A DNA stretch of 64,000 bases from Clostridiales bacterium (lineage in GTDB: Bacteria > Bacillota > Clostridia > Lachnospirales > JAQSXR01), in NCBI GenBank assembly GCA_029256575.1, contig JAQSXR010000001.1, positions 59,567-123,566 on the forward strand. The letters run 5' to 3'. Under the pieces are notes generated by a model. The model had not been told where the DNA came from and made no database searches. It saw only the letters and a program-made list of their open reading frames with translations. Each line of letters starts with the position of its first letter. The stretch's first letter is position 1. Of the stretch, positions 1-64,000 are shown one piece after another. Made by a program: the position numbers and the translations under genes.

Positions 1-97
1 TCAAGATATTGATTCTGACAATGCAGGGTTACCTTCTTGTCATTAAAATAATTATTATATAAAAGGGAAATAATAGATTTGAAAGGTAGGAATTTAA

Positions 98-2566
98 ATG
101 AATAAAGAAAGTATTAAAGTAAGTGGTATGACCTGTGCGGCTTGTGCCCAAAGAATTGAAAAGGTAGTTCGTAAATTAGACGGTGTTTCAAATGCATCGG
201 TTAATTTCGCAACAGAAAAACTATCTATAGAATATGATAACGAGAAAACACCAGCTACGAAGATAAAGGAAACAATCGAAAAAGCTGGATACGGAGTCAT
301 AGAAGAAGTTCAAAAGAATTCTATCACAATACCAATTGGAGGCATGACTTGTGCTGCTTGTGCTCAAAGAGTTGAAAAAGCAGTAGGTAAGATAGATGGG
401 GTAGCAAAAGTATCTGTAAATTTTGCTACCGAAAAAGCGACGGTTGAGTATGATATGCAAAAGACAAAGATATCTGGAATAAAGCGAGTAATAGAAAAAG
501 CGGGATATAAAGCGCTCAATATTGAGAAAAAAAATAATCTTGATGAAGATAAAATACGAAAAGAAAAAGAGATTCGTATACTTTGGAGAAAATTCTTTGT
601 ATCAGCATTGTTTGGAATTCCACTTCTATACTTAGCAATGGTACCAATGATTTGGTGGTTGCCATTCTCTGTACCAAGTTTTCTAGAACCGATGCAATAT
701 CCATTAACCTTTGCATTGGTGCAAATATGTTTAACGATTCCTGTTATTATTGCAGGTTATAAATTCTATACAGTTGGATTTAAAGCTCTTATACAACGGA
801 GCCCTAATATGGATTCTCTAATAGCAATTGGAACATCAGCAGCTATTATATATAGTATTTACTCAACTTATCAAATATCCATAGGTGATTTTGGCGCTGT
901 AGAAGGTTTGTACTTTGAAACAGCTGGCGTTATTATTACACTTATTCTTCTAGGAAAATCACTAGAAGCAGTATCGAAGGGTAAGACATCAGAAGCTATT
1001 AAGAAACTTATGGGATTAGCGCCTAAGACAGCAATTGTTATTCAAGATGGTAAAGAAATTGAGTTACCAATTGACGAAGTTGAAATAGGGGATGTAATTT
1101 TAGTTAAACCAGGTGAAAAAATTCCTGTAGATGGTGTAGTTATTGAAGGTCATACAGCAATTGATGAATCTATGCTAACAGGTGAAAGTATGCCAGTTGA
1201 CAAAAAATCAGGAGACAAGGTTTTTGCAGCTAGTATAAATAAAAACGGTATGATTCAATTTAAGGCAACAAAAGTAGGTGGAGACACTGCTCTCGCCCAA
1301 ATTATTAAATTAGTTGAAGATGCTCAAGGCTCAAAGGCACCAATTGCTCAAATGGCAGACATAGTATCGGGTTATTTTGTTCCTATCGTGTGTGTAATTG
1401 CATTAATTGCATCGCTAGCATGGCTTATTAGTGGAGAATCAGTTGTATTTTCTCTTACTATTTTCATATCAGTTTTAGTTATTGCATGCCCATGTGCATT
1501 AGGGCTCGCTACACCAACTGCGATTATGGTTGGTACTGGAAAAGGTGCAGAGTACGGTATATTAATTAAAGGTGGAGAAGCTCTAGAAAATACGTATAAG
1601 ATTAATACAATCGTTTTTGATAAAACTGGTACAATAACAGAAGGAAAGCCGGAAGTTACCGATATCATTACTTCTTCAGATATCACAAGAGAACGGTTGC
1701 TTCAAATAGCCGCCTCAGGTGAGAAAGGTTCCGAACATCCACTTGGAGAAGCGATTGTAAGAGGAGCCGAGAAAGAAAAGTTAGAGATATTAAAAGTAAG
1801 TAATTTTGAAGCGATACCAGGACACGGTATTGAAGTTGAAATTGACGGAATTAAAGCACTAATTGGAAATAGAAAATTAATGGATGAAAGACAAATATCT
1901 CTTGAAGATCTGATAAGTCAAGCGGACAAGCTTGCAGGAGAAGGTAAAACTCCGATGTATATTGCAATGAATAACAAAATTGCAGGTATCATTGCAGTAG
2001 CGGATGTTGTAAAGGAAAGTAGTGCAAATGCAATCAAGAAACTTCAGTCAATGGGCATTGAGGTTGCGATGATTACAGGGGATAACCGTAAAACTGCGGA
2101 AGCAATTGCTAAGCAAGTAGGAATTGATAGAGTCCTTGCAGAAGTGCTTCCACAAGATAAATCAAACGAAGTAAAGAAACTTCAAGCACAAGGTAAAAAA
2201 GTAGCAATGGTAGGAGATGGTATCAACGATGCACCTGCACTTGCTCAAGCTGATATTGGTATTGCAATTGGATCAGGAACTGATGTTGCTATGGAATCAG
2301 CAGATATCGTTCTTATGAGAAGTGACCTTATGGATGTTCCAACAGCAATTCATTTAAGTAAAAGCACAATTCGTAACATTAAGCAAAATTTATTTTGGGC
2401 ATTTGGGTATAATGTTGCGGGTATCCCTATTGCTGCAGGTCTTCTTCATATCTTTGGGGGCCCACTTTTAAACCCAATATTTGCAGCAGCAGCAATGTCA
2501 CTTAGCTCCGTATCTGTATTAACGAATGCATTGAGATTAAAAAGATTTAAACCGTATCAAAAATAA
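98..2566 (+). CDS. copA: Copper-translocating P1B-type ATPase with two N-terminal HMA domains
   Basis: Two GMTCAACAQR heavy-metal motifs, CPC motif (VIACPCALGLATP), DKTGTIT, GDGINDAPALAQAD. Confidence 0.96.
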   Translation: MNKESIKVSGMTCAACAQRIEKVVRKLDGVSNASVNFATEKLSIEYDNEKTPATKIKETIEKAGYGVIEEVQKNSITIPIGGMTCAACAQRVEKAVGKIDGVAKVSVNFATEKATVEYDMQKTKISGIKRVIEKAGYKALNIEKKNNLDEDKIRKEKEIRILWRKFFVSALFGIPLLYLAMVPMIWWLPFSVPSFLEPMQYPLTFALVQICLTIPVIIAGYKFYTVGFKALIQRSPNMDSLIAIGTSAAIIYSIYSTYQISIGDFGAVEGLYFETAGVIITLILLGKSLEAVSKGKTSEAIKKLMGLAPKTAIVIQDGKEIELPIDEVEIGDVILVKPGEKIPVDGVVIEGHTAIDESMLTGESMPVDKKSGDKVFAASINKNGMIQFKATKVGGDTALAQIIKLVEDAQGSKAPIAQMADIVSGYFVPIVCVIALIASLAWLISGESVVFSLTIFISVLVIACPCALGLATPTAIMVGTGKGAEYGILIKGGEALENTYKINTIVFDKTGTITEGKPEVTDIITSSDITRERLLQIAASGEKGSEHPLGEAIVRGAEKEKLEILKVSNFEAIPGHGIEVEIDGIKALIGNRKLMDERQISLEDLISQADKLAGEGKTPMYIAMNNKIAGIIAVADVVKESSANAIKKLQSMGIEVAMITGDNRKTAEAIAKQVGIDRVLAEVLPQDKSNEVKKLQAQGKKVAMVGDGINDAPALAQADIGIAIGSGTDVAMESADIVLMRSDLMDVPTAIHLSKSTIRNIKQNLFWAFGYNVAGIPIAAGLLHIFGGPLLNPIFAAAAMSLSSVSVLTNALRLKRFKPYQK

Positions 2567-2604
2567 AAATTAAAAATAAAAAATAAAAAGGATGGTATTT
2601 TCTT

Positions 2605-3279
2605 ATGAAAAAAAGATTTATAATTGTATTATTAACGCTCACTATGGTGTTTACATTAGCATCATGTAAAAAAACAGATGTTGTTGGTGAAACAGCGAAA
2701 ACATCATTTGACGAAATTCTTAAGGTTATTCCTAATAACGTAGTAGCTGATGATGCAAATGGAGGCTGGGCGCTTAACGCACCAGATGATAGTGCTAGAT
2801 TTATATGGAGTAAGGATTTCGCAACTAGTCCAGATTATGATGTAATGCTAGAATTTGATGCACAACCATTTATCGATGCTGGATTAGATGCAGACAAGTT
2901 ACCAGAGGGCATGCTAGTTGGAGATAAGATAATAGTTGGTTCAGATCTTGGAGATGATAGTATAACTTATGAGAAAGAAGCGACTCCAATTGAATCATTT
3001 AAAAAGATAGTTGGTTTAAAACGTGATTTAATTAGTTATCATGCATCACTTGATCATTATGGTATAATGGTTTCTGAAGGTAATATGTTTGAATGGGCTA
3101 AGGATATGAAGAAGAATGATAAGGACATAGTATTTGTTCTAAATCCACAAGTATTTATTGATGCAGGAGTTGACCCAGCAAAAGTTGAAGGATGGGTTTT
3201 CGCAAAAGTTGAGACTATGGATATGAATGGTAAAAAAGTAGAAGTAGATAAATTATTAAAACCATTTGACTTAAATTAA
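2605..3279 (+). CDS. Putative lipoprotein of unknown function with an internal repeat
   Basis: Signal peptide with lipobox-like LASC (MKKRFIIVLLTLTMVFTLASCKK); repeated FIDAGxDxxK segments. Confidence 0.75.
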   Translation: MKKRFIIVLLTLTMVFTLASCKKTDVVGETAKTSFDEILKVIPNNVVADDANGGWALNAPDDSARFIWSKDFATSPDYDVMLEFDAQPFIDAGLDADKLPEGMLVGDKIIVGSDLGDDSITYEKEATPIESFKKIVGLKRDLISYHASLDHYGIMVSEGNMFEWAKDMKKNDKDIVFVLNPQVFIDAGVDPAKVEGWVFAKVETMDMNGKKVEVDKLLKPFDLN

Positions 3280-3291
3280 TATGATTTATAA

Positions 3292-3315
3292 CCCCTTGGA
3301 AATATTTTCAAGGGG
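3292..3315. terminator. Stem-loop after the lipoprotein gene
   Basis: CCCCTTGGAAATATTTTCAAGGGG palindrome; only a weak T-tract follows. Confidence 0.5.
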
Positions 3316-3344
3316 ATTTACTACATAGATAGGAGTTGTATACT

Positions 3345-4736
3345 ATGATGCGGAGCTTAAGAACAAAATTATCGTCCACGATTGCTTTGGTTGTTATTAT
3401 TACGATTGCATTAACTAGTTTTCTAGCAAACTATTTTATTAATGAAAAATTCAATGATTATGTCACTAGAAAACAAGAACAAAGGGCAAAAGAAATAGTA
3501 TCAATGTTAAGTACGCAACATATTAAATCAACTAACACTTGGAATATGGATTATATCTATTCGATTGGTATGTATTCACTATATGACGGCTATATTATTA
3601 AAGTATATGATGAGAAAAATAGAATAATTTGGGATGCACAGGCTCATGATATGACTTTATGTGCACAGATTATGGACGATATATCAGATAGAATGGAAGC
3701 GAGATATCCACAAATAAAAGGTGAATTCAAGTCTGACACCTATCACATAACGATAAATCATGAAATATATGGGGCAGTAAGTATTAGCTACTTTGGTCCG
3801 TTTTTTTTAAGCGAAAATGATTTTCTCTTTTTAGGAACATTAAATACAATTTTTATTGGAATAGGGATTTTTTCACTCGTATTTTCCGTAATCGTTGGTA
3901 TTATGTTAGCAAAGCGACTTAGCAATCCAATACTGAAAACGGTGAATGCGACAAAGCAAATTTCTGAAGGAAATTATAACGTTAGAATTGAAGAAAAGAC
4001 AACTACGGAAGAAGTAGATATGCTAATTGTTTCAATAAATCATTTAGCAAGCTCTTTGGAAAATCAAGAAAATCTTAGAAAGCAACTTACAGAAGATGTA
4101 GCTCATGAACTACGTACACCGATTGCCGTTTTACAAGCTCATTTGGAGGCTTTGGTTGATGGCGTTTGGAAACCATCGACTAGTCGCTTGCAAAGTTGTT
4201 ATGATGAAGTCACCCGAATTGGTAAATTAGTGAGTGATCTTGAGAATCTAGCCCGAGTGGATCGAGATAATTTAACGCTTAATAGGACGAAGATTAATCT
4301 TATGGATGTCATAAAAATGGCTATCAACACATTTGAAACTGAGATAAGAAATAAGAGCCTGAACGTTAGATTAAGTGGTCAGTGTGGTGATATTCTGGTT
4401 GATCAAGACCGAATCAGCCAAGTAGTCATGAATTTATTATCGAATGCCATAAAATATACGTTAGATGATACGAATATAGATATAATACTCACAGAATCAA
4501 AGAATGCAGTAAAATTTAGCATAAAAGATTACGGAGTTGGTATACCAGAAAATGAGCTGCCATTTATTTTTGAAAGATTTTATCGAGCTGATAAATCTCG
4601 AAATTCTATGACTGGTGGATCTGGGATAGGACTTGCAATTGTAAAATCTATTGTAGAAGCCCATGGTGGGAATGTAAAAGTCGAGAGCCAAGTTGATATT
4701 GGAAGTCGCTTTGAGGTTACTTTACCGAAAAAATGA
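3345..4736 (+). CDS. Two-component sensor histidine kinase (HAMP, HisKA, HATPase_c)
   Basis: H-box DVAHELRTPIAVLQAH, N-box, G-boxes (GVGIPENELPFIFERFYRADKS, GGSGIGLAIVKSIVEAHGG); ATG at 3345 with upstream AGGAG preferred over the ORF-track start 3336. Confidence 0.93.
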   Translation: MMRSLRTKLSSTIALVVIITIALTSFLANYFINEKFNDYVTRKQEQRAKEIVSMLSTQHIKSTNTWNMDYIYSIGMYSLYDGYIIKVYDEKNRIIWDAQAHDMTLCAQIMDDISDRMEARYPQIKGEFKSDTYHITINHEIYGAVSISYFGPFFLSENDFLFLGTLNTIFIGIGIFSLVFSVIVGIMLAKRLSNPILKTVNATKQISEGNYNVRIEEKTTTEEVDMLIVSINHLASSLENQENLRKQLTEDVAHELRTPIAVLQAHLEALVDGVWKPSTSRLQSCYDEVTRIGKLVSDLENLARVDRDNLTLNRTKINLMDVIKMAINTFETEIRNKSLNVRLSGQCGDILVDQDRISQVVMNLLSNAIKYTLDDTNIDIILTESKNAVKFSIKDYGVGIPENELPFIFERFYRADKSRNSMTGGSGIGLAIVKSIVEAHGGNVKVESQVDIGSRFEVTLPKK

Positions 4737-4755
4737 TTCAAGAGTAAGAAACTAT

Positions 4756-4800
4756 TGCTAATGCTATGATAATAAATTATCATGGTATTAGCATTTTTTT
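4756..4800 (+). terminator. Intrinsic terminator after the histidine kinase
   Basis: TGCTAAT-GCTATGATAA-TAAA-TTATCATGG-TATTAGCA followed by TTTTTTT. Confidence 0.8.
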
Positions 4801-4859
4801 AGTTATTTAGTACCAAATATGAATATAATGAGTATAGAGTGATTAGGGGGTAGTAACGA

Positions 4860-5651
4860 ATGATGGTAAGAACATATGGTGTTAAGCCTTATAAAGTAGT
4901 CGTTGTGCATGGTGGTCCTGGCGGGTTAGGTTCTGCTGCAGGTCTTGCAAGAGGATTATCTGCGAGTATTGGAGTTATAGAACCAATACAATCAAAATAT
5001 ACGATAGATGAACTAATAGAGGAGTTAAATGAACAGATTAATCAGTATTGTATGGAACAAGTAATTCTTGTTGGACATTCATGGGGGGCGTGGTTAGTCG
5101 CTATGTACACTGCGAAATATCCTCAATTAGTAAAAAAAATGATTCTAATAAGTAGTGGACCACTCGACTCAAATTATGTAAAAGATATTAGTAGAAGGAG
5201 AAAAGAACATTTTAGTAAAGATGAAGCCAAACTATTTGATGATATATTAATTAAATTAAAAGAAACAAGCACCGCCAATGAGAAAGATAGTTTTATCTAT
5301 ATACTCGGAGCACTTTGTCAAAAGTCTGATAACTATAAGCTGACTACTCTTGATATTGATAAAGAGGACGATATCCCTTCAGACGGTGAAATGTACAGTA
5401 AGATTTTCTCGGAAGTTTCGGGAATGCGGCAAAGAGGTGAATTGCTAGATATATTTAACAATATAACTTGCCCAATAAGTATTATTCATGGAGATTATGA
5501 TCCTCATCCGATTGAAGGACTTACAGAACCGCTTTCCAGAACAAATATAAAGTATAAAGCATATCTATTAGAAAAATGTGGACACACACCATGGAAAGAA
5601 GAATTTGCTTATCATCAATTTTATGAAATTATGAAAGATGAACTAAAATAA
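4860..5651 (+). CDS. Alpha/beta hydrolase (proline iminopeptidase-like)
   Basis: HGGPGG oxyanion motif, nucleophile elbow GHSWG, catalytic GDYDPH and CGHTPW. Confidence 0.85.
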   Translation: MMVRTYGVKPYKVVVVHGGPGGLGSAAGLARGLSASIGVIEPIQSKYTIDELIEELNEQINQYCMEQVILVGHSWGAWLVAMYTAKYPQLVKKMILISSGPLDSNYVKDISRRRKEHFSKDEAKLFDDILIKLKETSTANEKDSFIYILGALCQKSDNYKLTTLDIDKEDDIPSDGEMYSKIFSEVSGMRQRGELLDIFNNITCPISIIHGDYDPHPIEGLTEPLSRTNIKYKAYLLEKCGHTPWKEEFAYHQFYEIMKDELK

Positions 5652-5867
5652 GTAAATACATATTCGTCCTAAGATTGAAAAAACGGCTATATTAGTGAAA
5701 AAATAGTCTAATTAAATAAAAAAATATACTTAAAATATTTTTATTATTCAGCACTTTAGTACTTTAAAAAGGCCATTTCTGTTATAATCTATATATAGAA
5801 TAATGGTTAAATAATAAAATGATTTAGGATATTTTGATAACCATATTATAATATTAGGGGGTTAATA

Positions 5868-6530
5868 ATGCGAATAGTATTTTGCGATATTGCATGGATG
5901 AAATATTATAAAGGGAAATCTGAAAATGATATGCCAGTCAGTGACGAAGCATTTCAAGAAGATGATGAACATGCTTTAGATAGTAATTTGTTTAAAGTAA
6001 TACATACTATTTCTTCTGAGTCATTAGAGGAAGGCACATACTGTTTTGGGGCAATCGAAAAAAGATATAATACAAATGAAAATAATGAAAAATTCAGACA
6101 TCAACTACATATTGAGAATATTTATGGAAGTCAAGCACTAGTAGAAAATGATAGTGTGGAAGATGTACTAGTTATATGGTGTGCAAAAGAAGAACATGGA
6201 ACAACAACGGTCGTTGGCTGGTATAAGCAAGCAACATTGTTTCGGGATTTTCAAACCTTTGAATATGTAAATGATAATGGAATCAAAGAAAAAAGATATT
6301 ATAATGTATTTGGAAAATCAGAAAATTGTGTACTAATGCCAACAGGACCAAGACATAGGCAAATTTGGAATGTTCCAAGATCAAAGAAACAAGGTAGAAC
6401 CTTTGGATTTGGGCAATCGCAGATATGGTATGCGAATGAGGAATCTTCAGATGAGTATGAAAGAGATTATGTGAAAAGAATTATTATGCAAATTGAAGAA
6501 TACGATGGGGAAAATTGGACTGATAAGTGA
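5868..6530 (+). CDS. Conserved-type hypothetical protein (FCxIAWMKYYKG / VVGWYKQA motifs)
   Basis: 220 aa ORF with GGGGG RBS; no enzyme motif recognised. Confidence 0.7.
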   Translation: MRIVFCDIAWMKYYKGKSENDMPVSDEAFQEDDEHALDSNLFKVIHTISSESLEEGTYCFGAIEKRYNTNENNEKFRHQLHIENIYGSQALVENDSVEDVLVIWCAKEEHGTTTVVGWYKQATLFRDFQTFEYVNDNGIKEKRYYNVFGKSENCVLMPTGPRHRQIWNVPRSKKQGRTFGFGQSQIWYANEESSDEYERDYVKRIIMQIEEYDGENWTDK

Positions 6531-6619
6531 TTTCAATGCAAACAATATAAAACTATTGATAGCAAGATGGATGAGCTTTTGTCATAGAATTATATAAACC
6601 CTTATCAGGAGTTATAGAT

Positions 6620-7303
6620 GTGATAGAATTCATTTTAACAATTATTTCAACAATTTTCCCTAATTTCTATCTATCAGGAAGCCCAACCTTCCAAAAACCG
6701 CTTACTCCGGGGGAAGAAGAGTACTGGTTAAAGCGACATTTAGAAGGCGACAAAGAGGCTAAAGATGTGTTAATTGAAAGGAACCTTAGACTTGTAGCGC
6801 ATATTGTTAAGAAATACAATGCAAAAGAGCAAGATATTGATGACCTAATATCGATAGGAACAATAGGCCTCATTAAGGCTATTAGCAGTTTCAATAAAGA
6901 AAAGTCAATTAGGTTAGCAACGTATGCTTCAAAGTGTATTGAAAATGAAATCTTAATGTACATGCGAAGTGAGAAAAAGAAATCAAGAGAAGTTTCATTA
7001 AATGACCCTATCGGTTTTGACAAAGATGGGAATGAAATAAGTTTAATTGACGTTTTAGAAAATGATGAAGTTAGTATAGTTGATGCGGTAGCTACAAAGA
7101 TACAGATTGTTAAGCTATACGGAAAAATGAAGGATACGCTAACAAATAGAGAACGAGAGATAATAGAGTTAAGATATGGGATTTATAGTGGGAAAGAAGT
7201 TACACAACGAGAAATAGCAAAAATGTATAAAATATCACGTTCTTATGTATCAAGAATTGAAAAGAAAGCCTTGGATAAATTATTTAATGCAATGAATGGG
7301 TAA
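6620..7303 (+). CDS. sigK: Sporulation sigma factor SigK, uninterrupted
   Basis: Sigma-70 region 2 (ERNLRLVAHIVKKYNAKEQDIDDLISIGTIGLIKAI) and region 4 (REREIIELRYGI...VTQREIAKMYKISRSYVSRIEKKAL); short N-terminal pro-like segment; GTG start. Confidence 0.9.
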   Translation: MIEFILTIISTIFPNFYLSGSPTFQKPLTPGEEEYWLKRHLEGDKEAKDVLIERNLRLVAHIVKKYNAKEQDIDDLISIGTIGLIKAISSFNKEKSIRLATYASKCIENEILMYMRSEKKKSREVSLNDPIGFDKDGNEISLIDVLENDEVSIVDAVATKIQIVKLYGKMKDTLTNREREIIELRYGIYSGKEVTQREIAKMYKISRSYVSRIEKKALDKLFNAMNG

Positions 7304-7341
7304 TTCAAATTGGCTAAGAGAGAAACTCTTGGCCATTTGAA
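7304..7341. terminator. Stem-loop downstream of sigK
   Basis: TTCAAATTGGCTAAGAG-agaaa-CTCTTGGCCATTTGAA. Confidence 0.65.
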
Positions 7342-7497
7342 CTTTCTAGATTTATCGTAAGCAATATGTAATAAAACTAATATACATCGTATAGCGGATT
7401 ATGATATAATATTGAATATTAGTAAAGCTTTTACGAATTAATAATTTTTTATAGTAAACAACTGACAATGAATAAAGTAAAGTTAAGGAGAATGTTG

Positions 7498-9201
7498 ATG
7501 GGGCAGCAGTTTAAAAAGAAACTTAGGCTAGGAGATTTACTCCTAGAGTATGATTTAATTACACAACAACAACTCGAAGACGCATTAAAGATACAAAAAA
7601 GCACAGGGGTAAAGCTTGGAGAAGCACTAATCAATGCAGGGTATGTAACGAGACAAAATATAAACGAGATATTAGAATTTCAATTAGGAATTCCTTACGT
7701 TAATTTAAAGGAATATAAAATAGATCAAGAAGCAATAAAATTAGTAAATGAAACTCTAGTTCGAAGACATAGGCTATTACCCATAAATCTTAGGGAAAAT
7801 GAAATATATATTGCTATGGAAGACCCTTTAGACATCTATGCCATTGATGACATTTCATTGATGACGGGCATGCAAGTAATACCAATGTTAGCGTCAGAAG
7901 ATATGATAAACACTGCTATAGAAATGTACTATGGGAAACAGCAAGCAATGGCAGCTGCTGAACAGTTTAAGCAAGATCAACAAGCACAGCAGCAACAAGA
8001 GAATGAAACTATTTTACTCGAAAATGAGGATGATGTTAAAAATGCTCCAATCGTAAAACTAGTGAATTCGATTTTAGAACAAGCAGTTAGATTTAGAGCT
8101 TCAGACATACATATAGAACCGTTTGAAAAACATGTACGAGTACGATTTCGAATCGATGGTAAATTAAAAGAAATCATGAAGTATGACGTAACTGTTTCAT
8201 CTGCAGTAATCGCAAGGATTAAGATTACAGGTGGAATGGACATATCAGAAAAGAGAAAACCTCAAGATGGTAGAATCACTATCTCAGTAGATAAACAAGA
8301 ATACGATATTCGTGTATCTATGTTACCTACAGTATATGGTGAGAAAATCGTTATGCGTATTGCATCAAAAGAAGGACTAACAAAAGACAAACAACATCTT
8401 GGATTTTTTGATGATGATATGAAACGTTTTGATAAGATATTAACTAACCCACATGGTATCATACTCGTAACAGGGCCGACAGGAAGTGGTAAATCCACTA
8501 CGCTATATACAGCACTGAGTGAATTGAATCAAGAAGACATCAATATTATCACGGTAGAAGATCCAGTTGAAGCCAATATTAATGGAATCAATCAAGTACA
8601 AGTAAACCAAAAGGCAGGACTTACTTTTGCAGCAGCACTTCGCTCCATACTAAGACAAGACCCTGACATTATTATGATTGGTGAGATTCGTGACCAAGAA
8701 ACTGCAGAAATTGCAGTAAAAGCGTCTATTACAGGACATTTGGTTGTAAGTACACTTCATACTAACAGCGCATCGAGTTCCATAACTCGTCTAATCGATA
8801 TGGGAATTGAACCTTTTATGATTGGAGCATCCATCGTAGGAGTAATTGCACAAAGACTAGTTCGTAAATTGTGCCCGAAATGTAAGGAAGCACATAGTGT
8901 AGGAGAATTAGACCGACATATATTAGGGTTATCATCAGAGGAAAATGCCACCATTTATAAGCCTGTTGGTTGTCATTTATGTAACAATACTGGTTACAAA
9001 GGACGCATAGGGGTATATGAAATCATTGTGATTACCCAAGGAATGAGATTGTTAATAAATAAAGGCGCATCAGCTGATGAAATAAAAGAGCAGGCGATCA
9101 AAGATGGAATGTTCACGCTTAAGAGTAATGCAGCAAGACTAGTGCTAAAAGGAACAACTAGTATTGATGAAATGATAAGAATAGCATATGAAGCGGAATA
9201 G
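7498..9201 (+). CDS. pilB: Type IV pilus assembly ATPase PilB (GspE family)
   Basis: Walker A GPTGSGKSTTLYT, Walker B region, zinc-binding CPKCKEAH...CHLCNNTG; ATG at 7498 has AAGGAG 8 nt upstream (ORF track starts 7468). Confidence 0.95.
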   Translation: MGQQFKKKLRLGDLLLEYDLITQQQLEDALKIQKSTGVKLGEALINAGYVTRQNINEILEFQLGIPYVNLKEYKIDQEAIKLVNETLVRRHRLLPINLRENEIYIAMEDPLDIYAIDDISLMTGMQVIPMLASEDMINTAIEMYYGKQQAMAAAEQFKQDQQAQQQQENETILLENEDDVKNAPIVKLVNSILEQAVRFRASDIHIEPFEKHVRVRFRIDGKLKEIMKYDVTVSSAVIARIKITGGMDISEKRKPQDGRITISVDKQEYDIRVSMLPTVYGEKIVMRIASKEGLTKDKQHLGFFDDDMKRFDKILTNPHGIILVTGPTGSGKSTTLYTALSELNQEDINIITVEDPVEANINGINQVQVNQKAGLTFAAALRSILRQDPDIIMIGEIRDQETAEIAVKASITGHLVVSTLHTNSASSSITRLIDMGIEPFMIGASIVGVIAQRLVRKLCPKCKEAHSVGELDRHILGLSSEENATIYKPVGCHLCNNTGYKGRIGVYEIIVITQGMRLLINKGASADEIKEQAIKDGMFTLKSNAARLVLKGTTSIDEMIRIAYEAE

Positions 9202-9218
9202 TTGGGGGTAACGGTGAA

Positions 9219-10280
9219 ATGGTTTTAATGGAAGAATTAATGATATTAGCAAAGGATAATAAAGCATCTGATGTTCATATAACGGTTGGGGTACCACCAA
9301 TACTAAGAATTAATGGGGTACTAGGATATACTGAGTTTGAAAAATTAATGCCAAATGATACAGAACAACTAATTAGACCAATTATGAATGAACATAGCCT
9401 ACAACAATATATGGAACATGGTGAGGCGGACTTTTCATTTTCTTATCCGCAAATTGGGCGTTTCCGTGTAAATGTATTTAAACAAAGAGGATCTATGGCA
9501 GCGGCGATTCGTTTGGTAAATTCAGTGATCCCAAGTCCACAACAATTAGGTGTACCAGAGTCCGTACTCAATTTATTTAATAAGAAAAGAGGCTTAGTCC
9601 TAGTTACTGGACCAACAGGAAGTGGAAAATCAACTACTTTAGCATCTTTGATTGACCAAATCAATCAAAATAGAAAATGTCATGTAGTAACCTTAGAAGA
9701 CCCAATCGAGTATTTACATTCCCATAATCAGAGTATAGTAAATCAAAGAGAAATAGGTCTCGATTCAAGAAGTTATGCAGACGCATTACGAGCTTCTCTT
9801 AGAGAAGATCCAGATGTAATCCTGGTAGGGGAAATGAGAGACTTAGAAACTATTTCGATTGCAATAACTGCAGCAGAAACTGGACATTTGGTTTTTTCCA
9901 CGTTGCATACAATAGGGGCTACGAATACAATTGACCGAATTGTGGATGTTTTTCCACCGCATCAACAACAACAAATTCGAATTCAATTATCTGCAGTTTT
10001 ACAATCTGTAATATCTCAGCAGTTAATCCCAATGTCGAATAATCGTGGACGTGTAGCTGCTTTTGAAGTAATGCATGCAAACCAAGCGATACGTAACCTC
10101 ATTCGAGAGGGGAAAACGCATCAGATTCAATCTACGATGCAAACTAGCAAACGCTTAGGAATGCAAACGATGGATGATGCAATATTAGACTTAGTTATCT
10201 CTGGACATATAGAACAAGAAAAAGCAATTCAGTTTGCACAAGATCCTCTTTTATTGGAAAAGAGGCTGAACAATTTTTAG
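9219..10280 (+). CDS. pilT: Twitching motility ATPase PilT
   Basis: GPTGSGKSTTLASLIDQIN, EDPIEYLHSHNQSIVNQREIG, DPDVILVGEMRDLETI. Confidence 0.95.
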   Translation: MVLMEELMILAKDNKASDVHITVGVPPILRINGVLGYTEFEKLMPNDTEQLIRPIMNEHSLQQYMEHGEADFSFSYPQIGRFRVNVFKQRGSMAAAIRLVNSVIPSPQQLGVPESVLNLFNKKRGLVLVTGPTGSGKSTTLASLIDQINQNRKCHVVTLEDPIEYLHSHNQSIVNQREIGLDSRSYADALRASLREDPDVILVGEMRDLETISIAITAAETGHLVFSTLHTIGATNTIDRIVDVFPPHQQQQIRIQLSAVLQSVISQQLIPMSNNRGRVAAFEVMHANQAIRNLIREGKTHQIQSTMQTSKRLGMQTMDDAILDLVISGHIEQEKAIQFAQDPLLLEKRLNNF

Positions 10281-10304
10281 TAATGGCTGCATATTATAAG
10301 AAAA

Positions 10305-10361
10305 ACGGTTAACTTATAGATAGAAATACGGTTAACTTTTATATGTAAAGTTGGTTAACTA
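10305..10361. promoter_or_regulatory. Three GGTTAACT motifs spaced exactly 23 bp
   Basis: GGTTAACT starts at 10307, 10330 and 10353 in the pilT-pilC intergenic region. Confidence 0.6.
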
Positions 10362-10525
10362 AATATTGAATTAACGTTTGTTATATTTTAGTAAAATAGT
10401 AAAATTTTACAAAAATTAGTATTGAATCTTGAAAACTTTGAGTGTAATATAAAAGTATAATTACTTGTATAAATATACAAATTATGGATTGATTGCAATA
10501 TAGTAAATGGAGGGGGGAGCTATGA

Positions 10526-11743
10526 ATGGCTAAATATTCGTATAGTGCAGTGGCACCGGAATCGACTAAAACGAAAACGGGTGTAGTAGATGCGAATTCT
10601 AAGGAACAAGCAATTAAAATGATAAAAGCTAATGGAATGGTCCCTATCAATGTTAATGCACAAACTGCACTAAATAAAGAGATAAGCTTTAATTTAGGAC
10701 AAGCAGTTAAACCAAAAGATCTAGCTGTTTTTTGTAGGCAGTTTCTTAGTGTTATTAGTGCTGGTGTTAGTGTATTAGTAGCTTTGGATTTATTGGCAGA
10801 ACAAAATGAGAATAAATTTTTGAAGAAAGCCATTCAGGATGTACATAGTTCAGTAGAAAAAGGAGAGTCATTAGCAGACTCTATGTCTAAGATGCCAAAG
10901 ATTTTCCCGTCTCTATTAATTAATATGATAGAGGCAGGAGAAATGTCAGGTAATCTTGAGATTGCTCTAGACCGTATGGCGATACATTTTGAAAAAGAAG
11001 CAAAATTAAAGAGAACCATTAAAAAGGCCACAACCTATCCTATGATTGTGTCTATCATATCGGTTGTTGTAGTAGCAATATTAGTAACCTTTGTTGTACC
11101 AACCTTTGTGGGTATGTTTGCTCAAATGGGAACGGAATTACCTGGGACAACCAAAGCATTACTTGCCATGAGTGACTTTATGAAAACGAAATGGTGGTTG
11201 CTATTAATTATAATTGGATTAATCACCACATTATTGATTTATTATACAAAAACAGAGACAGGTAAGATGTTGGTAGGTAAGATTAAATTAAAAGCCCCTA
11301 TCTTTGGAAAATTAAATGTTAAGGTAGTTGCATCAAGATTCTCAAGAACTATGAGCACGCTACTAGCTTCTGGAGTATCACTTCTAGATGCCTTAGAAAT
11401 TGTATCTAGAATCGTAGGAAATCATGTAGTAGAAGCAGGATTATTGGAAACAAGAGAACAAGTATCCAAAGGGGTATCCCTAAACAAGCCACTTAGAGAC
11501 ATGGAAGTATTTCCTCCCATGGTGACTCATATGATAAAGATCGGTGAAGAGTCAGGGGCAATAGAGAGTATGCTTAATAAAGTAGCAGACTTCTACGATG
11601 ATGAGGTAGAAACGGCAGTGGAACAAATGACAACCATGTTGGAACCAGCCATTATAGGGGTACTGGCATTGGTAGTTGGGTTTGTAATCATATCCATTAT
11701 ACAGCCAATGTTTGGTATGTATGATGCCATTAATAATTATTAG
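10526..11743 (+). CDS. pilC: Type IV pilus inner membrane platform protein PilC (GspF family)
   Basis: Two GspF domains, FCRQFLSVISAGVSVLVALDLL and FSRTMSTLLASGVSLLDALEIV. Confidence 0.94.
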   Translation: MAKYSYSAVAPESTKTKTGVVDANSKEQAIKMIKANGMVPINVNAQTALNKEISFNLGQAVKPKDLAVFCRQFLSVISAGVSVLVALDLLAEQNENKFLKKAIQDVHSSVEKGESLADSMSKMPKIFPSLLINMIEAGEMSGNLEIALDRMAIHFEKEAKLKRTIKKATTYPMIVSIISVVVVAILVTFVVPTFVGMFAQMGTELPGTTKALLAMSDFMKTKWWLLLIIIGLITTLLIYYTKTETGKMLVGKIKLKAPIFGKLNVKVVASRFSRTMSTLLASGVSLLDALEIVSRIVGNHVVEAGLLETREQVSKGVSLNKPLRDMEVFPPMVTHMIKIGEESGAIESMLNKVADFYDDEVETAVEQMTTMLEPAIIGVLALVVGFVIISIIQPMFGMYDAINNY

Positions 11744-11814
11744 AACAAGCTTTCATTTACTAGGTTATAATAAAACATAACATAAATTTAAAAAATCAAA
11801 GGAGAAGAGTAGAA

Positions 11815-12273
11815 ATGAGAAGAGAAGAAGAAAACAAAAAAAGAAAAAATAAGGGCTTCACATTAGTAGAACTTATTATCGTAATTGCGATACTTGCAGT
11901 AATTGCAGCGATAGCAGCACCAAATTTAATTGGTAATATTGGGAAAGCAAGAAAAACGGCAGACGTTGCAAATGCAAAGGTAATTGGAGATGCTGCAGTA
12001 ATGGCATTAGTTGAATTTCCGCAATATGAAGGGGCAGTAATATCGAATCTTGATCTTACAGTTGAAGCAAATATAACAGCATTAGAGGATACAAAAGCAG
12101 AACCACTTGCAAGACAAGTTCTAAACAATATTCAAGGGGTACCATCACCTAAATCATTTGGATCTGCAAGCAAGTTTGCGTTGAGTGTTGCTGCAGATGG
12201 TAAAGTTACAGTTTCCGTTACAGATGGAGGGACAACTACTGTGTTATACCCTGATAATGATTACGCTAAATAG
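11815..12273 (+). CDS. pilA: Type IV major pilin
   Basis: Type III signal peptide KGFTLVELIIVIAILAVIAAIAAPNL. Confidence 0.92.
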   Translation: MRREEENKKRKNKGFTLVELIIVIAILAVIAAIAAPNLIGNIGKARKTADVANAKVIGDAAVMALVEFPQYEGAVISNLDLTVEANITALEDTKAEPLARQVLNNIQGVPSPKSFGSASKFALSVAADGKVTVSVTDGGTTTVLYPDNDYAK

Positions 12274-12350
12274 TATTATAAGCTGCGTATTAGCTTATAT
12301 ATAACTAGTTTTTATAAGTGAAAAATTTATTTTATACTCTTGACTTTACT

Positions 12351-12395
12351 CGCAAAACAACTAACTTCTCATCCTTGAGAACTTAGTTGTTTGCG
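12351..12395. terminator. Long stem-loop between pilA and pilD
   Basis: CGCAAAACAACTAAcTTCTCatccttGAGAAcTTAGTTGTTTGCG, nearly perfect palindrome without a strong T-tract. Confidence 0.6.
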
Positions 12396-12524
12396 AATAA
12401 TTATTATATGAAGTTTCTATTGAACACTAGCACTTACCCTTAGTATTAAAGTAAGTAAACAATAATTAAATACGTACTATACAAACCAAACTTGACAAAA
12501 TTACAATCTTACACAGGAGAATCT

Positions 12525-13280
12525 ATGAACATTTTTATATACTCAACATTCCTTTTATATGGCATTATAATCGGGAGCTTTTTAAATGTATGTATCCTTA
12601 GAATTCCTAATCATACATTCTTTGAAAAGAGTCGTTCTTATTGTCCAAAGTGTGGTTACTCACTCAAATGGTTCGATTTGATTCCTATTTTTAGTTTTAT
12701 TCTATTAAAAGGAAAATGTAGAAAATGTAAGGAATCAATCTCTTTACAATATCCGTTAGTGGAAGCACTAAACGGGATTTTATATGTATGGATTGCTATT
12801 ATGTACGTGAATAATCCGGATCTGAATTTGTTAACGGCAGTTCTATATTGTTTATTAACTTCAGCACTAATTGTAATAAGCGTAGTAGATATGAGAACGT
12901 ATATCATACTACCACAATTAAATATTTTTATACTAATTCTTGGACTGATAAATTTAGTTTTCAACTTGGGTGAATGGTATACCTATGTAATAGGTTTTTT
13001 TGCTATAAGTACATTTATACTTATCTTAGTGTTATTAAATGCAATGGGGGATGGGGACATGAAGCTTATGGCGGTATCAGGATTGTTACTTGGCTGGAAG
13101 CTTATAGTATTATCTTTTTTTATTGGATGTATCGTTGGCACAGTGGTTCATTTATGGTTGATGATTTTTAAGAAAAAGGGAAGACAATTACCTTTTGGTC
13201 CATATTTGTCAGTTGGAATATTTTTGGCAATGCTATATGGAGAAAAATGGATTGAATGGTATTTAAGGATATTATTCTAA
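12525..13280 (+). CDS. pilD: Prepilin leader peptidase/N-methyltransferase
   Basis: GSFLNVCILRIP, CPKCGYSLKWFDLIPIFSF, CRKCK, GDGDMKLM; ATG at 12525 with AGGAGA RBS (ORF track begins at a TTG, 12492). Confidence 0.93.
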   Translation: MNIFIYSTFLLYGIIIGSFLNVCILRIPNHTFFEKSRSYCPKCGYSLKWFDLIPIFSFILLKGKCRKCKESISLQYPLVEALNGILYVWIAIMYVNNPDLNLLTAVLYCLLTSALIVISVVDMRTYIILPQLNIFILILGLINLVFNLGEWYTYVIGFFAISTFILILVLLNAMGDGDMKLMAVSGLLLGWKLIVLSFFIGCIVGTVVHLWLMIFKKKGRQLPFGPYLSVGIFLAMLYGEKWIEWYLRILF

Positions 13281-13297
13281 AGTAAGGGGGATGTTTC

Positions 13298-14935
13298 GTG
13301 GGTAAAATAATTTCAATTGATATAAGCACAGATTCAATTATACTAGTTGAAGCTGAAAAAATGGGTAAGAATGTTAAAGTACATAAAACATTAAAGGTTA
13401 TGACCCCTACCAATGCAGTTGATGATGGTCTTATAAGAGATAAAGATTCAGTTGCAGGAGTGATAGAGACTATCTTAAATGAAAATAAGATAAAAGCAAA
13501 GAGTGTAATATTTACAGTATCTTCTAGTAAAGTAGTGACTAGAGAGGTGAGTCTTCCGTATGCTACACTAAATAAGCTAGAGTCAGTAGTGAATTTAAAT
13601 GCATCAGAATATTTTCCGTTTAATATAAACGAATATATCATAGATCAAAAAGTAATCGATATCACTAATACTGCAGGAAAGAAGGAATTACGAGTATTAA
13701 TTGCTGCAGCTCCATCGACGTTAGTGTCTGAATATTCAGAACTAGCAAGGCAAATTGGATTAAAGGTACACTCTGTTGATTTTTCTGGAAATAGTATTTA
13801 TCAGATTATTAAAAGACAATCCATACAAGGAAATTATATTGTAATTGGATTTGATTATCAGTCTACCTTAGTTACCATTATGGAAGGCAATAAGTTAATT
13901 CTGCAAAGGGCAGTGCCGTATGGAACAGAAGAATTATACAAGGCTACTATGAGTCGCTTTGGAATATCTTTTGAAGAAGCCATTGAAATGATTGGACAAA
14001 AACCACTTGTATATAGACCGGAGGATGTAACTAGTGGGATTCAAGATGAAGTTGCGGGGGCTATGAACCTAATACTAGGAGGAGTTAATCGAATCATTGA
14101 CTACTATAATTCTAGAAATCAAGAAAAGATATTTGATAAAATTTTCATCTATGGAAATGGAACTCAAATTCATCAAATAGATAAAAGTATTGAAAAGTTT
14201 TTTGGCATGTCAACGGTAGTAATTGAATCATTTATCAATGTAACCTTTCATAAGAATTTTACTTCTTCATTCAATCCTATCCTATCAATTACTGCAATTG
14301 GAGCTCTTTTTGAGCCATATAATTTAAAACCAGAACAAGGAGAAACTGCACTTGGTAAAAAGGATTTAATTCTATATGGAGTATTGGCAGGATTATCAGT
14401 AGCAGCTTTAGTGGCATATATGGTTATACCAAGTATAAAAGGTACTTCCCTAAAGAGTCAAAAGAAGAGTTTAGTGTCGAAAATTGAACAAATCAAAGAA
14501 GTAGAAGAAATTGTTACAGTTAAAGAAACCTTAGAAAAACAAGGACAGATGAGAAGTCAAGTCAATACTCTAACTACTTCTTATACAGATGATATATTAG
14601 AGGTATTGCATTCCATGGAAAAGAATATGCCTATTAATACCGTATTTGTATCCATGACAATAAACCAAGATGGACTTATATACAATACTAGAGCAACCGA
14701 TATGGCAACTGTTGCGAAATTAATTCAACAAATGAAAAAAGTACCTTACTTTAGCACGGTTACTACCACAGGATTTACTTTAAGTGAAGACGTGGAGGCC
14801 TACAAAATTACTACCAATGAGAATGGTGAAGAAGTACGTGAAACTGTAGGAAAAGTCGACTTATATGATTTATCCTTAACTTGTTCTTTTAAAACACCTT
14901 ATGAAGAAATTAATTTGAATAAGGAGGGAGAATAA
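13298..14935 (+). CDS. pilM: PilM-like actin-fold protein with C-terminal PilN-like domain (apparent fusion)
   Basis: N-terminal PilM-type ATPase fold, then a TM helix (LILYGVLAGLSVAALVAYMVIP) and a PilN-like coiled-coil/ferredoxin-like region. Confidence 0.82.
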   Translation: MGKIISIDISTDSIILVEAEKMGKNVKVHKTLKVMTPTNAVDDGLIRDKDSVAGVIETILNENKIKAKSVIFTVSSSKVVTREVSLPYATLNKLESVVNLNASEYFPFNINEYIIDQKVIDITNTAGKKELRVLIAAAPSTLVSEYSELARQIGLKVHSVDFSGNSIYQIIKRQSIQGNYIVIGFDYQSTLVTIMEGNKLILQRAVPYGTEELYKATMSRFGISFEEAIEMIGQKPLVYRPEDVTSGIQDEVAGAMNLILGGVNRIIDYYNSRNQEKIFDKIFIYGNGTQIHQIDKSIEKFFGMSTVVIESFINVTFHKNFTSSFNPILSITAIGALFEPYNLKPEQGETALGKKDLILYGVLAGLSVAALVAYMVIPSIKGTSLKSQKKSLVSKIEQIKEVEEIVTVKETLEKQGQMRSQVNTLTTSYTDDILEVLHSMEKNMPINTVFVSMTINQDGLIYNTRATDMATVAKLIQQMKKVPYFSTVTTTGFTLSEDVEAYKITTNENGEEVRETVGKVDLYDLSLTCSFKTPYEEINLNKEGE

Positions 14936-14937
14936 GT

Positions 14938-16005
14938 ATGAACGGAGCAAATGAAAAAAAGTTATTAGCTGTAATCTTGGCGATTGGAATTATATTAATT
15001 TCCTATAACTATATATACAAACCGAAGCAAAAAGCAAATGAAACAATGAAACAAGAGATAAAAATATTAGAAGAAAGATACAACAAACTCCATGCCTTGG
15101 AAATAGAAAGTCCTAATATGGAAAAAGAAGTGAAATTGCTGAAAGAAGAGATCGAAAAATACAATAGCCAGTATCCAGCAGAATTTTCACAAGAAGAAAC
15201 CGTTATGTTAGTGAATTATATTAATCAAGCAACCAATATTCATATTAGCAATGTATCGCTATCACCCTTTGAGATATTTTATCAAGAAGATGCAGCGAAT
15301 GGAGAAATAGCGTATGTAACTTCAGTGGCACTAAACTACACTGGCTCATACTCCAATGTAAAAGCATTTTTCCAATATTTAAAAGACTATCCAAAGAGAG
15401 TTACTTTGTCCTCTGTTTCAATGTCTTACAATCAAGAAAAAAATGAAATAACTGGTGAATTAAAGATTAATATATTTATTATACAATCAGCAGACAGTAA
15501 TCTAATTGGGGCACCCGAATACACAGGTATTATCGGAAAAGAATCAATCATTGATCAATATATAGCACTCGAACAAAATCCGGAGGCTGAAATTCAGCAG
15601 AAAACAGCTGTGGAATTATATGCATCCTTAACCTCTCCTTATGCTGATATGGCACCTGTGATTATTGGTGTAAAGGGTGATATAATGGGTGAGACTGAGG
15701 CGAAAGTTAATAATAATATGATAAACGAAGTTACTATTGAATTATCCGCAAGTGAAGGAAGCTACTATGCTCAATATTGGATTAATGGCAATAGCAATGG
15801 TAAATATAAGTTGAACGTAGACACGAGTATTGATATTGATGTATATAGTCAAAGAAGGGCTGATGAATCAGATAAGGTAGGTATGTTAGCTAAGATAATA
15901 AACAATACAGATTTAGCAGCTAATCTATACGTATATAATGATGACGCCAATGCACCAAGATTTGTTCTAGAATCATCAGTAGGGGTGGTAAATATAGTTC
16001 GGTAA
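14938..16005 (+). CDS. pilO: PilO-like pilus assembly protein with an extra C-terminal domain
   Basis: Short N-terminus, one TM, coiled coil, PilO-like core; follows PilM/N. Confidence 0.72.
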   Translation: MNGANEKKLLAVILAIGIILISYNYIYKPKQKANETMKQEIKILEERYNKLHALEIESPNMEKEVKLLKEEIEKYNSQYPAEFSQEETVMLVNYINQATNIHISNVSLSPFEIFYQEDAANGEIAYVTSVALNYTGSYSNVKAFFQYLKDYPKRVTLSSVSMSYNQEKNEITGELKINIFIIQSADSNLIGAPEYTGIIGKESIIDQYIALEQNPEAEIQQKTAVELYASLTSPYADMAPVIIGVKGDIMGETEAKVNNNMINEVTIELSASEGSYYAQYWINGNSNGKYKLNVDTSIDIDVYSQRRADESDKVGMLAKIINNTDLAANLYVYNDDANAPRFVLESSVGVVNIVR

Positions 16006-16031
16006 TAGTAACATGGAATGGGGGTGCTGTA

Positions 16032-16913
16032 ATGGTGAAACGTAAGAATACAAACAAGGGATTTACTCTTATGGAAGCTATCGTAAGTGTAGCCATTGCA
16101 GGCATAATCATCGTTCCACTGGGGTTAATCTTTTATCAGGCACTATCCAATATAAGTATATCAAAAGAGAATCTTAAAATGACCCAGCTAGCTCAAAACT
16201 ATATTGAATACACAAAAAGTGTTTCTATAGATGAAACAAATGGCTTTGAGATACCAGTTGAGTTTACGGAAGAGAATGAGGCAGATTCTGATTTCTATTA
16301 TGAAAAAAGGATTGAAGGCGTTGAATCCATAGAACGAAAATATAATGTAGTTATCAAAGTATTTCCTAATTTTTATACACTAGATGGTAGTAATGAAATT
16401 AATTATAGTGAACAGTTTAGTGCTGTATATGAAAGAGCAGACACAAGCAAATTCGCTATTCCTGAGTTGGGGGACATATCAGGGAATAGAAGAATTGACT
16501 TAATATACGAAGAAGTAGAAGATAATCCAGACCAAATCAACATTTCATACAGTGTATATAATGATTTGAATCCATTTGATAATTTGAATAAAACACAGAC
16601 CTATGCTCTTGATGAATTAAATGGTGAGTTTGTACTTTTTTATAAAACATCAAATTTTGACCCAGAATCTATGTCAGACCTTATATCCATCTATAACAGG
16701 ACACATCTTAATCTAACTTTATATGTTCTAAAAGATATGAATATAAGTACATTTCCTGAAGTTGCTTTAGAAGAAGGTTATGCAACTACAATTAAAGACA
16801 CCATATTCGAAGGTGCGAATAATCGTAGAATATATAAAATTGTAGTAAGTGTAGAAGCAGAAGAATCGGGGAAAGAGATAGTAGTAGAAGCTACGAAGAA
16901 TGAGCAGTATTAG
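16032..16913 (+). CDS. Minor pilin/pseudopilin with N-methylation motif
   Basis: NKGFTLMEAIVSVAIAGIIIVPLGLIFYQ. Confidence 0.82.
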   Translation: MVKRKNTNKGFTLMEAIVSVAIAGIIIVPLGLIFYQALSNISISKENLKMTQLAQNYIEYTKSVSIDETNGFEIPVEFTEENEADSDFYYEKRIEGVESIERKYNVVIKVFPNFYTLDGSNEINYSEQFSAVYERADTSKFAIPELGDISGNRRIDLIYEEVEDNPDQINISYSVYNDLNPFDNLNKTQTYALDELNGEFVLFYKTSNFDPESMSDLISIYNRTHLNLTLYVLKDMNISTFPEVALEEGYATTIKDTIFEGANNRRIYKIVVSVEAEESGKEIVVEATKNEQY

Positions 16914-16916
16914 GAG

Positions 16917-19157
16917 GTGGGCGAAATGAAGCGACAAATAGGAACACTACATAAAAACAGTGGTTCAACATTAATGATAGTAATCATTAGTATTGCGATC
17001 GTAAGTATTCTTGCCACACTGTTAATTTCCATGTCTTCATTAAGCGCCAAATTAAAATACTGGGATAGGCAATTAAAACAAACCTTGTATTATTCAGAAG
17101 CTGGTCTGGATCAAATATATGCTAATATTTCAATAGAGATTGAACGCACATTAGATAAAGCTTATCAAAACACAAAAGAGTATATTGAAGGCGAAGGCTT
17201 TGTTATAACGGAAGATAATGTTCAAGCATTAGTCAATGAATATTTTAAGAGCCAATTTGTAGAGGAACTAAAAGATAATGATAAATTTTATAAAGGTGAT
17301 CCATTCAGATTTATATGTGACAGTGATGATTTGGTAAATATCTTAAACGGTTTTATTAACAATGATCCAACCAAGTATGAGGGTCTAGATATCCCTAGGG
17401 TTATAAGTATAGAGTCAGTGGAAGTCACTGCAGGGGCTAACGGATATGAAAATTATAAATATCATATAAATGGAATGAAGGTAGAGTATACAAATAAGAT
17501 AACAAAACTTAGAACAGCTATTCATACAGATGTGGTAATCGAAGTACCAGAATTTGATTACCCACTTCTCATTCAAGAAAGTATAACCACGGACATTCCT
17601 ATATCGGAATTTGCGATTATTGCAAAAGAAAATTTTTATGTTAATTCAAATACTAGCATAAACGGAAGTGTATATGCAGGAGGAGCAGGACCTGTTGCAT
17701 CAGATTCAGACTATACGATACATAATAATAAAGGAATACTTGTTAGAAATACTGCAAAATTGGATATAACAGGACCAAATGGTAACATTGTAGTAACACC
17801 AAGCTGGATTAATACAGATAACGGTACCATACATATAACGAATTCAAAAGTCTTTAGTGACAGCATCATGACTACTGGTCTTGGAAGTGAAAATATAATA
17901 AAAATATTTGGAGATGACTCAGAGACGTTTGTGTATGATGACTTGGAATTAAATGCAAATAAATCAAATGTTTATTTAGAAGGCAATTACTATGGTATTT
18001 CCATTGGGAATTCAAGGCATAATTCAAGTAGTTCCATCGTAGTGAATGGGGCTGGGTCTACTTTGGATCTAAGTAATGCTAGAAAAGTATTATTATCAGG
18101 TCTCTCTTATTTCGATTTAAATCCAAATGGAAATGCGCCAAGTGTATTAGATGCCAAAGATGTTACTGGAGAATTTATCAGGTATTATCGTTCGGGAGAA
18201 AGCATTTCTGTGCGTGGAAATCATGTGGCATACTTTATGCCACAAGCATACTCCATAAATGATGAAATAACGCAAGGATATGATAATTTCTTTTCAGAAG
18301 TAATTGGGACAACAACGGTTGAACCAGAATACTATTCTGGAGGATCCGTTACAATGTTAAAGATAAATATAGATGAGAGAGCAAATTATTTTTACCAATA
18401 CTTTGAGAACATGAATAATAATAGATATAAATTAGAAATGATGGACTTCTCAGGCATTGGTGCTCCTGTGGAAGAGAAGATTAAGATTAAATTAAATACA
18501 GCTTCCTTAAAGATTCAAGGGGCTGCGGTTGCTACAGAACTGGATCATATTTCAGGTAATAAAGTAGTGGGTAAAACTTATACCGATGAATTTGTAAATC
18601 AAGATGCTATCATTCGTAATAATAGATTTGAGTGGGCAGTAAGAACAGGGAAACTTCTTTCTGAAACAGATGCGCTCCTTGGTATTACATTACCAAGTCA
18701 GGATATTATTGATTTATACTTACAACCAGAGGCAATTCAAGTTTGGAATAAAGCTTATAATAAAGCAACAAATAATCATGTTACCTTTGCATCCAAGGAT
18801 GATGTTACAATATCAACTACAGGAATCATAGATTCTAGCGGGGCACGAGAAGATTATAAATCAATGGGAATCATTATATCAGGTGGGAATGTGGTGATTA
18901 ATGAAGGGGTTCATTTTGAAGGATTAATTATTGCTGGTGGAAGTATTGAAATAAATGGAAATGTAAATATAACTGCAAGTAGAAGAGCGATTAGTGAATC
19001 ATTAGCTACCAATTGGAGATTTAAGAATCTAATCTTTAAGGATGTTGTGTCAAGTGATGATTCGGAAAAAGTGTATCAAGGTTCAACGCAAACTAATATA
19101 ACAGCAAGATACGGTGAACTAATAAAGTTTGAAAATTGGTCGAAGAATAAAGAATAG
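16917..19157 (+). CDS. Large PilX-like pilin-related protein with repetitive beta (bactofilin/beta-helix-like) segments
   Basis: N-terminal SGSTLMIVIISIAIVSILATLLISM hydrophobic helix; C-terminal GGNVVINEGVHFEGLIIAGGSIEINGNVNI. Confidence 0.7.
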   Translation: MGEMKRQIGTLHKNSGSTLMIVIISIAIVSILATLLISMSSLSAKLKYWDRQLKQTLYYSEAGLDQIYANISIEIERTLDKAYQNTKEYIEGEGFVITEDNVQALVNEYFKSQFVEELKDNDKFYKGDPFRFICDSDDLVNILNGFINNDPTKYEGLDIPRVISIESVEVTAGANGYENYKYHINGMKVEYTNKITKLRTAIHTDVVIEVPEFDYPLLIQESITTDIPISEFAIIAKENFYVNSNTSINGSVYAGGAGPVASDSDYTIHNNKGILVRNTAKLDITGPNGNIVVTPSWINTDNGTIHITNSKVFSDSIMTTGLGSENIIKIFGDDSETFVYDDLELNANKSNVYLEGNYYGISIGNSRHNSSSSIVVNGAGSTLDLSNARKVLLSGLSYFDLNPNGNAPSVLDAKDVTGEFIRYYRSGESISVRGNHVAYFMPQAYSINDEITQGYDNFFSEVIGTTTVEPEYYSGGSVTMLKINIDERANYFYQYFENMNNNRYKLEMMDFSGIGAPVEEKIKIKLNTASLKIQGAAVATELDHISGNKVVGKTYTDEFVNQDAIIRNNRFEWAVRTGKLLSETDALLGITLPSQDIIDLYLQPEAIQVWNKAYNKATNNHVTFASKDDVTISTTGIIDSSGAREDYKSMGIIISGGNVVINEGVHFEGLIIAGGSIEINGNVNITASRRAISESLATNWRFKNLIFKDVVSSDDSEKVYQGSTQTNITARYGELIKFENWSKNKE

Positions 19158-19176
19158 GGTGGAGGTGAGTGAGATA

Positions 19177-19695
19177 ATGAAAAAAAACAAAGGGATGACG
19201 CTAATAGAAGTAATATTGGTAGTTGGCATAATAGCTGTAGCATTAGGGCTAGGTGGTTTGTCATTATCTCCTCTTTGGAATACTAATATTGATGCTTATG
19301 CAGCAGATATAGGGAGCCTTATTACAGAAGCAAGATTTAAACATATGGCGTATGCAGACACTTATTATGTTGAGATTAAATATGATTCAGCATCAGGCGA
19401 TTATAGTGTAGATATGCATAAAGAATATATAAAAGAAGCAGTGACGGTAAATGAAGTTATTAAATCTATAAAAGTGAGCAAAGGGTGTATGCTCAAATTT
19501 AAAGAATATTCAAAAACTGAAATTCAAGAAATCAAAGATCTACCTGACGATAAACTTATTATTACGTTTAAAGGCAGTGGTGCAATATATCAAAATGGTG
19601 GTATAATATATGTATCAAAAAATTCCGATACAAAAATAAAGCAAGTAGAGATTAACGTGCTTACAGGAAAGGTGGTTGTAAGTAATGGTAAATAA
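19177..19695 (+). CDS. Minor pilin (GspH/PilA-like)
   Basis: KNKGMTLIEVILVVGIIAVALGLGGLSLS; ATG at 19177 (MKKNKGMTL) preceded by GGAGGTGAG preferred over ORF-track start 19129. Confidence 0.82.
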   Translation: MKKNKGMTLIEVILVVGIIAVALGLGGLSLSPLWNTNIDAYAADIGSLITEARFKHMAYADTYYVEIKYDSASGDYSVDMHKEYIKEAVTVNEVIKSIKVSKGCMLKFKEYSKTEIQEIKDLPDDKLIITFKGSGAIYQNGGIIYVSKNSDTKIKQVEINVLTGKVVVSNGK

Positions 19696-20257
19696 TTCTA
19701 CAAGCAAGGGATTTACAGTCGTAGAAGCACTAGCCGCAATTGTAATTGCAGCTACCGTTACATCACTGATATTGTCGTTTCTAACGAGCTCAATTAAAAG
19801 CTTTAAAGTAACTGAAGGGGCATTGCAACTACAGAATGAAGCACAATTTACGATGAACATATGGACAGACAATATTATGTCTTGTAGCCAAATCTTGAGT
19901 GCAAAGGATAGCGATACTCTTGCAATTAATATATCAGAAGAATTACTAAATGATTCGTCTTATATACTGAGCAGCATTTCGTTTCTTAAGGTAATAAATC
20001 AAGAAAGGTATGTTGAAACGTATGACTTTAATAAAGATGACAAAGCTATCTATTATTCTCTGACCAAGGAAGGGGCGGTATCTTCAGAAGTATCAGGGGT
20101 ATTCGCTAGTAACATAGATGAATCTGGTTTCATACTTCATGGAATAAAAGGCAAACCAATCGACCAGACAAATTTCATAAACATCGAGTTAAGATTTGAT
20201 TTTGATGGACAAAAGCTTAGTCTTACAAATACAGCAAGATATCGAAACACAAACTAA
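19685..20257 (+). CDS. Minor pilin (PilW/GspJ-like)
   Basis: SKGFTVVEALAAIVIAATVTSLILSF. Confidence 0.8.
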   Translation: MVNNSTSKGFTVVEALAAIVIAATVTSLILSFLTSSIKSFKVTEGALQLQNEAQFTMNIWTDNIMSCSQILSAKDSDTLAINISEELLNDSSYILSSISFLKVINQERYVETYDFNKDDKAIYYSLTKEGAVSSEVSGVFASNIDESGFILHGIKGKPIDQTNFINIELRFDFDGQKLSLTNTARYRNTN

Positions 20258-20290
20258 TCAAAAACTAATCAAAAACTAATCAAAAACTAA
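20251..20290. repeat. 11-bp tandem repeat (AAAAACTAATC), about 3.5 copies
   Basis: aaactaatc aaaaactaatc aaaaactaatc aaaaactaa at the 3' end of the minor pilin gene. Confidence 0.8.
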
Positions 20291-20334
20291 ACAACAAAAC
20301 TATTCACACAGTAACATATAATCGGGAGGCAAAG

Positions 20335-21474
20335 ATGAAACATCGATATGGAATAAAGATATTGGTAGTAATGGCTCTTATTATGATCATTGTTGGGGGA
20401 GGAAGTACCTTTAATGAGGTAAACAAACCTAGTACTTGGGCAGAAAAAGAAATAGCAGCAGCTATTGAAAAGAACATAGTACCACAAGAACTGCAGGCAA
20501 ATTATCAAAAGCCAATTAAACGATATGAGTATGCATTATTGGCACTTGAACTATTGGAATCTTCTGGTAATGTAGTATCGGTAAAATATCCATATCCTTT
20601 TATGGACATAAACAATCATTCCTATGAAAGGGATATTGTTTTAGCTTATAATGCAGGACTTATAAGTGGATATACAGATGGAACGTTTAGGCCGGATGCA
20701 GAGATTACACGTCAAGAAGTTACAATGATGTTAGTTAATTTAATAAAAGCAATAAAATCAGATAAAGATACGTCAGCAAAAGAACTTAATCAATTTTCAG
20801 ATTCTGGTTTAATAGGAAAATGGGCATTAGATTCTGTGAATTATTGTTTCAATAACGATATTGTCAAAGGTATAGGTAAAGATAAGCAAGGATTAGACAT
20901 TATGTCGCCTAATGGAACTACTTCCATTGAGCAGGCTATAGCAATGATTCATAGACTAGGAAACACAGAAAAAGTCTTTCATCAATTTAATCTTGGGACA
21001 ATACAATTGACAGAATATAAAGATGATAAGAAGACTATTCGTGAATCTAATGTAGTAAACGAATTTGCCGTAAGTTTTGGAGAAGGGTTAGCTAAAGAAG
21101 TACAAAATTTTTCACAACTAGAGAATATAGAAGTAAACTCCATGACAAATGATTATACATACATAACATCAAAAGGGACAGGCGTTTTTAGTATTTTAAA
21201 ATCAGATAAGCACATTTATATAAAAGGTCAGTCATCAGACATTAATAAATTAGAATTTGTAAATATGTATAAAGGATTAGTTGATACCATTGATGATTCA
21301 AGTGAAATAGATATTGTACTAGCAGATTTGATTGAATCAATAATATCAGAGGATAAATACTCGGTAACTTCAATAGTAGGACAATCAGATAGAATAACAG
21401 TGTATAAAGAAGTAGATATAAACAATAACGGAAAAATGATTTACGATATATTCTATACAAAGGTCTTAAACTAA
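20335..21474 (+). CDS. S-layer homology (SLH) domain protein
   Basis: PFMDINNHSYERDIVLAYNAGLISGYTDGTFRPDAEITRQEVTMMLVNLI plus a second degenerate SLH repeat. Confidence 0.87.
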   Translation: MKHRYGIKILVVMALIMIIVGGGSTFNEVNKPSTWAEKEIAAAIEKNIVPQELQANYQKPIKRYEYALLALELLESSGNVVSVKYPYPFMDINNHSYERDIVLAYNAGLISGYTDGTFRPDAEITRQEVTMMLVNLIKAIKSDKDTSAKELNQFSDSGLIGKWALDSVNYCFNNDIVKGIGKDKQGLDIMSPNGTTSIEQAIAMIHRLGNTEKVFHQFNLGTIQLTEYKDDKKTIRESNVVNEFAVSFGEGLAKEVQNFSQLENIEVNSMTNDYTYITSKGTGVFSILKSDKHIYIKGQSSDINKLEFVNMYKGLVDTIDDSSEIDIVLADLIESIISEDKYSVTSIVGQSDRITVYKEVDINNNGKMIYDIFYTKVLN

Positions 21475-21492
21475 AGGAAGGAGGAACAATTA

Positions 21493-24400
21493 ATGAGTAA
21501 AAAATTTGTAAGAAAAGTAATACCACTAGCATTGGCATTCATATTAACAATGAATTTAATAACTGTACATGGAGAAGAGGTAAAGCCAAATGTAAAAGCT
21601 TCATTAACTCTGTCTAAGACAATAGATAAGAGCGAGGTCTTGAAAAATGGTACATTTACATTGTCTTATCAGGTAACTCCGCAAAAAATATCAGTTGATA
21701 AAATTCCGAGAACAGGGAGTCAAAAAGCAAAGGAAATAGTTTTTATTATTGATAAATCTGGGAGTATGGAGTGGAATGTAAATGGTGGAACAACGATAAA
21801 TGCAAATAATCCATCAAGAATGTCCATAGTTAAAGCAGCAGCAACCTCATTTATTGATAGTATTAAAGCAGTGGATAATATCAAAGTTGCTTTGGTAGAA
21901 TATGATACGTTAGCATATCCATATAAACAATCTAGCAATAATTATTGGTTTTCACTTTCAAATAATGGACACTACAATACTTTAAGAAATAATATTAATA
22001 ATATTGATCCAGAAGGCGGAACCAATATTGGGGATGCGATTCGAATCGGTAAAGAGGTATTGGATAGCGGTGATGCGAATGCTGAAAAGTATTTTGTTTT
22101 TATGACAGATGGCGTACCAACAGCGTATTCTCGTGTATTAAATTGGTTATGGTATGAATATTATACAGGTCGTGGCACGGCACCTGGTTATTTTGTAAAT
22201 TCAGGTAGTGACGATTATAATAATTATTCCTTTGAGTATGCAAAATTAATGGCTAGCAAACTTTCCACTGCTAGTAACAACTATTTTATTGCCTTTGCAG
22301 ATAATGATGCCGGAAATAAATTAGAAAGTATTTCTGCCCAAAGTGTAAAGAGTACATATCAAAGTGCAACTTCGTCAGATGCTTTATCTATTATTTATGA
22401 TGAGATTGCAGATGAAGTAATTACAGAATTTAATATATCCAATGCATATTTCCAAGAAACATTCCCTGAGGATTTTGAAGTAATTGGTACTTCTTCGAAT
22501 CTAACAAAGAATGGTCAGATCGTATCAGGTTATATTGGAACAAAAGCTGGAAATATCAATTATAAATTAAATGAAGCAGGTACCTTTTATGAAGCAAGTC
22601 CAGTGGAATTTACAATTACATTAAAGGCGAAGAAGGCAGGAGATTACTGGGTTGGTGCAAGTTCAAATAACTATATACAATATGTAGATGTGGACGGTAC
22701 AGTGGGAAGAAAGCAATTTAATGCAGTAGCTGTCTCAGTTCAAGATTATAATCCCCTCCAAGATGGCGATCCAAATCCAAATCAGGTTAAGATAGATTCA
22801 GATATAGTATATACAGGAATTGATGTAGATTGGGACGAATCTGACACTTCGGTTAAATATTACCTACTAGGAGATCAAAACGATACAGGTGATAACAGTA
22901 AAGATAAATACTTTACCATTAATCCTGATACTGGTAAGGTATCTGTCAGAGATATGAAAAAACTTAGAAGTGATATTGCGACTCATGGAACAAGTATATT
23001 ACAAAAATATATATCAGTTAATACTGGGAATTCATATGAATATTTATCGGGAAATCAAGAAGTAACACTAACAACGGAAGGACAAAATCAAGTTGGATTT
23101 TTCCAAACAAAAGCACCTATCAATCTAACCAAGAAAACGGAAATTAACTTTGAACTAAATCTTGGTTCTAGGAATGATTATGGAGCAGATGGAGTTGTAT
23201 TTGCTCTCAATGATAAAGCATTTAATGTAGATGCAGATTCAGTGAGCAGTGGTGGTGGTCTTGGGTATGATAAACAAGATAATAAAGGGATGGAAAACTT
23301 GTTTGTTAATTCCATCGGATTTGAATTTGATACATGGATTAATCCTTTAGAACAGTTTAATTCTGTATCATCAGTTCTACAACTAGACAATTATTCTAAA
23401 AATAATCGATACAATGACGATCATATTGCTTTCATTCAAAATGGAACTATTGCTCATTTGAAAGATAACGTTATCTATAAATCGGAAGGAAACCTAACGA
23501 GTAAGACAGCGTATGGGCTAGATAAAGCAAGTAAGGAATTTACAGGTTACACAGGTTCTCAGTTTACTCCAGGCAATCTAGAAGACGGAAAATGGCGTAA
23601 AGGGCAAGTGATTTGGGATCCAGAAACTAATCGATTATCATTAAATTATGACTTAAATGCAGATGGTACAATCACTGCAAATGAGAAAGATTTAGTAGTA
23701 AGTACTCAGGACTTAGAATTAAAATTCCCTCAGAAAACGGCATATTTTGGTATTACTGCTGCAACAGGAACGTATTACAATAATCAAAAAATACGAAACA
23801 TCAATGTTAAGGAAAATGATATTCTTAATATGAATGGAAATATTGTTGTAAAAGCTGTACAAGGTACAGATACATATTATACAAGCTTTGATTTTGATAT
23901 TATTTCAGATGGTAAAGCAATATCTGAAGTGAATCGTACAGTTAATACCACTGTTAATTTAAGTCAAGAATTTGATTCTGTTTATACATTTAGTGGGGAC
24001 CCTATTATGTTAACCAATGTTGGGTCAGAAGTACCATTTACTAATATATATTTTACAGAGCAATTCCCACCGTATATGGATATTGTTTCCTATCCAGCGG
24101 GCCTAGTAAAAACAGGAACTCTTGAAACAGGATATAAACTTCAAGGAGCTATCCCTGGAATAACATTAAAACAAAATAATGCAACAAGATTATATGAAGT
24201 GAATGGAAACTTTACGATTAAATTAAAGGCAACTCGCGTAAATACACTAGTACTTGATAAAGGAACGATAAATTATACGGATCCGAATAATATTGCAAAC
24301 AGTGTTGTAGTACCAGCTAGTTCTATTTATATTAATGAAAATATAAAACCTATCATAACGATTGATGCAAGACATGACAATGGTAATCCTGCTAGTCCAA

Positions 24401-24735
24401 AGTTTGTTATTACAGGAATGTTGGATGGAACATCAACAGAAATTGTTGAGGCTCGCTACCTTAAAACAACGGGTACCGCAACTAGCATGACATTGGAAGA
24501 ATTTAAAAATAAAATTTCTACATCAACAGTGTTAGCTACGAATAAAAATCCGAATTATGTAAATCTTATTACTCAATTTGCTCCTTACAAAAACAAAGCT
24601 GATTTCACATTTACTCAATTTACATTGACGGAAAATGGTTATTATTATTTGTATGTTAAGGATGCAGCTGGTAATGAAGAAATTAAATTAATCTATATAA
24701 AAAATATTAAAGATTTTATTCCAATACTAACGTAG
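21493..24735 (+). CDS. Secreted VWA-domain protein with L-type-lectin-like domain, putative adhesin
   Basis: Signal peptide; MIDAS-like IVFIIDKSGSMEWN; GGTNIGDAI; lectin-like segment GGGLGYDKQDNKGMENLFVNSIGFEFDTWIN. Confidence 0.8.
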   Translation: MSKKFVRKVIPLALAFILTMNLITVHGEEVKPNVKASLTLSKTIDKSEVLKNGTFTLSYQVTPQKISVDKIPRTGSQKAKEIVFIIDKSGSMEWNVNGGTTINANNPSRMSIVKAAATSFIDSIKAVDNIKVALVEYDTLAYPYKQSSNNYWFSLSNNGHYNTLRNNINNIDPEGGTNIGDAIRIGKEVLDSGDANAEKYFVFMTDGVPTAYSRVLNWLWYEYYTGRGTAPGYFVNSGSDDYNNYSFEYAKLMASKLSTASNNYFIAFADNDAGNKLESISAQSVKSTYQSATSSDALSIIYDEIADEVITEFNISNAYFQETFPEDFEVIGTSSNLTKNGQIVSGYIGTKAGNINYKLNEAGTFYEASPVEFTITLKAKKAGDYWVGASSNNYIQYVDVDGTVGRKQFNAVAVSVQDYNPLQDGDPNPNQVKIDSDIVYTGIDVDWDESDTSVKYYLLGDQNDTGDNSKDKYFTINPDTGKVSVRDMKKLRSDIATHGTSILQKYISVNTGNSYEYLSGNQEVTLTTEGQNQVGFFQTKAPINLTKKTEINFELNLGSRNDYGADGVVFALNDKAFNVDADSVSSGGGLGYDKQDNKGMENLFVNSIGFEFDTWINPLEQFNSVSSVLQLDNYSKNNRYNDDHIAFIQNGTIAHLKDNVIYKSEGNLTSKTAYGLDKASKEFTGYTGSQFTPGNLEDGKWRKGQVIWDPETNRLSLNYDLNADGTITANEKDLVVSTQDLELKFPQKTAYFGITAATGTYYNNQKIRNINVKENDILNMNGNIVVKAVQGTDTYYTSFDFDIISDGKAISEVNRTVNTTVNLSQEFDSVYTFSGDPIMLTNVGSEVPFTNIYFTEQFPPYMDIVSYPAGLVKTGTLETGYKLQGAIPGITLKQNNATRLYEVNGNFTIKLKATRVNTLVLDKGTINYTDPNNIANSVVVPASSIYINENIKPIITIDARHDNGNPASPKFVITGMLDGTSTEIVEARYLKTTGTATSMTLEEFKNKISTSTVLATNKNPNYVNLITQFAPYKNKADFTFTQFTLTENGYYYLYVKDAAGNEEIKLIYIKNIKDFIPILT

Positions 24736-24740
24736 AAAAA

Positions 24741-24765
24741 AAGGCTGCCTCGGCAGCCTTTTACC
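24741..24765. terminator. Intrinsic terminator at the end of the pilus/adhesin locus
   Basis: AAGGCTGCCTCGGCAGCCTTTT. Confidence 0.88.
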
Positions 24766-24893
24766 AATAATAAACCAATGGTTATTATTGTAATAAGGTT
24801 AAACTATGATATAATTATTTAGAAATGAATTGTAGTTTAGGTTAGATAAAAGTATAATATAAAAAAATAATAATTGCAGAGGACTAAAACCAA

Positions 24894-25430
24894 ATGAAAA
24901 AACTTTATCCAAGTGAGTATATGGAATCGACGTATGATATTGACTATGAAAAATTGTATTCAAAGGGTTTTAGAGGAATACTTTTTGATATTGATAATAC
25001 ATTAGTTATGCATGGAGCACCAGCTGATGATAGAGCATTAAAACTATTTAAAAGATTAAAAGAAATTGGATTTGCAACAACTCTATTATCGAATAATAAG
25101 CTTGAACGAGTAAGTTTGTTTAATGAGAAGATTAAAGTTAATGCTATTCATAAGGCAAACAAACCATCTACGGTGAACATCATAAGAGCGATGAAAGATA
25201 TGAATACAAATGTTACGAATACAGTCTTTATTGGAGATCAAATATTTACGGATGTGTTTGCTGGAAATAGAGCTGGTATTAAGACAATTCTTGTTAAACC
25301 AATTAATCCAAAGGAAGAAATACAAATAGTCTTAAAGCGATGGCTAGAAAAAATAGTTCTTTTGGGTTATGGAAGATATATCAAGAAAAAGCAAAGAAGG
25401 GAAAAGAATGAAAGTAAACGGAAAAACTAA
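24894..25430 (+). CDS. yqeG: YqeG family HAD-IIIA phosphatase
   Basis: GILFDIDNTLVMHG, VFIGDQIFTDVFAGNRAGIKTILVKP. Confidence 0.9.
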   Translation: MKKLYPSEYMESTYDIDYEKLYSKGFRGILFDIDNTLVMHGAPADDRALKLFKRLKEIGFATTLLSNNKLERVSLFNEKIKVNAIHKANKPSTVNIIRAMKDMNTNVTNTVFIGDQIFTDVFAGNRAGIKTILVKPINPKEEIQIVLKRWLEKIVLLGYGRYIKKKQRREKNESKRKN

Positions 25431-26769
25431 ATTATATGGCGTTATTGGCAATCCAATTGAACATACCTTATCACCAATGATACAAAATAATCTGGCAAAC
25501 CAAAAGTGTATTGATTCAATTTATGTACCCTTTTTAGTGAAAGAAAATAACCTTAAGCAAGCCATAGAAGGAGCATATTCCTTAAATGTTCAAGGATTAA
25601 ATGTTACAGTTCCATATAAGGAAAAGATAATAGAGTATTTAGTTGCAATTGATAAAGAGGCTAATATTGTAGGCGCAGTAAATACCCTTGTTAGGGTGGA
25701 AGGTGGATATAAAGGATATAATACGGATATTACCGGACTTAGTATGGCACTAAGGAAACAAAATGTTTGTTTGAAAGATAGGAACGTTATAATCTTAGGG
25801 GCCGGTGGTGCTGCTCGTGCTGCTGCAGTAGTTTGTATGAAAGAGGGAGTAAAGTGCCTCTACATATTAAATAGAACATTAGAGAAAGCAAAAAAACTCG
25901 CAGAAATGATCAATGTTTCTTATAAGACAGATATCGCAAAAGGTTTAATATTAGAAGATTATAATCAATTAACAGATCGGTATATTGTATTTCAGACGAC
26001 TACTGTAGGCTTGCATTCGAAAGAATTGCCAGTATTAATAGATGATGATAATTTTTACAAAAAAATTATGATCGGAATCGATATCATATATGAACCACCG
26101 ATTACAGGGTTTATTGATAGAGCGAAAAAAGCAGGGGCTAGAGTATACAATGGATTAGATATGCTTTTTTATCAAGCAGTACATGCATTTGAATTATGGA
26201 ATAATATTAAAATTGATAATATCACCCCACAAATGATTTTTAATAATGTTAACTATAATAATATAATATTAGTTGGGTTTATGGGATCAGGAAAAAGTAC
26301 AGTTGGTAGAGAATTATCTTCAAAGTTGCAATTTGATTTCCATGACACGGATAAAATAATTGAATCGATGGAACAAATGTCAGTAGCAGATATTTTTGAA
26401 GAGCAAGGGGAAGAAGCTTTCAGGAATATGGAAACAGAACTCGCTACTAAATTAAAGCAAAATTTTGATAGATCAGTTATTGCAACTGGTGGTGGAATCG
26501 TAATGAGGTCAGAAAACGTTCAAAGCCTCAAAGAGGCAGGAAAAATAGTGTATCTTAAAGTTAGTAAGGATAATGTAATTGAAAGGCTAGAAAGAGATAA
26601 GAAGAGGCCTCTATTACAGGTTAACGATAGGGAACAACGTATCATAGAATTATTAGAGAAACGGAATCCGATTTATACAAATATGGCTGATCACATTATC
26701 GATACTGATAATAAAACGGTGGATGAAATTGTGAAAGAAATAATGACAAAGGTTGTATTGGAGGGATAG
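25408..26769 (+). CDS. aroE-aroK: Bifunctional shikimate dehydrogenase / shikimate kinase (AroE-AroK fusion)
   Basis: AroE: VIGNPIEHTLSPMIQN, NVTVPYKE, GAGGAARAA; AroK: GFMGSGKSTVGREL, FHDTDKIIE, ATGGGIV; ATG 25408 preferred over 25369. Confidence 0.94.
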   Translation: MKVNGKTKLYGVIGNPIEHTLSPMIQNNLANQKCIDSIYVPFLVKENNLKQAIEGAYSLNVQGLNVTVPYKEKIIEYLVAIDKEANIVGAVNTLVRVEGGYKGYNTDITGLSMALRKQNVCLKDRNVIILGAGGAARAAAVVCMKEGVKCLYILNRTLEKAKKLAEMINVSYKTDIAKGLILEDYNQLTDRYIVFQTTTVGLHSKELPVLIDDDNFYKKIMIGIDIIYEPPITGFIDRAKKAGARVYNGLDMLFYQAVHAFELWNNIKIDNITPQMIFNNVNYNNIILVGFMGSGKSTVGRELSSKLQFDFHDTDKIIESMEQMSVADIFEEQGEEAFRNMETELATKLKQNFDRSVIATGGGIVMRSENVQSLKEAGKIVYLKVSKDNVIERLERDKKRPLLQVNDREQRIIELLEKRNPIYTNMADHIIDTDNKTVDEIVKEIMTKVVLEG

Positions 26770-26770
26770 A

Positions 26771-27205
26771 ATGAAACTATTAGTAATAAATGGACCAAAT
26801 ATTAATTTTTTAGGAATTCGCGAAAAATCAATATATGGGCAACAATCCTATGAATCACTATGCGTAAATATTAAAGAAAAAGCTACTTTACTTAATTGTG
26901 ATGTGGACATTTTTCAAGCAAATGGTGAAGGAGAAATTATAGATAGAATACAAAAAGCATTTTCGGATGGGACAAGTGGTGTTATAATTAATCCTGGTGC
27001 TTACACACACTATAGCTATGCGATTGCGGATGCAATTGCTAGTATTAATATTCCTTTTATCGAAGTGCATATTTCAAATGTACATAAAAGAGAGGAGTTC
27101 AGACATAAATCTGTAACTGCAAGTGTATGCGATGGTCAAATTGTGGGACTAGGACTCGATGGATACACAATCGCAATGGAGTACTTATATAAGAAAATAT
27201 TGTAA
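26771..27205 (+). CDS. aroQ: Type II 3-dehydroquinate dehydratase
   Basis: VINGPNINFLGIREKSIYG, QANGEGEIID, INPGAYTHYSYA, EVHISNVHKREEFRHKS; ATG at 26771. Confidence 0.95.
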   Translation: MKLLVINGPNINFLGIREKSIYGQQSYESLCVNIKEKATLLNCDVDIFQANGEGEIIDRIQKAFSDGTSGVIINPGAYTHYSYAIADAIASINIPFIEVHISNVHKREEFRHKSVTASVCDGQIVGLGLDGYTIAMEYLYKKIL

Positions 27206-27217
27206 AGGGTGGTTTAT

Positions 27218-28282
27218 ATGAATAGCAAATTAGAGAAATTACGAAACAAATTTGATAAATTAGGTGTAGATGCAATACTTGTAAAAGAAAGCAACAATTA
27301 TAAATACTTGAGTGGTTTTGGTGGAACGAGTGCAACTCTCTTTATTTCTAAGAATAAGCAAGTTCTAATTACTGATTTTAGATATATTGAAAGATCTACG
27401 AAAGAAGCACCAGATTTTGAAATAGTAAATCAAGGAAGTAGCATTTATGATGTTATAAATTCATTAATTAAAGAAGAAAATATTACTAATCTAGGATTTG
27501 AAGATACGCATACAACTTATTCTGATTACGGTGTTATTTCAGAAAAATTAAATGCTAAATTAATTCCGATTAAAGAAACAATTGAAGTGATAAGAAGGGT
27601 AAAATACGAAGAAGAATTAGAATGCTTAAGAAAAGCTGAAAGCATAGGAGATCAAGCATTTACTCATATTCTTGGATTTATAAAAGAAGGGGTTACTGAA
27701 TTAGAGATAGCACTTGAACTAGAGTTCTTTATGAGAAGAGCTGGAGCGAACGGATTAAGTTTTGATTCTATTGTTGCATCTGGGATTAATTCATCTATGC
27801 CTCACGCTGTTCCTTCAGATAAAAAAGTTGAAAAAGGTGACTTTGTTACAATGGATTTTGGCTGTATTTATAAAGGGTACTGCTCCGATATGACTAGAAC
27901 TATTGTAGTTGGCAAAGCAACTGATAAGCAAAAAGAAATCTATAATACAGTACTAAATGCACAACTTTCAGCACTTAGAACGATTAAGTCAGGACTCGAA
28001 GGAAAATTTGTAGACAGCATAGCAAGAGAGATTATTAGCGATGCTGGATATGGTGATTGCTTTGGGCATGGGTTAGGTCACTGTGTTGGATTAGAAATTC
28101 ATGAAAATCCAAGATTTTCACCAGCGGATAGCACAGTATTTGAAGAAAATATGGTTGTTACAGTTGAACCAGGAATCTATATACCAGGTTTTGGTGGGGT
28201 AAGAATTGAAGATATGGTTATCGTAAAGAATGACGGTTATGTAAATTTAACATCTTCACCAAAAGAATTGATTGAATTATAG
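27218..28282 (+). CDS. pepP: Xaa-Pro aminopeptidase (M24 family)
   Basis: MDFGCIYKGYCSDMTRT, GHGLGHCVGLEIHENPRF, VEPGIYIPGFGGVRIED; ATG at 27218. Confidence 0.93.
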   Translation: MNSKLEKLRNKFDKLGVDAILVKESNNYKYLSGFGGTSATLFISKNKQVLITDFRYIERSTKEAPDFEIVNQGSSIYDVINSLIKEENITNLGFEDTHTTYSDYGVISEKLNAKLIPIKETIEVIRRVKYEEELECLRKAESIGDQAFTHILGFIKEGVTELEIALELEFFMRRAGANGLSFDSIVASGINSSMPHAVPSDKKVEKGDFVTMDFGCIYKGYCSDMTRTIVVGKATDKQKEIYNTVLNAQLSALRTIKSGLEGKFVDSIAREIISDAGYGDCFGHGLGHCVGLEIHENPRFSPADSTVFEENMVVTVEPGIYIPGFGGVRIEDMVIVKNDGYVNLTSSPKELIEL

Positions 28283-28373
28283 GAATTTTGTTTATATTTT
28301 CAAAATAAGTGTTGAAAAATATGTCGTTATATATTAAACTATTAAAGAGAAATTCGAAGGAGTGTGGACCACA

Positions 28374-28931
28374 ATGATATCAGCAGGTGATTTTAGAAAC
28401 GGTATTACAATAGAAATAGACAATGGTGTTTGGCAAATTATTGATTTCCAACATGTTAAACCAGGTAAGGGTGCAGCGTTTGTTAGAACTAAAATAAAAA
28501 ATGTTAAATCAGGCGCAGTATTAGAAAGAACATTTAGACCAACTGAAAAACTCCCAACCGCTCACATTGAGAGAAAAGACATGCAATTTTTATATAGCGA
28601 CGGTGACTTATTCCACTTTATGGATGTTGAGAACTATGAACAAATAGCTCTTAACCCAATCAACATTGGTGATTCATTGAAGTTTGTTAAAGAAAATGAA
28701 ATGGTTAAGATTATATCTCACAATGGATCAGTATTTGGTGTTGAACCTCCATTATTCGTTGAACTTGAAATTACAGAAACTGAACCAGGATTCAGAGGAG
28801 ATACTTCAAATAACGCAACTAAACCAGCAGTTGTAGAAACAGGTGCTACTGTTTATGTTCCATTATTCGTAGAAATCGGAAATAAAATTAAAATTGATAC
28901 AAGAACTGGTGACTATTTATCTAGAGCTTAA
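28374..28931 (+). CDS. efp: Translation elongation factor P
   Basis: [52 protein letters not shown] upstream of ATG 28374. Confidence 0.97.
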
Positions 28932-28947
28932 TCAATATGTAGAGTTA

Positions 28948-28978
28948 AGAACCCTTGAATATGAAAGGGTTCTTTTTA
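28948..28978 (+). terminator. Intrinsic terminator of efp
   Basis: AGAACCCTTgaatatgAAAGGGTTCTTTTT. Confidence 0.9.
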
Positions 28979-29129
28979 TTTACTCTTATTTTACTTGTAA
29001 AATAATACCATTTAAGGTATAATTTACTTATTAATAACGATCTTGATTTTTAATATTTTCTCATATTTTACTCTGTGTATTAATAACTATTAATATAGAT
29101 ATGAATACAAAAAATAATAGGGAAGAGGG

Positions 29130-29513
29130 TTGCATATGTGTAAAACACCAGGAATTTTATTACTAGATAATAGCAATTTATCAATTATCTTGAGCGAAGG
29201 TGAATTCAAATTAGTAAGAATACCATTTGAGGAGGCAAAAGCAATTATTGAACTAAATCATGAAAATGATATAGTATGCTGTTTTGACAACATTGATATT
29301 GAACATATTATTTTTACTTATTTGGGTATTGAGAATCGTAGATATGCATATAAACGAGTGGATGAATTGGAAATTGGACAAAATGCTATTGCATTTAAAT
29401 TGTATATTACACCATCTGAGACTCAACCAATTATTAGAACTGAAGAAGGGATAGAGGCAAAGAAAATTCAAAATATCTATGTGTATTGCCAATTAGTTAC
29501 CCGTATAAATTAG
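29130..29513 (+). CDS. Small hypothetical protein, possibly DUF1874/STIV-B116-like fold
   Basis: GILLLDNSNLSIILSEGEFKLVRIPFEEAKAII... order of segments resembles DUF1874; exact start uncertain (29130 or 29136). Confidence 0.55.
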   Translation: MHMCKTPGILLLDNSNLSIILSEGEFKLVRIPFEEAKAIIELNHENDIVCCFDNIDIEHIIFTYLGIENRRYAYKRVDELEIGQNAIAFKLYITPSETQPIIRTEEGIEAKKIQNIYVYCQLVTRIN

Positions 29514-29544
29514 TTTGACAGATCAGTAATGATAAGTTATAATT

Positions 29545-29626
29545 TTACACGATAAGGGAGTAGTTAGCACGACGTGTAATAGAGTCAACATACTGATGAA
29601 TTTCATCTGGCTTTATTTTAAATAAC
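29545..29626 (+). promoter_or_regulatory. Mn2+-sensing yybP-ykoY riboswitch aptamer
   Basis: AAGGGAGTAG...GTCAACATACTG...CATCTGGC core blocks, terminator hairpin, and mntP immediately downstream; boundaries approximate. Confidence 0.82.
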
Positions 29627-29628
29627 GA

Positions 29629-29672
29629 GACTTATCTGTAGTGATATAAGCTACAGATAAGTCATTTTTATT
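29629..29672 (+). terminator. Riboswitch expression-platform terminator
   Basis: GACTTATCTGTAG-tgatataag-CTACAGATAAGTC followed by a T-rich tract. Confidence 0.88.
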
Positions 29673-29701
29673 GTTCAAATAAATAGTAAGGAGAAATAAA
29701 A

Positions 29702-30268
29702 ATGGGTTTAGCAGAATTATTTATTATTGCTGTAGGTTTATCGATGGACGCTTTTGCAGTTGCAATCTGTAAAGGATTATGTATGAAGAAAATGGAATGG
29801 AAAAAGGCGATTATCATTGGTGCCTATTTCGGAGTTTTTCAAGCAGGAATGCCTTTGATTGGTTATTTACTTGGGACACAATTCCAAGATAAAATAACTT
29901 CAATTGATCATTGGATAGCCTTCTTACTACTTTCCTTTATTGGAGCTAATATGATTAGAGAATCCCGAGATAAAGAAGAGATAAGCTGTGAAACACCAGA
30001 TTCTAAGAATTTATTATTGTTAGCAATTGCTACAAGTATTGATGCATTAGCGGTTGGAGTAACATTTGCATTTTTCGTTAAAGAAAATATAACATATGCT
30101 GTTTCTTTAATCGGTATTGTAACCTTTTTATTGTCCGTTTTAGGGGTTAAAATAGGTAATGTATTTGGTAGTAAGTATAAATCAAAAGCAGAGTTTGCTG
30201 GAGGATTTATATTGATTTGTATGGGTTTAAAAATACTAATAGAGCATTTAAATATTATAAATTTCTAA
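29702..30268 (+). CDS. mntP: Manganese efflux pump MntP
   Basis: [26 protein letters not shown] and [15 protein letters not shown] duplicated motif; six TM segments. Confidence 0.94.
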
Positions 30269-30298
30269 CTTATTAAAAATAATACCTTTAAAATTAAT

Positions 30299-30350
30299 TT
30301 GCACCTGCAATATTAGATTTCGTATCTCTAATATTGCAGGTGCAATTTTT
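30299..30350. terminator. Bidirectional terminator between convergent mntP and degV
   Basis: TTGCACCTGCAATATTAGA-tttcgta-TCTAATATTGCAGGTGCAATTTTT. Confidence 0.92.
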
Positions 30351-30356
30351 ATATTA

Positions 30357-31229
30357 TTATCTTTCTTGTCCGAGAAAAAATAGTGCCATAGTGCCAGGGC
30401 CAGAATGTGCTCCAATTACTGGACCAACGTAGTTAATAAATACATCTTTTGTTCCGAATCTTTCTTTAATCATATCAGCCACATAAATAGCTTCTTCTTC
30501 ACAATCTCCGTGGCTAATGAAAACAGTTTGCTCTTTTGGTGTAAATGCAGTTTTCTCCATATTATCAACTAAAGCTTTTAGTGATTTTTTTCTTCCTCTA
30601 ACGGTATCGACCTTTACTAAGTGACCTTCATTATCAACATGCATTACTGGTTTGATGTTAAGCATTGTGCCTACTAAAGCAGTTGCTGCTGATACGCGTC
30701 CACCTCTTTTTAGGTGATTTAAATCATCAACCGTGAACCAATGACATAGATTTAGTTTGTTCATTTCAACGTAATCTCTAACATCTTCAATATTATGTCC
30801 TGCAAGCTTTTGTTGTGCAGCTAAATATACTAAGAGTCCTTGACCTAAAGAAGCAGATAGAGTGTCCACAATATAAATTTTCTGCTTTGGATATTTCGAT
30901 TTTAATTCCTCAGCAGCAGATAATGCAGAATTATGTGTAGTTGATAAACCAGATGAAAAGGATAAGCACAAAATATCTTTTCCTGATTCTAATATTGTTT
31001 CCATACTATCAATAAAGCATTGAGTATTAACTGCAGAAGTTTGACTATGTTCACCTTCGCGTATAGCCAAGTAAAAATCTTTAAATGATAACTCTCGTCC
31101 ATCTAAGTAATTAGCAAATTCCTTGCCTTTAAGTTCAAAAGTTAATGGGAGAACAGTCAACTCTAGATTTGCTGCCATCTCAGCGCTTAAATCGCAGGAG
31201 GAATCAGTCATAATTATAAAATCATTCAT
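30357..31229 (-). CDS. degV: DegV family fatty-acid-binding protein
   Basis: IMTDSSCDLSAEMA, LSFSSGLSTTHNSA, GAHSGPGTMALFFLG. Confidence 0.93.
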   Translation of the reverse strand: MNDFIIMTDSSCDLSAEMAANLELTVLPLTFELKGKEFANYLDGRELSFKDFYLAIREGEHSQTSAVNTQCFIDSMETILESGKDILCLSFSSGLSTTHNSALSAAEELKSKYPKQKIYIVDTLSASLGQGLLVYLAAQQKLAGHNIEDVRDYVEMNKLNLCHWFTVDDLNHLKRGGRVSAATALVGTMLNIKPVMHVDNEGHLVKVDTVRGRKKSLKALVDNMEKTAFTPKEQTVFISHGDCEEEAIYVADMIKERFGTKDVFINYVGPVIGAHSGPGTMALFFLGQER

Positions 31230-31421
31230 ATTTAGATCCTCTTTTCTTATTTAGATACTTTCCATATATTGTACCATAATCAATGTAGCATTGTAAATAG
31301 TGTTTTGGGGAAGAAGAAATGCATCATGAAGTTTTGAAAACTAGATACTTAAAACTAATATTAAAAATAAATCGTTCTATTAATGGAAACGTTCGCATAT
31401 ATTATTTTAGGTGGTGGTAGG

Positions 31422-32324
31422 ATGAAAAATAAAGACGAGCTAATGAAAATATTACCCGTTGAACTTAGAGTACATATAGAAAAATTAAACTTAAACTATG
31501 AAAAGCTGCAAGAAATAAGGCTGAGGGTAAATAGACCATTAATCCTAGTTTATGATAACAACGAATTAATTATGAACAATCAAGTTATTGCAACACAACG
31601 TTTATTTAATGAGCTTATGCAATATTTATCAAATTATTCACTTTATGCTTTTGAAGAGGAACTAAAACAAGGATATATAACGATTCAAGGAGGACATAGA
31701 GTAGGACTAGCAGGTCGCGTAGTTATTGAAGATTCGAAAATTAAAACAGTAAAGAATATTTCCTTTGTAAATATAAGATTAGCGAACGAAGTTTTAGGTT
31801 GTGCAAATGATGTTTTACCAACACTAATAGAAAAAGATAGAGTAAAGCATACAATAATAATTTCACCTCCTCGATGTGGTAAAACTACATTACTTCGAGA
31901 TATCGTAAGGCAACTTTCAAACGGAACTAAGGGAATAAGACCAAGATCAGTTGGATTAGTAGATGAAAGATCAGAAATCGCTGCATGTTATATGGGGGTT
32001 CCACAAAATGATATAGGTAAACGGACAGATGTATTAGATTGTTGTCCAAAAGCAGAAGGAATGCTTATGTTAATTCGATCAATGTCACCAGAAGTAATCG
32101 TAGTCGATGAGATAGGTAAAAAGGAAGACATAGAGGCAATTAGGTATGTGATTAGCAGTGGATGTAGTGTCATCTGCACAGTACATGGAAGTGATATTGA
32201 AAGACTTAGTGAAAAAGAAGTATTGAGGGATATGCTTAGCGAGGGAGTCTTTGAGCAGGCAATCATTCTGTCAAACCAAAGAAAAATTGGGGAAATTATA
32301 GGGATAACATCCCTTGTTAAGTAG
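31422..32324 (+). CDS. spoIIIAA: Stage III sporulation protein AA (ATPase)
   Basis: SPPRCGKTTLLRDI Walker A, VGLVDERSEIA; ATG 31422 with GGTGG upstream. Confidence 0.94.
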   Translation: MKNKDELMKILPVELRVHIEKLNLNYEKLQEIRLRVNRPLILVYDNNELIMNNQVIATQRLFNELMQYLSNYSLYAFEEELKQGYITIQGGHRVGLAGRVVIEDSKIKTVKNISFVNIRLANEVLGCANDVLPTLIEKDRVKHTIIISPPRCGKTTLLRDIVRQLSNGTKGIRPRSVGLVDERSEIAACYMGVPQNDIGKRTDVLDCCPKAEGMLMLIRSMSPEVIVVDEIGKKEDIEAIRYVISSGCSVICTVHGSDIERLSEKEVLRDMLSEGVFEQAIILSNQRKIGEIIGITSLVK

Positions 32325-32364
32325 ATCAAAAAATATAAAGAAAACAATGAAGGAGGTATTACGA

Positions 32365-32880
32365 ATGAAAATAACTGGTATCTGTATAGTTATGCTCACA
32401 TCAACTCTAATTGGGCTTATTCTAGGACAAGAGTTAGCTGTAAGAGTAAAGAATTTAAAAGTTTTAAAGAAAATTATGACATTACTACATGGTGAAATAA
32501 GATTTGCGATTACACCAATTCCAGAAGCCTTAGAAAACATATCGGAAAAGTCACCAGAACCTTTTAAATTATTCTTAAAAATGACGTCAGAAGAGTTAAA
32601 ACAATTACAAACTTGTGAATTAAGTCTGACCTGGGAAAAGAATATTGATAAGTATTTGAAGGATAGGGTAGTTACAGCAAAAGATCTAGAAAAATTAAAA
32701 CAACTTGGTTCAACACTAGGGTATCTAGATAAAGATATGCAGTTAACAACAATTGAACAGTACATGCAGCAATTAGAAGAAGATATTAATTATGCATCAG
32801 AATATTCAATAAAACAGGGCAAATTATACCGAACTTTAGGAGTGCTTTTTGGGATATTTATAGCCATTATATTTATTTAG
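32365..32880 (+). CDS. spoIIIAB: Stage III sporulation protein AB
   Basis: Position, N-terminal TM and LMTLLHGEIRFAITPIPEALENI-like sequence; ATG 32365 after AGGAGG. Confidence 0.92.
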   Translation: MKITGICIVMLTSTLIGLILGQELAVRVKNLKVLKKIMTLLHGEIRFAITPIPEALENISEKSPEPFKLFLKMTSEELKQLQTCELSLTWEKNIDKYLKDRVVTAKDLEKLKQLGSTLGYLDKDMQLTTIEQYMQQLEEDINYASEYSIKQGKLYRTLGVLFGIFIAIIFI

Positions 32881-32892
32881 GGAGGTAAACAA

Positions 32893-33087
32893 ATGACAAT
32901 TAATTTGATTTTCAAAATTGCGGCAGTAGGAATAATAGTATTAATCCTAAATCAAGTATTAAGAAATTCGGGTAAAGATGAATATGTTTCAATGATAAAT
33001 CTGGCTGGACTTATATTAGTTATATTTTGGATATTACCATACATTAGTGAATTGTTTGAAACAGTTAAACTGTTATTTAGTCTGTAG
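32893..33087 (+). CDS. spoIIIAC: Stage III sporulation protein AC
   Basis: 64 aa, two TM, operon position. Confidence 0.92.
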   Translation: MTINLIFKIAAVGIIVLILNQVLRNSGKDEYVSMINLAGLILVIFWILPYISELFETVKLLFSL

Positions 33088-33097
33088 GTGAATACAT

Positions 33098-33487
33098 ATG
33101 AATATTATTCAGTTATCCATAATTGGAATAATTGCTGTAATTCTAGCATTACAGTTTAAGACTACAAAGCCTGAGTTTAGTATCTTAATAAGTATCGGTG
33201 CGATGATAATAATATTTTATTTTGCCATTACGAAACTTGATATCGTACTATCTACGATTAATAGAATCCAGACGACCTTTAAGTTAAGTGATGTGTATTT
33301 GGATATATTGATTAAAATAATTGGAATTGCATATATAGCAGAATTTGCAACACAACTTTGCAAGGATGCAGGGTATGGAGCGATTGCCTCACAAATAGAA
33401 GTAGGGGCCAAGTTATCAATACTAGTTGTGAGTTTACCTATATTATTATCGATTGTTGATACAATTTCTGCTTTACTAAAATTCTAG
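33098..33487 (+). CDS. spoIIIAD: Stage III sporulation protein AD
   Basis: IIGIAYIAEFATQLCKDAGYGAIASQIEVGAKLSI. Confidence 0.93.
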   Translation: MNIIQLSIIGIIAVILALQFKTTKPEFSILISIGAMIIIFYFAITKLDIVLSTINRIQTTFKLSDVYLDILIKIIGIAYIAEFATQLCKDAGYGAIASQIEVGAKLSILVVSLPILLSIVDTISALLKF

Positions 33488-33528
33488 ATAAGCACATATG
33501 AAATTACGAATGAAAGGCATGATACCAA

Positions 33529-34641
33529 ATGAGAAAAATAATTATGTTAAGTATATTTATTTTATTTTTTAGCTCGTACACAGTTTATGCCACCAGTGAA
33601 GACGGATATACAGCAGATTATACAGATATACAAGGTGTAATTGACGACTTGGAAGATGAAAATGATATCGATTTTGGAAAAGTTGTTGGAAGTACAATGA
33701 CAGGTGATATAGATGGTGCAATTAATAATGTCACGGGCACATTCTGGAAGGCAATTCTTGGTGAGGTAAGGGCGAACTGTTCACTATTAGGCGAATTGCT
33801 TATTCTTGCTGTTATCGTTTCAGTGTTTACGAATTTCACAAGTGCATTTAATACAAGTTTTACTGGTGAAATGGGTTTTTTGGTTATTTATCTTGTATTA
33901 TTTTCAATTGTATTTAAAAGCTTTAGCAATTCAATCGCAGTAGCAGATGTAACTTTGAAAAATATTTCAATGTTTATGAATGTCTTAGTTCCCTGTTTTC
34001 TTGGATCTGTCGCAGCAACAGGGAATATAACAACAGCAACAGGGATGTATGCAACAATGGCTTTTGGAATAAACCTAATTGAATTATTAATTTCAAGAAT
34101 TATTCTTCCGGCCATAAAGATTTACTTGATTATTGAATTTATGAATACGTTTACTAAGGAAAAGATGCTTTCTAAAGCTGCAAAATCATTAAAACAAGGA
34201 ATAATGTGGGTGCTAACTTTAACAATAAGCATAGTACTTGGATATAACGGACTTAAAACAATCATGCTACCTAGTATTGATAATGTAGTTGGTAAATCAG
34301 CTAGAAGGTTAATGGGTGCAGTTCCCGTTGTTGGGGATGCCCTTGACAGTGCATCGGAAACGATAGTAGGTTCAGGAATGCTTGTTAAGAATTCGATAGG
34401 CGTAGGTGGAATTATTGTATTAATAATTATATGTCTTATACCTATAATGAAACTCCTAACCTTAACTGTTTTATATAAAGCAGCAGCAGCATTACTAGAA
34501 CCTATTTGCGATAAAAAAGTAGTAAATTGTATAGAAAACTCCGGTGAAGCAACAAAACTACTATTAGTTGCTGTTGTTGTAAGTATGCTATTACTTGTTT
34601 TAATGTTAGCAATTGTAATAGCAGGGACAAGGGTGGTGTAA
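33529..34641 (+). CDS. spoIIIAE: Stage III sporulation protein AE
   Basis: Signal peptide, multi-TM, VGKSARRLMGAVPVVGDALDSASETI, operon position. Confidence 0.93.
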   Translation: MRKIIMLSIFILFFSSYTVYATSEDGYTADYTDIQGVIDDLEDENDIDFGKVVGSTMTGDIDGAINNVTGTFWKAILGEVRANCSLLGELLILAVIVSVFTNFTSAFNTSFTGEMGFLVIYLVLFSIVFKSFSNSIAVADVTLKNISMFMNVLVPCFLGSVAATGNITTATGMYATMAFGINLIELLISRIILPAIKIYLIIEFMNTFTKEKMLSKAAKSLKQGIMWVLTLTISIVLGYNGLKTIMLPSIDNVVGKSARRLMGAVPVVGDALDSASETIVGSGMLVKNSIGVGGIIVLIIICLIPIMKLLTLTVLYKAAAALLEPICDKKVVNCIENSGEATKLLLVAVVVSMLLLVLMLAIVIAGTRVV

Positions 34642-34644
34642 CTT

Positions 34645-35244
34645 ATGGCAGAGTGGCTTCAGAATATATTTATATACATAATATTAATGACAATAATTAT
34701 AGGAATTTGTCCCAAAGGCCAGTATGAGAAGATTGTACGTTTTTTTGCAGGAATGGTACTTGTGTTTGTTGTAATTAACCCAATTCTTAAAATTGGAAAT
34801 ATAGAAAATCTTATCAATAATTTTGTAACACAAAATAAATTTGAATATAATATGCAACAACTTAAAGATAACCAAAAAGCATTTGAAGAAGAACAGTTAA
34901 TATCCATTATTAATATATATAAGAGTGAGATTGCAACACAAATTACAATTGCACTTGAAAAAGAAAACTTGTATGTAAGAAATATTGAAATAAATATAGA
35001 TGAAAAAACAGAAAGTGAAGATTTTGGTAAAATATTATTAATAAATATTGGCGCAGATACATCAAATCTTAAATCTTCAAATACAATTAAAGTAGATCAA
35101 ATAATAATTTCTACCGAAACATCGACCGAAGTTAAAACAGCAGAAGAAATAATATATGAAAAAAAGGTAAAAGAAGTTGTCATGAAATTATATAATCTTT
35201 CAGTTGAAAAAATAATTGTCAAGATATACGTAGGAGATGAATAA
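34645..35244 (+). CDS. spoIIIAF: Stage III sporulation protein AF
   Basis: Two N-terminal TM, operon position. Confidence 0.9.
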   Translation: MAEWLQNIFIYIILMTIIIGICPKGQYEKIVRFFAGMVLVFVVINPILKIGNIENLINNFVTQNKFEYNMQQLKDNQKAFEEEQLISIINIYKSEIATQITIALEKENLYVRNIEINIDEKTESEDFGKILLINIGADTSNLKSSNTIKVDQIIISTETSTEVKTAEEIIYEKKVKEVVMKLYNLSVEKIIVKIYVGDE

Positions 35245-35245
35245 A

Positions 35246-35800
35246 ATGAAACTACCAGAATTCATAAAAAAAATAGGTATTTGGCGTCTCGCTATTTTTC
35301 TAATAGCAGGTGTTGCACTAATGCTTTTATCAAACCCTGGAGGTGGAAAAGATAATGTAGTAGAAAATCCAGCAACAAAAACACAAAATATTATTCCTAC
35401 AACGGAAGAAGATGCAATAAGTGAACTAGAAAATAGATTAAAGGAAGTATTATCAAAAGTTGCTGGGGTAGGGAAAGTAGAAGTGATGATAACCTTAAAA
35501 TCTTCAAAAGAACTTGTTATTAATAAAGATAAGCAGATTCAGAGCTCCACTTCCTCAGAAAAAGATTCAGAAGGAGGCGAAAGGACTACAAATAGCCTAA
35601 CAAATTCCGAGAATACTATAATGGGAAGCACGGATGAACCATATGTACTAAAGGAAATGGAACCTACGATAAATGGAATAATCATCGTTGCGGAAGGTGG
35701 AGATTCAATCATAATAAAAAATGAATTAACTATCGCAGCACAAGCATTATTTGATGTTCCAGTGCATAAAATTAAAGTGATGAAGATGACAAAAAATTAA
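35246..35800 (+). CDS. spoIIIAG: Stage III sporulation protein AG
   Basis: LENRLKEVLSKVAGVGKVEVMITLKSSKE (ring-building motif); ATG 35246. Confidence 0.93.
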   Translation: MKLPEFIKKIGIWRLAIFLIAGVALMLLSNPGGGKDNVVENPATKTQNIIPTTEEDAISELENRLKEVLSKVAGVGKVEVMITLKSSKELVINKDKQIQSSTSSEKDSEGGERTTNSLTNSENTIMGSTDEPYVLKEMEPTINGIIIVAEGGDSIIIKNELTIAAQALFDVPVHKIKVMKMTKN

Positions 35801-35812
35801 GGGGGTACATAA

Positions 35813-36502
35813 ATGAATTTACTCAAAAAAAATCAGGTAGTTATTACCGCGTTAGTTATTATGGTCACAATAGCAGGATACCTTAGTTATACACAGAAGA
35901 ATTTGCCAAAAGATGCGCAAACATCTGGGAATCCAAACGCTAATACACCAGTAGTACAACAAAGTAATGATCTAAGTGCTGAAGTTGATGATCTAATCGA
36001 CGATGAGACACCAGACCTCACAAATGATGGCGCTGTAGTTGATAATGAAAATACAGCAGATCCAGTAGTAGCAGATGGAGAGAACACAGATCCAAGTAAC
36101 GCTGGAGAAGCCGTATTTACAAACACACAAATTACAGCTAGTGAATACTTTATTCAAGCCAAATTTAATAGAGAACAGGCTAGAGCAAAAGGGAAAGAAA
36201 CTTATTTAGAATTAATTAACAACCCTAATTTATCAGAAGCTCAGAAAAATGAAGCCATTCTTCAAATGTTAAACATCGCTGATAATGTAGAAAAAGAAGC
36301 AACTGCAGAAGATCTTCTACAAGCAAAAGGCTTTGTAAATGCAATGGTTAGAATTAGTGAAAAATCAGTAGACGTTGTAGTTACGACAGAACAATTAAAA
36401 GATGAGGATAGAGCACAAATAGAAGATATCGTAAAACGTGCAACGAGTTGCGATGCAGGTATGATAGTGATTACTCCTGTAAGATTTGAAAAAGAACAAT
36501 AG
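35813..36502 (+). CDS. spoIIIAH: Stage III sporulation protein AH
   Basis: N-terminal TM and C-terminal ring-building-like domain (YFIQAKFNREQARAKGKETYLELINN). Confidence 0.93.
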   Translation: MNLLKKNQVVITALVIMVTIAGYLSYTQKNLPKDAQTSGNPNANTPVVQQSNDLSAEVDDLIDDETPDLTNDGAVVDNENTADPVVADGENTDPSNAGEAVFTNTQITASEYFIQAKFNREQARAKGKETYLELINNPNLSEAQKNEAILQMLNIADNVEKEATAEDLLQAKGFVNAMVRISEKSVDVVVTTEQLKDEDRAQIEDIVKRATSCDAGMIVITPVRFEKEQ

Positions 36503-36540
36503 TTAGTGAATTCTTTAAAATGCTCTAATTGTCAAGATTA

Positions 36541-36585
36541 ATGGCAGAATGATAAAATACATTTTATCGTTTCTGCCATTTTATT
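36541..36585 (+). terminator. Terminator of the spoIIIA operon
   Basis: ATGGCAGAAtgATAAAAtacaTTTTATcgTTTCTGCCATtttatttt. Confidence 0.85.
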
Positions 36586-36707
36586 TTGTAAAAAATTATG
36601 TAATAAGGTATAATAGGAATATAGGTGTTTAAAAATTCATTGCAAAGAGAAGTATTTATTTGGTATAATGAGTTAATATATGATTATCCAAAATAGGAGG
36701 AATTATT

Positions 36708-37082
36708 GTGGACGATAAAAAAACTTTTAAAATTACTGGAAATGATCAAATTGGTGAAGTTCATATTGCTAACGAAGTTGTGGCTATAATAGCAGGATTA
36801 GCAGCTACTGAAGTTGAAGGTGTAGCAGCTATGGCAGGAGATATAACAAGTGAATTGATTAGTAAACTTGGAATGAAATCTTTATCAAAAGGTGTTAAAG
36901 TAGAAGTTGGACAAGATGATGTTAGTATTGAACTTGCATTAGTCCTTGAATATGGTTATAATGTACCAAGCGTATCAAGAACAGTACAAGAAAGAGTAAT
37001 GACAGCAGTAGAAACAATGACAGGTCTAAGCGTTACTGATGTAAATATTAAGATTGCAGATGTAAACTTAGACAAGAAATAA
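36708..37082 (+). CDS. Asp23/Gls24 family envelope stress protein
   Basis: GEVHIANEVVAIIAGLAATEVEGVAAMAGD. Confidence 0.93.
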   Translation: MDDKKTFKITGNDQIGEVHIANEVVAIIAGLAATEVEGVAAMAGDITSELISKLGMKSLSKGVKVEVGQDDVSIELALVLEYGYNVPSVSRTVQERVMTAVETMTGLSVTDVNIKIADVNLDKK

Positions 37083-37094
37083 ATAGAAGTTTTA

Positions 37095-37120
37095 AGGCGA
37101 GGCTTACCTCGCCTATTTTA
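37095..37120 (+). terminator. Stem-loop between asp23-family gene and nusB
   Basis: AGGCGAGGcttaCCTCGCCTATTTT. Confidence 0.7.
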
Positions 37121-37139
37121 GCGAAAGGCGGCATAATCC

Positions 37140-37541
37140 GTGACCAGAAGAGAAACAAGAAAACACATATTTAAACTTTTGTTTAGAGTTGAATTTAATG
37201 AAATAATTGAGGTATATGAACAAGCAGATAGCTATATTGAAAGCATACCGAGTGAACCAACGGAAGCAGAAGGAATATATATTAAGAAAAAATTAGAAGC
37301 AATCGTAGATAAACTAGAAGAAATAGATAATATTATCACCAAAACAGTAGAGAACTGGAATGTTGGGCGTATGGGTAAAGTTGATTTAACAATCATACGA
37401 CTTGCTGTATATGAAATTAATTTTGATGATGAAATACCAACATCAGTAGCAATAAATGAAGCAGTAGAGTTAGCTAAGAAATACGGTGGAGACGAATCTT
37501 CTACATTTATAAATGGAGTATTAGCTAAAATGGTAAAATAG
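37140..37541 (+). CDS. nusB: Transcription antitermination protein NusB
   Basis: TRRETRKHIFKLLFRVEF, DLTIIRLAVYEI, PTSVAINEAVELAKKYGGDESSTFINGVL. Confidence 0.95.
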   Translation: MTRRETRKHIFKLLFRVEFNEIIEVYEQADSYIESIPSEPTEAEGIYIKKKLEAIVDKLEEIDNIITKTVENWNVGRMGKVDLTIIRLAVYEINFDDEIPTSVAINEAVELAKKYGGDESSTFINGVLAKMVK

Positions 37542-37550
37542 GAGGATAAT

Positions 37551-38765
37551 ATGCCTAATATTTATTCTGTAGGACAAGTGAATCAATATATAAAAGATTT
37601 GTTCACTAGGGACTACCTTCTTAGTGATATTCAGATTAGAGGAGAAGTGTCTAATTGTAAGTATCATACTTCAGGGCATATATATTTTACCCTAAAAGAT
37701 CCAACTAGCTCGATAGCTTGTGTAATGTTTAGCTCTGATAGGGAACATCTTAATTTCAAACTTACGGAAGGGCAATCAATAGTCGTAAGAGGTGGAATTA
37801 GTGTATATCCAAGAGATGGTAAATACCAATTATATGCAAAGAGTATAGTTCAAGATGGTGTTGGAGCCCTATATCAACAATTTGAAGAATTAAAAGCGAA
37901 ACTAAATGCCAAGGGATATTTTGATCAAGACAGAAAGAAGAATATTCCGACATTTGCTAAAAAGATTGGAATTGTAACTGCACAAACTGGTGCTGCAATT
38001 CAAGATATAATAAATATAAGTAAAAGAAGAAATCCATTTATTCAATTGATACTTTATCCAGCGCAAGTACAAGGTATGGGTGCTGCTAAGACTATAGTAA
38101 GAGGTATTAATGTATTAGATAAAATGGATGTTGATGTGATAATTATTGGACGTGGTGGTGGATCAATCGAAGATCTGTGGTGTTTTAATGAAGAAATCGT
38201 AGCAGATGCCATATTTAATGCAAAGACTCCAATTATTTCTGCTGTCGGGCACGAAGTAGATTTTACAATATCAGATTTTGTTTCTGATTTACGAGCTCCT
38301 ACACCATCTGCAGCAGCTGAGATTGCAGTATTTGACTATAATTCGTTAAACAGTTCACTACAACAACTTAAATATAAATTGGATAATACAATGAGGCATA
38401 GGATAGTATATTATAATAGTTTAATTAAATCACTTTCACTTAGATTAAACTATCAAAAGCCTGATAATAAGATAAATCAACAGAAACAGCGTGTTGCTGA
38501 TTTAGCAGATCGATTAGTTTTTTTACTTGAACAAAAAGTAAAAGATAAGCGAACAAAATTAGAACTTCTTCACAGACGATTAGAATCCTATAATCCAGCA
38601 AATAAACTTGAAAAAGGCTTTGCATATGTTACAAACGAAGCAAATTTACCAGTTATTGATATCTTAAAAGTTAATAATGGAGAAATGCTAAAGTTAATTC
38701 TTGCAAACGGAGAATTAGAGGTTGAAGTTAAGAATATAAAAATCAAAAAGGAAGAGGTGAAGTAA
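37551..38765 (+). CDS. xseA: Exodeoxyribonuclease VII large subunit
   Basis: SVGQVNQYIKDLF, GRGGGSIEDLWCFNEE, SAVGHEVDFTISDFVSDLRAPTPSAAAE. Confidence 0.96.
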   Translation: MPNIYSVGQVNQYIKDLFTRDYLLSDIQIRGEVSNCKYHTSGHIYFTLKDPTSSIACVMFSSDREHLNFKLTEGQSIVVRGGISVYPRDGKYQLYAKSIVQDGVGALYQQFEELKAKLNAKGYFDQDRKKNIPTFAKKIGIVTAQTGAAIQDIINISKRRNPFIQLILYPAQVQGMGAAKTIVRGINVLDKMDVDVIIIGRGGGSIEDLWCFNEEIVADAIFNAKTPIISAVGHEVDFTISDFVSDLRAPTPSAAAEIAVFDYNSLNSSLQQLKYKLDNTMRHRIVYYNSLIKSLSLRLNYQKPDNKINQQKQRVADLADRLVFLLEQKVKDKRTKLELLHRRLESYNPANKLEKGFAYVTNEANLPVIDILKVNNGEMLKLILANGELEVEVKNIKIKKEEVK

Positions 38766-38969
38766 ATGGAACAAAAGAAAACCTTAGATGAAACGATTAA
38801 TGAATTAGAAACCTTACTTGGTAAAATGGAAGGTCAAATATTAAGCCTTGAAGATACATTTACTTTATATAACGATGGGCTAAAGCTCGTTAAATACTGC
38901 AACGAATCAATTGATACAATTGAGAAAAACATCGCTATATTGAATACGGATTTAAGTTCTGAGGAATAG
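38766..38969 (+). CDS. xseB: Exodeoxyribonuclease VII small subunit
   Basis: TLDETINELETLLGKMEGQILSLEDTFTLYNDGLKLVKYC. Confidence 0.95.
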   Translation: MEQKKTLDETINELETLLGKMEGQILSLEDTFTLYNDGLKLVKYCNESIDTIEKNIAILNTDLSSEE

Positions 38970-38979
38970 AGGTGGAGCA

Positions 38980-39867
38980 TTGTTCGATAAAATTTTTATA
39001 GAGAAAAAAGAAGATATTGAAAGAGTAATCACTCGTTATTTACCCAAAGAAGAAGGATATCCGAAAACTGTAATAGAAGCAATGAATTATAGTGTGTTAG
39101 TAGGTGGTAAGAGAATAAGGCCAATGCTTTTACGTGAGACGTATGCTTTGTTCGGTGGTGAGTCTTTAATTATCGAACCTTATTTAGCAGCTATAGAATT
39201 TATACATTCATATTCATTAGTACATGATGATTTACCGGCATTAGACAATGATGAATTAAGAAGAGGAAATCTAACTACGCACATAAAGTTTGGACATGCA
39301 ATGGGAATACTAGCAGGGGATGCCCTACTTAACTATTCATATGAAATATTGTCAAGTGCATACGAACTTTCTCCAATGTATATTGATAGATGTGCAAAGG
39401 CAAACAAATATATTTCTAAAAAAGCAGGAATATATGGAATGATCGGTGGACAGGTAGTTGATATTGAAGCAGTAGGTAAGACTTTAGATATCGAATCAAT
39501 CGAATATATTCATATGAATAAAACAAGCGCTTTAATACAAGCAGCTATGTGTGCTGGTGCGATTCTTGCAGGGGCAACAGTTGAAGAATTAAACGTTGTT
39601 GAAGAAGCTGCCAATAAAATAGGTCTTGCATTTCAAATTCAAGATGATATATTAGATATTGTAGGTGATGAAGATAAATTAGGCAAAGCTATAAATAGTG
39701 ATGCCAAAAATCAAAAAACAACCTATGTTACAATTAAAGGCATTGAAGAATCTAGAAAAGATGTTGAGACATTAACACAGTCAGCACTCGACAATCTTAA
39801 GGCATTAGGATATACAAATGATTTTTTATTTGCACTTATAGAGAAGTTAATTAATAGAATAAATTAA
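38980..39867 (+). CDS. ispA: Polyprenyl (farnesyl) diphosphate synthase
   Basis: VGGKRIRPMLL, LVHDDLPALDNDELRRG (FARM), FQIQDDILDIVGD (SARM). Confidence 0.95.
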   Translation: MFDKIFIEKKEDIERVITRYLPKEEGYPKTVIEAMNYSVLVGGKRIRPMLLRETYALFGGESLIIEPYLAAIEFIHSYSLVHDDLPALDNDELRRGNLTTHIKFGHAMGILAGDALLNYSYEILSSAYELSPMYIDRCAKANKYISKKAGIYGMIGGQVVDIEAVGKTLDIESIEYIHMNKTSALIQAAMCAGAILAGATVEELNVVEEAANKIGLAFQIQDDILDIVGDEDKLGKAINSDAKNQKTTYVTIKGIEESRKDVETLTQSALDNLKALGYTNDFLFALIEKLINRIN

Positions 39868-39869
39868 TA

Positions 39870-40500
39870 TTTATTAAAGACGCAGTATTCTAGTCTTCGT
39901 AATTAATCCCAAAGACGGGCCTAAAAATCCGTTTGAGGGCATATCGATGAAGTTCCTTGTGGGGGCTGGCGACGCCAAGCGCGGGCTTGTGCTGGGAGTT
40001 AAGGTATTAGGGCGATCCACAAAGGCATGTGGGCGTTGACCCTGGTATCGCGGAGACCTATGTATGTGGCATTTTATAGTGAAATGACTACGGCATGGGA
40101 GGAACCTGTCGCGCGGTGAAAGCTGTGGACAGAGTAGCCTGCCTTGCGTGGGGTTTAGGGGATAGCGTGCTAAGTGGTATTTTTCATTGGCCAATGGGAA
40201 ATACTACGAACACTTGAAACTTTACTTCGCAAAAGAGGCTAGGGGTTATATTACGATGTTAAGGAAAACTTCTAGACTGTTCTAACGAGATAAATGTGGG
40301 ATTACAGTGTGGTTATAAGGCGATCTAGCGCAATTGATGGTGACACAGTTGGTTCTGATTTAAAGGGAAACCACTTTTTTGGCGACGAAAGAGTATTGGA
40401 ATGGGAAAACCTGCTGGACCAGATGCCGCAAAATTTACTACACATATCGTCTTTAATAAATATTTTATTATAAGAATTACTATTGATTTTAACAATAAAA
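39870..40500 (+). ncRNA. ole: OLE (Ornate Large Extremophilic) RNA candidate
   Basis: ~600 nt GC-rich non-coding block between ispA and a small membrane-protein gene upstream of dxs; multiple internal stems (e.g. CCACAaaggcaTGTGG, GTATTTTTCATTGG/CCAATGGGAAATAC); genomic position and size match OLE RNA. Both boundaries approximate; the 3' end could be as early as ~40440. Confidence 0.86.
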
Positions 40501-40526
40501 TAAATAAGGTGAGTGAATTAATATAT

Positions 40527-41120
40527 ATGCCGAAGAAAAACAAAGTCAAGTTTAGAGCAAATAATAAAGGTAATAAAACAAGGATTAAGATATTAATTAT
40601 CGTAGCATCGATTACTATGCTACAAGCAATTTTATTAGGTTATGCATCTCTAAGCTTTATGGGAGGTCTAAGCCTATTTTGGGCTATGCTGATAGTACTA
40701 GTGATTATTTTCATTGGTATTTTTTTTGATATATTGGGGATTGCAGTTACAGCAGCTTCAGAGACACCTTTTAATTCAATGGCAGCTTCAAAAGTACCAG
40801 GTGCGAAGGAAAGTATTAAAATACTTCGTAATGCAGGTACGGTAGCAAATTTTTGTAATGACGTTATTGGTGATATTTGTGGTATTGTTTCAGGGTCTGC
40901 AGCAGGGGCAATTGTTATTAAGTTAAATACATATATTTCAATCCAATCAACGCTTTTAAGTGTTCTAGTAACTGCATTAATTGCAACAATAACAGTTACT
41001 GGCAAAGCAGTAGGGAAAGACATAGCTATAACAAATGCGAATGCAATTGTATTTAAAATGGGTGCTACTGTAAGGGTACTAACTTTAAAGCGAATATTTT
41101 CAAAGAACGAAAAATTATAA
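40527..41120 (+). CDS. oapA: OLE-associated protein A-like membrane protein
   Basis: Multi-TM ~198 aa protein immediately after the RNA and before dxs; ATG at 40527. The first 42 residues of the ORF-track translation (from 40401) overlap the RNA and are likely spurious. Confidence 0.82.
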   Translation: MPKKNKVKFRANNKGNKTRIKILIIVASITMLQAILLGYASLSFMGGLSLFWAMLIVLVIIFIGIFFDILGIAVTAASETPFNSMAASKVPGAKESIKILRNAGTVANFCNDVIGDICGIVSGSAAGAIVIKLNTYISIQSTLLSVLVTALIATITVTGKAVGKDIAITNANAIVFKMGATVRVLTLKRIFSKNEKL

Positions 41121-41141
41121 AATAAGGTTAGGAGGCATACA

Positions 41142-43016
41142 ATGGCATCAATAATAGACAGTTTAAATAATAATAATAAAAAAATAGAGAATCTAGATAA
41201 ATCGGAATTAAAATGTTTGGCAAAAGAAATACGTGAATTTTTAGTTACTTCGATTAGTAAAACAGGTGGTCATTTGAGCTCTAACTTAGGTGTTGTAGAA
41301 TTAACAATTGCAATGCATAGTGTATTTAATATTACTAAAGATAAATTTGTATGGGATGTTGGGCATCAATCCTATGTGCACAAAATCTTAACTGGAAGAA
41401 AAGCAGGATTTGAACGTTTAAGAAAATTAGGTGGATTAAGCGGTTTTCCAAAAACTCTTGAAAGTAGAGCAGACTCTTTTAATACAGGGCACAGTTCCAC
41501 CTCGATATCTGCAGGTCTAGGAATGGTAAAAGCAAGAGAATTAAATAAAGATAACTATAGTGTTATATCTGTAATTGGAGATGGAGCGTTAACAGGTGGA
41601 ATGGCTTTTGAGGCATTGAATAATGCAGCAAGATTAAAATCGAATTTTATTATTGTTTTAAATGATAACAATATGTCTATAGATAAAAATGTTGGAGCGC
41701 TTTCTAAGTATTTGAATTCGATTAGAACAGAGCCAAAGTATAAGAATTTCAAACAAGATATTGAAAAATTTATTAATCAAATACCAGCTGTTGGACCTCG
41801 AATGGTCCGAACAGTTAAGAAATCTAAGAATAGTATTAAACAACTATTTGTAAGCGGGATGTTATTTGAAGAATTAGGGATTAAGTATATTGGGCCGATT
41901 GATGGACACAACATAGATGAATTAATAACTAATTTTGGCTATGCAAAAAGGGTAAATGGACCTGTTTTGCTTCATGTAAAGACAACTAAGGGAAAAGGAT
42001 ATAAATTTGCAGAGAAAAACCCTGGGAAATTTCATGGAATTGAGCCTTTTGAGATTATAACTGGAAATGTATTAACGAAGAAAAAAAAGTTAACCTTTAC
42101 AGAAACTTTTTCAAACTATCTTGTAAAACTTGGTAAAGAAAATGATAAAATTGTTGCAATCTCAGCTGCAATGCCAAATGGAACAGGTATTAATAAGTTT
42201 GCCAAGGAATTTCCAGACCGTGCATTTGATGTAGGAATAGCAGAACAACATGCGGTTACATTTGCCGCGGGAATGGCTATTAGTGGATATATTCCAGTAG
42301 TTGCTATTTACTCTTCATTTTTACAAAGAGCATATGATCAGATAATACACGATGTATGTATTCAAAATCTACCTGTTATTTTTGCAATTGATAGAGCTGG
42401 TATTGTTGGAGAAGATGGTGATACACATCAAGGTATATTTGACCTTTCCTACCTATCTCATATTCCAAATCTAACAATTATGTGTCCAAGTCATAGTAAA
42501 GAACTTGAAGATATGCTGGATCTTGCGGTATCTATGAATTCACCTGTTGCGATAAGATATCCAAAGGGAAAGATAGAAGAGAATCGTGATTTAGAGTCAC
42601 ATACAAAGTTAGAAGTAGGGAAAGCAGAAGTAATAAGTAATGGGAAAGATATTGCAATTCTTGCAGTAGGCAGTATGGTAAATACCGGGCGAAAAGTAAA
42701 TGAAAATTTTCGGGCATTAGGATTTAATGTGACGGTAGTAAATATGCGTTATGTCAAACCATTTGATACGCAATTGATAGATAATATTTGTAGTAATCAT
42801 AAATATATATTCACGTTAGAAGAAAATGTTTGTGTAGGTGGATTTGGTAGAGAAGTACTAGCCTATATAAGTTCGAAAAATAATTTTTACAATGTTGTGA
42901 CTAATATATCTTTAGAGGATAAATTCATTGAACACGGTACGCGAGACGAATTATGTACGATATGTGGATTAGATGAAAATACAATAACAGAGAAAATACT
43001 TACAGTAATTAAGTAA
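41142..43016 (+). CDS. dxs: 1-deoxy-D-xylulose-5-phosphate synthase
   Basis: GGHLSSNLGVVELTIAMH, GDGALTGGMAFEALNNA, DRAGIVGEDGDTHQGIFDLSYL. Confidence 0.97.
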   Translation: MASIIDSLNNNNKKIENLDKSELKCLAKEIREFLVTSISKTGGHLSSNLGVVELTIAMHSVFNITKDKFVWDVGHQSYVHKILTGRKAGFERLRKLGGLSGFPKTLESRADSFNTGHSSTSISAGLGMVKARELNKDNYSVISVIGDGALTGGMAFEALNNAARLKSNFIIVLNDNNMSIDKNVGALSKYLNSIRTEPKYKNFKQDIEKFINQIPAVGPRMVRTVKKSKNSIKQLFVSGMLFEELGIKYIGPIDGHNIDELITNFGYAKRVNGPVLLHVKTTKGKGYKFAEKNPGKFHGIEPFEIITGNVLTKKKKLTFTETFSNYLVKLGKENDKIVAISAAMPNGTGINKFAKEFPDRAFDVGIAEQHAVTFAAGMAISGYIPVVAIYSSFLQRAYDQIIHDVCIQNLPVIFAIDRAGIVGEDGDTHQGIFDLSYLSHIPNLTIMCPSHSKELEDMLDLAVSMNSPVAIRYPKGKIEENRDLESHTKLEVGKAEVISNGKDIAILAVGSMVNTGRKVNENFRALGFNVTVVNMRYVKPFDTQLIDNICSNHKYIFTLEENVCVGGFGREVLAYISSKNNFYNVVTNISLEDKFIEHGTRDELCTICGLDENTITEKILTVIK

Positions 43017-43027
43017 TAGGTGGAATT

Positions 43028-43831
43028 ATGAAAGAAAGATTAGATGTACTACTTGTTGAACGAAATTTAGCTGAATCAAGGGAAAAAGCAAAAACGATTA
43101 TAATGTCTGGAAATGTATTCGTTGATGGCCAAAGAGAAGATAAAGCTGGAACAAATATTAATACAGAAGCTATTATTACGATTAAAGAGAATCCTTTAAA
43201 ATATGTGAGCAGAGGTGGGCTAAAGCTTGAAAAAGCTATGGCCAATTTTGATATATTAATTGAAGGTAAAATATGTATGGATGTTGGAGCATCTACGGGT
43301 GGTTTTACAGATTGCATGTTACAAAATGGTGCCACAAAAGTTTATTCAGTTGATGTTGGTTATGGACAACTTGCTTGGAAGTTAAGACAAGACGAAAGAG
43401 TTGTATGTATGGAGAAGACGAATGTTAGATATATGACACCGGATAAGCTTCAAGAATTAGTATCCTTTGCATCTATTGATGTATCTTTTATTTCATTATT
43501 ATTAGTACTTGGCCCAGTTAGAGACATTTTAGAAGATGATGGACAGATTGTAGCACTGATAAAACCACAATTCGAAGCAGGGCGTGAAAAAGTTGGAAAA
43601 AAAGGTGTGGTACGTGAAAAAGCAGTTCATATTGAAGTAATTGATAAAGTGATTAATTATGCACTCAAAAACGGTTTTTGTGTAAAAAATCTTGAATTTT
43701 CACCAATTAAAGGGCCTGAAGGAAATATTGAGTACCTTGTTCACTTAAATAAATCGAGTGAAATTCAAAATTATGAAGATTTGTGCATAAATATAGCTGA
43801 AGTAGTTGCAAAAGCACATGAAAACCTATAA
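43028..43831 (+). CDS. tlyA: TlyA family rRNA (cytidine-2'-O)-methyltransferase / hemolysin-like
   Basis: S4 domain RLDVLLVERNLAESREKAK; FtsJ-like MDVGASTGGFTDCMLQNGA. Confidence 0.94.
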   Translation: MKERLDVLLVERNLAESREKAKTIIMSGNVFVDGQREDKAGTNINTEAIITIKENPLKYVSRGGLKLEKAMANFDILIEGKICMDVGASTGGFTDCMLQNGATKVYSVDVGYGQLAWKLRQDERVVCMEKTNVRYMTPDKLQELVSFASIDVSFISLLLVLGPVRDILEDDGQIVALIKPQFEAGREKVGKKGVVREKAVHIEVIDKVINYALKNGFCVKNLEFSPIKGPEGNIEYLVHLNKSSEIQNYEDLCINIAEVVAKAHENL

Positions 43832-43879
43832 TATATATTATATATAAAAGATTCTAGCATCGTATAGAGGTGATCGTAT

Positions 43880-44752
43880 ATGAATAATTTTTGCATAATT
43901 ACTAACATCCCCAAAGATAAAGATTTGAGGATGACAAAATTAATAAAGAATTGGCTAGAATTACATAATAAAAAAGTATATATTCCAGATGAACTAGCTA
44001 AACTTCTCGGAGAAACAAATTCTTTTTCAAAGGTTGAAGATATTGCAGGAAAGGTAGATTGTGCTATTATTCTCGGTGGAGATGGAAGCATACTCGTATC
44101 AGCGCGTGAGTTTGCATTACAAGACGTTCCAATAGTTGGGGTTAATTTAGGGACATTAGGCTTTTTGGCTGAGATTGAAAAAGAAGATGTAATTAGTGTT
44201 CTAGAGAATATAATTAACAAAAAATTTATAATTGAAAATAGAATGATGATTGCAGTAGAAGTTATTAGAGATGGTGAAGTAATAAATAGGGATATTGCGC
44301 TTAACGATGCTGTTATTACCAGAGACGGAGCGTCAAGGATTGTACATTTAAAGTCATTTATAAATTCAGAGTTATTGGATGCATATGAAGCGGATGGAGT
44401 TATTGTTTGTACACCAACGGGATCTACTGCATATAATTTATCTGCTGGTGGTCCTATCTTACATCATGATTCTGAAATGATGGCGATTACCCCAATTTGT
44501 CCACATACATTAACTTCAAGAAGTATTGTTGTTTCAGCAAAAGATACTATAACAATATTAGTGGATAACATTCGCAAAAAAACATGTGAATCAAACTTAT
44601 TATCATTAGACGGACAAGTAAATTATGAAGTAATACAAGGGGATATTATCAAGATTACGAAATCTGATTTAATCACTAAACTACTAATTCTAAATAGAAA
44701 AAATTTTTATGAAATACTTAGAACTAAAATAGGAATGACAAAGGAGGTTTAA
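43880..44752 (+). CDS. nadK: NAD kinase
   Basis: GGDGSILVSAREF, GVNLGTLGFLAEI, TPTGSTAYNLSAGGPI. Confidence 0.95.
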   Translation: MNNFCIITNIPKDKDLRMTKLIKNWLELHNKKVYIPDELAKLLGETNSFSKVEDIAGKVDCAIILGGDGSILVSAREFALQDVPIVGVNLGTLGFLAEIEKEDVISVLENIINKKFIIENRMMIAVEVIRDGEVINRDIALNDAVITRDGASRIVHLKSFINSELLDAYEADGVIVCTPTGSTAYNLSAGGPILHHDSEMMAITPICPHTLTSRSIVVSAKDTITILVDNIRKKTCESNLLSLDGQVNYEVIQGDIIKITKSDLITKLLILNRKNFYEILRTKIGMTKEV

Positions 44753-44754
44753 TA

Positions 44755-45216
44755 ATGAAAATAGATAGACAATCTAAGATTATACAACTAGTAAATGAAA
44801 TGGAAATAGAGACTCAAGAGGAATTAGCTGAAAAGCTTACGGCTTCTGGGTTTACAGTTACGCAAGCTACAGTTTCAAGAGATATTAGAGAACTAAGATT
44901 AACCAAAGTAACGAACGAAATTGGTAAACAAAAATATTCAATTCAACCTTCAACGGAAAATCAGTTAAATGATAAATTAATCAGAGTACTTAAGGATGGT
45001 TTTGTGTCTGCCGATAGAGCACAAAATATTCTTGTTATAAGAACGGTTTCCGGTATGGCAATGGCGGTTGCAGCTTCTTTAGATGCGATACGTTTTAGCG
45101 AAATAGTAGGTTCGATTGCAGGGGATGACACGATTATGTGTGCGGTTAGAACGAATGAAGATACAATTACAGTTATGGAAAAGATAAATAAAATTATTAG
45201 AAGTAATGAAAAATAG
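44755..45216 (+). CDS. argR: Arginine repressor
   Basis: SGFTVTQATVSRDIRELRLTKV; C-terminal SIAGDDTIMCAVRT. Confidence 0.95.
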   Translation: MKIDRQSKIIQLVNEMEIETQEELAEKLTASGFTVTQATVSRDIRELRLTKVTNEIGKQKYSIQPSTENQLNDKLIRVLKDGFVSADRAQNILVIRTVSGMAMAVAASLDAIRFSEIVGSIAGDDTIMCAVRTNEDTITVMEKINKIIRSNEK

Positions 45217-45293
45217 TATATTAACAGAACGGGTATAAGTAGAATGGATACAAAACGACTAATATAGATCGGATATGAATAAGGGGGAGTAGG

Positions 45294-46982
45294 ATGCTAC
45301 TAAATTTACATGTTAAGAATTTAGCATTGATTGATGAGATTGAGGTAACTTTCGATAACAATCTAAATATCTTAACGGGAGAAACAGGAACTGGAAAATC
45401 AATTATTATTGACTCTATTAGTATTGCTCTTGGCGGAAAAATGAACAAAGATATTGTTCGTAGTGGAGCAGAGTATGGTTTGGTAGAATTATTATTTTCT
45501 ATTTCGAATCAAATTACAATAGCTAGAATAAAAGAAATGGGTTATCCAGTTGATGATGGAGAAGTTTTGATTTCTAGAAAAATAATGAATGGAAAGAGCG
45601 TGTGTAGGCTAAATGGGGAGTCTATTACAGCAACAAATTTAAAAATTTTATCCGAGTATTTAATTGATCTTCATGGTCAACATGAGCATCAATCGTTACT
45701 CAACAAATCAAAACATCTTGAGATCCTAGATGAATTTTGTGGTGAGGCTTTGAAAGATCCAATCAAAGAATTAAGAAGTACATATGATACGTTAAATGAA
45801 TATAAGAAAAAATTGTTAGATTTGGATATAGACGAAGAAAAGAGAAATAGAGAGATATCTTTTATTGAATATGAAATTTCTGAGATTGAAGATGCAAAGC
45901 TAAAAAAAGATGAAGATATTGAGATTACATCTCGATATAAATTAATGTCTAATTCTAAAACTATTACAAGTGCAATTAATAATGCATACGAGTTAACTTC
46001 GGATTCTGGGAATTCAAATCTATTAGGAGCGTCAAATTTAATTGGAAAAGCCATTAAATTTATAAAAAATGTAGAAGCATTTGATTCGAAAATTAGTGAG
46101 TTAGTTGAAGAAATCGAAAATGTAGATACTTTATTGAATGATTTTAATAGAGAAGTGTTAGACTATGTAAATGATATGACTTTTGATGAAGAAATTTTTA
46201 ATGAAGTAGAAGAACGATTTGATATAATAAATAATCTTAAAAATAAATACGGTAATAGTATAGAAGATATTATTAACTATTGTATCTTGCAAAAGGATAG
46301 ATTAGAAATATTATTAAATAGCGAAGAATATTTAGAAGAAATAAAGTCTACGATCAATACTTTGGAAAACAAGGTTAGAAAAATTTGTGAGTCGATTACA
46401 AAAATTAGATTATCAAAATCAAAGATAATAGCGGAGCAAATTAAAAATGCTCTTGTAGAATTAAATTTTTTAGATGTTCAATTTGAAATATGTATGAAAC
46501 CGACAGACAAGCCAACACGAAATGGTAATGATGATGTAGAATTTCTAATATCAACAAATCCAGGTGAAGAAGTTAAACCACTTCAAAGAGTAGCTTCTGG
46601 TGGTGAACTATCAAGAATAATGCTTGCGATAAAATCAGTATTAGCTGAGAATGATAATATAGAAACACTTATTTTTGATGAAATAGATGTTGGTATTAGT
46701 GGTAGAACTGCTCAAAAAGTTTCTGAAAGGCTTGCAGTAATAGCAAAAAATCATCAAGTTATTTGTATTACGCATTTACCACAGATTGCAGCAATGGCAG
46801 ACGAACATTATTTAATTGAAAAAATAACAAATAAGGCAAAAACTTATACAAATATAAAGCGGTTAGATGATAATTCTTCCATAATGGAGCTTGCAAGACT
46901 TCTTGGAGGTGTTGAAATAACTGATACTGCAATACAAAATGCAAATGAAATGAAAATTATGGCTCAAAAGAAAAAGGTGTAG
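45294..46982 (+). CDS. recN: DNA repair protein RecN
   Basis: VKNLALIDEIEVTFDNNLNILTGETGTGKSIIIDSI; VASGGELSRIMLAIKSVLAE; FDEIDVGISGRTAQ. Confidence 0.96.
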   Translation: MLLNLHVKNLALIDEIEVTFDNNLNILTGETGTGKSIIIDSISIALGGKMNKDIVRSGAEYGLVELLFSISNQITIARIKEMGYPVDDGEVLISRKIMNGKSVCRLNGESITATNLKILSEYLIDLHGQHEHQSLLNKSKHLEILDEFCGEALKDPIKELRSTYDTLNEYKKKLLDLDIDEEKRNREISFIEYEISEIEDAKLKKDEDIEITSRYKLMSNSKTITSAINNAYELTSDSGNSNLLGASNLIGKAIKFIKNVEAFDSKISELVEEIENVDTLLNDFNREVLDYVNDMTFDEEIFNEVEERFDIINNLKNKYGNSIEDIINYCILQKDRLEILLNSEEYLEEIKSTINTLENKVRKICESITKIRLSKSKIIAEQIKNALVELNFLDVQFEICMKPTDKPTRNGNDDVEFLISTNPGEEVKPLQRVASGGELSRIMLAIKSVLAENDNIETLIFDEIDVGISGRTAQKVSERLAVIAKNHQVICITHLPQIAAMADEHYLIEKITNKAKTYTNIKRLDDNSSIMELARLLGGVEITDTAIQNANEMKIMAQKKKV

Positions 46983-47057
46983 CTTTACTCTTTATGGTTT
47001 ATTTGCTAGTTTTATTTTTTCACATATACAGATAATAAGAACAAGAGATATACGTTA

Positions 47058-48374
47058 GTGTATATCTTTTTGCTTACTATGGAAGGATGTGGAAGAGTGA
47101 ACAGCAGAAAAAGAAAGTATAGACAAGTATTGTCTATCATAACAGCATTCACATTATTAGCATTAGGTGTATTTGTAGGTCGAGAATTTATAGAGTACAA
47201 CTTACCTAATAATATCAATATAATTGCTGGTGAAGAAAACAATTTGGGTTTCAAACTTCCAATTAGTATTGATATTACACAATGTGAGCAAGGAACACTT
47301 CGAATAAGTAATGAAGATGAAGATGAATCTAGTTATATTGATCTTCGTAAAGAATTTACTGTACCAAGTAGCCAAACAGGAAATTATAAATTAGAATTTA
47401 AAATGTTTGGTATTTTTAGACTAAAAAGTGTTGAATTTTCAGTTGTAGAAAACAAAGAAGTATATGCACTAGGAATCCCGTCAGGAATGATAATCAATAC
47501 GGATGGTGTGTTAACACTGGGAACAGGTATTGTTAAAGGCGATGACGGCATTGATTATGAGCCTTGTAAGAACAGAATTGAAGTTGGAGATTATATCATT
47601 AAAGTAAATAACAAAACAATACAATCAAAGGAAGAGTTAATAAAGATTGTGGAGAGCGAAGGAAATAAGGATGTAGTAATTTCGATTAGACGTGATGGTG
47701 AAATTAAAAATGTAATTATTACACCAGCTTTATCGAAAGTTTTAGGAAAATATAGAATAGGTTTATGGGTTAGAGATGATACACAAGGAATAGGTACAAT
47801 TACGTATGCTACAAAGGATGGTAAATTTGGTGCTTTAGGGCATGGAATTACGGATGTAGATACAAAAGATTTAATGGATATTTCAGATGGTGAAATATAT
47901 AAGACTAAAATATTAGAAATTATAAAAGGAAAAAGTGGAAAGCCAGGTGAAATATCTGGAGTAATTGTTCCGTCAAAAGATAATAAAATTGGTGAAATTA
48001 ATGAAAATACATCTTTTGGTGTTTTTGGTACTTTATCAAAGAGTTATTTAAATAGTCTTGATAAAGTTGCTTATCCGATTGCATACAGGCAAGATATAAA
48101 AATAGGTGATGCAATTGTAAGAAGTACACTTGAAGGAGAAACACATGATTATCAAATTAAAATAGTAAAGATTTATAGAAATTCTATCGATAACAAAAGT
48201 ATGATAATTGAAATAGTAGATGAGCGATTATTGGGTATAACCAACGGAATCGTACAAGGTATGAGTGGAAGTCCAATAATACAAGATGGAAAGCTTATAG
48301 GAGCAATTACCCATGTGTTTATTCAAGATTCAAAAAGAGGATACGCAACTTTCATCGAAAATATGATAAAATAA
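47058..48374 (+). CDS. spoIVB: Stage IV sporulation protein B (S55 peptidase)
   Basis: PDZ region, FGALGHGITDVDT, GITNGIVQGMSGSPIIQDGKLIGAITHVFIQD. Confidence 0.95.
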   Translation: MYIFLLTMEGCGRVNSRKRKYRQVLSIITAFTLLALGVFVGREFIEYNLPNNINIIAGEENNLGFKLPISIDITQCEQGTLRISNEDEDESSYIDLRKEFTVPSSQTGNYKLEFKMFGIFRLKSVEFSVVENKEVYALGIPSGMIINTDGVLTLGTGIVKGDDGIDYEPCKNRIEVGDYIIKVNNKTIQSKEELIKIVESEGNKDVVISIRRDGEIKNVIITPALSKVLGKYRIGLWVRDDTQGIGTITYATKDGKFGALGHGITDVDTKDLMDISDGEIYKTKILEIIKGKSGKPGEISGVIVPSKDNKIGEINENTSFGVFGTLSKSYLNSLDKVAYPIAYRQDIKIGDAIVRSTLEGETHDYQIKIVKIYRNSIDNKSMIIEIVDERLLGITNGIVQGMSGSPIIQDGKLIGAITHVFIQDSKRGYATFIENMIK

Positions 48375-48376
48375 CG

Positions 48377-48402
48377 ACTCGGCGTAAAGCTGAGTTTTTT
48401 TG
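48377..48402 (+). terminator. Intrinsic terminator of spoIVB
   Basis: ACTCGGCgtaaaGCTGAGTTTTTTT. Confidence 0.85.
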
Positions 48403-48470
48403 ACATAGGACTATATACCTATTGACGTTTAAACTAAGAATGGTGTAAGTTAATAGAGTAATAAAGTTTC

Positions 48471-48583
48471 GACGTAATTCGACAAAATATATTTTTATAT
48501 AATAATGCAAAACCTTTAATAAAAAGACTTTAGAAAAAAATTAAATGTAATAAAAAATCCTAATTTTACTAGTTGTCGAGAAA
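48471..48583. promoter_or_regulatory. Putative 0A boxes upstream of spo0A
   Basis: attcgacaaaa (minus strand TTTTGTCGAAT) at 48477-48487 and TTGTCGAGAAA at 48573-48583. Confidence 0.55.
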
Positions 48584-48662
48584 TGCGATAGGATAACCTT
48601 GAATAACAAATCCAATAAACTTATAATAAGTGAGTAGGAAAAATTTGAGTGGAGGGAACAAA

Positions 48663-49463
48663 ATGGAAAACATTAAAGTTTTAATTGCAGACGACAATGA
48701 TAAAATGCGAGGTTTATTATTGAATATTCTTAAAGGGGAGCGAGATATTACTGTCGTTGGCTGTGCAGAGGATGGGGAGGAAGCTGTAGAGTTAATTAGA
48801 AAAACAGAACCTGATGTAATTTTATTAGATGTTATTATGCCAAAACTAGACGGTTTAGGTGTATTAGAAGCTATATCCCAGGATCCAACTATTAGAAAAG
48901 CACCAACAGCTATTATGATAACAGCTGTAGGTCAGGAGAAAATAACAGAAAAAGCTTTTCAATTAGGGGCACAATATTATATTATGAAACCATTTGACAA
49001 TGAAAGCATAATAAGAAGAATAAAGCAACTTAAAGGTAAATTTGAATTTATTAAGCAAGATCTTCAAGTTCAATCATTAAGTGCTATCGAAAAACAAAAT
49101 GAAAATTCATTAGAAGCAGAAGTAACGAATATTATACATGAAATTGGAGTTCCAGCACATATTAAGGGCTATCAATATTTGAGAGATGCTATCATAATGT
49201 CAGTTGATGACATGGAAGTATTAAATTCAATAACGAAGCTTTTATATCCTACAATTGCTAAGATGCATAAAACTACCCCTTCTAGAGTTGAAAGAGCAAT
49301 TCGACATGCTATAGAAGTTGCGTGGGGACGCGGAAATATGAATACAATTGATAAACTATTCGGATATACCATAAATAATGGCAAAGGCAAACCAACAAAT
49401 TCAGAATTTGTTGCTTTAATATCAGATAAATTAAGACTTGAACGTAAAGCGAAAGTATCATAA
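48663..49463 (+). CDS. spo0A: Sporulation master regulator Spo0A
   Basis: Receiver ([31 protein letters not shown]) and Spo0A C-terminal DNA-binding domain ([39 protein letters not shown]); ATG 48663. Confidence 0.97.
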
Positions 49464-49468
49464 ATAAA

Positions 49469-49505
49469 AAAAACTAACTTAGGTAGATAAGTTAGTTTTT
49501 TTTTG
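49469..49505 (+). terminator. Intrinsic terminator of spo0A
   Basis: AAACTAACTTAggtagaTAAGTTAGTTTTTTTT. Confidence 0.9.
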
Positions 49506-49589
49506 GAATCAAATACTATTATAATAAAAAGAATTGAGAGCATACTAAAAAGGTAATACAAATACAACGCTAAAAAGGAGAAATCAATT

Positions 49590-49775
49590 ATGCCTAATAT
49601 TACAGAATTAGAACTACAAAATTTAAAACATCTTATTGATGGTCATGACACAATATCACACAAACTTGAACAGTATGCTTCAGTAGCAACTGATCCAGAA
49701 GTAAAACAATATTTTACAAAAAGTTCACAATGTGCAGCAGATACAAAACAAAAACTTATGACATTTTTACAATAA
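49590..49775 (+). CDS. Small spore-coat-associated protein
   Basis: 61 aa; resembles small CotF-type coat proteins; RBS AAGGAG. Confidence 0.65.
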   Translation: MPNITELELQNLKHLIDGHDTISHKLEQYASVATDPEVKQYFTKSSQCAADTKQKLMTFLQ

Positions 49776-49787
49776 GGAGGAACGAAT

Positions 49788-50039
49788 ATGCTTAACGATA
49801 AAGTAATGGTTGCAGATGTTTTAGCAGGTATGGATGCAAACTTAAAAAAATATGCTGGATATATTGCACAAACAGATAATATCGAATTAAGAAATACGTT
49901 AGAACAAATTAGAAATACAGATGAAATTTCTCAATTTGAATTATATGATATAGCAAAAGCAAGAAACTATCATCAACCAGCACCAAAAGCTCGTAGAGAA
50001 GAAATTGATATGGTAAGACAAGCAATTCAACAAGGATAA
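49788..50039 (+). CDS. Spore coat protein (CotF-like)
   Basis: 83 aa; DVLAGMDANLKKYAGYIAQTDNIELRNTLEQIRNTDEISQFELYDIAKARNYHQPAPKA. Confidence 0.72.
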   Translation: MLNDKVMVADVLAGMDANLKKYAGYIAQTDNIELRNTLEQIRNTDEISQFELYDIAKARNYHQPAPKARREEIDMVRQAIQQG

Positions 50040-50049
50040 TATAAAGTAA

Positions 50050-50179
50050 TACAATGGGGACGGTTCTTTTTGTATCATTATGATACAATGGGGACGGTTC
50101 TTTTTGTATCACTTTGATACAATGGGGACGGTTCTTATTGTATCACTTTGATACAAAAAGAACCGTCCCCACTGTATCA
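50050..50179. repeat. REP-like repeat cluster: three direct copies and one inverted copy of tgATACAAtGGGGACGGTTCTTtTTGTATCA
   Basis: ~34-bp spaced direct copies at about 50050, 50082 and 50116; inverted copy at 50149-50179 forming a long hairpin with copy 3. Confidence 0.93.
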
Positions 50180-51910
50180 TTTAGTTATTTCGCTTTTGGG
50201 GGAAACAACCATTGAATGATAGGTATTATATATTACAAATCCTGGTTTTGCAGCTGTTGGTTTTTTAATATTTTTCTTTTGTGTGTAGTCTATTTCTACT
50301 TTATCATTTATTTTTCCTTTTGAGTAAAAGGCTGCGAGTGAAGCAGCTTCTACAAAAGTAGTATCTGGAAGTTCTTGATTATTTGCTTTTACAATTACAT
50401 GGGATCCTGCCATTCCTTTTGCATGGAACCACCAATCATTGCCGGTAGCTTCTTTAAAGGTTAGTTCATCATTTTGGTAGTTATTCTTACCAACGTATAT
50501 TTCAAAACCATCGTTTGAAACAAAACGGAGAGGCTTTCCAACTATTTTCTTTGGTTTCTTACCTTTTACAATCTTGCGTTTCATATAACCCGAGTCTATT
50601 AATTCTTGACGAAGCTGATGTAAATCTTCTTCGTTCATGGCAATATCTAATGATACATTGATCGTATCTAAATGATCCAAATCTGCTTTTGTAGAAATAA
50701 TAAATTCTGATAATGCTTCAAACGTTCTTTTTTGTTTATTATATTTTTCAAAATATTTTTGCGCATTTGCTTTAGCTGAAAGCATTGGATCAAGTGGAAT
50801 GGTAATGTTCTCGTTTGTATAATAATTAAGGCATTCGAGCTTCTTTGCACCTTCTTCAACTTCATAACCAAAGGTATTAATTAGTTCGCCATAGATTTTA
50901 TATTTATCTTTACTCTTAGTATCTTCAAGTTGTTTTTTCTGCAATTCATATTTTTTTGATGCACGTTCATAAGCGTTTTGAATTATTTTTTTTAAATCGA
51001 TTGAACGTTGTTTGATTCTTGAAACAGCGTTTTTCTGAGCAAAGAATAATTCTAGTACCTCTGATATGGTATCAAAAGTTTTAACCTCTTCATCGGCAAA
51101 ACAAGTGAGTGTAGTAGCTGAGAATTCAATAGGACCATTTTTGTTATAAGCAATTACAGGAGAAAAATTATTATTTTTAATATCTTCCATCATTAGTGAA
51201 AATACATTGTACAAATGTAACTGCTCATTTTCGTTTAAAGTGGAAGCGACTTTATCTTGGTCAAGATTTGCACGAACACATAATTCGTTCGCTATTAATG
51301 GACTAAGTCCTGTTATTGAAGTATAAATTGATTTGAAAATAGGGATTTCCTTTGAAAATACTGTTTCTAAAAATTCATTGTTTGTAAGTAAAAGAGGATT
51401 CAACTTATCTTGAGCAGGAGGAAGATAATATTCGCGCCCAGGAAGAACTTCTCTTACTGAACTTACTTGTAGAGAGATATGCTTAATGCTATCAATTATA
51501 TTATGCTCTGTATCACAGAATATTATATTGCTGTGTTTTCCCATTATTTCGATGATAAGTGTCTTTTGGCAAATATCACCCATTTCATTTAGGTGTTCGA
51601 TATTTATATTAATTATTCGTTCAAAATTCGGCTGCTCAATACTCAATATTCGTCCATTGTTTAAATGTTTTCGAAGCAACATGCAAAAATTAGGAGCAGT
51701 TAAAGGATTTGATTTTGACTCTGTTGATAAGTAGATAAGAGGAAGACTTGCATTTGCTGAAAGAAGCAATCTATAAGTTTCACTATTGTTTTTTATACTT
51801 AATATAAGTTCGTCAGTTTCAGGTTGATATATCTTAACAATTCTACCATTTATTAATTTGTTAGTTAATTCATTTTTTATTGAAGCTATTACTAAACCGT
51901 CAAGTGCCAT
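50177..51910 (-). CDS. rqcH: Rqc2 homolog RqcH (NFACT/FbpA family)
   Basis: MALDGLVIASIKNELTNKLINGRIVKIYQPETDELIL; NFACT-R segment GFEIYVGKNNYQNDELTFKEATGNDWWFHAKGMAGSHVIV. Confidence 0.95.
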   Translation of the reverse strand: MALDGLVIASIKNELTNKLINGRIVKIYQPETDELILSIKNNSETYRLLLSANASLPLIYLSTESKSNPLTAPNFCMLLRKHLNNGRILSIEQPNFERIININIEHLNEMGDICQKTLIIEIMGKHSNIIFCDTEHNIIDSIKHISLQVSSVREVLPGREYYLPPAQDKLNPLLLTNNEFLETVFSKEIPIFKSIYTSITGLSPLIANELCVRANLDQDKVASTLNENEQLHLYNVFSLMMEDIKNNNFSPVIAYNKNGPIEFSATTLTCFADEEVKTFDTISEVLELFFAQKNAVSRIKQRSIDLKKIIQNAYERASKKYELQKKQLEDTKSKDKYKIYGELINTFGYEVEEGAKKLECLNYYTNENITIPLDPMLSAKANAQKYFEKYNKQKRTFEALSEFIISTKADLDHLDTINVSLDIAMNEEDLHQLRQELIDSGYMKRKIVKGKKPKKIVGKPLRFVSNDGFEIYVGKNNYQNDELTFKEATGNDWWFHAKGMAGSHVIVKANNQELPDTTFVEAASLAAFYSKGKINDKVEIDYTQKKNIKKPTAAKPGFVIYNTYHSMVVSPKSEITK

Positions 51911-51984
51911 TATAACACCTCATTTCTAAAAATATGATTCATTTTATCATAGAAAATGGGATAAAACAAGGTGTGCTTTTAGCA

Positions 51985-52033
51985 TTGACAAATAATCGAA
52001 CTAATAGTACAATTATAATACTGATAGTACAAT
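51985..52033 (+). promoter_or_regulatory. Promoter and repeated operator upstream of tetR-family gene
   Basis: TTGACA-17-TACAAT; direct repeats AATAGTACAAT/GATAGTACAAT 20 bp apart. Confidence 0.6.
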
Positions 52034-52049
52034 AAAAGGAGAATTTGAA

Positions 52050-52682
52050 ATGAAGGGGAGTAAAAAAGAAAATTTGATACAGTTTAATAAGCAAAATATC
52101 TTGTTAACTGCAAGGAAGCTATTTGTAGAAAAAGGCGTTTATCAAACGACTATGGATGATATTGCGAGAGAAGCTAATTATAGTAAATCAACGATATATG
52201 TGTATTTCAAAAGTAAAGATGAAATATATAATCATATAGTTTATGAAAATATGAATCAATTAAAGCAAGGATTAGAAGAGGGGATACAATCATCTAGTAA
52301 TTTTGAGGATTGTTATTACACTATTTGTAATACACTTGTATCATTTCAAGAAAAGTACCCCTTATATTTTGAAAGCATTCTAGGCGAGATTAGTATTGAT
52401 CAAGAATCTTTTGAAAAAATGCCTATCCTCAGAGATATTTATATGGAAGGGGAAGAAATAAATAAAATAATAGAGAATTTTTTGCAGAACGCAATTGATA
52501 ATAACTATATTCGTCAAGATATTGAGGTAATGCCAACAGTTTTAGCACTTTGGGCGAGTATATGTGGGATAATCTCATTTGCAAGTAAAAAGGAAGTATA
52601 TTTACAAGCTGATCTGAAATGTAACAAACAAAAATTTCTTGAAAATGGATTTGGATTGATTTTGCAATCGATTATAAGATAA
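52050..52682 (+). CDS. TetR/AcrR family transcriptional regulator
   Basis: ILLTARKLFVEKGVYQTTMDDIAREANYSKSTIYVYFKSKDEIY. Confidence 0.94.
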   Translation: MKGSKKENLIQFNKQNILLTARKLFVEKGVYQTTMDDIAREANYSKSTIYVYFKSKDEIYNHIVYENMNQLKQGLEEGIQSSSNFEDCYYTICNTLVSFQEKYPLYFESILGEISIDQESFEKMPILRDIYMEGEEINKIIENFLQNAIDNNYIRQDIEVMPTVLALWASICGIISFASKKEVYLQADLKCNKQKFLENGFGLILQSIIR

Positions 52683-52694
52683 GGAGTAAAAAGT

Positions 52695-53105
52695 ATGAAA
52701 GTCAAGATGAGAAATATATTAATAATATGCGGATTAATGGTTGCTGTAGGACTAGGGTTATTCTTAAATTATTTATGGAGTGTTGAGAAATACAAAAATA
52801 AAATTGATAAGATGGTATTTTCTAATATTAGTATCGATACCTTAAATGATGGAATTTATGAGGGAGAGTACGATGTTGATTTTATTTATGCTAAAGTACG
52901 CGCAACAATTAAAGATGGGGAAATGACAGAACTAAAGTTACTCGAACATAAAAATGATAGAGGTACTCCAGCAGAAGTAATCATCGAGGATATCTTAGAG
53001 CAACAAATAGTGGAAGTAGATGCTATTAGTGGTGCAACGAATTCTAGTAAAGTTATTAAAAAGGCAGTAGAAAATGCTCTTGAAAAAGCAAAAGGAAAAA
53101 AGTAA
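52695..53105 (+). CDS. FMN-binding domain protein, membrane-anchored
   Basis: N-terminal TM, DGIYEGEYDV..., flavinylation-like motif DAISGATNSSKVI. Confidence 0.85.
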   Translation: MKVKMRNILIICGLMVAVGLGLFLNYLWSVEKYKNKIDKMVFSNISIDTLNDGIYEGEYDVDFIYAKVRATIKDGEMTELKLLEHKNDRGTPAEVIIEDILEQQIVEVDAISGATNSSKVIKKAVENALEKAKGKK

Positions 53106-53216
53106 TGCAGCCCTTCCTAACAGAAATAATATAGTAATTTCTTTTTTTGCCTTGGTGTACAAGAATAACATTCATTGGTATTGACTTTTTATGAATACAT
53201 ACGTATTATTTAACAT

Positions 53217-53295
53217 ATAAGTCGAGTCTATCGCAGTTGGACTCGACTTATATCAGTGGGTGTTCAAGCAGCCACTGATATAGCAGCGAAGCTGC
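53217..53295. repeat. Three consecutive stem-loops
   Basis: ATAAGTCGAGTC/GACTCGACTTAT; ATATCAGTGG/CCACTGATAT; GCAGCgaaGCTGC. Confidence 0.8.
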
Positions 53296-53374
53296 GAATA
53301 TCCGCTTGACAATATTATAAACAAATTAGGAAATGTGTTAGGATTACCACCAAGACTGAAAATGAGGAAACGAG

Positions 53375-54496
53375 ATGATTTATCTAGACTATGCAGCAAA
53401 TACGCCTGTCGATGAAGCAGTGTTAAATACATTTGTTGAGACTTCAACAAACTATATTGCGAATCCGAATTCATCACATCGATTAGGAAGACAAGCAAAA
53501 GAAGAATTAGATTTAGCAACTGAGCATATAGCAAAGCTAGTGAATGTTAAACCAAGTGAAATTATATATACTTCTGGTGCAACAGAATCGAATAACTTAG
53601 CTATAAAGGGAATTGCAAATGAATATAGAAAAAATGGAAAACACATCATAACAACATTTCTTGAACATTCCTCTGTAACAGGAGCATTTACAGCTCTACA
53701 AAACGATGGCTATGAAGTGGATTTTGTAGATATATCAAGAGATGGACATGTTGACTTGGACCATTTGAAGGAATTATTAAGAACTGATACGATACTAGTT
53801 TCTATTTGTTATGTGGATAGTGAAATAGGCATTATGCAGGATGTTGAGAAGATAGCCAATTTAATAGCCAATTATCCAAATTGTTATTTTCATGTAGATG
53901 CCACGCAAGCAATTGGTAAAATTCCTGTATGTTTTGATAACATAGATTTGATTACTTTTTCACCACATAAATTTTATGGTTTAAATGGGTGTGGGATATT
54001 AATTCGTAAAGAAAATGTATTAATACAGCCGTTGATTCACGGAGGAATTAGTACAACTACGTTTCGAAGCGGTACTCCAATGTTAGCATTTGCTACATCA
54101 ACCGATAAAGCCTTAACTCTAGCACTTGATGATCTTGACAATAAATATAAACACGTAAAACAATTGAATGATAAACTAAGAACTTCGCTCAGCAAATATC
54201 CAAAGGTTTCGATCAATAGTACGAACAACTCGATTCCCTATATTTTGAATATCAGTGTAAAAGGGGTAAGAGGAGAACTGTTCCAAGATGAATTAGAAAA
54301 ACTTGATATATTTATATCAACTAAGTCTGCTTGTTGCCACACCAATACAGCTTCTAAACCTGTTTATGCACTCACCAAGGATAGAAAGCTAGCGATGTCT
54401 ACACTTAGGATAAGTGTAAATCATATGACGACAATGGAAGACATAGAGGGCTTTTTATTGGGGTTCGATGATTGTTATAAAAATTTAGCTAAATAA
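53375..54496 (+). CDS. Cysteine desulfurase (NifS/IscS-like)
   Basis: IYLDYAANTPVDEAV, TSGATESNNLAIKG, FSPHKFYGLNGCGILI, STKSACCHTNTASKP. Confidence 0.92.
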   Translation: MIYLDYAANTPVDEAVLNTFVETSTNYIANPNSSHRLGRQAKEELDLATEHIAKLVNVKPSEIIYTSGATESNNLAIKGIANEYRKNGKHIITTFLEHSSVTGAFTALQNDGYEVDFVDISRDGHVDLDHLKELLRTDTILVSICYVDSEIGIMQDVEKIANLIANYPNCYFHVDATQAIGKIPVCFDNIDLITFSPHKFYGLNGCGILIRKENVLIQPLIHGGISTTTFRSGTPMLAFATSTDKALTLALDDLDNKYKHVKQLNDKLRTSLSKYPKVSINSTNNSIPYILNISVKGVRGELFQDELEKLDIFISTKSACCHTNTASKPVYALTKDRKLAMSTLRISVNHMTTMEDIEGFLLGFDDCYKNLAK

Positions 54497-54511
54497 GGAT
54501 GAGATGAATTC

Positions 54512-55339
54512 ATGGAAAAGCATGTTGAAATAGAGAGAAGTATAATAAAGAAGTATCGTAAGGAAATATGGAAGCCTTTTATTAAGGGGATAAATGACTA
54601 CCAAATGATTAACGAGGGGGATAAGATTGCAGTTTGCATCTCTGGTGGGAAGGATTCTATGCTTCTCGCAAAGTGCATGCAAGAAGTGCAACGTCACGGT
54701 AATAAGGAATTTGATTTGGAGTTCTTAGTAATGAACCCTGGATATAATGAGTATAATAAGCAGGTGATTTTAAATAATGCTAAATTGCTTGATATTCCAA
54801 TCAAGATGTTTGAAACAGATATCTTTGACATAGTAGCGAATGTTGATGAAACACCTTGTTATCTATGTGCAAGGATGAGAAGAGGATATTTATATAAGAA
54901 CGCACAGGAACTTGGATGTAACAAAATTGCATTGGGACATCATTTTGATGATGTGATCGAAACCATTTTAATGAGTATGCTCTATGGCGGGCAAATTAAG
55001 ACCATGATGCCCAAGCTACACAGTACGAACTTTAAAGGAATGGAACTTATTAGACCGATGTATTTAATTAAGGAAGAATTTATAAATGCATGGAAAAGAT
55101 ACAATGATCTGAATTTTATACAATGTGCATGTAGATTTACGGAACATTGTACAACTGGGGATAATGGTGGTGGTTCAAAGCGTGAGGAGATGAAGACGTT
55201 AATAAAGAAGTTTAGACAGACGAACCCTTACATTGAGATGAATATATTCAAGAGCGTACACGATGTTAATTTAAAAACAATAATCGGGTACCATGATGAT
55301 GAAACAAGTCATAACTTTTTAGATGATTTTGATAAATAA
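54512..55339 (+). CDS. TtcA-like tRNA thiolation PP-loop ATPase
   Basis: CISGGKDSMLLAKC PP-loop; CYLCARMRRGYLY; GHHFDDVIETILM. Confidence 0.9.
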   Translation: MEKHVEIERSIIKKYRKEIWKPFIKGINDYQMINEGDKIAVCISGGKDSMLLAKCMQEVQRHGNKEFDLEFLVMNPGYNEYNKQVILNNAKLLDIPIKMFETDIFDIVANVDETPCYLCARMRRGYLYKNAQELGCNKIALGHHFDDVIETILMSMLYGGQIKTMMPKLHSTNFKGMELIRPMYLIKEEFINAWKRYNDLNFIQCACRFTEHCTTGDNGGGSKREEMKTLIKKFRQTNPYIEMNIFKSVHDVNLKTIIGYHDDETSHNFLDDFDK

Positions 55340-55362
55340 CAAATTTTAATATGAAATTATGA

Positions 55363-55385
55363 GCAGTTGGATATTCTCCAACTGC
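55363..55385. terminator. Stem-loop between convergent ttcA-like and ABC permease genes
   Basis: GCAGTTGGAtattcTCCAACTGC. Confidence 0.65.
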
Positions 55386-55408
55386 CCATAGTTTATTTAT
55401 AGTTTAAC

Positions 55409-56224
55409 TTAACTACCAGCACTTTCATAAGCACCAAGTCCTTTATTCCATATGCATATACTAATTCCTAATAATATTACGGATATAACTACGACTCCTC
55501 CAATGTTAAAGAGAGGATTAGCACCCGTTAGAAAATAGTTAGCTGGATAAAAGGCAGTGAATGCAAACGGTATAATATAAGTGATGATTGTTTTGATTAC
55601 ATTATTGTAAATTGTTACTGGATATCTTGCAAAGTCACTTGACATATAAAACATATGAAGGATACTACCGCTACGTTTGATCCATAATGCAAGCGCAGCA
55701 AAAGCAATCTTAATACTAGTAAAGATGAGAGCTCCAAATATTACAGCTACGATTAAGAATAGGATATCAACTACTCCAAATGAAAGACCTAACTTAATAG
55801 AAGCTGATGTAACAAGGTAAATACCAACGATAAATTCACCTAGAGCATCAAATTGAAAATCTTCAATTATTACATGTAGAAGTGGATTAATTGGCCTCGT
55901 CAAGTATTTATCAAAATCTCCCCTTCGAACAATGAAGTAAGAAACCTTCCATAAGTTATCGGTGCAAAAATGGTCAAGTCCTTTTGGTAGAAGAGAGAAA
56001 CCGTAGATGAATATTATCTGTTGGTAATTCCAACCCTGCAAATCTGGTATTTGAGAAAATATGATACTGATAAATAATATGTTGATTACTTGATTTATGA
56101 GGAAACTAAATGCACCTGTTAAAAAGTCAATTCTATATTCCATTAGTCTTTTACAATGTTGTGCAACGAAGGTTCCGTATAATTTAAAGATTCTTTTCAC
56201 GATTATCAACCTCCTTGAACACAT
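55409..56224 (-). CDS. ABC-2 type transporter permease (COG3694-like)
   Basis: Multi-TM, paired permease arrangement with upstream ATPase; RRGDFDKYLTRPINPLLHVI. Confidence 0.85.
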   Translation of the reverse strand: MCSRRLIIVKRIFKLYGTFVAQHCKRLMEYRIDFLTGAFSFLINQVINILFISIIFSQIPDLQGWNYQQIIFIYGFSLLPKGLDHFCTDNLWKVSYFIVRRGDFDKYLTRPINPLLHVIIEDFQFDALGEFIVGIYLVTSASIKLGLSFGVVDILFLIVAVIFGALIFTSIKIAFAALALWIKRSGSILHMFYMSSDFARYPVTIYNNVIKTIITYIIPFAFTAFYPANYFLTGANPLFNIGGVVVISVILLGISICIWNKGLGAYESAGS

Positions 56225-57024
56225 AAGTGTTTTGCTGCTAAATGCCAGATGAATTTACATAAAAGAATAAATGCAATTACCCAGACAAATTGTAAGCCTA
56301 TATAATAGATTAAATCAGTTCCTGTATACTTGCCCATGTATATCATTACGGGAGTATAGTTTAGTGATGCAAATGGCATTATTTTGAGTGTGCCTTGAAG
56401 CCATATTGGTAGGAATGCTATTGGAATAGCACCACCAGATAAGAATCTAAGGATAGCTCCTTTTAGCATATTAAATCCCCAAAGATTCATAAGGAAAAAT
56501 GCTAAATATCCAAAAGCTAAATTCAAATAGAAAGATAGAAGATAGCTTAATACTATACTTAGAATAAAAAACAAAAATTGCACAATATCAAAAGCAATTC
56601 CACCGGTTGCGATTGTTCGGTATGTCTCAATACCTAGTATAATTGGTATAAATACCATCGAAATTATAATTATTTTATTTCCTAGTTCGAAAAACAAAAG
56701 GCTTAGGTCTATTTTAATTGGTTTTATAAGTCTCATAGAAATACTACCATCTCGTATTTCTTCGCCGATTGCATAACTTGAATCTGTATCCGTTAGGAAA
56801 ACAGTTATATTGGTTAGGAACAAATATAGAGTCATATCAATCATTGAAAATCCCATAAAAGTAGGACTGTTTGAAGAATTGAACACTGCCTTCCATATGA
56901 AAAACATTACGAAACAATAAAATATTTCACCTATAAAGAAGCCCAGAAAGTTTGCTCTGTATGCAATTGCATCTTGAATACCAGCTTTCGTAAAGGCTGA
57001 GTAGGTCTTGAATGGGTTTTTCAT
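56206..57024 (-). CDS. ABC-2 type transporter permease (COG4587-like)
   Basis: Multi-TM; EEIRDGSISMRLIKPIKIDLS. Confidence 0.85.
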   Translation of the reverse strand: MKNPFKTYSAFTKAGIQDAIAYRANFLGFFIGEIFYCFVMFFIWKAVFNSSNSPTFMGFSMIDMTLYLFLTNITVFLTDTDSSYAIGEEIRDGSISMRLIKPIKIDLSLLFFELGNKIIIISMVFIPIILGIETYRTIATGGIAFDIVQFLFFILSIVLSYLLSFYLNLAFGYLAFFLMNLWGFNMLKGAILRFLSGGAIPIAFLPIWLQGTLKIMPFASLNYTPVMIYMGKYTGTDLIYYIGLQFVWVIAFILLCKFIWHLAAKHLCVQGG

Positions 57025-58032
57025 TTATAGCGTCACCTCACTCTTATATACACGACGAATGATTTCTTCAATGTCTACGTCCTTTACTGCAATATCTCTT
57101 ACTTCTGAAGTTTTAAGAATATAGTTAAGCATTTCTGAAACAGTTACTTTGTCGGTGTTAAAGTTGATTTTGATATTTTTATGATCAATTGTAGAATGAA
57201 GGTCGTCTTGGCCTATGTTAAAGTTTTCATTAAACTTAAACTTCTCCGCATCAGCTGAGTGGAAGAGCGTAAGGTTAACTTCTCTTGCTTGACCAAAGTT
57301 GCGTTTCATCTTATTTAGACTGCCATCATATAATAATTTTCCTTTGTCGATCATAACGATTCTCTTACATAACAACTCAATATCATTTAAGTCATGGGTT
57401 GTAAGAATAATTGTAGTTTTTTCAGTTGCATTAATTTCTTGTATTGCTTTTCTTATATTATCTTTTACAACGACATCTAAACCTATGGTTGGTTCATCTA
57501 GAAATAGTACTTTTGGATTATGTAACATAGATGCCGCAATATCTGCACGCATTCTTTGGCCGAGTGATAATGTTCTTACTGGACTCTTAATGAATTCGTT
57601 TAGATCAAGAACCTCATTTAAAAAGTCAAATCTTTTTTTATAAGCAGTATCTTCTACTTGATAGATTTGTTTTAATACACTAAAAGTTTCTGTAAGCGGT
57701 AAGTCCCACCATAATTGAGTTCTTTGACCAAAAACAACACCAATTTCCTTTACATACTTTTTACGATCTTTGTATGGAATCTGTCCATTGATTTCTAACG
57801 TCCCTGAAGTTGGTGTTAGTATTCCTGTAAGCATTTTGATAACAGTAGATTTCCCGGCACCATTTGGACCTATAAACCCAAGGATTTCTCCTTCTGGTAC
57901 TTCAAAAGTTACACCATCAACTGCTTTTACAACTTCATATTTCCTGTTAAAAAGTGATTTTACACTCCCCATTAAACCAGGAGATTTAATAGTTTTCTTG
58001 AATTCTTTTCTTAAATCATTAACTTGAATCAA
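57025..58032 (-). CDS. ABC transporter ATP-binding protein (COG4586-like)
   Basis: GPNGAGKSTVIKMLTGIL Walker A, LSLGQRMRADIAASMLHNPKVLFLDEPTIGLDV signature/Walker B. Confidence 0.95.
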   Translation of the reverse strand: MIQVNDLRKEFKKTIKSPGLMGSVKSLFNRKYEVVKAVDGVTFEVPEGEILGFIGPNGAGKSTVIKMLTGILTPTSGTLEINGQIPYKDRKKYVKEIGVVFGQRTQLWWDLPLTETFSVLKQIYQVEDTAYKKRFDFLNEVLDLNEFIKSPVRTLSLGQRMRADIAASMLHNPKVLFLDEPTIGLDVVVKDNIRKAIQEINATEKTTIILTTHDLNDIELLCKRIVMIDKGKLLYDGSLNKMKRNFGQAREVNLTLFHSADAEKFKFNENFNIGQDDLHSTIDHKNIKINFNTDKVTVSEMLNYILKTSEVRDIAVKDVDIEEIIRRVYKSEVTL

Positions 58033-58050
58033 AATATACCCTCCATTTCA

Positions 58051-58102
58051 AAAGTATGATAAATATCATACTTCAAACAAGCATCTACTTCTTTGTAGAT
58101 GC
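58051..58102 (-). promoter_or_regulatory. Two stem-loops in the 5' leader of the ABC transporter operon
   Basis: GCATCTACttctttGTAGATGC (58081-58102) and AAGTATGATaaATATCATACTT (~58051-58073). Confidence 0.65.
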
Positions 58103-58160
58103 AACTCCTCTTACACTCGAAAATTAACTACTGAGTAAGTAATCCATTCTTAAAAAAGGG

Positions 58161-58197
58161 TATAAAAAAGCACGTATAATCCTAAGGAATATCGTGT
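58161..58197 (-). terminator. Leader terminator/attenuator upstream of the ABC transporter operon
   Basis: Minus strand CACGATATTCCTTAGGATTATACGTGCTTTTTTA. Confidence 0.72.
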
Positions 58198-58285
58198 TTG
58201 CCGGTACCTCGATATGTGATTTTAAGGGATTACATAAATTGTAGATAGTAAAATCATTTACTAAATACAAAACAATATTCAGTTG

Positions 58286-58315
58286 TTAGTTTGTTAACAC
58301 CTTTATTCTTAACAT
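58286..58315 (-). CDS. Candidate 9-codon leader peptide MLRIKVLTN
   Basis: Minus strand AAAGGTGtgaattcaATGTTAAGAATAAAGGTGTTAACAAACTAA inside the leader. Confidence 0.4.
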   Translation of the reverse strand: MLRIKVLTN

Positions 58316-58361
58316 TGAATTCACACCTTTCTTTTCTCGCGAAAGCGATTAACTAATCAAT

Positions 58362-58390
58362 ATATTAATGCACATGTATATTTTTGTCAA
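58362..58390 (-). promoter_or_regulatory. Consensus SigA promoter for the ABC transporter operon
   Basis: Minus strand TTGACA - 17 nt - TAATAT. Confidence 0.75.
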
Positions 58391-58464
58391 TACTAATATA
58401 TAAAATTATGCAAATATTTCAAAATGTAATTCCTAGTATTTTAGTAGAAATTGTGTAAAAACTA

Positions 58465-58493
58465 TTGACATCAATAAAAAATGGTGATATATT
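58465..58493 (+). promoter_or_regulatory. SigA-like promoter of the isc operon
   Basis: TTGACA - 17 nt - TATATT. Confidence 0.7.
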
Positions 58494-58541
58494 CGTATCA
58501 GAATTAAATCCTAGTAATCTAGTGGGAATAGGGGTGATAAT

Positions 58542-59000
58542 GTGAAACTCTCTACAAAAGGAAGATACGGTTTGCGCGCAATGCTGGATTTAGCTATGCA
58601 TAGTGAAGATGAAAATGTTTCGATTAATAGTATTTCTGAAAGACAAAATATTTCAGAAAATTATTTAGAACAACTAATCGCTAAATTAAAGAAAGCTGAG
58701 CTTGTTAACAGTACCAGAGGAGCCCAGGGCGGATATTCATTAGCTAAACCAATGGAGGAAATTAGCGTTGGTGATATTTTAAGAGCGCTAGAAGGTGATT
58801 TGAATCCTGTAGACTGTGCTCTTATTAACGGAAATAGTCAATGTAGTGATATGGATTGCTGTGTGACAAAAAGTGTCTGGAAGAAAATTAGCGACAGCAT
58901 TAACGATGTCGTAGATAAAATTACATTAAGAGAATTATGTAATGATAGTAAGGAATTAGAAGCAAAAAATATTAAAACGAATTCAGGATGTAAATTATAA
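58542..59000 (+). CDS. iscR: Rrf2 family Fe-S cluster regulator IscR
   Basis: MKLSTKGRYGLRAMLDLA, ISENYLEQLIAKLKKAELVNSTRGAQGGYSLAK; Cys-rich C-terminal region. Confidence 0.93.
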   Translation: MKLSTKGRYGLRAMLDLAMHSEDENVSINSISERQNISENYLEQLIAKLKKAELVNSTRGAQGGYSLAKPMEEISVGDILRALEGDLNPVDCALINGNSQCSDMDCCVTKSVWKKISDSINDVVDKITLRELCNDSKELEAKNIKTNSGCKL

Positions 59001-59023
59001 AATTAATTATTGGAGATGAGGAA

Positions 59024-60211
59024 ATGGAAAATAAAATATATTTAGACCATGCCGCAACAACCCCTACTAAACCAGCAGTTGTTGAAGCTATGTTACCATA
59101 CTTTACAGAAAGCTTTGGAAATGCATCAAGTGTTTATGAATTATCAAATAATAATAGAAAAGCAATTGCCAATGCACGCGAAATAGTTGCGAAAGCAATA
59201 AATGCCAAAGACGATGAAATCTACTTCACTAGCGGTGGAACTGAAGCCGATAACTGGGCGATAAAAGGAATTGCTGAGGCATATAGAGCAAAAGGAAAAC
59301 ATATTATAACTTCGCAAATAGAGCACCATGCAGTACTTCATACTTGCGAATATCTTGAAAAACATGGTTATGAAGTTACTTATTTACCAGTTGATGAATT
59401 TGGAAGAATAAGAATTGAAGATTTGCAAAATGCAATTAAAGATACTACAACATTAATAACTATAATGTTTGCGAATAATGAAATAGGCACGGTGCAAAAC
59501 ATAAAAGAAATAGGTGACTTAGCAAGAGCAAATAAAATTATTTTCCATACAGATGCAGTTCAAGCTTTTATGCAAGAGGACATTGATGTTGTTGATATGA
59601 ATATAGATGCATTAAGTATCAGTGCTCACAAAATATATGGACCAAAAGGTGTAGGAGCAATGTACCTTAGAAAAGGTGTTAAAATCGGAGCTTTTATGCA
59701 TGGTGGTGCGCAAGAAAGACATAGAAGAGCTGGTACAGAAAATGTTCCAGGGATCGTTGGATTAGGAAAAGCGATTGAGATAGCTAGCTCAGATATGAAT
59801 GAAAAAAATGCTAGACAAAGAAGACTACGTGATCGATTAATTGATGAACTTTTAGAAAAAATACCTTATGCTAGGTTGAATGGACATAGAACAGAACGAC
59901 TTTCAAACAATGCAAATATAAGCTTCCGATTTATCGAAGGTGAAGCACTATTGATTCTTCTTGATATGAATGGTGTATGTGGTTCAAGTGGTTCAGCTTG
60001 TACGTCAGGCTCATTAGACCCTTCTCATGTACTTTTAGCAATTGGATTACCACATGAGATTGCACATGGTTCACTTCGTTTGACAGTTGGAGATAGTACA
60101 ACGGATGAAGACATCGATAAAGTATTAGAAGTAGTTCCAGGTGTAGTTGAAAGATTACGACAGATGTCACCATTATATGAAGATTTCTTGAAAAATGGTA
60201 GTAAAGAATAG
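59024..60211 (+). CDS. iscS: Cysteine desulfurase IscS/NifS
   Basis: IYLDHAATTPTKPAV, TSGGTEADNWAIKG, SISAHKIYGPKGVGAMYLR, CGSSGSACTSG. Confidence 0.96.
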   Translation: MENKIYLDHAATTPTKPAVVEAMLPYFTESFGNASSVYELSNNNRKAIANAREIVAKAINAKDDEIYFTSGGTEADNWAIKGIAEAYRAKGKHIITSQIEHHAVLHTCEYLEKHGYEVTYLPVDEFGRIRIEDLQNAIKDTTTLITIMFANNEIGTVQNIKEIGDLARANKIIFHTDAVQAFMQEDIDVVDMNIDALSISAHKIYGPKGVGAMYLRKGVKIGAFMHGGAQERHRRAGTENVPGIVGLGKAIEIASSDMNEKNARQRRLRDRLIDELLEKIPYARLNGHRTERLSNNANISFRFIEGEALLILLDMNGVCGSSGSACTSGSLDPSHVLLAIGLPHEIAHGSLRLTVGDSTTDEDIDKVLEVVPGVVERLRQMSPLYEDFLKNGSKE

Positions 60212-60258
60212 ACACGAATGAAAATAGGCCCACTTAAGGCGAAGAAAGGTATGATATT

Positions 60259-60696
60259 ATGTACACAGAAAAAGTAATGGATCACTTTATGAACCCAAGA
60301 AATATGGGAGAAATAACACAAGCAAGCGGAGTTGGAACAGTTGGAAATGCAAAATGTGGCGACATTATGAGAATTTTCCTTGAAATAAAAGATGGAATAA
60401 TTGAAGATGTAAAGTTCAAGACATTTGGTTGTGGAGCAGCGGTAGCGACAAGCAGCATGGCGACAGAACTTGTAAAAGGGAAATCCATACAAGAGGCTAT
60501 GACTATTACAAATAAAGCAGTTGCAGAAGCACTTGACGGATTGCCACCAGTTAAGATGCATTGCTCACTTCTTGCTGAAGAAGCACTTCATGCAGCATTA
60601 TATGACTATGCAACTAAGAATAATATAGTTATTGATGGCTTAGAAGCTCCTAAGGCAGATATTCACGAGGGTGAAGAAGTTGAAGATGAAGAATAA
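60259..60696 (+). CDS. iscU: Fe-S cluster assembly scaffold IscU/NifU
   Basis: [59 protein letters not shown]. Confidence 0.96.
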
Positions 60697-61771
60697 TACA
60701 AACAAAACAGTTGTAATTGGAATGTCTGGTGGAGTGGATAGCTCAGTTGCGGCGTACCTACTAAAAGAACAAGGATATAATGTAATAGGTGTGACGATGC
60801 AAATTTGGCAAGATGAAGACAATTGCTCTCTCGAAGATAATGGTGGGTGCTGTGGTCTAAGTGCGGTAGAAGATGCAAGAAAAGTCGCAAACAATTTGGA
60901 TATTCCTTATTATGTTATGAATTTCAAGAAAGAGTTTAAAGAAAATGTAATGGATTATTTTGTAAAGGACTATTTAGAAGGAAGAACTCCAAATCCTTGT
61001 ATAGCTTGTAATAGATATGTAAAATGGGAATCATTATTACAAAGATCACTTCAAATTGGAGCAGATTATATCGCTACAGGACACTATGCACAAGTGGCTA
61101 AGCTAGATAATGGTAGATACACACTTAAGAAGTCCGCTACAGATAAGAAAGATCAAACATATGCTTTGTACAATCTTACACAATATCAACTTGAACATAC
61201 AATAATGCCTGTTGGAATGTATACAAAAGATGAAATTAGAGATATTGCTGCAAAGATTGATCTACAAGTGGCGAATAAACCGGATAGCCAAGAAATCTGT
61301 TTTATTCCAGATAATGATTATGCTAAATTTATTGAAGAGAATACAGACGCTAAGATTACAGAAGGAAATTTTGTTGATATAGAAGGTAGAGTAATCGGTA
61401 AACATAAAGGAATCATTCATTATACAGTCGGTCAAAGAAAAGGCTTAAACCTATCACTCGGCAAACCAGGGTTTGTTGTTAAAGTTGACCCAGTTAAGAA
61501 TGAGGTAGTGATTGGAGATAATGAAGATGTCTTTTCAAAGCAATTAGTTGCAAATAACTTAAACTTTATGTCTATTGAAAAATTGGATTCTCCAATGAAA
61601 GTAACTGCTAAGATTCGATATAGTCATAAAGGAGCTACTTGCATAATAGAAATGCAGGATGAGAATACGATTCGAGTTATTTTTGATGAAGCGCAAAGAG
61701 CAATCACGCCAGGGCAAGCGGTAGTTTTCTACGATGGAGAATATGTGATTGGTGGCGGGACAATTATATAA
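60686..61771 (+). CDS. mnmA: tRNA-specific 2-thiouridylase MnmA
   Basis: [46 protein letters not shown]; start 60671 or 60686. Confidence 0.96.
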
Positions 61772-61796
61772 AAAATATTAATAAGAATTAACGTTA

Positions 61797-61824
61797 GGCC
61801 AACCTTACTGGTTGGTCTTTTTTC
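61797..61824 (+). terminator. Intrinsic terminator of the isc-mnmA operon
   Basis: GGCCAACCttactGGTTGGTCTTTTTT. Confidence 0.92.
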
Positions 61825-61920
61825 ATGTAATAAAATATACAAATTTGGATAAAATAGCATACAGAAAACGAGTGTTATATATGCGTTGGATATTTTTAAA
61901 TAAAAATATTAGGAGGATAT

Positions 61921-63531
61921 ATGAAAGACAAAATTTTTGGAGTTTTGCAGCGTGTAGGTAGATCAGCGATGTTGCCTATTGCTATTTTACCAGTAGCTGG
62001 TTTGTTCTTAGGAATCGGTGGATCATTTACAAATCAAACAATGATTGAAGCATATGGATTAACTAATATATTGGGAAAAGGTACAATATTATACTCAATA
62101 TTATCAGTCATTAGTGCAGCAGGAGATATAATATTTGCGAATTTGCCGATTATATTTGCAATAGGTGTTTCAATTGGAATGGCAAGACAGGAAAAAGAAG
62201 TGGCGGCACTATCTGGCGCTATTGCTTTTTTTGTAATGCATACTGCAGTTGGAAAGATGATTGAACTTACCGAAAGTGCGGAATCACTACCAGCAGGATC
62301 AATTACATCAGTTTTAGGAATTCAATCATTACAGATGGGTGTATTTGGGGGTATTATAGTAGGTTTAGGCGTAGCAGCTCTACACAATCGTTTTTATAAG
62401 ATAAAGCTCCCTCAAGTAATATCCTTTTTTGGAGGTTCAAGATTTATTCCAATCATAAGTGCCATTACGTATTTGTTTGTTGGTATATTAATGTTTTTTA
62501 TCTGGCCAACAGTACAAAATGGAATCTATGCAATTGGTGATTTAGTTAGAGGATCAGGTTATGCTGGAACGTTTATTTATGGTGTTATAGAAAGAGCATT
62601 AATTCCATTTGGATTACATCACGTATTTTATCTTCCATTTTGGCAAACAGCAGTTGGTGGTGTGGCTGAAATTGGAGGGGTTACAATTGAAGGGGCACAA
62701 AATATTTTCTTTGCAGAACTTTCATCTGGAACTACTAAGTTTAGTGTTGAAGCAACTAGATTTATGTCTGGTAAATTCCCACTTATGATATTTGGCCTCC
62801 CAGGGGCAGCTTTAGCAATGTATCATTGTGCAAAACCAGATAAGAGGAAAATAGTTGGTGGACTATTATTATCAGCAGCACTTACATCAATGCTTACTGG
62901 TATTACAGAACCGATTGAGTTCACATTCTTATTCGTTGCTCCAATTCTTTATGTTGTACACTGTATATTTGCAGGACTTGCCTATATGTTTATGCATATG
63001 CTAGGTGTTGGTGTAGGTATGACGTTCTCAGGAGGACTTATCGACTTATTTTTATTCGGCATACTTCCAGGAAACGCAAAAACTAATTGGATATACGTAG
63101 TTATAGTTGGAATCGGCTACTTTATTGTATATTACTTCTTGTTTAGATTCTTAATTCGTAGATTTAACTTTAAAACTCCAGGTAGAGAAGAAGAGGGAGA
63201 AGAAACTAAATTATATTCAAGACAAGATGTAAATGAAGCGAAAGGTAAGAATAATGTAGCTTCAACAACAGCAACAACAGCAAATGCAAATGAGGTATCA
63301 AAATTAATAGTTAAGGGTCTTGGTGGTAAAGACAATATTAGAGATGTAGATTGTTGTGCAACAAGGCTAAGAATTACTCTCGTGGATTCTACGTTAGCGA
63401 ATGAAGGGGTACTAAAGCAAAGTGGGGCAGCAGGAGTTATTAAGAAAGGTAATGGAGTGCAAGTTGTTTATGGACCACGGGTTACTGTAATTAAATCGGA
63501 ATTGGATGATTACTTGAAGAATAATAAATAG
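61921..63531 (+). CDS. PTS glucose-family transporter subunit IICB
   Basis: EIIC (GLHHVFYLPFWQTAVGG, ITEPIEFTFLFVAP) and EIIB active site (RDVDCCATRLRITLVD); no EIIA domain. Confidence 0.93.
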   Translation: MKDKIFGVLQRVGRSAMLPIAILPVAGLFLGIGGSFTNQTMIEAYGLTNILGKGTILYSILSVISAAGDIIFANLPIIFAIGVSIGMARQEKEVAALSGAIAFFVMHTAVGKMIELTESAESLPAGSITSVLGIQSLQMGVFGGIIVGLGVAALHNRFYKIKLPQVISFFGGSRFIPIISAITYLFVGILMFFIWPTVQNGIYAIGDLVRGSGYAGTFIYGVIERALIPFGLHHVFYLPFWQTAVGGVAEIGGVTIEGAQNIFFAELSSGTTKFSVEATRFMSGKFPLMIFGLPGAALAMYHCAKPDKRKIVGGLLLSAALTSMLTGITEPIEFTFLFVAPILYVVHCIFAGLAYMFMHMLGVGVGMTFSGGLIDLFLFGILPGNAKTNWIYVVIVGIGYFIVYYFLFRFLIRRFNFKTPGREEEGEETKLYSRQDVNEAKGKNNVASTTATTANANEVSKLIVKGLGGKDNIRDVDCCATRLRITLVDSTLANEGVLKQSGAAGVIKKGNGVQVVYGPRVTVIKSELDDYLKNNK

Positions 63532-63604
63532 AGGGAATCTTACTTTATGAGCTTAGGATTAAGAGATAAGGGCAAGGGATAAGGGCGAAGTATCTAGGGG
63601 GTGA

Positions 63605-63861
63605 GGTTTTCTGAACCTAGAGCTACTACGATACCTATTTGCAATTCTGATTTGAAATGCCGGATATCTAATAGAATAAATATCGCTTAGAACAGTGACT
63701 AAATGGGGTAACTCGCTTTGGATGTATGGAATTAATCTGGGGTTGAGCTCAGACATCCCCCATTTAGTCACTTGGCGCGATGTTTATTCTATAAGATATA
63801 CGTGCATTTCTGCATAATGTATTGCAAACAGGTATCGTAGTAGCGCTAGGTTTAGAAAACC
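63605..63861. repeat. Long imperfect inverted repeat (~100-nt arms, ~50-nt loop)
   Basis: Left GGTTTTCTgAACCTAGaGCTACTACGATACCTaTTTGCAAT...AATAGAATAAAtATCGC...GTGACTAAATGGGG; right arm is its reverse complement with few differences. Confidence 0.92.
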
Positions 63862-63901
63862 ATTTATGGGTGTAAGATATAAAGTATAAAAACAAGATAT
63901 T

Positions 63902-64000
63902 GAGCAAGATAAAAGAGCAAGATAAAAGAGCAAGATAAAAGAGCAAGATAAAAGAGCAAGATAAAAGAGCAAGATAAAAGAGCAAGATAAAAGAGCAAGA
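63902..64000. repeat. 13-bp tandem repeat GAGCAAGATAAAA, about 7.6 copies to the window end
   Basis: Perfect head-to-tail copies. Confidence 0.97.

Follow-up and report, generated by a model that had tools for sequence, protein, structure and literature searches.

Gene order and extent of the OLE locus

The window, a stretch of 64,000 nt belonging to a 3.11-Mb draft genome, carries an OLE RNA gene between ispA and oapA, within a run of genes that all lie on the plus strand (Table 1). Upstream, the order is spoIIIAE/AF, a gene at the SpoIIIAG position that has no Pfam match, spoIIIAH, an Asp23-family gene, nusB, xseA, xseB, and ispA; downstream, OLE is followed by oapA, dxs, a tlyA-like gene, nadK, argR, recN, and spoIVB. 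This order is that of the published OLE neighborhood (PMC12265935), and the sporulation genes at the locus indicate that the host is likely a spore former.

Table 1. Coordinates of the genes and RNA elements of the OLE locus (window positions)
Feature	Position	Strand	Basis or remark
Asp23-family (yqhY-like) gene, nusB, xseA, xseB	36708..38969	+	Profile matches
ispA (farnesyl diphosphate synthase)	38980..39867	+	NF045485 above cut-off
OLE RNA (RF01071), full length, about 609 nt	39861..40469	+	cmscan, single copy
Terminal pairing, 5' strand, beside palindrome CUAG, P1/P2-like	39883..39893	+	Nearly invariant
P3-like helix, 5' strand	39897..39910	+	Pairs with 40242-40256, 14 bp, one bulge
P4 hairpin, A-rich loop	39914..39933	+	UAAAAAU invariant in 41/41 rows; helix 97.5% paired
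J4a/5 segment AUCGAUGAAG	39943..39952	+	Nearly invariant; published kink-turn/OapC site
P5/P5.1 hairpin, GCC kissing loop	39953..39998	+	94.5% of cells paired; both-side changes at 7 pairs
P6/P6.1	40003..40049	+	P6.1 100% paired with double changes; loop GGC complements P5.1 loop
Apical P9 stem, self-complementary loop UUGGCCAA	40177..40204	+	Stem pairs and covaries
P3-like helix, 3' strand	40242..40256	+	Duplex energy with own versus swapped partners
Terminal pairing, 3' strand CUAGACUG	40272..40279	+	Complements CAGU..CUAG of 39883-39893; nearly invariant
3' domain (P11-P15 region), GGUGAC and GGCGAC hairpins	40289..40448	+	Helices 17-22: 90-100% paired
oapA, 197-aa membrane protein	40527..41120	+	ATG at 40527, directly downstream of OLE
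dxs	41142..43016	+	TIGR00204, 818 bits
tlyA-like, nadK, argR, recN, spoIVB	43028..48374	+	Downstream of dxs

A sequence-only reading of the window had proposed an OLE RNA at 39870-40500, between ispA and oapA/dxs, and had called for a search with the Rfam OLE covariance model. That search was strongly positive: using cmscan, RF01071 matched 39861-40469 on the plus strand with 435.4 bits (E=1.6e-124), compared to an Rfam gathering score of 50 bits, and the match spanned model positions 1-616 of 616. The proposal was thus borne out, and the position, size, and partner gene agree with the published OLE locus. The location had been given correctly but the edges had not, since the final 30 bases of the proposed interval belong to the oapA leader. 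The start of the model overlaps the ispA stop codon at 39867, and the conserved OLE core begins at 39882. One OLE copy was found in the draft genome, and no other Rfam family matched within 36000-49000, even at E<=1. We are therefore all but certain that 39861-40469 is a full-length canonical OLE gene and that the adjoining oapA encodes its dedicated membrane partner.

The window OLE is a complete and typical member of a well-known RNA class. Since 2,822 Bacillota genomes in GTDB R214 are catalogued as carrying OLE (PMC11332333), the copy described here belongs to a known family, whether as a new member or as one listed before. The surprise implied by the earlier reading at finding it in an ordinary anaerobic spore former was overstated, because OLE is published as characteristic of Bacillota that live anaerobically and often form spores (PMC11332333). 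The assignment of the host to the Lachnospiraceae could not be confirmed, as this genome is the sole one compared from its GTDB family; the nearest named OapA relatives come from MAGs labelled Candidatus Epulonipiscium.

In composition, the GC content is about 0.52 across 39900-40200, compared with about 0.29-0.35 in ispA, and drops again ahead of oapA, in agreement with the GC-rich block that had been described after an AT-rich ispA. The three stems quoted with that block were all found, at or within 1 base of the positions given for them, and correspond to P5/P5.1 (39953-39998), P6.1, and P9, whose apical loop UUGGCCAA lies at 40187. The absence of a credible open reading frame was likewise upheld: the three mechanical ORFs within the RNA contain internal stops in 40/41, 37/41, and 39/41 homologous rows, and many rows show frame-breaking length changes. 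Protein coding on either strand was rejected on these interruptions. A minus-strand ORF of 106 aa does exist at 39874-40194, and the region might on that account be taken for a protein-coding gene on that strand. However, this frame is the one interrupted in 40 of the 41 rows, and both the covariation and the folding energy belong to the plus strand (z=-5.5 versus dinucleotide shuffles, none of the 20 shuffles folding equally well), while the minus strand folds no better than its shuffles (z=-1.4). The alignment refutes a minus-strand gene, to which we assign a negligible probability.

Conserved structure of the RNA

The window OLE has a conserved secondary structure with covariation. We used the Rfam structure as fitted to the window, not one derived from the alignment, and evaluated it on 41 aligned homologues, a set that may overlap with Rfam's own OLE family members. 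Thirty of these come from the order of the host and are 64-77% identical to the window OLE. Projected on the homologues, the structure gave 88.2% paired cells, versus 74.4% after shuffling and 41-46% for slid structures, and its covariation score was 0.460, versus 0.197 and 0.11-0.13, respectively. Both sides had changed at 107 of the 155 pairs, including 39 of the 47 pairs in helices 17-22 of the 3' domain.

In the window copy itself, 142 of the 155 pairs are standard. The 13 non-standard pairs, chiefly at the ends of helices and in variable parts of P7 and P9, could be read as signs of a degenerate or decaying copy, and so could the bit score of 435, as many other OLE copies in the order score higher (up to 515). 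Such decay is nevertheless extremely improbable: all 616 model positions are covered, the invariant segments GCAGUAUUCUAGUC, UAAAAAU, GUAGCCUGCCUUG, and GCAAAAGAGGCUAG are intact, the helices are preserved through compensatory changes, and the neighboring OapA is intact with its DxxxD motif.

The long-range helix P3 is absent from the Rfam model and was examined separately over 87 distinct sequences. With its own partner, the P3-like duplex had a mean energy of -17.1 kcal/mol, versus -9.0 kcal/mol (sd 0.3) with swapped partners, the lowest of 200 partner-swap shuffles reaching -9.9 kcal/mol; since partner swapping ignores relatedness, this result counts as support and does not translate into a probability. 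The comparison thus backs the P3-like helix through covariation, independently of Rfam. In a review, P3 and P3.1 (about 12 bp) were argued to span the membrane (PMC12265935), and the 14 bp of the window helix are compatible with this length, no more.

The elements to which contacts have been assigned in other OLE RNAs could be located as well. Cryo-EM placed the dimer contacts in the P4 loop, the P5.1 and P6.1 loops, and the P9 palindrome (PMC12286853, PMC12265935), and the corresponding elements appear, from their sequence, to be present and conserved in the window OLE. The published OapA contact sits near P2, where we found the P1/P2-like terminal pairing. J4a/5 is part of the OapC kink-turn (PMC9723947) and the bS21 site is located in P6 (PMC12054373); at the level of sequence, both putative sites are conserved, and both proteins are encoded in the genome. 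The hairpins of the 3' domain are present, OapB is encoded in the genome, and by analogy this domain would contain the OapB site (P12.2/P13).

OapA, other partner proteins, and distribution among relatives

The protein encoded directly downstream of OLE is a small membrane protein with the DxxxD motif and without CBS or CorC domains. The motif is invariant and reads D112-V-I-G-D116 in the window OapA; D100 and D104 of Halalkalibacterium halodurans OapA align with D112 and D116, and DxxxD sets OapA apart from CNNM proteins (PMC11332333). The AlphaFold model of OapA is all-helical (pLDDT 79), and its best fold matches in the PDB, though weak (best E=0.023, TM 0.46), were the CNNM proteins MtCorB and CorC, suggesting a CNNM-like fold. 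The CNNM sequence match was also weak (E=5e-4, below the Pfam cut-off), and a PDB sequence search with OapA returned nothing credible. A full MpfA/CNNM transporter, with CNNM, CBS, and CorC_HlyC domains, was considered for OapA and rejected, the sub-threshold CNNM match being the only one of these found.

Among 80 OapA relatives from named genomes, 78 have OLE directly upstream on the same strand, as in the window; in the remaining 2, the contig begins at or just before oapA. Of 246 genomes in the order, 43 contain OLE, and each of these 43 also has OapA; the only other OapA match, a marginal one (E=4.7e-4), falls in an MpfA-sized 416-aa frame that also carries CorC_HlyC. No ispA or dxs match lies near OLE-oapA in L112, L115, and L117, three loci of the order of which at least two belong to the same genus, indicating that OLE and oapA move together.

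Other arrangements were seen in some relatives. In L009, L089, L091, L095, L100, and L113, all from the order, a gene of about 150 aa lies between ispA and OLE; it carries the motif SGGMPS(S/A)H, was recognized by eye as PAP2/YuiD-like, and is absent from the window. Two MAGs labelled Actinomycetota, L022 (4403-5561) and L069, also have OLE-oapA, but neither ispA nor dxs lies in the stretch examined; the neighbors in L022, as judged by eye, include a NifS-like gene and a ROK-like regulator. Misbinning or transfer would explain these cases.

The genes for OapB, OapC/YbxF, and bS21 sit elsewhere in the genome, away from OLE. OapB, a 90-aa protein, was located by its position between map and infA and then confirmed by its homology to PDB 7k9b, 'OLE-associated protein B' (E=2.4e-11); the Pfam KOW model, applied to find OapB, matched only NusG and L24. 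As OapB was found in 200 of the 246 genomes of the order, it is not OLE specific. OapC is YbxF-like and its gene precedes rpsL. A complete OLE locus with all known partner genes is thereby gained from a sparsely sampled family.

Transcription and proposed function

The scan of 39300-41200, covering ispA, OLE, oapA, and dxs, revealed no terminator-like site, and oapA starts 57 nt beyond the end of the OLE model, so OLE is probably cotranscribed with oapA. A sigma-70 promoter scan gave nothing near the OLE 5' end and no more matches than in shuffles. The missing terminator-like site and the tight packing of genes on one strand would also fit a single long transcript, out of which OLE would need to be processed.

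The missing terminator-like site and the short distance to oapA would also suit an extended, structured leader 5' of oapA-dxs, a cis-regulator such as a riboswitch and not a free-standing RNA. We consider such a leader very unlikely: no Rfam regulator fits the region, while OLE fits over all 616 positions; conservation extends along the whole length, unlike that of an aptamer with an expression platform; OLE has been described as an abundant RNA in its own right, about 630 nt long and bound to OapA at the membrane (PMC9723947); and L112, L115, and L117 have OLE and oapA without a nearby dxs.

OLE is known to form a membrane RNP, and its mutants are sensitive to cold, alcohol, and Mg2+ (PMC9723947, PMC11332333). 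The identity of the window RNA, its structure, its partner genes, and their order were observed here; membrane localization, protein binding, dimerization, and stress phenotypes are carried over by homology from H. halodurans and the clostridial OLE cryo-EM. In the resulting picture, the 14-bp P3-like helix connects two domains of the folded RNA, one 5' (P4-P9) and one 3'. By homology, dimers would form via the A-loop of P4, the loops of P5.1/P6.1, and the kissing loop of P9. OapA would anchor it to the membrane, with OapB, OapC, and bS21 loading onto the RNA. Acting within an operon of isoprenoid and sporulation genes, the complex would most likely tune the CNNM-like OapA and, through it, divalent-cation and envelope/stress physiology. 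We infer that OLE regulates OapA; that OapA itself moves ions and is gated by OLE is a tentative proposal, which we hold somewhat more doubtful than probable.

Within the order, CorC_HlyC (MpfA-type) proteins are absent from 15 of the 43 genomes with OLE versus 5 of the 203 without it, counts that are uncorrected for relatedness and that repeat within one order the published OLE/MpfA anticorrelation (PMC11332333). The window genome encodes two separate MpfA-type proteins, so OLE/OapA need not be its sole such device. From these two transporters, together with an OLE cut from an ispA-oapA-dxs transcript, one could argue that the complex acts beside MpfA and is perhaps specialized to isoprenoid supply or sporulation, without replacing MpfA in Mg2+ export; we regard this as unlikely. 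Few structured bacterial RNAs with unsolved chemistry are as large as OLE, for which membrane crossing has been proposed; the window copy leaves knowledge of its function unchanged.

Compared to known systems, the window OLE shares full model length, conserved segments, and fold with RF01071 of H. halodurans and Clostridium acetobutylicum, as well as an oapA directly downstream and the ispA/dxs/nusB/xseAB/recN neighborhood, and diverges from them only in the sequence of variable stems. The ispA stop abuts OLE in the window, but in many of its relatives from the order the PAP2/YuiD-like gene separates the two. With OLE variants 1 and 2 of the TANB77 and RF39 clades (PMC11332333), the window OLE has the conserved core nucleotides in common but, unlike these shortened forms, it retains P7, P8, P9, and the 3' domain hairpins and is thus full length. 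A CNNM fold match has likewise been published for H. halodurans OapA, with which the window OapA agrees. Finally, the Mg2+ transporters MpfA, CorB, and CorC (CNNM-CBS-CorC) have a CNNM-like membrane fold in common with OapA, but they carry CBS and CorC domains, while OapA lacks both and has DxxxD.
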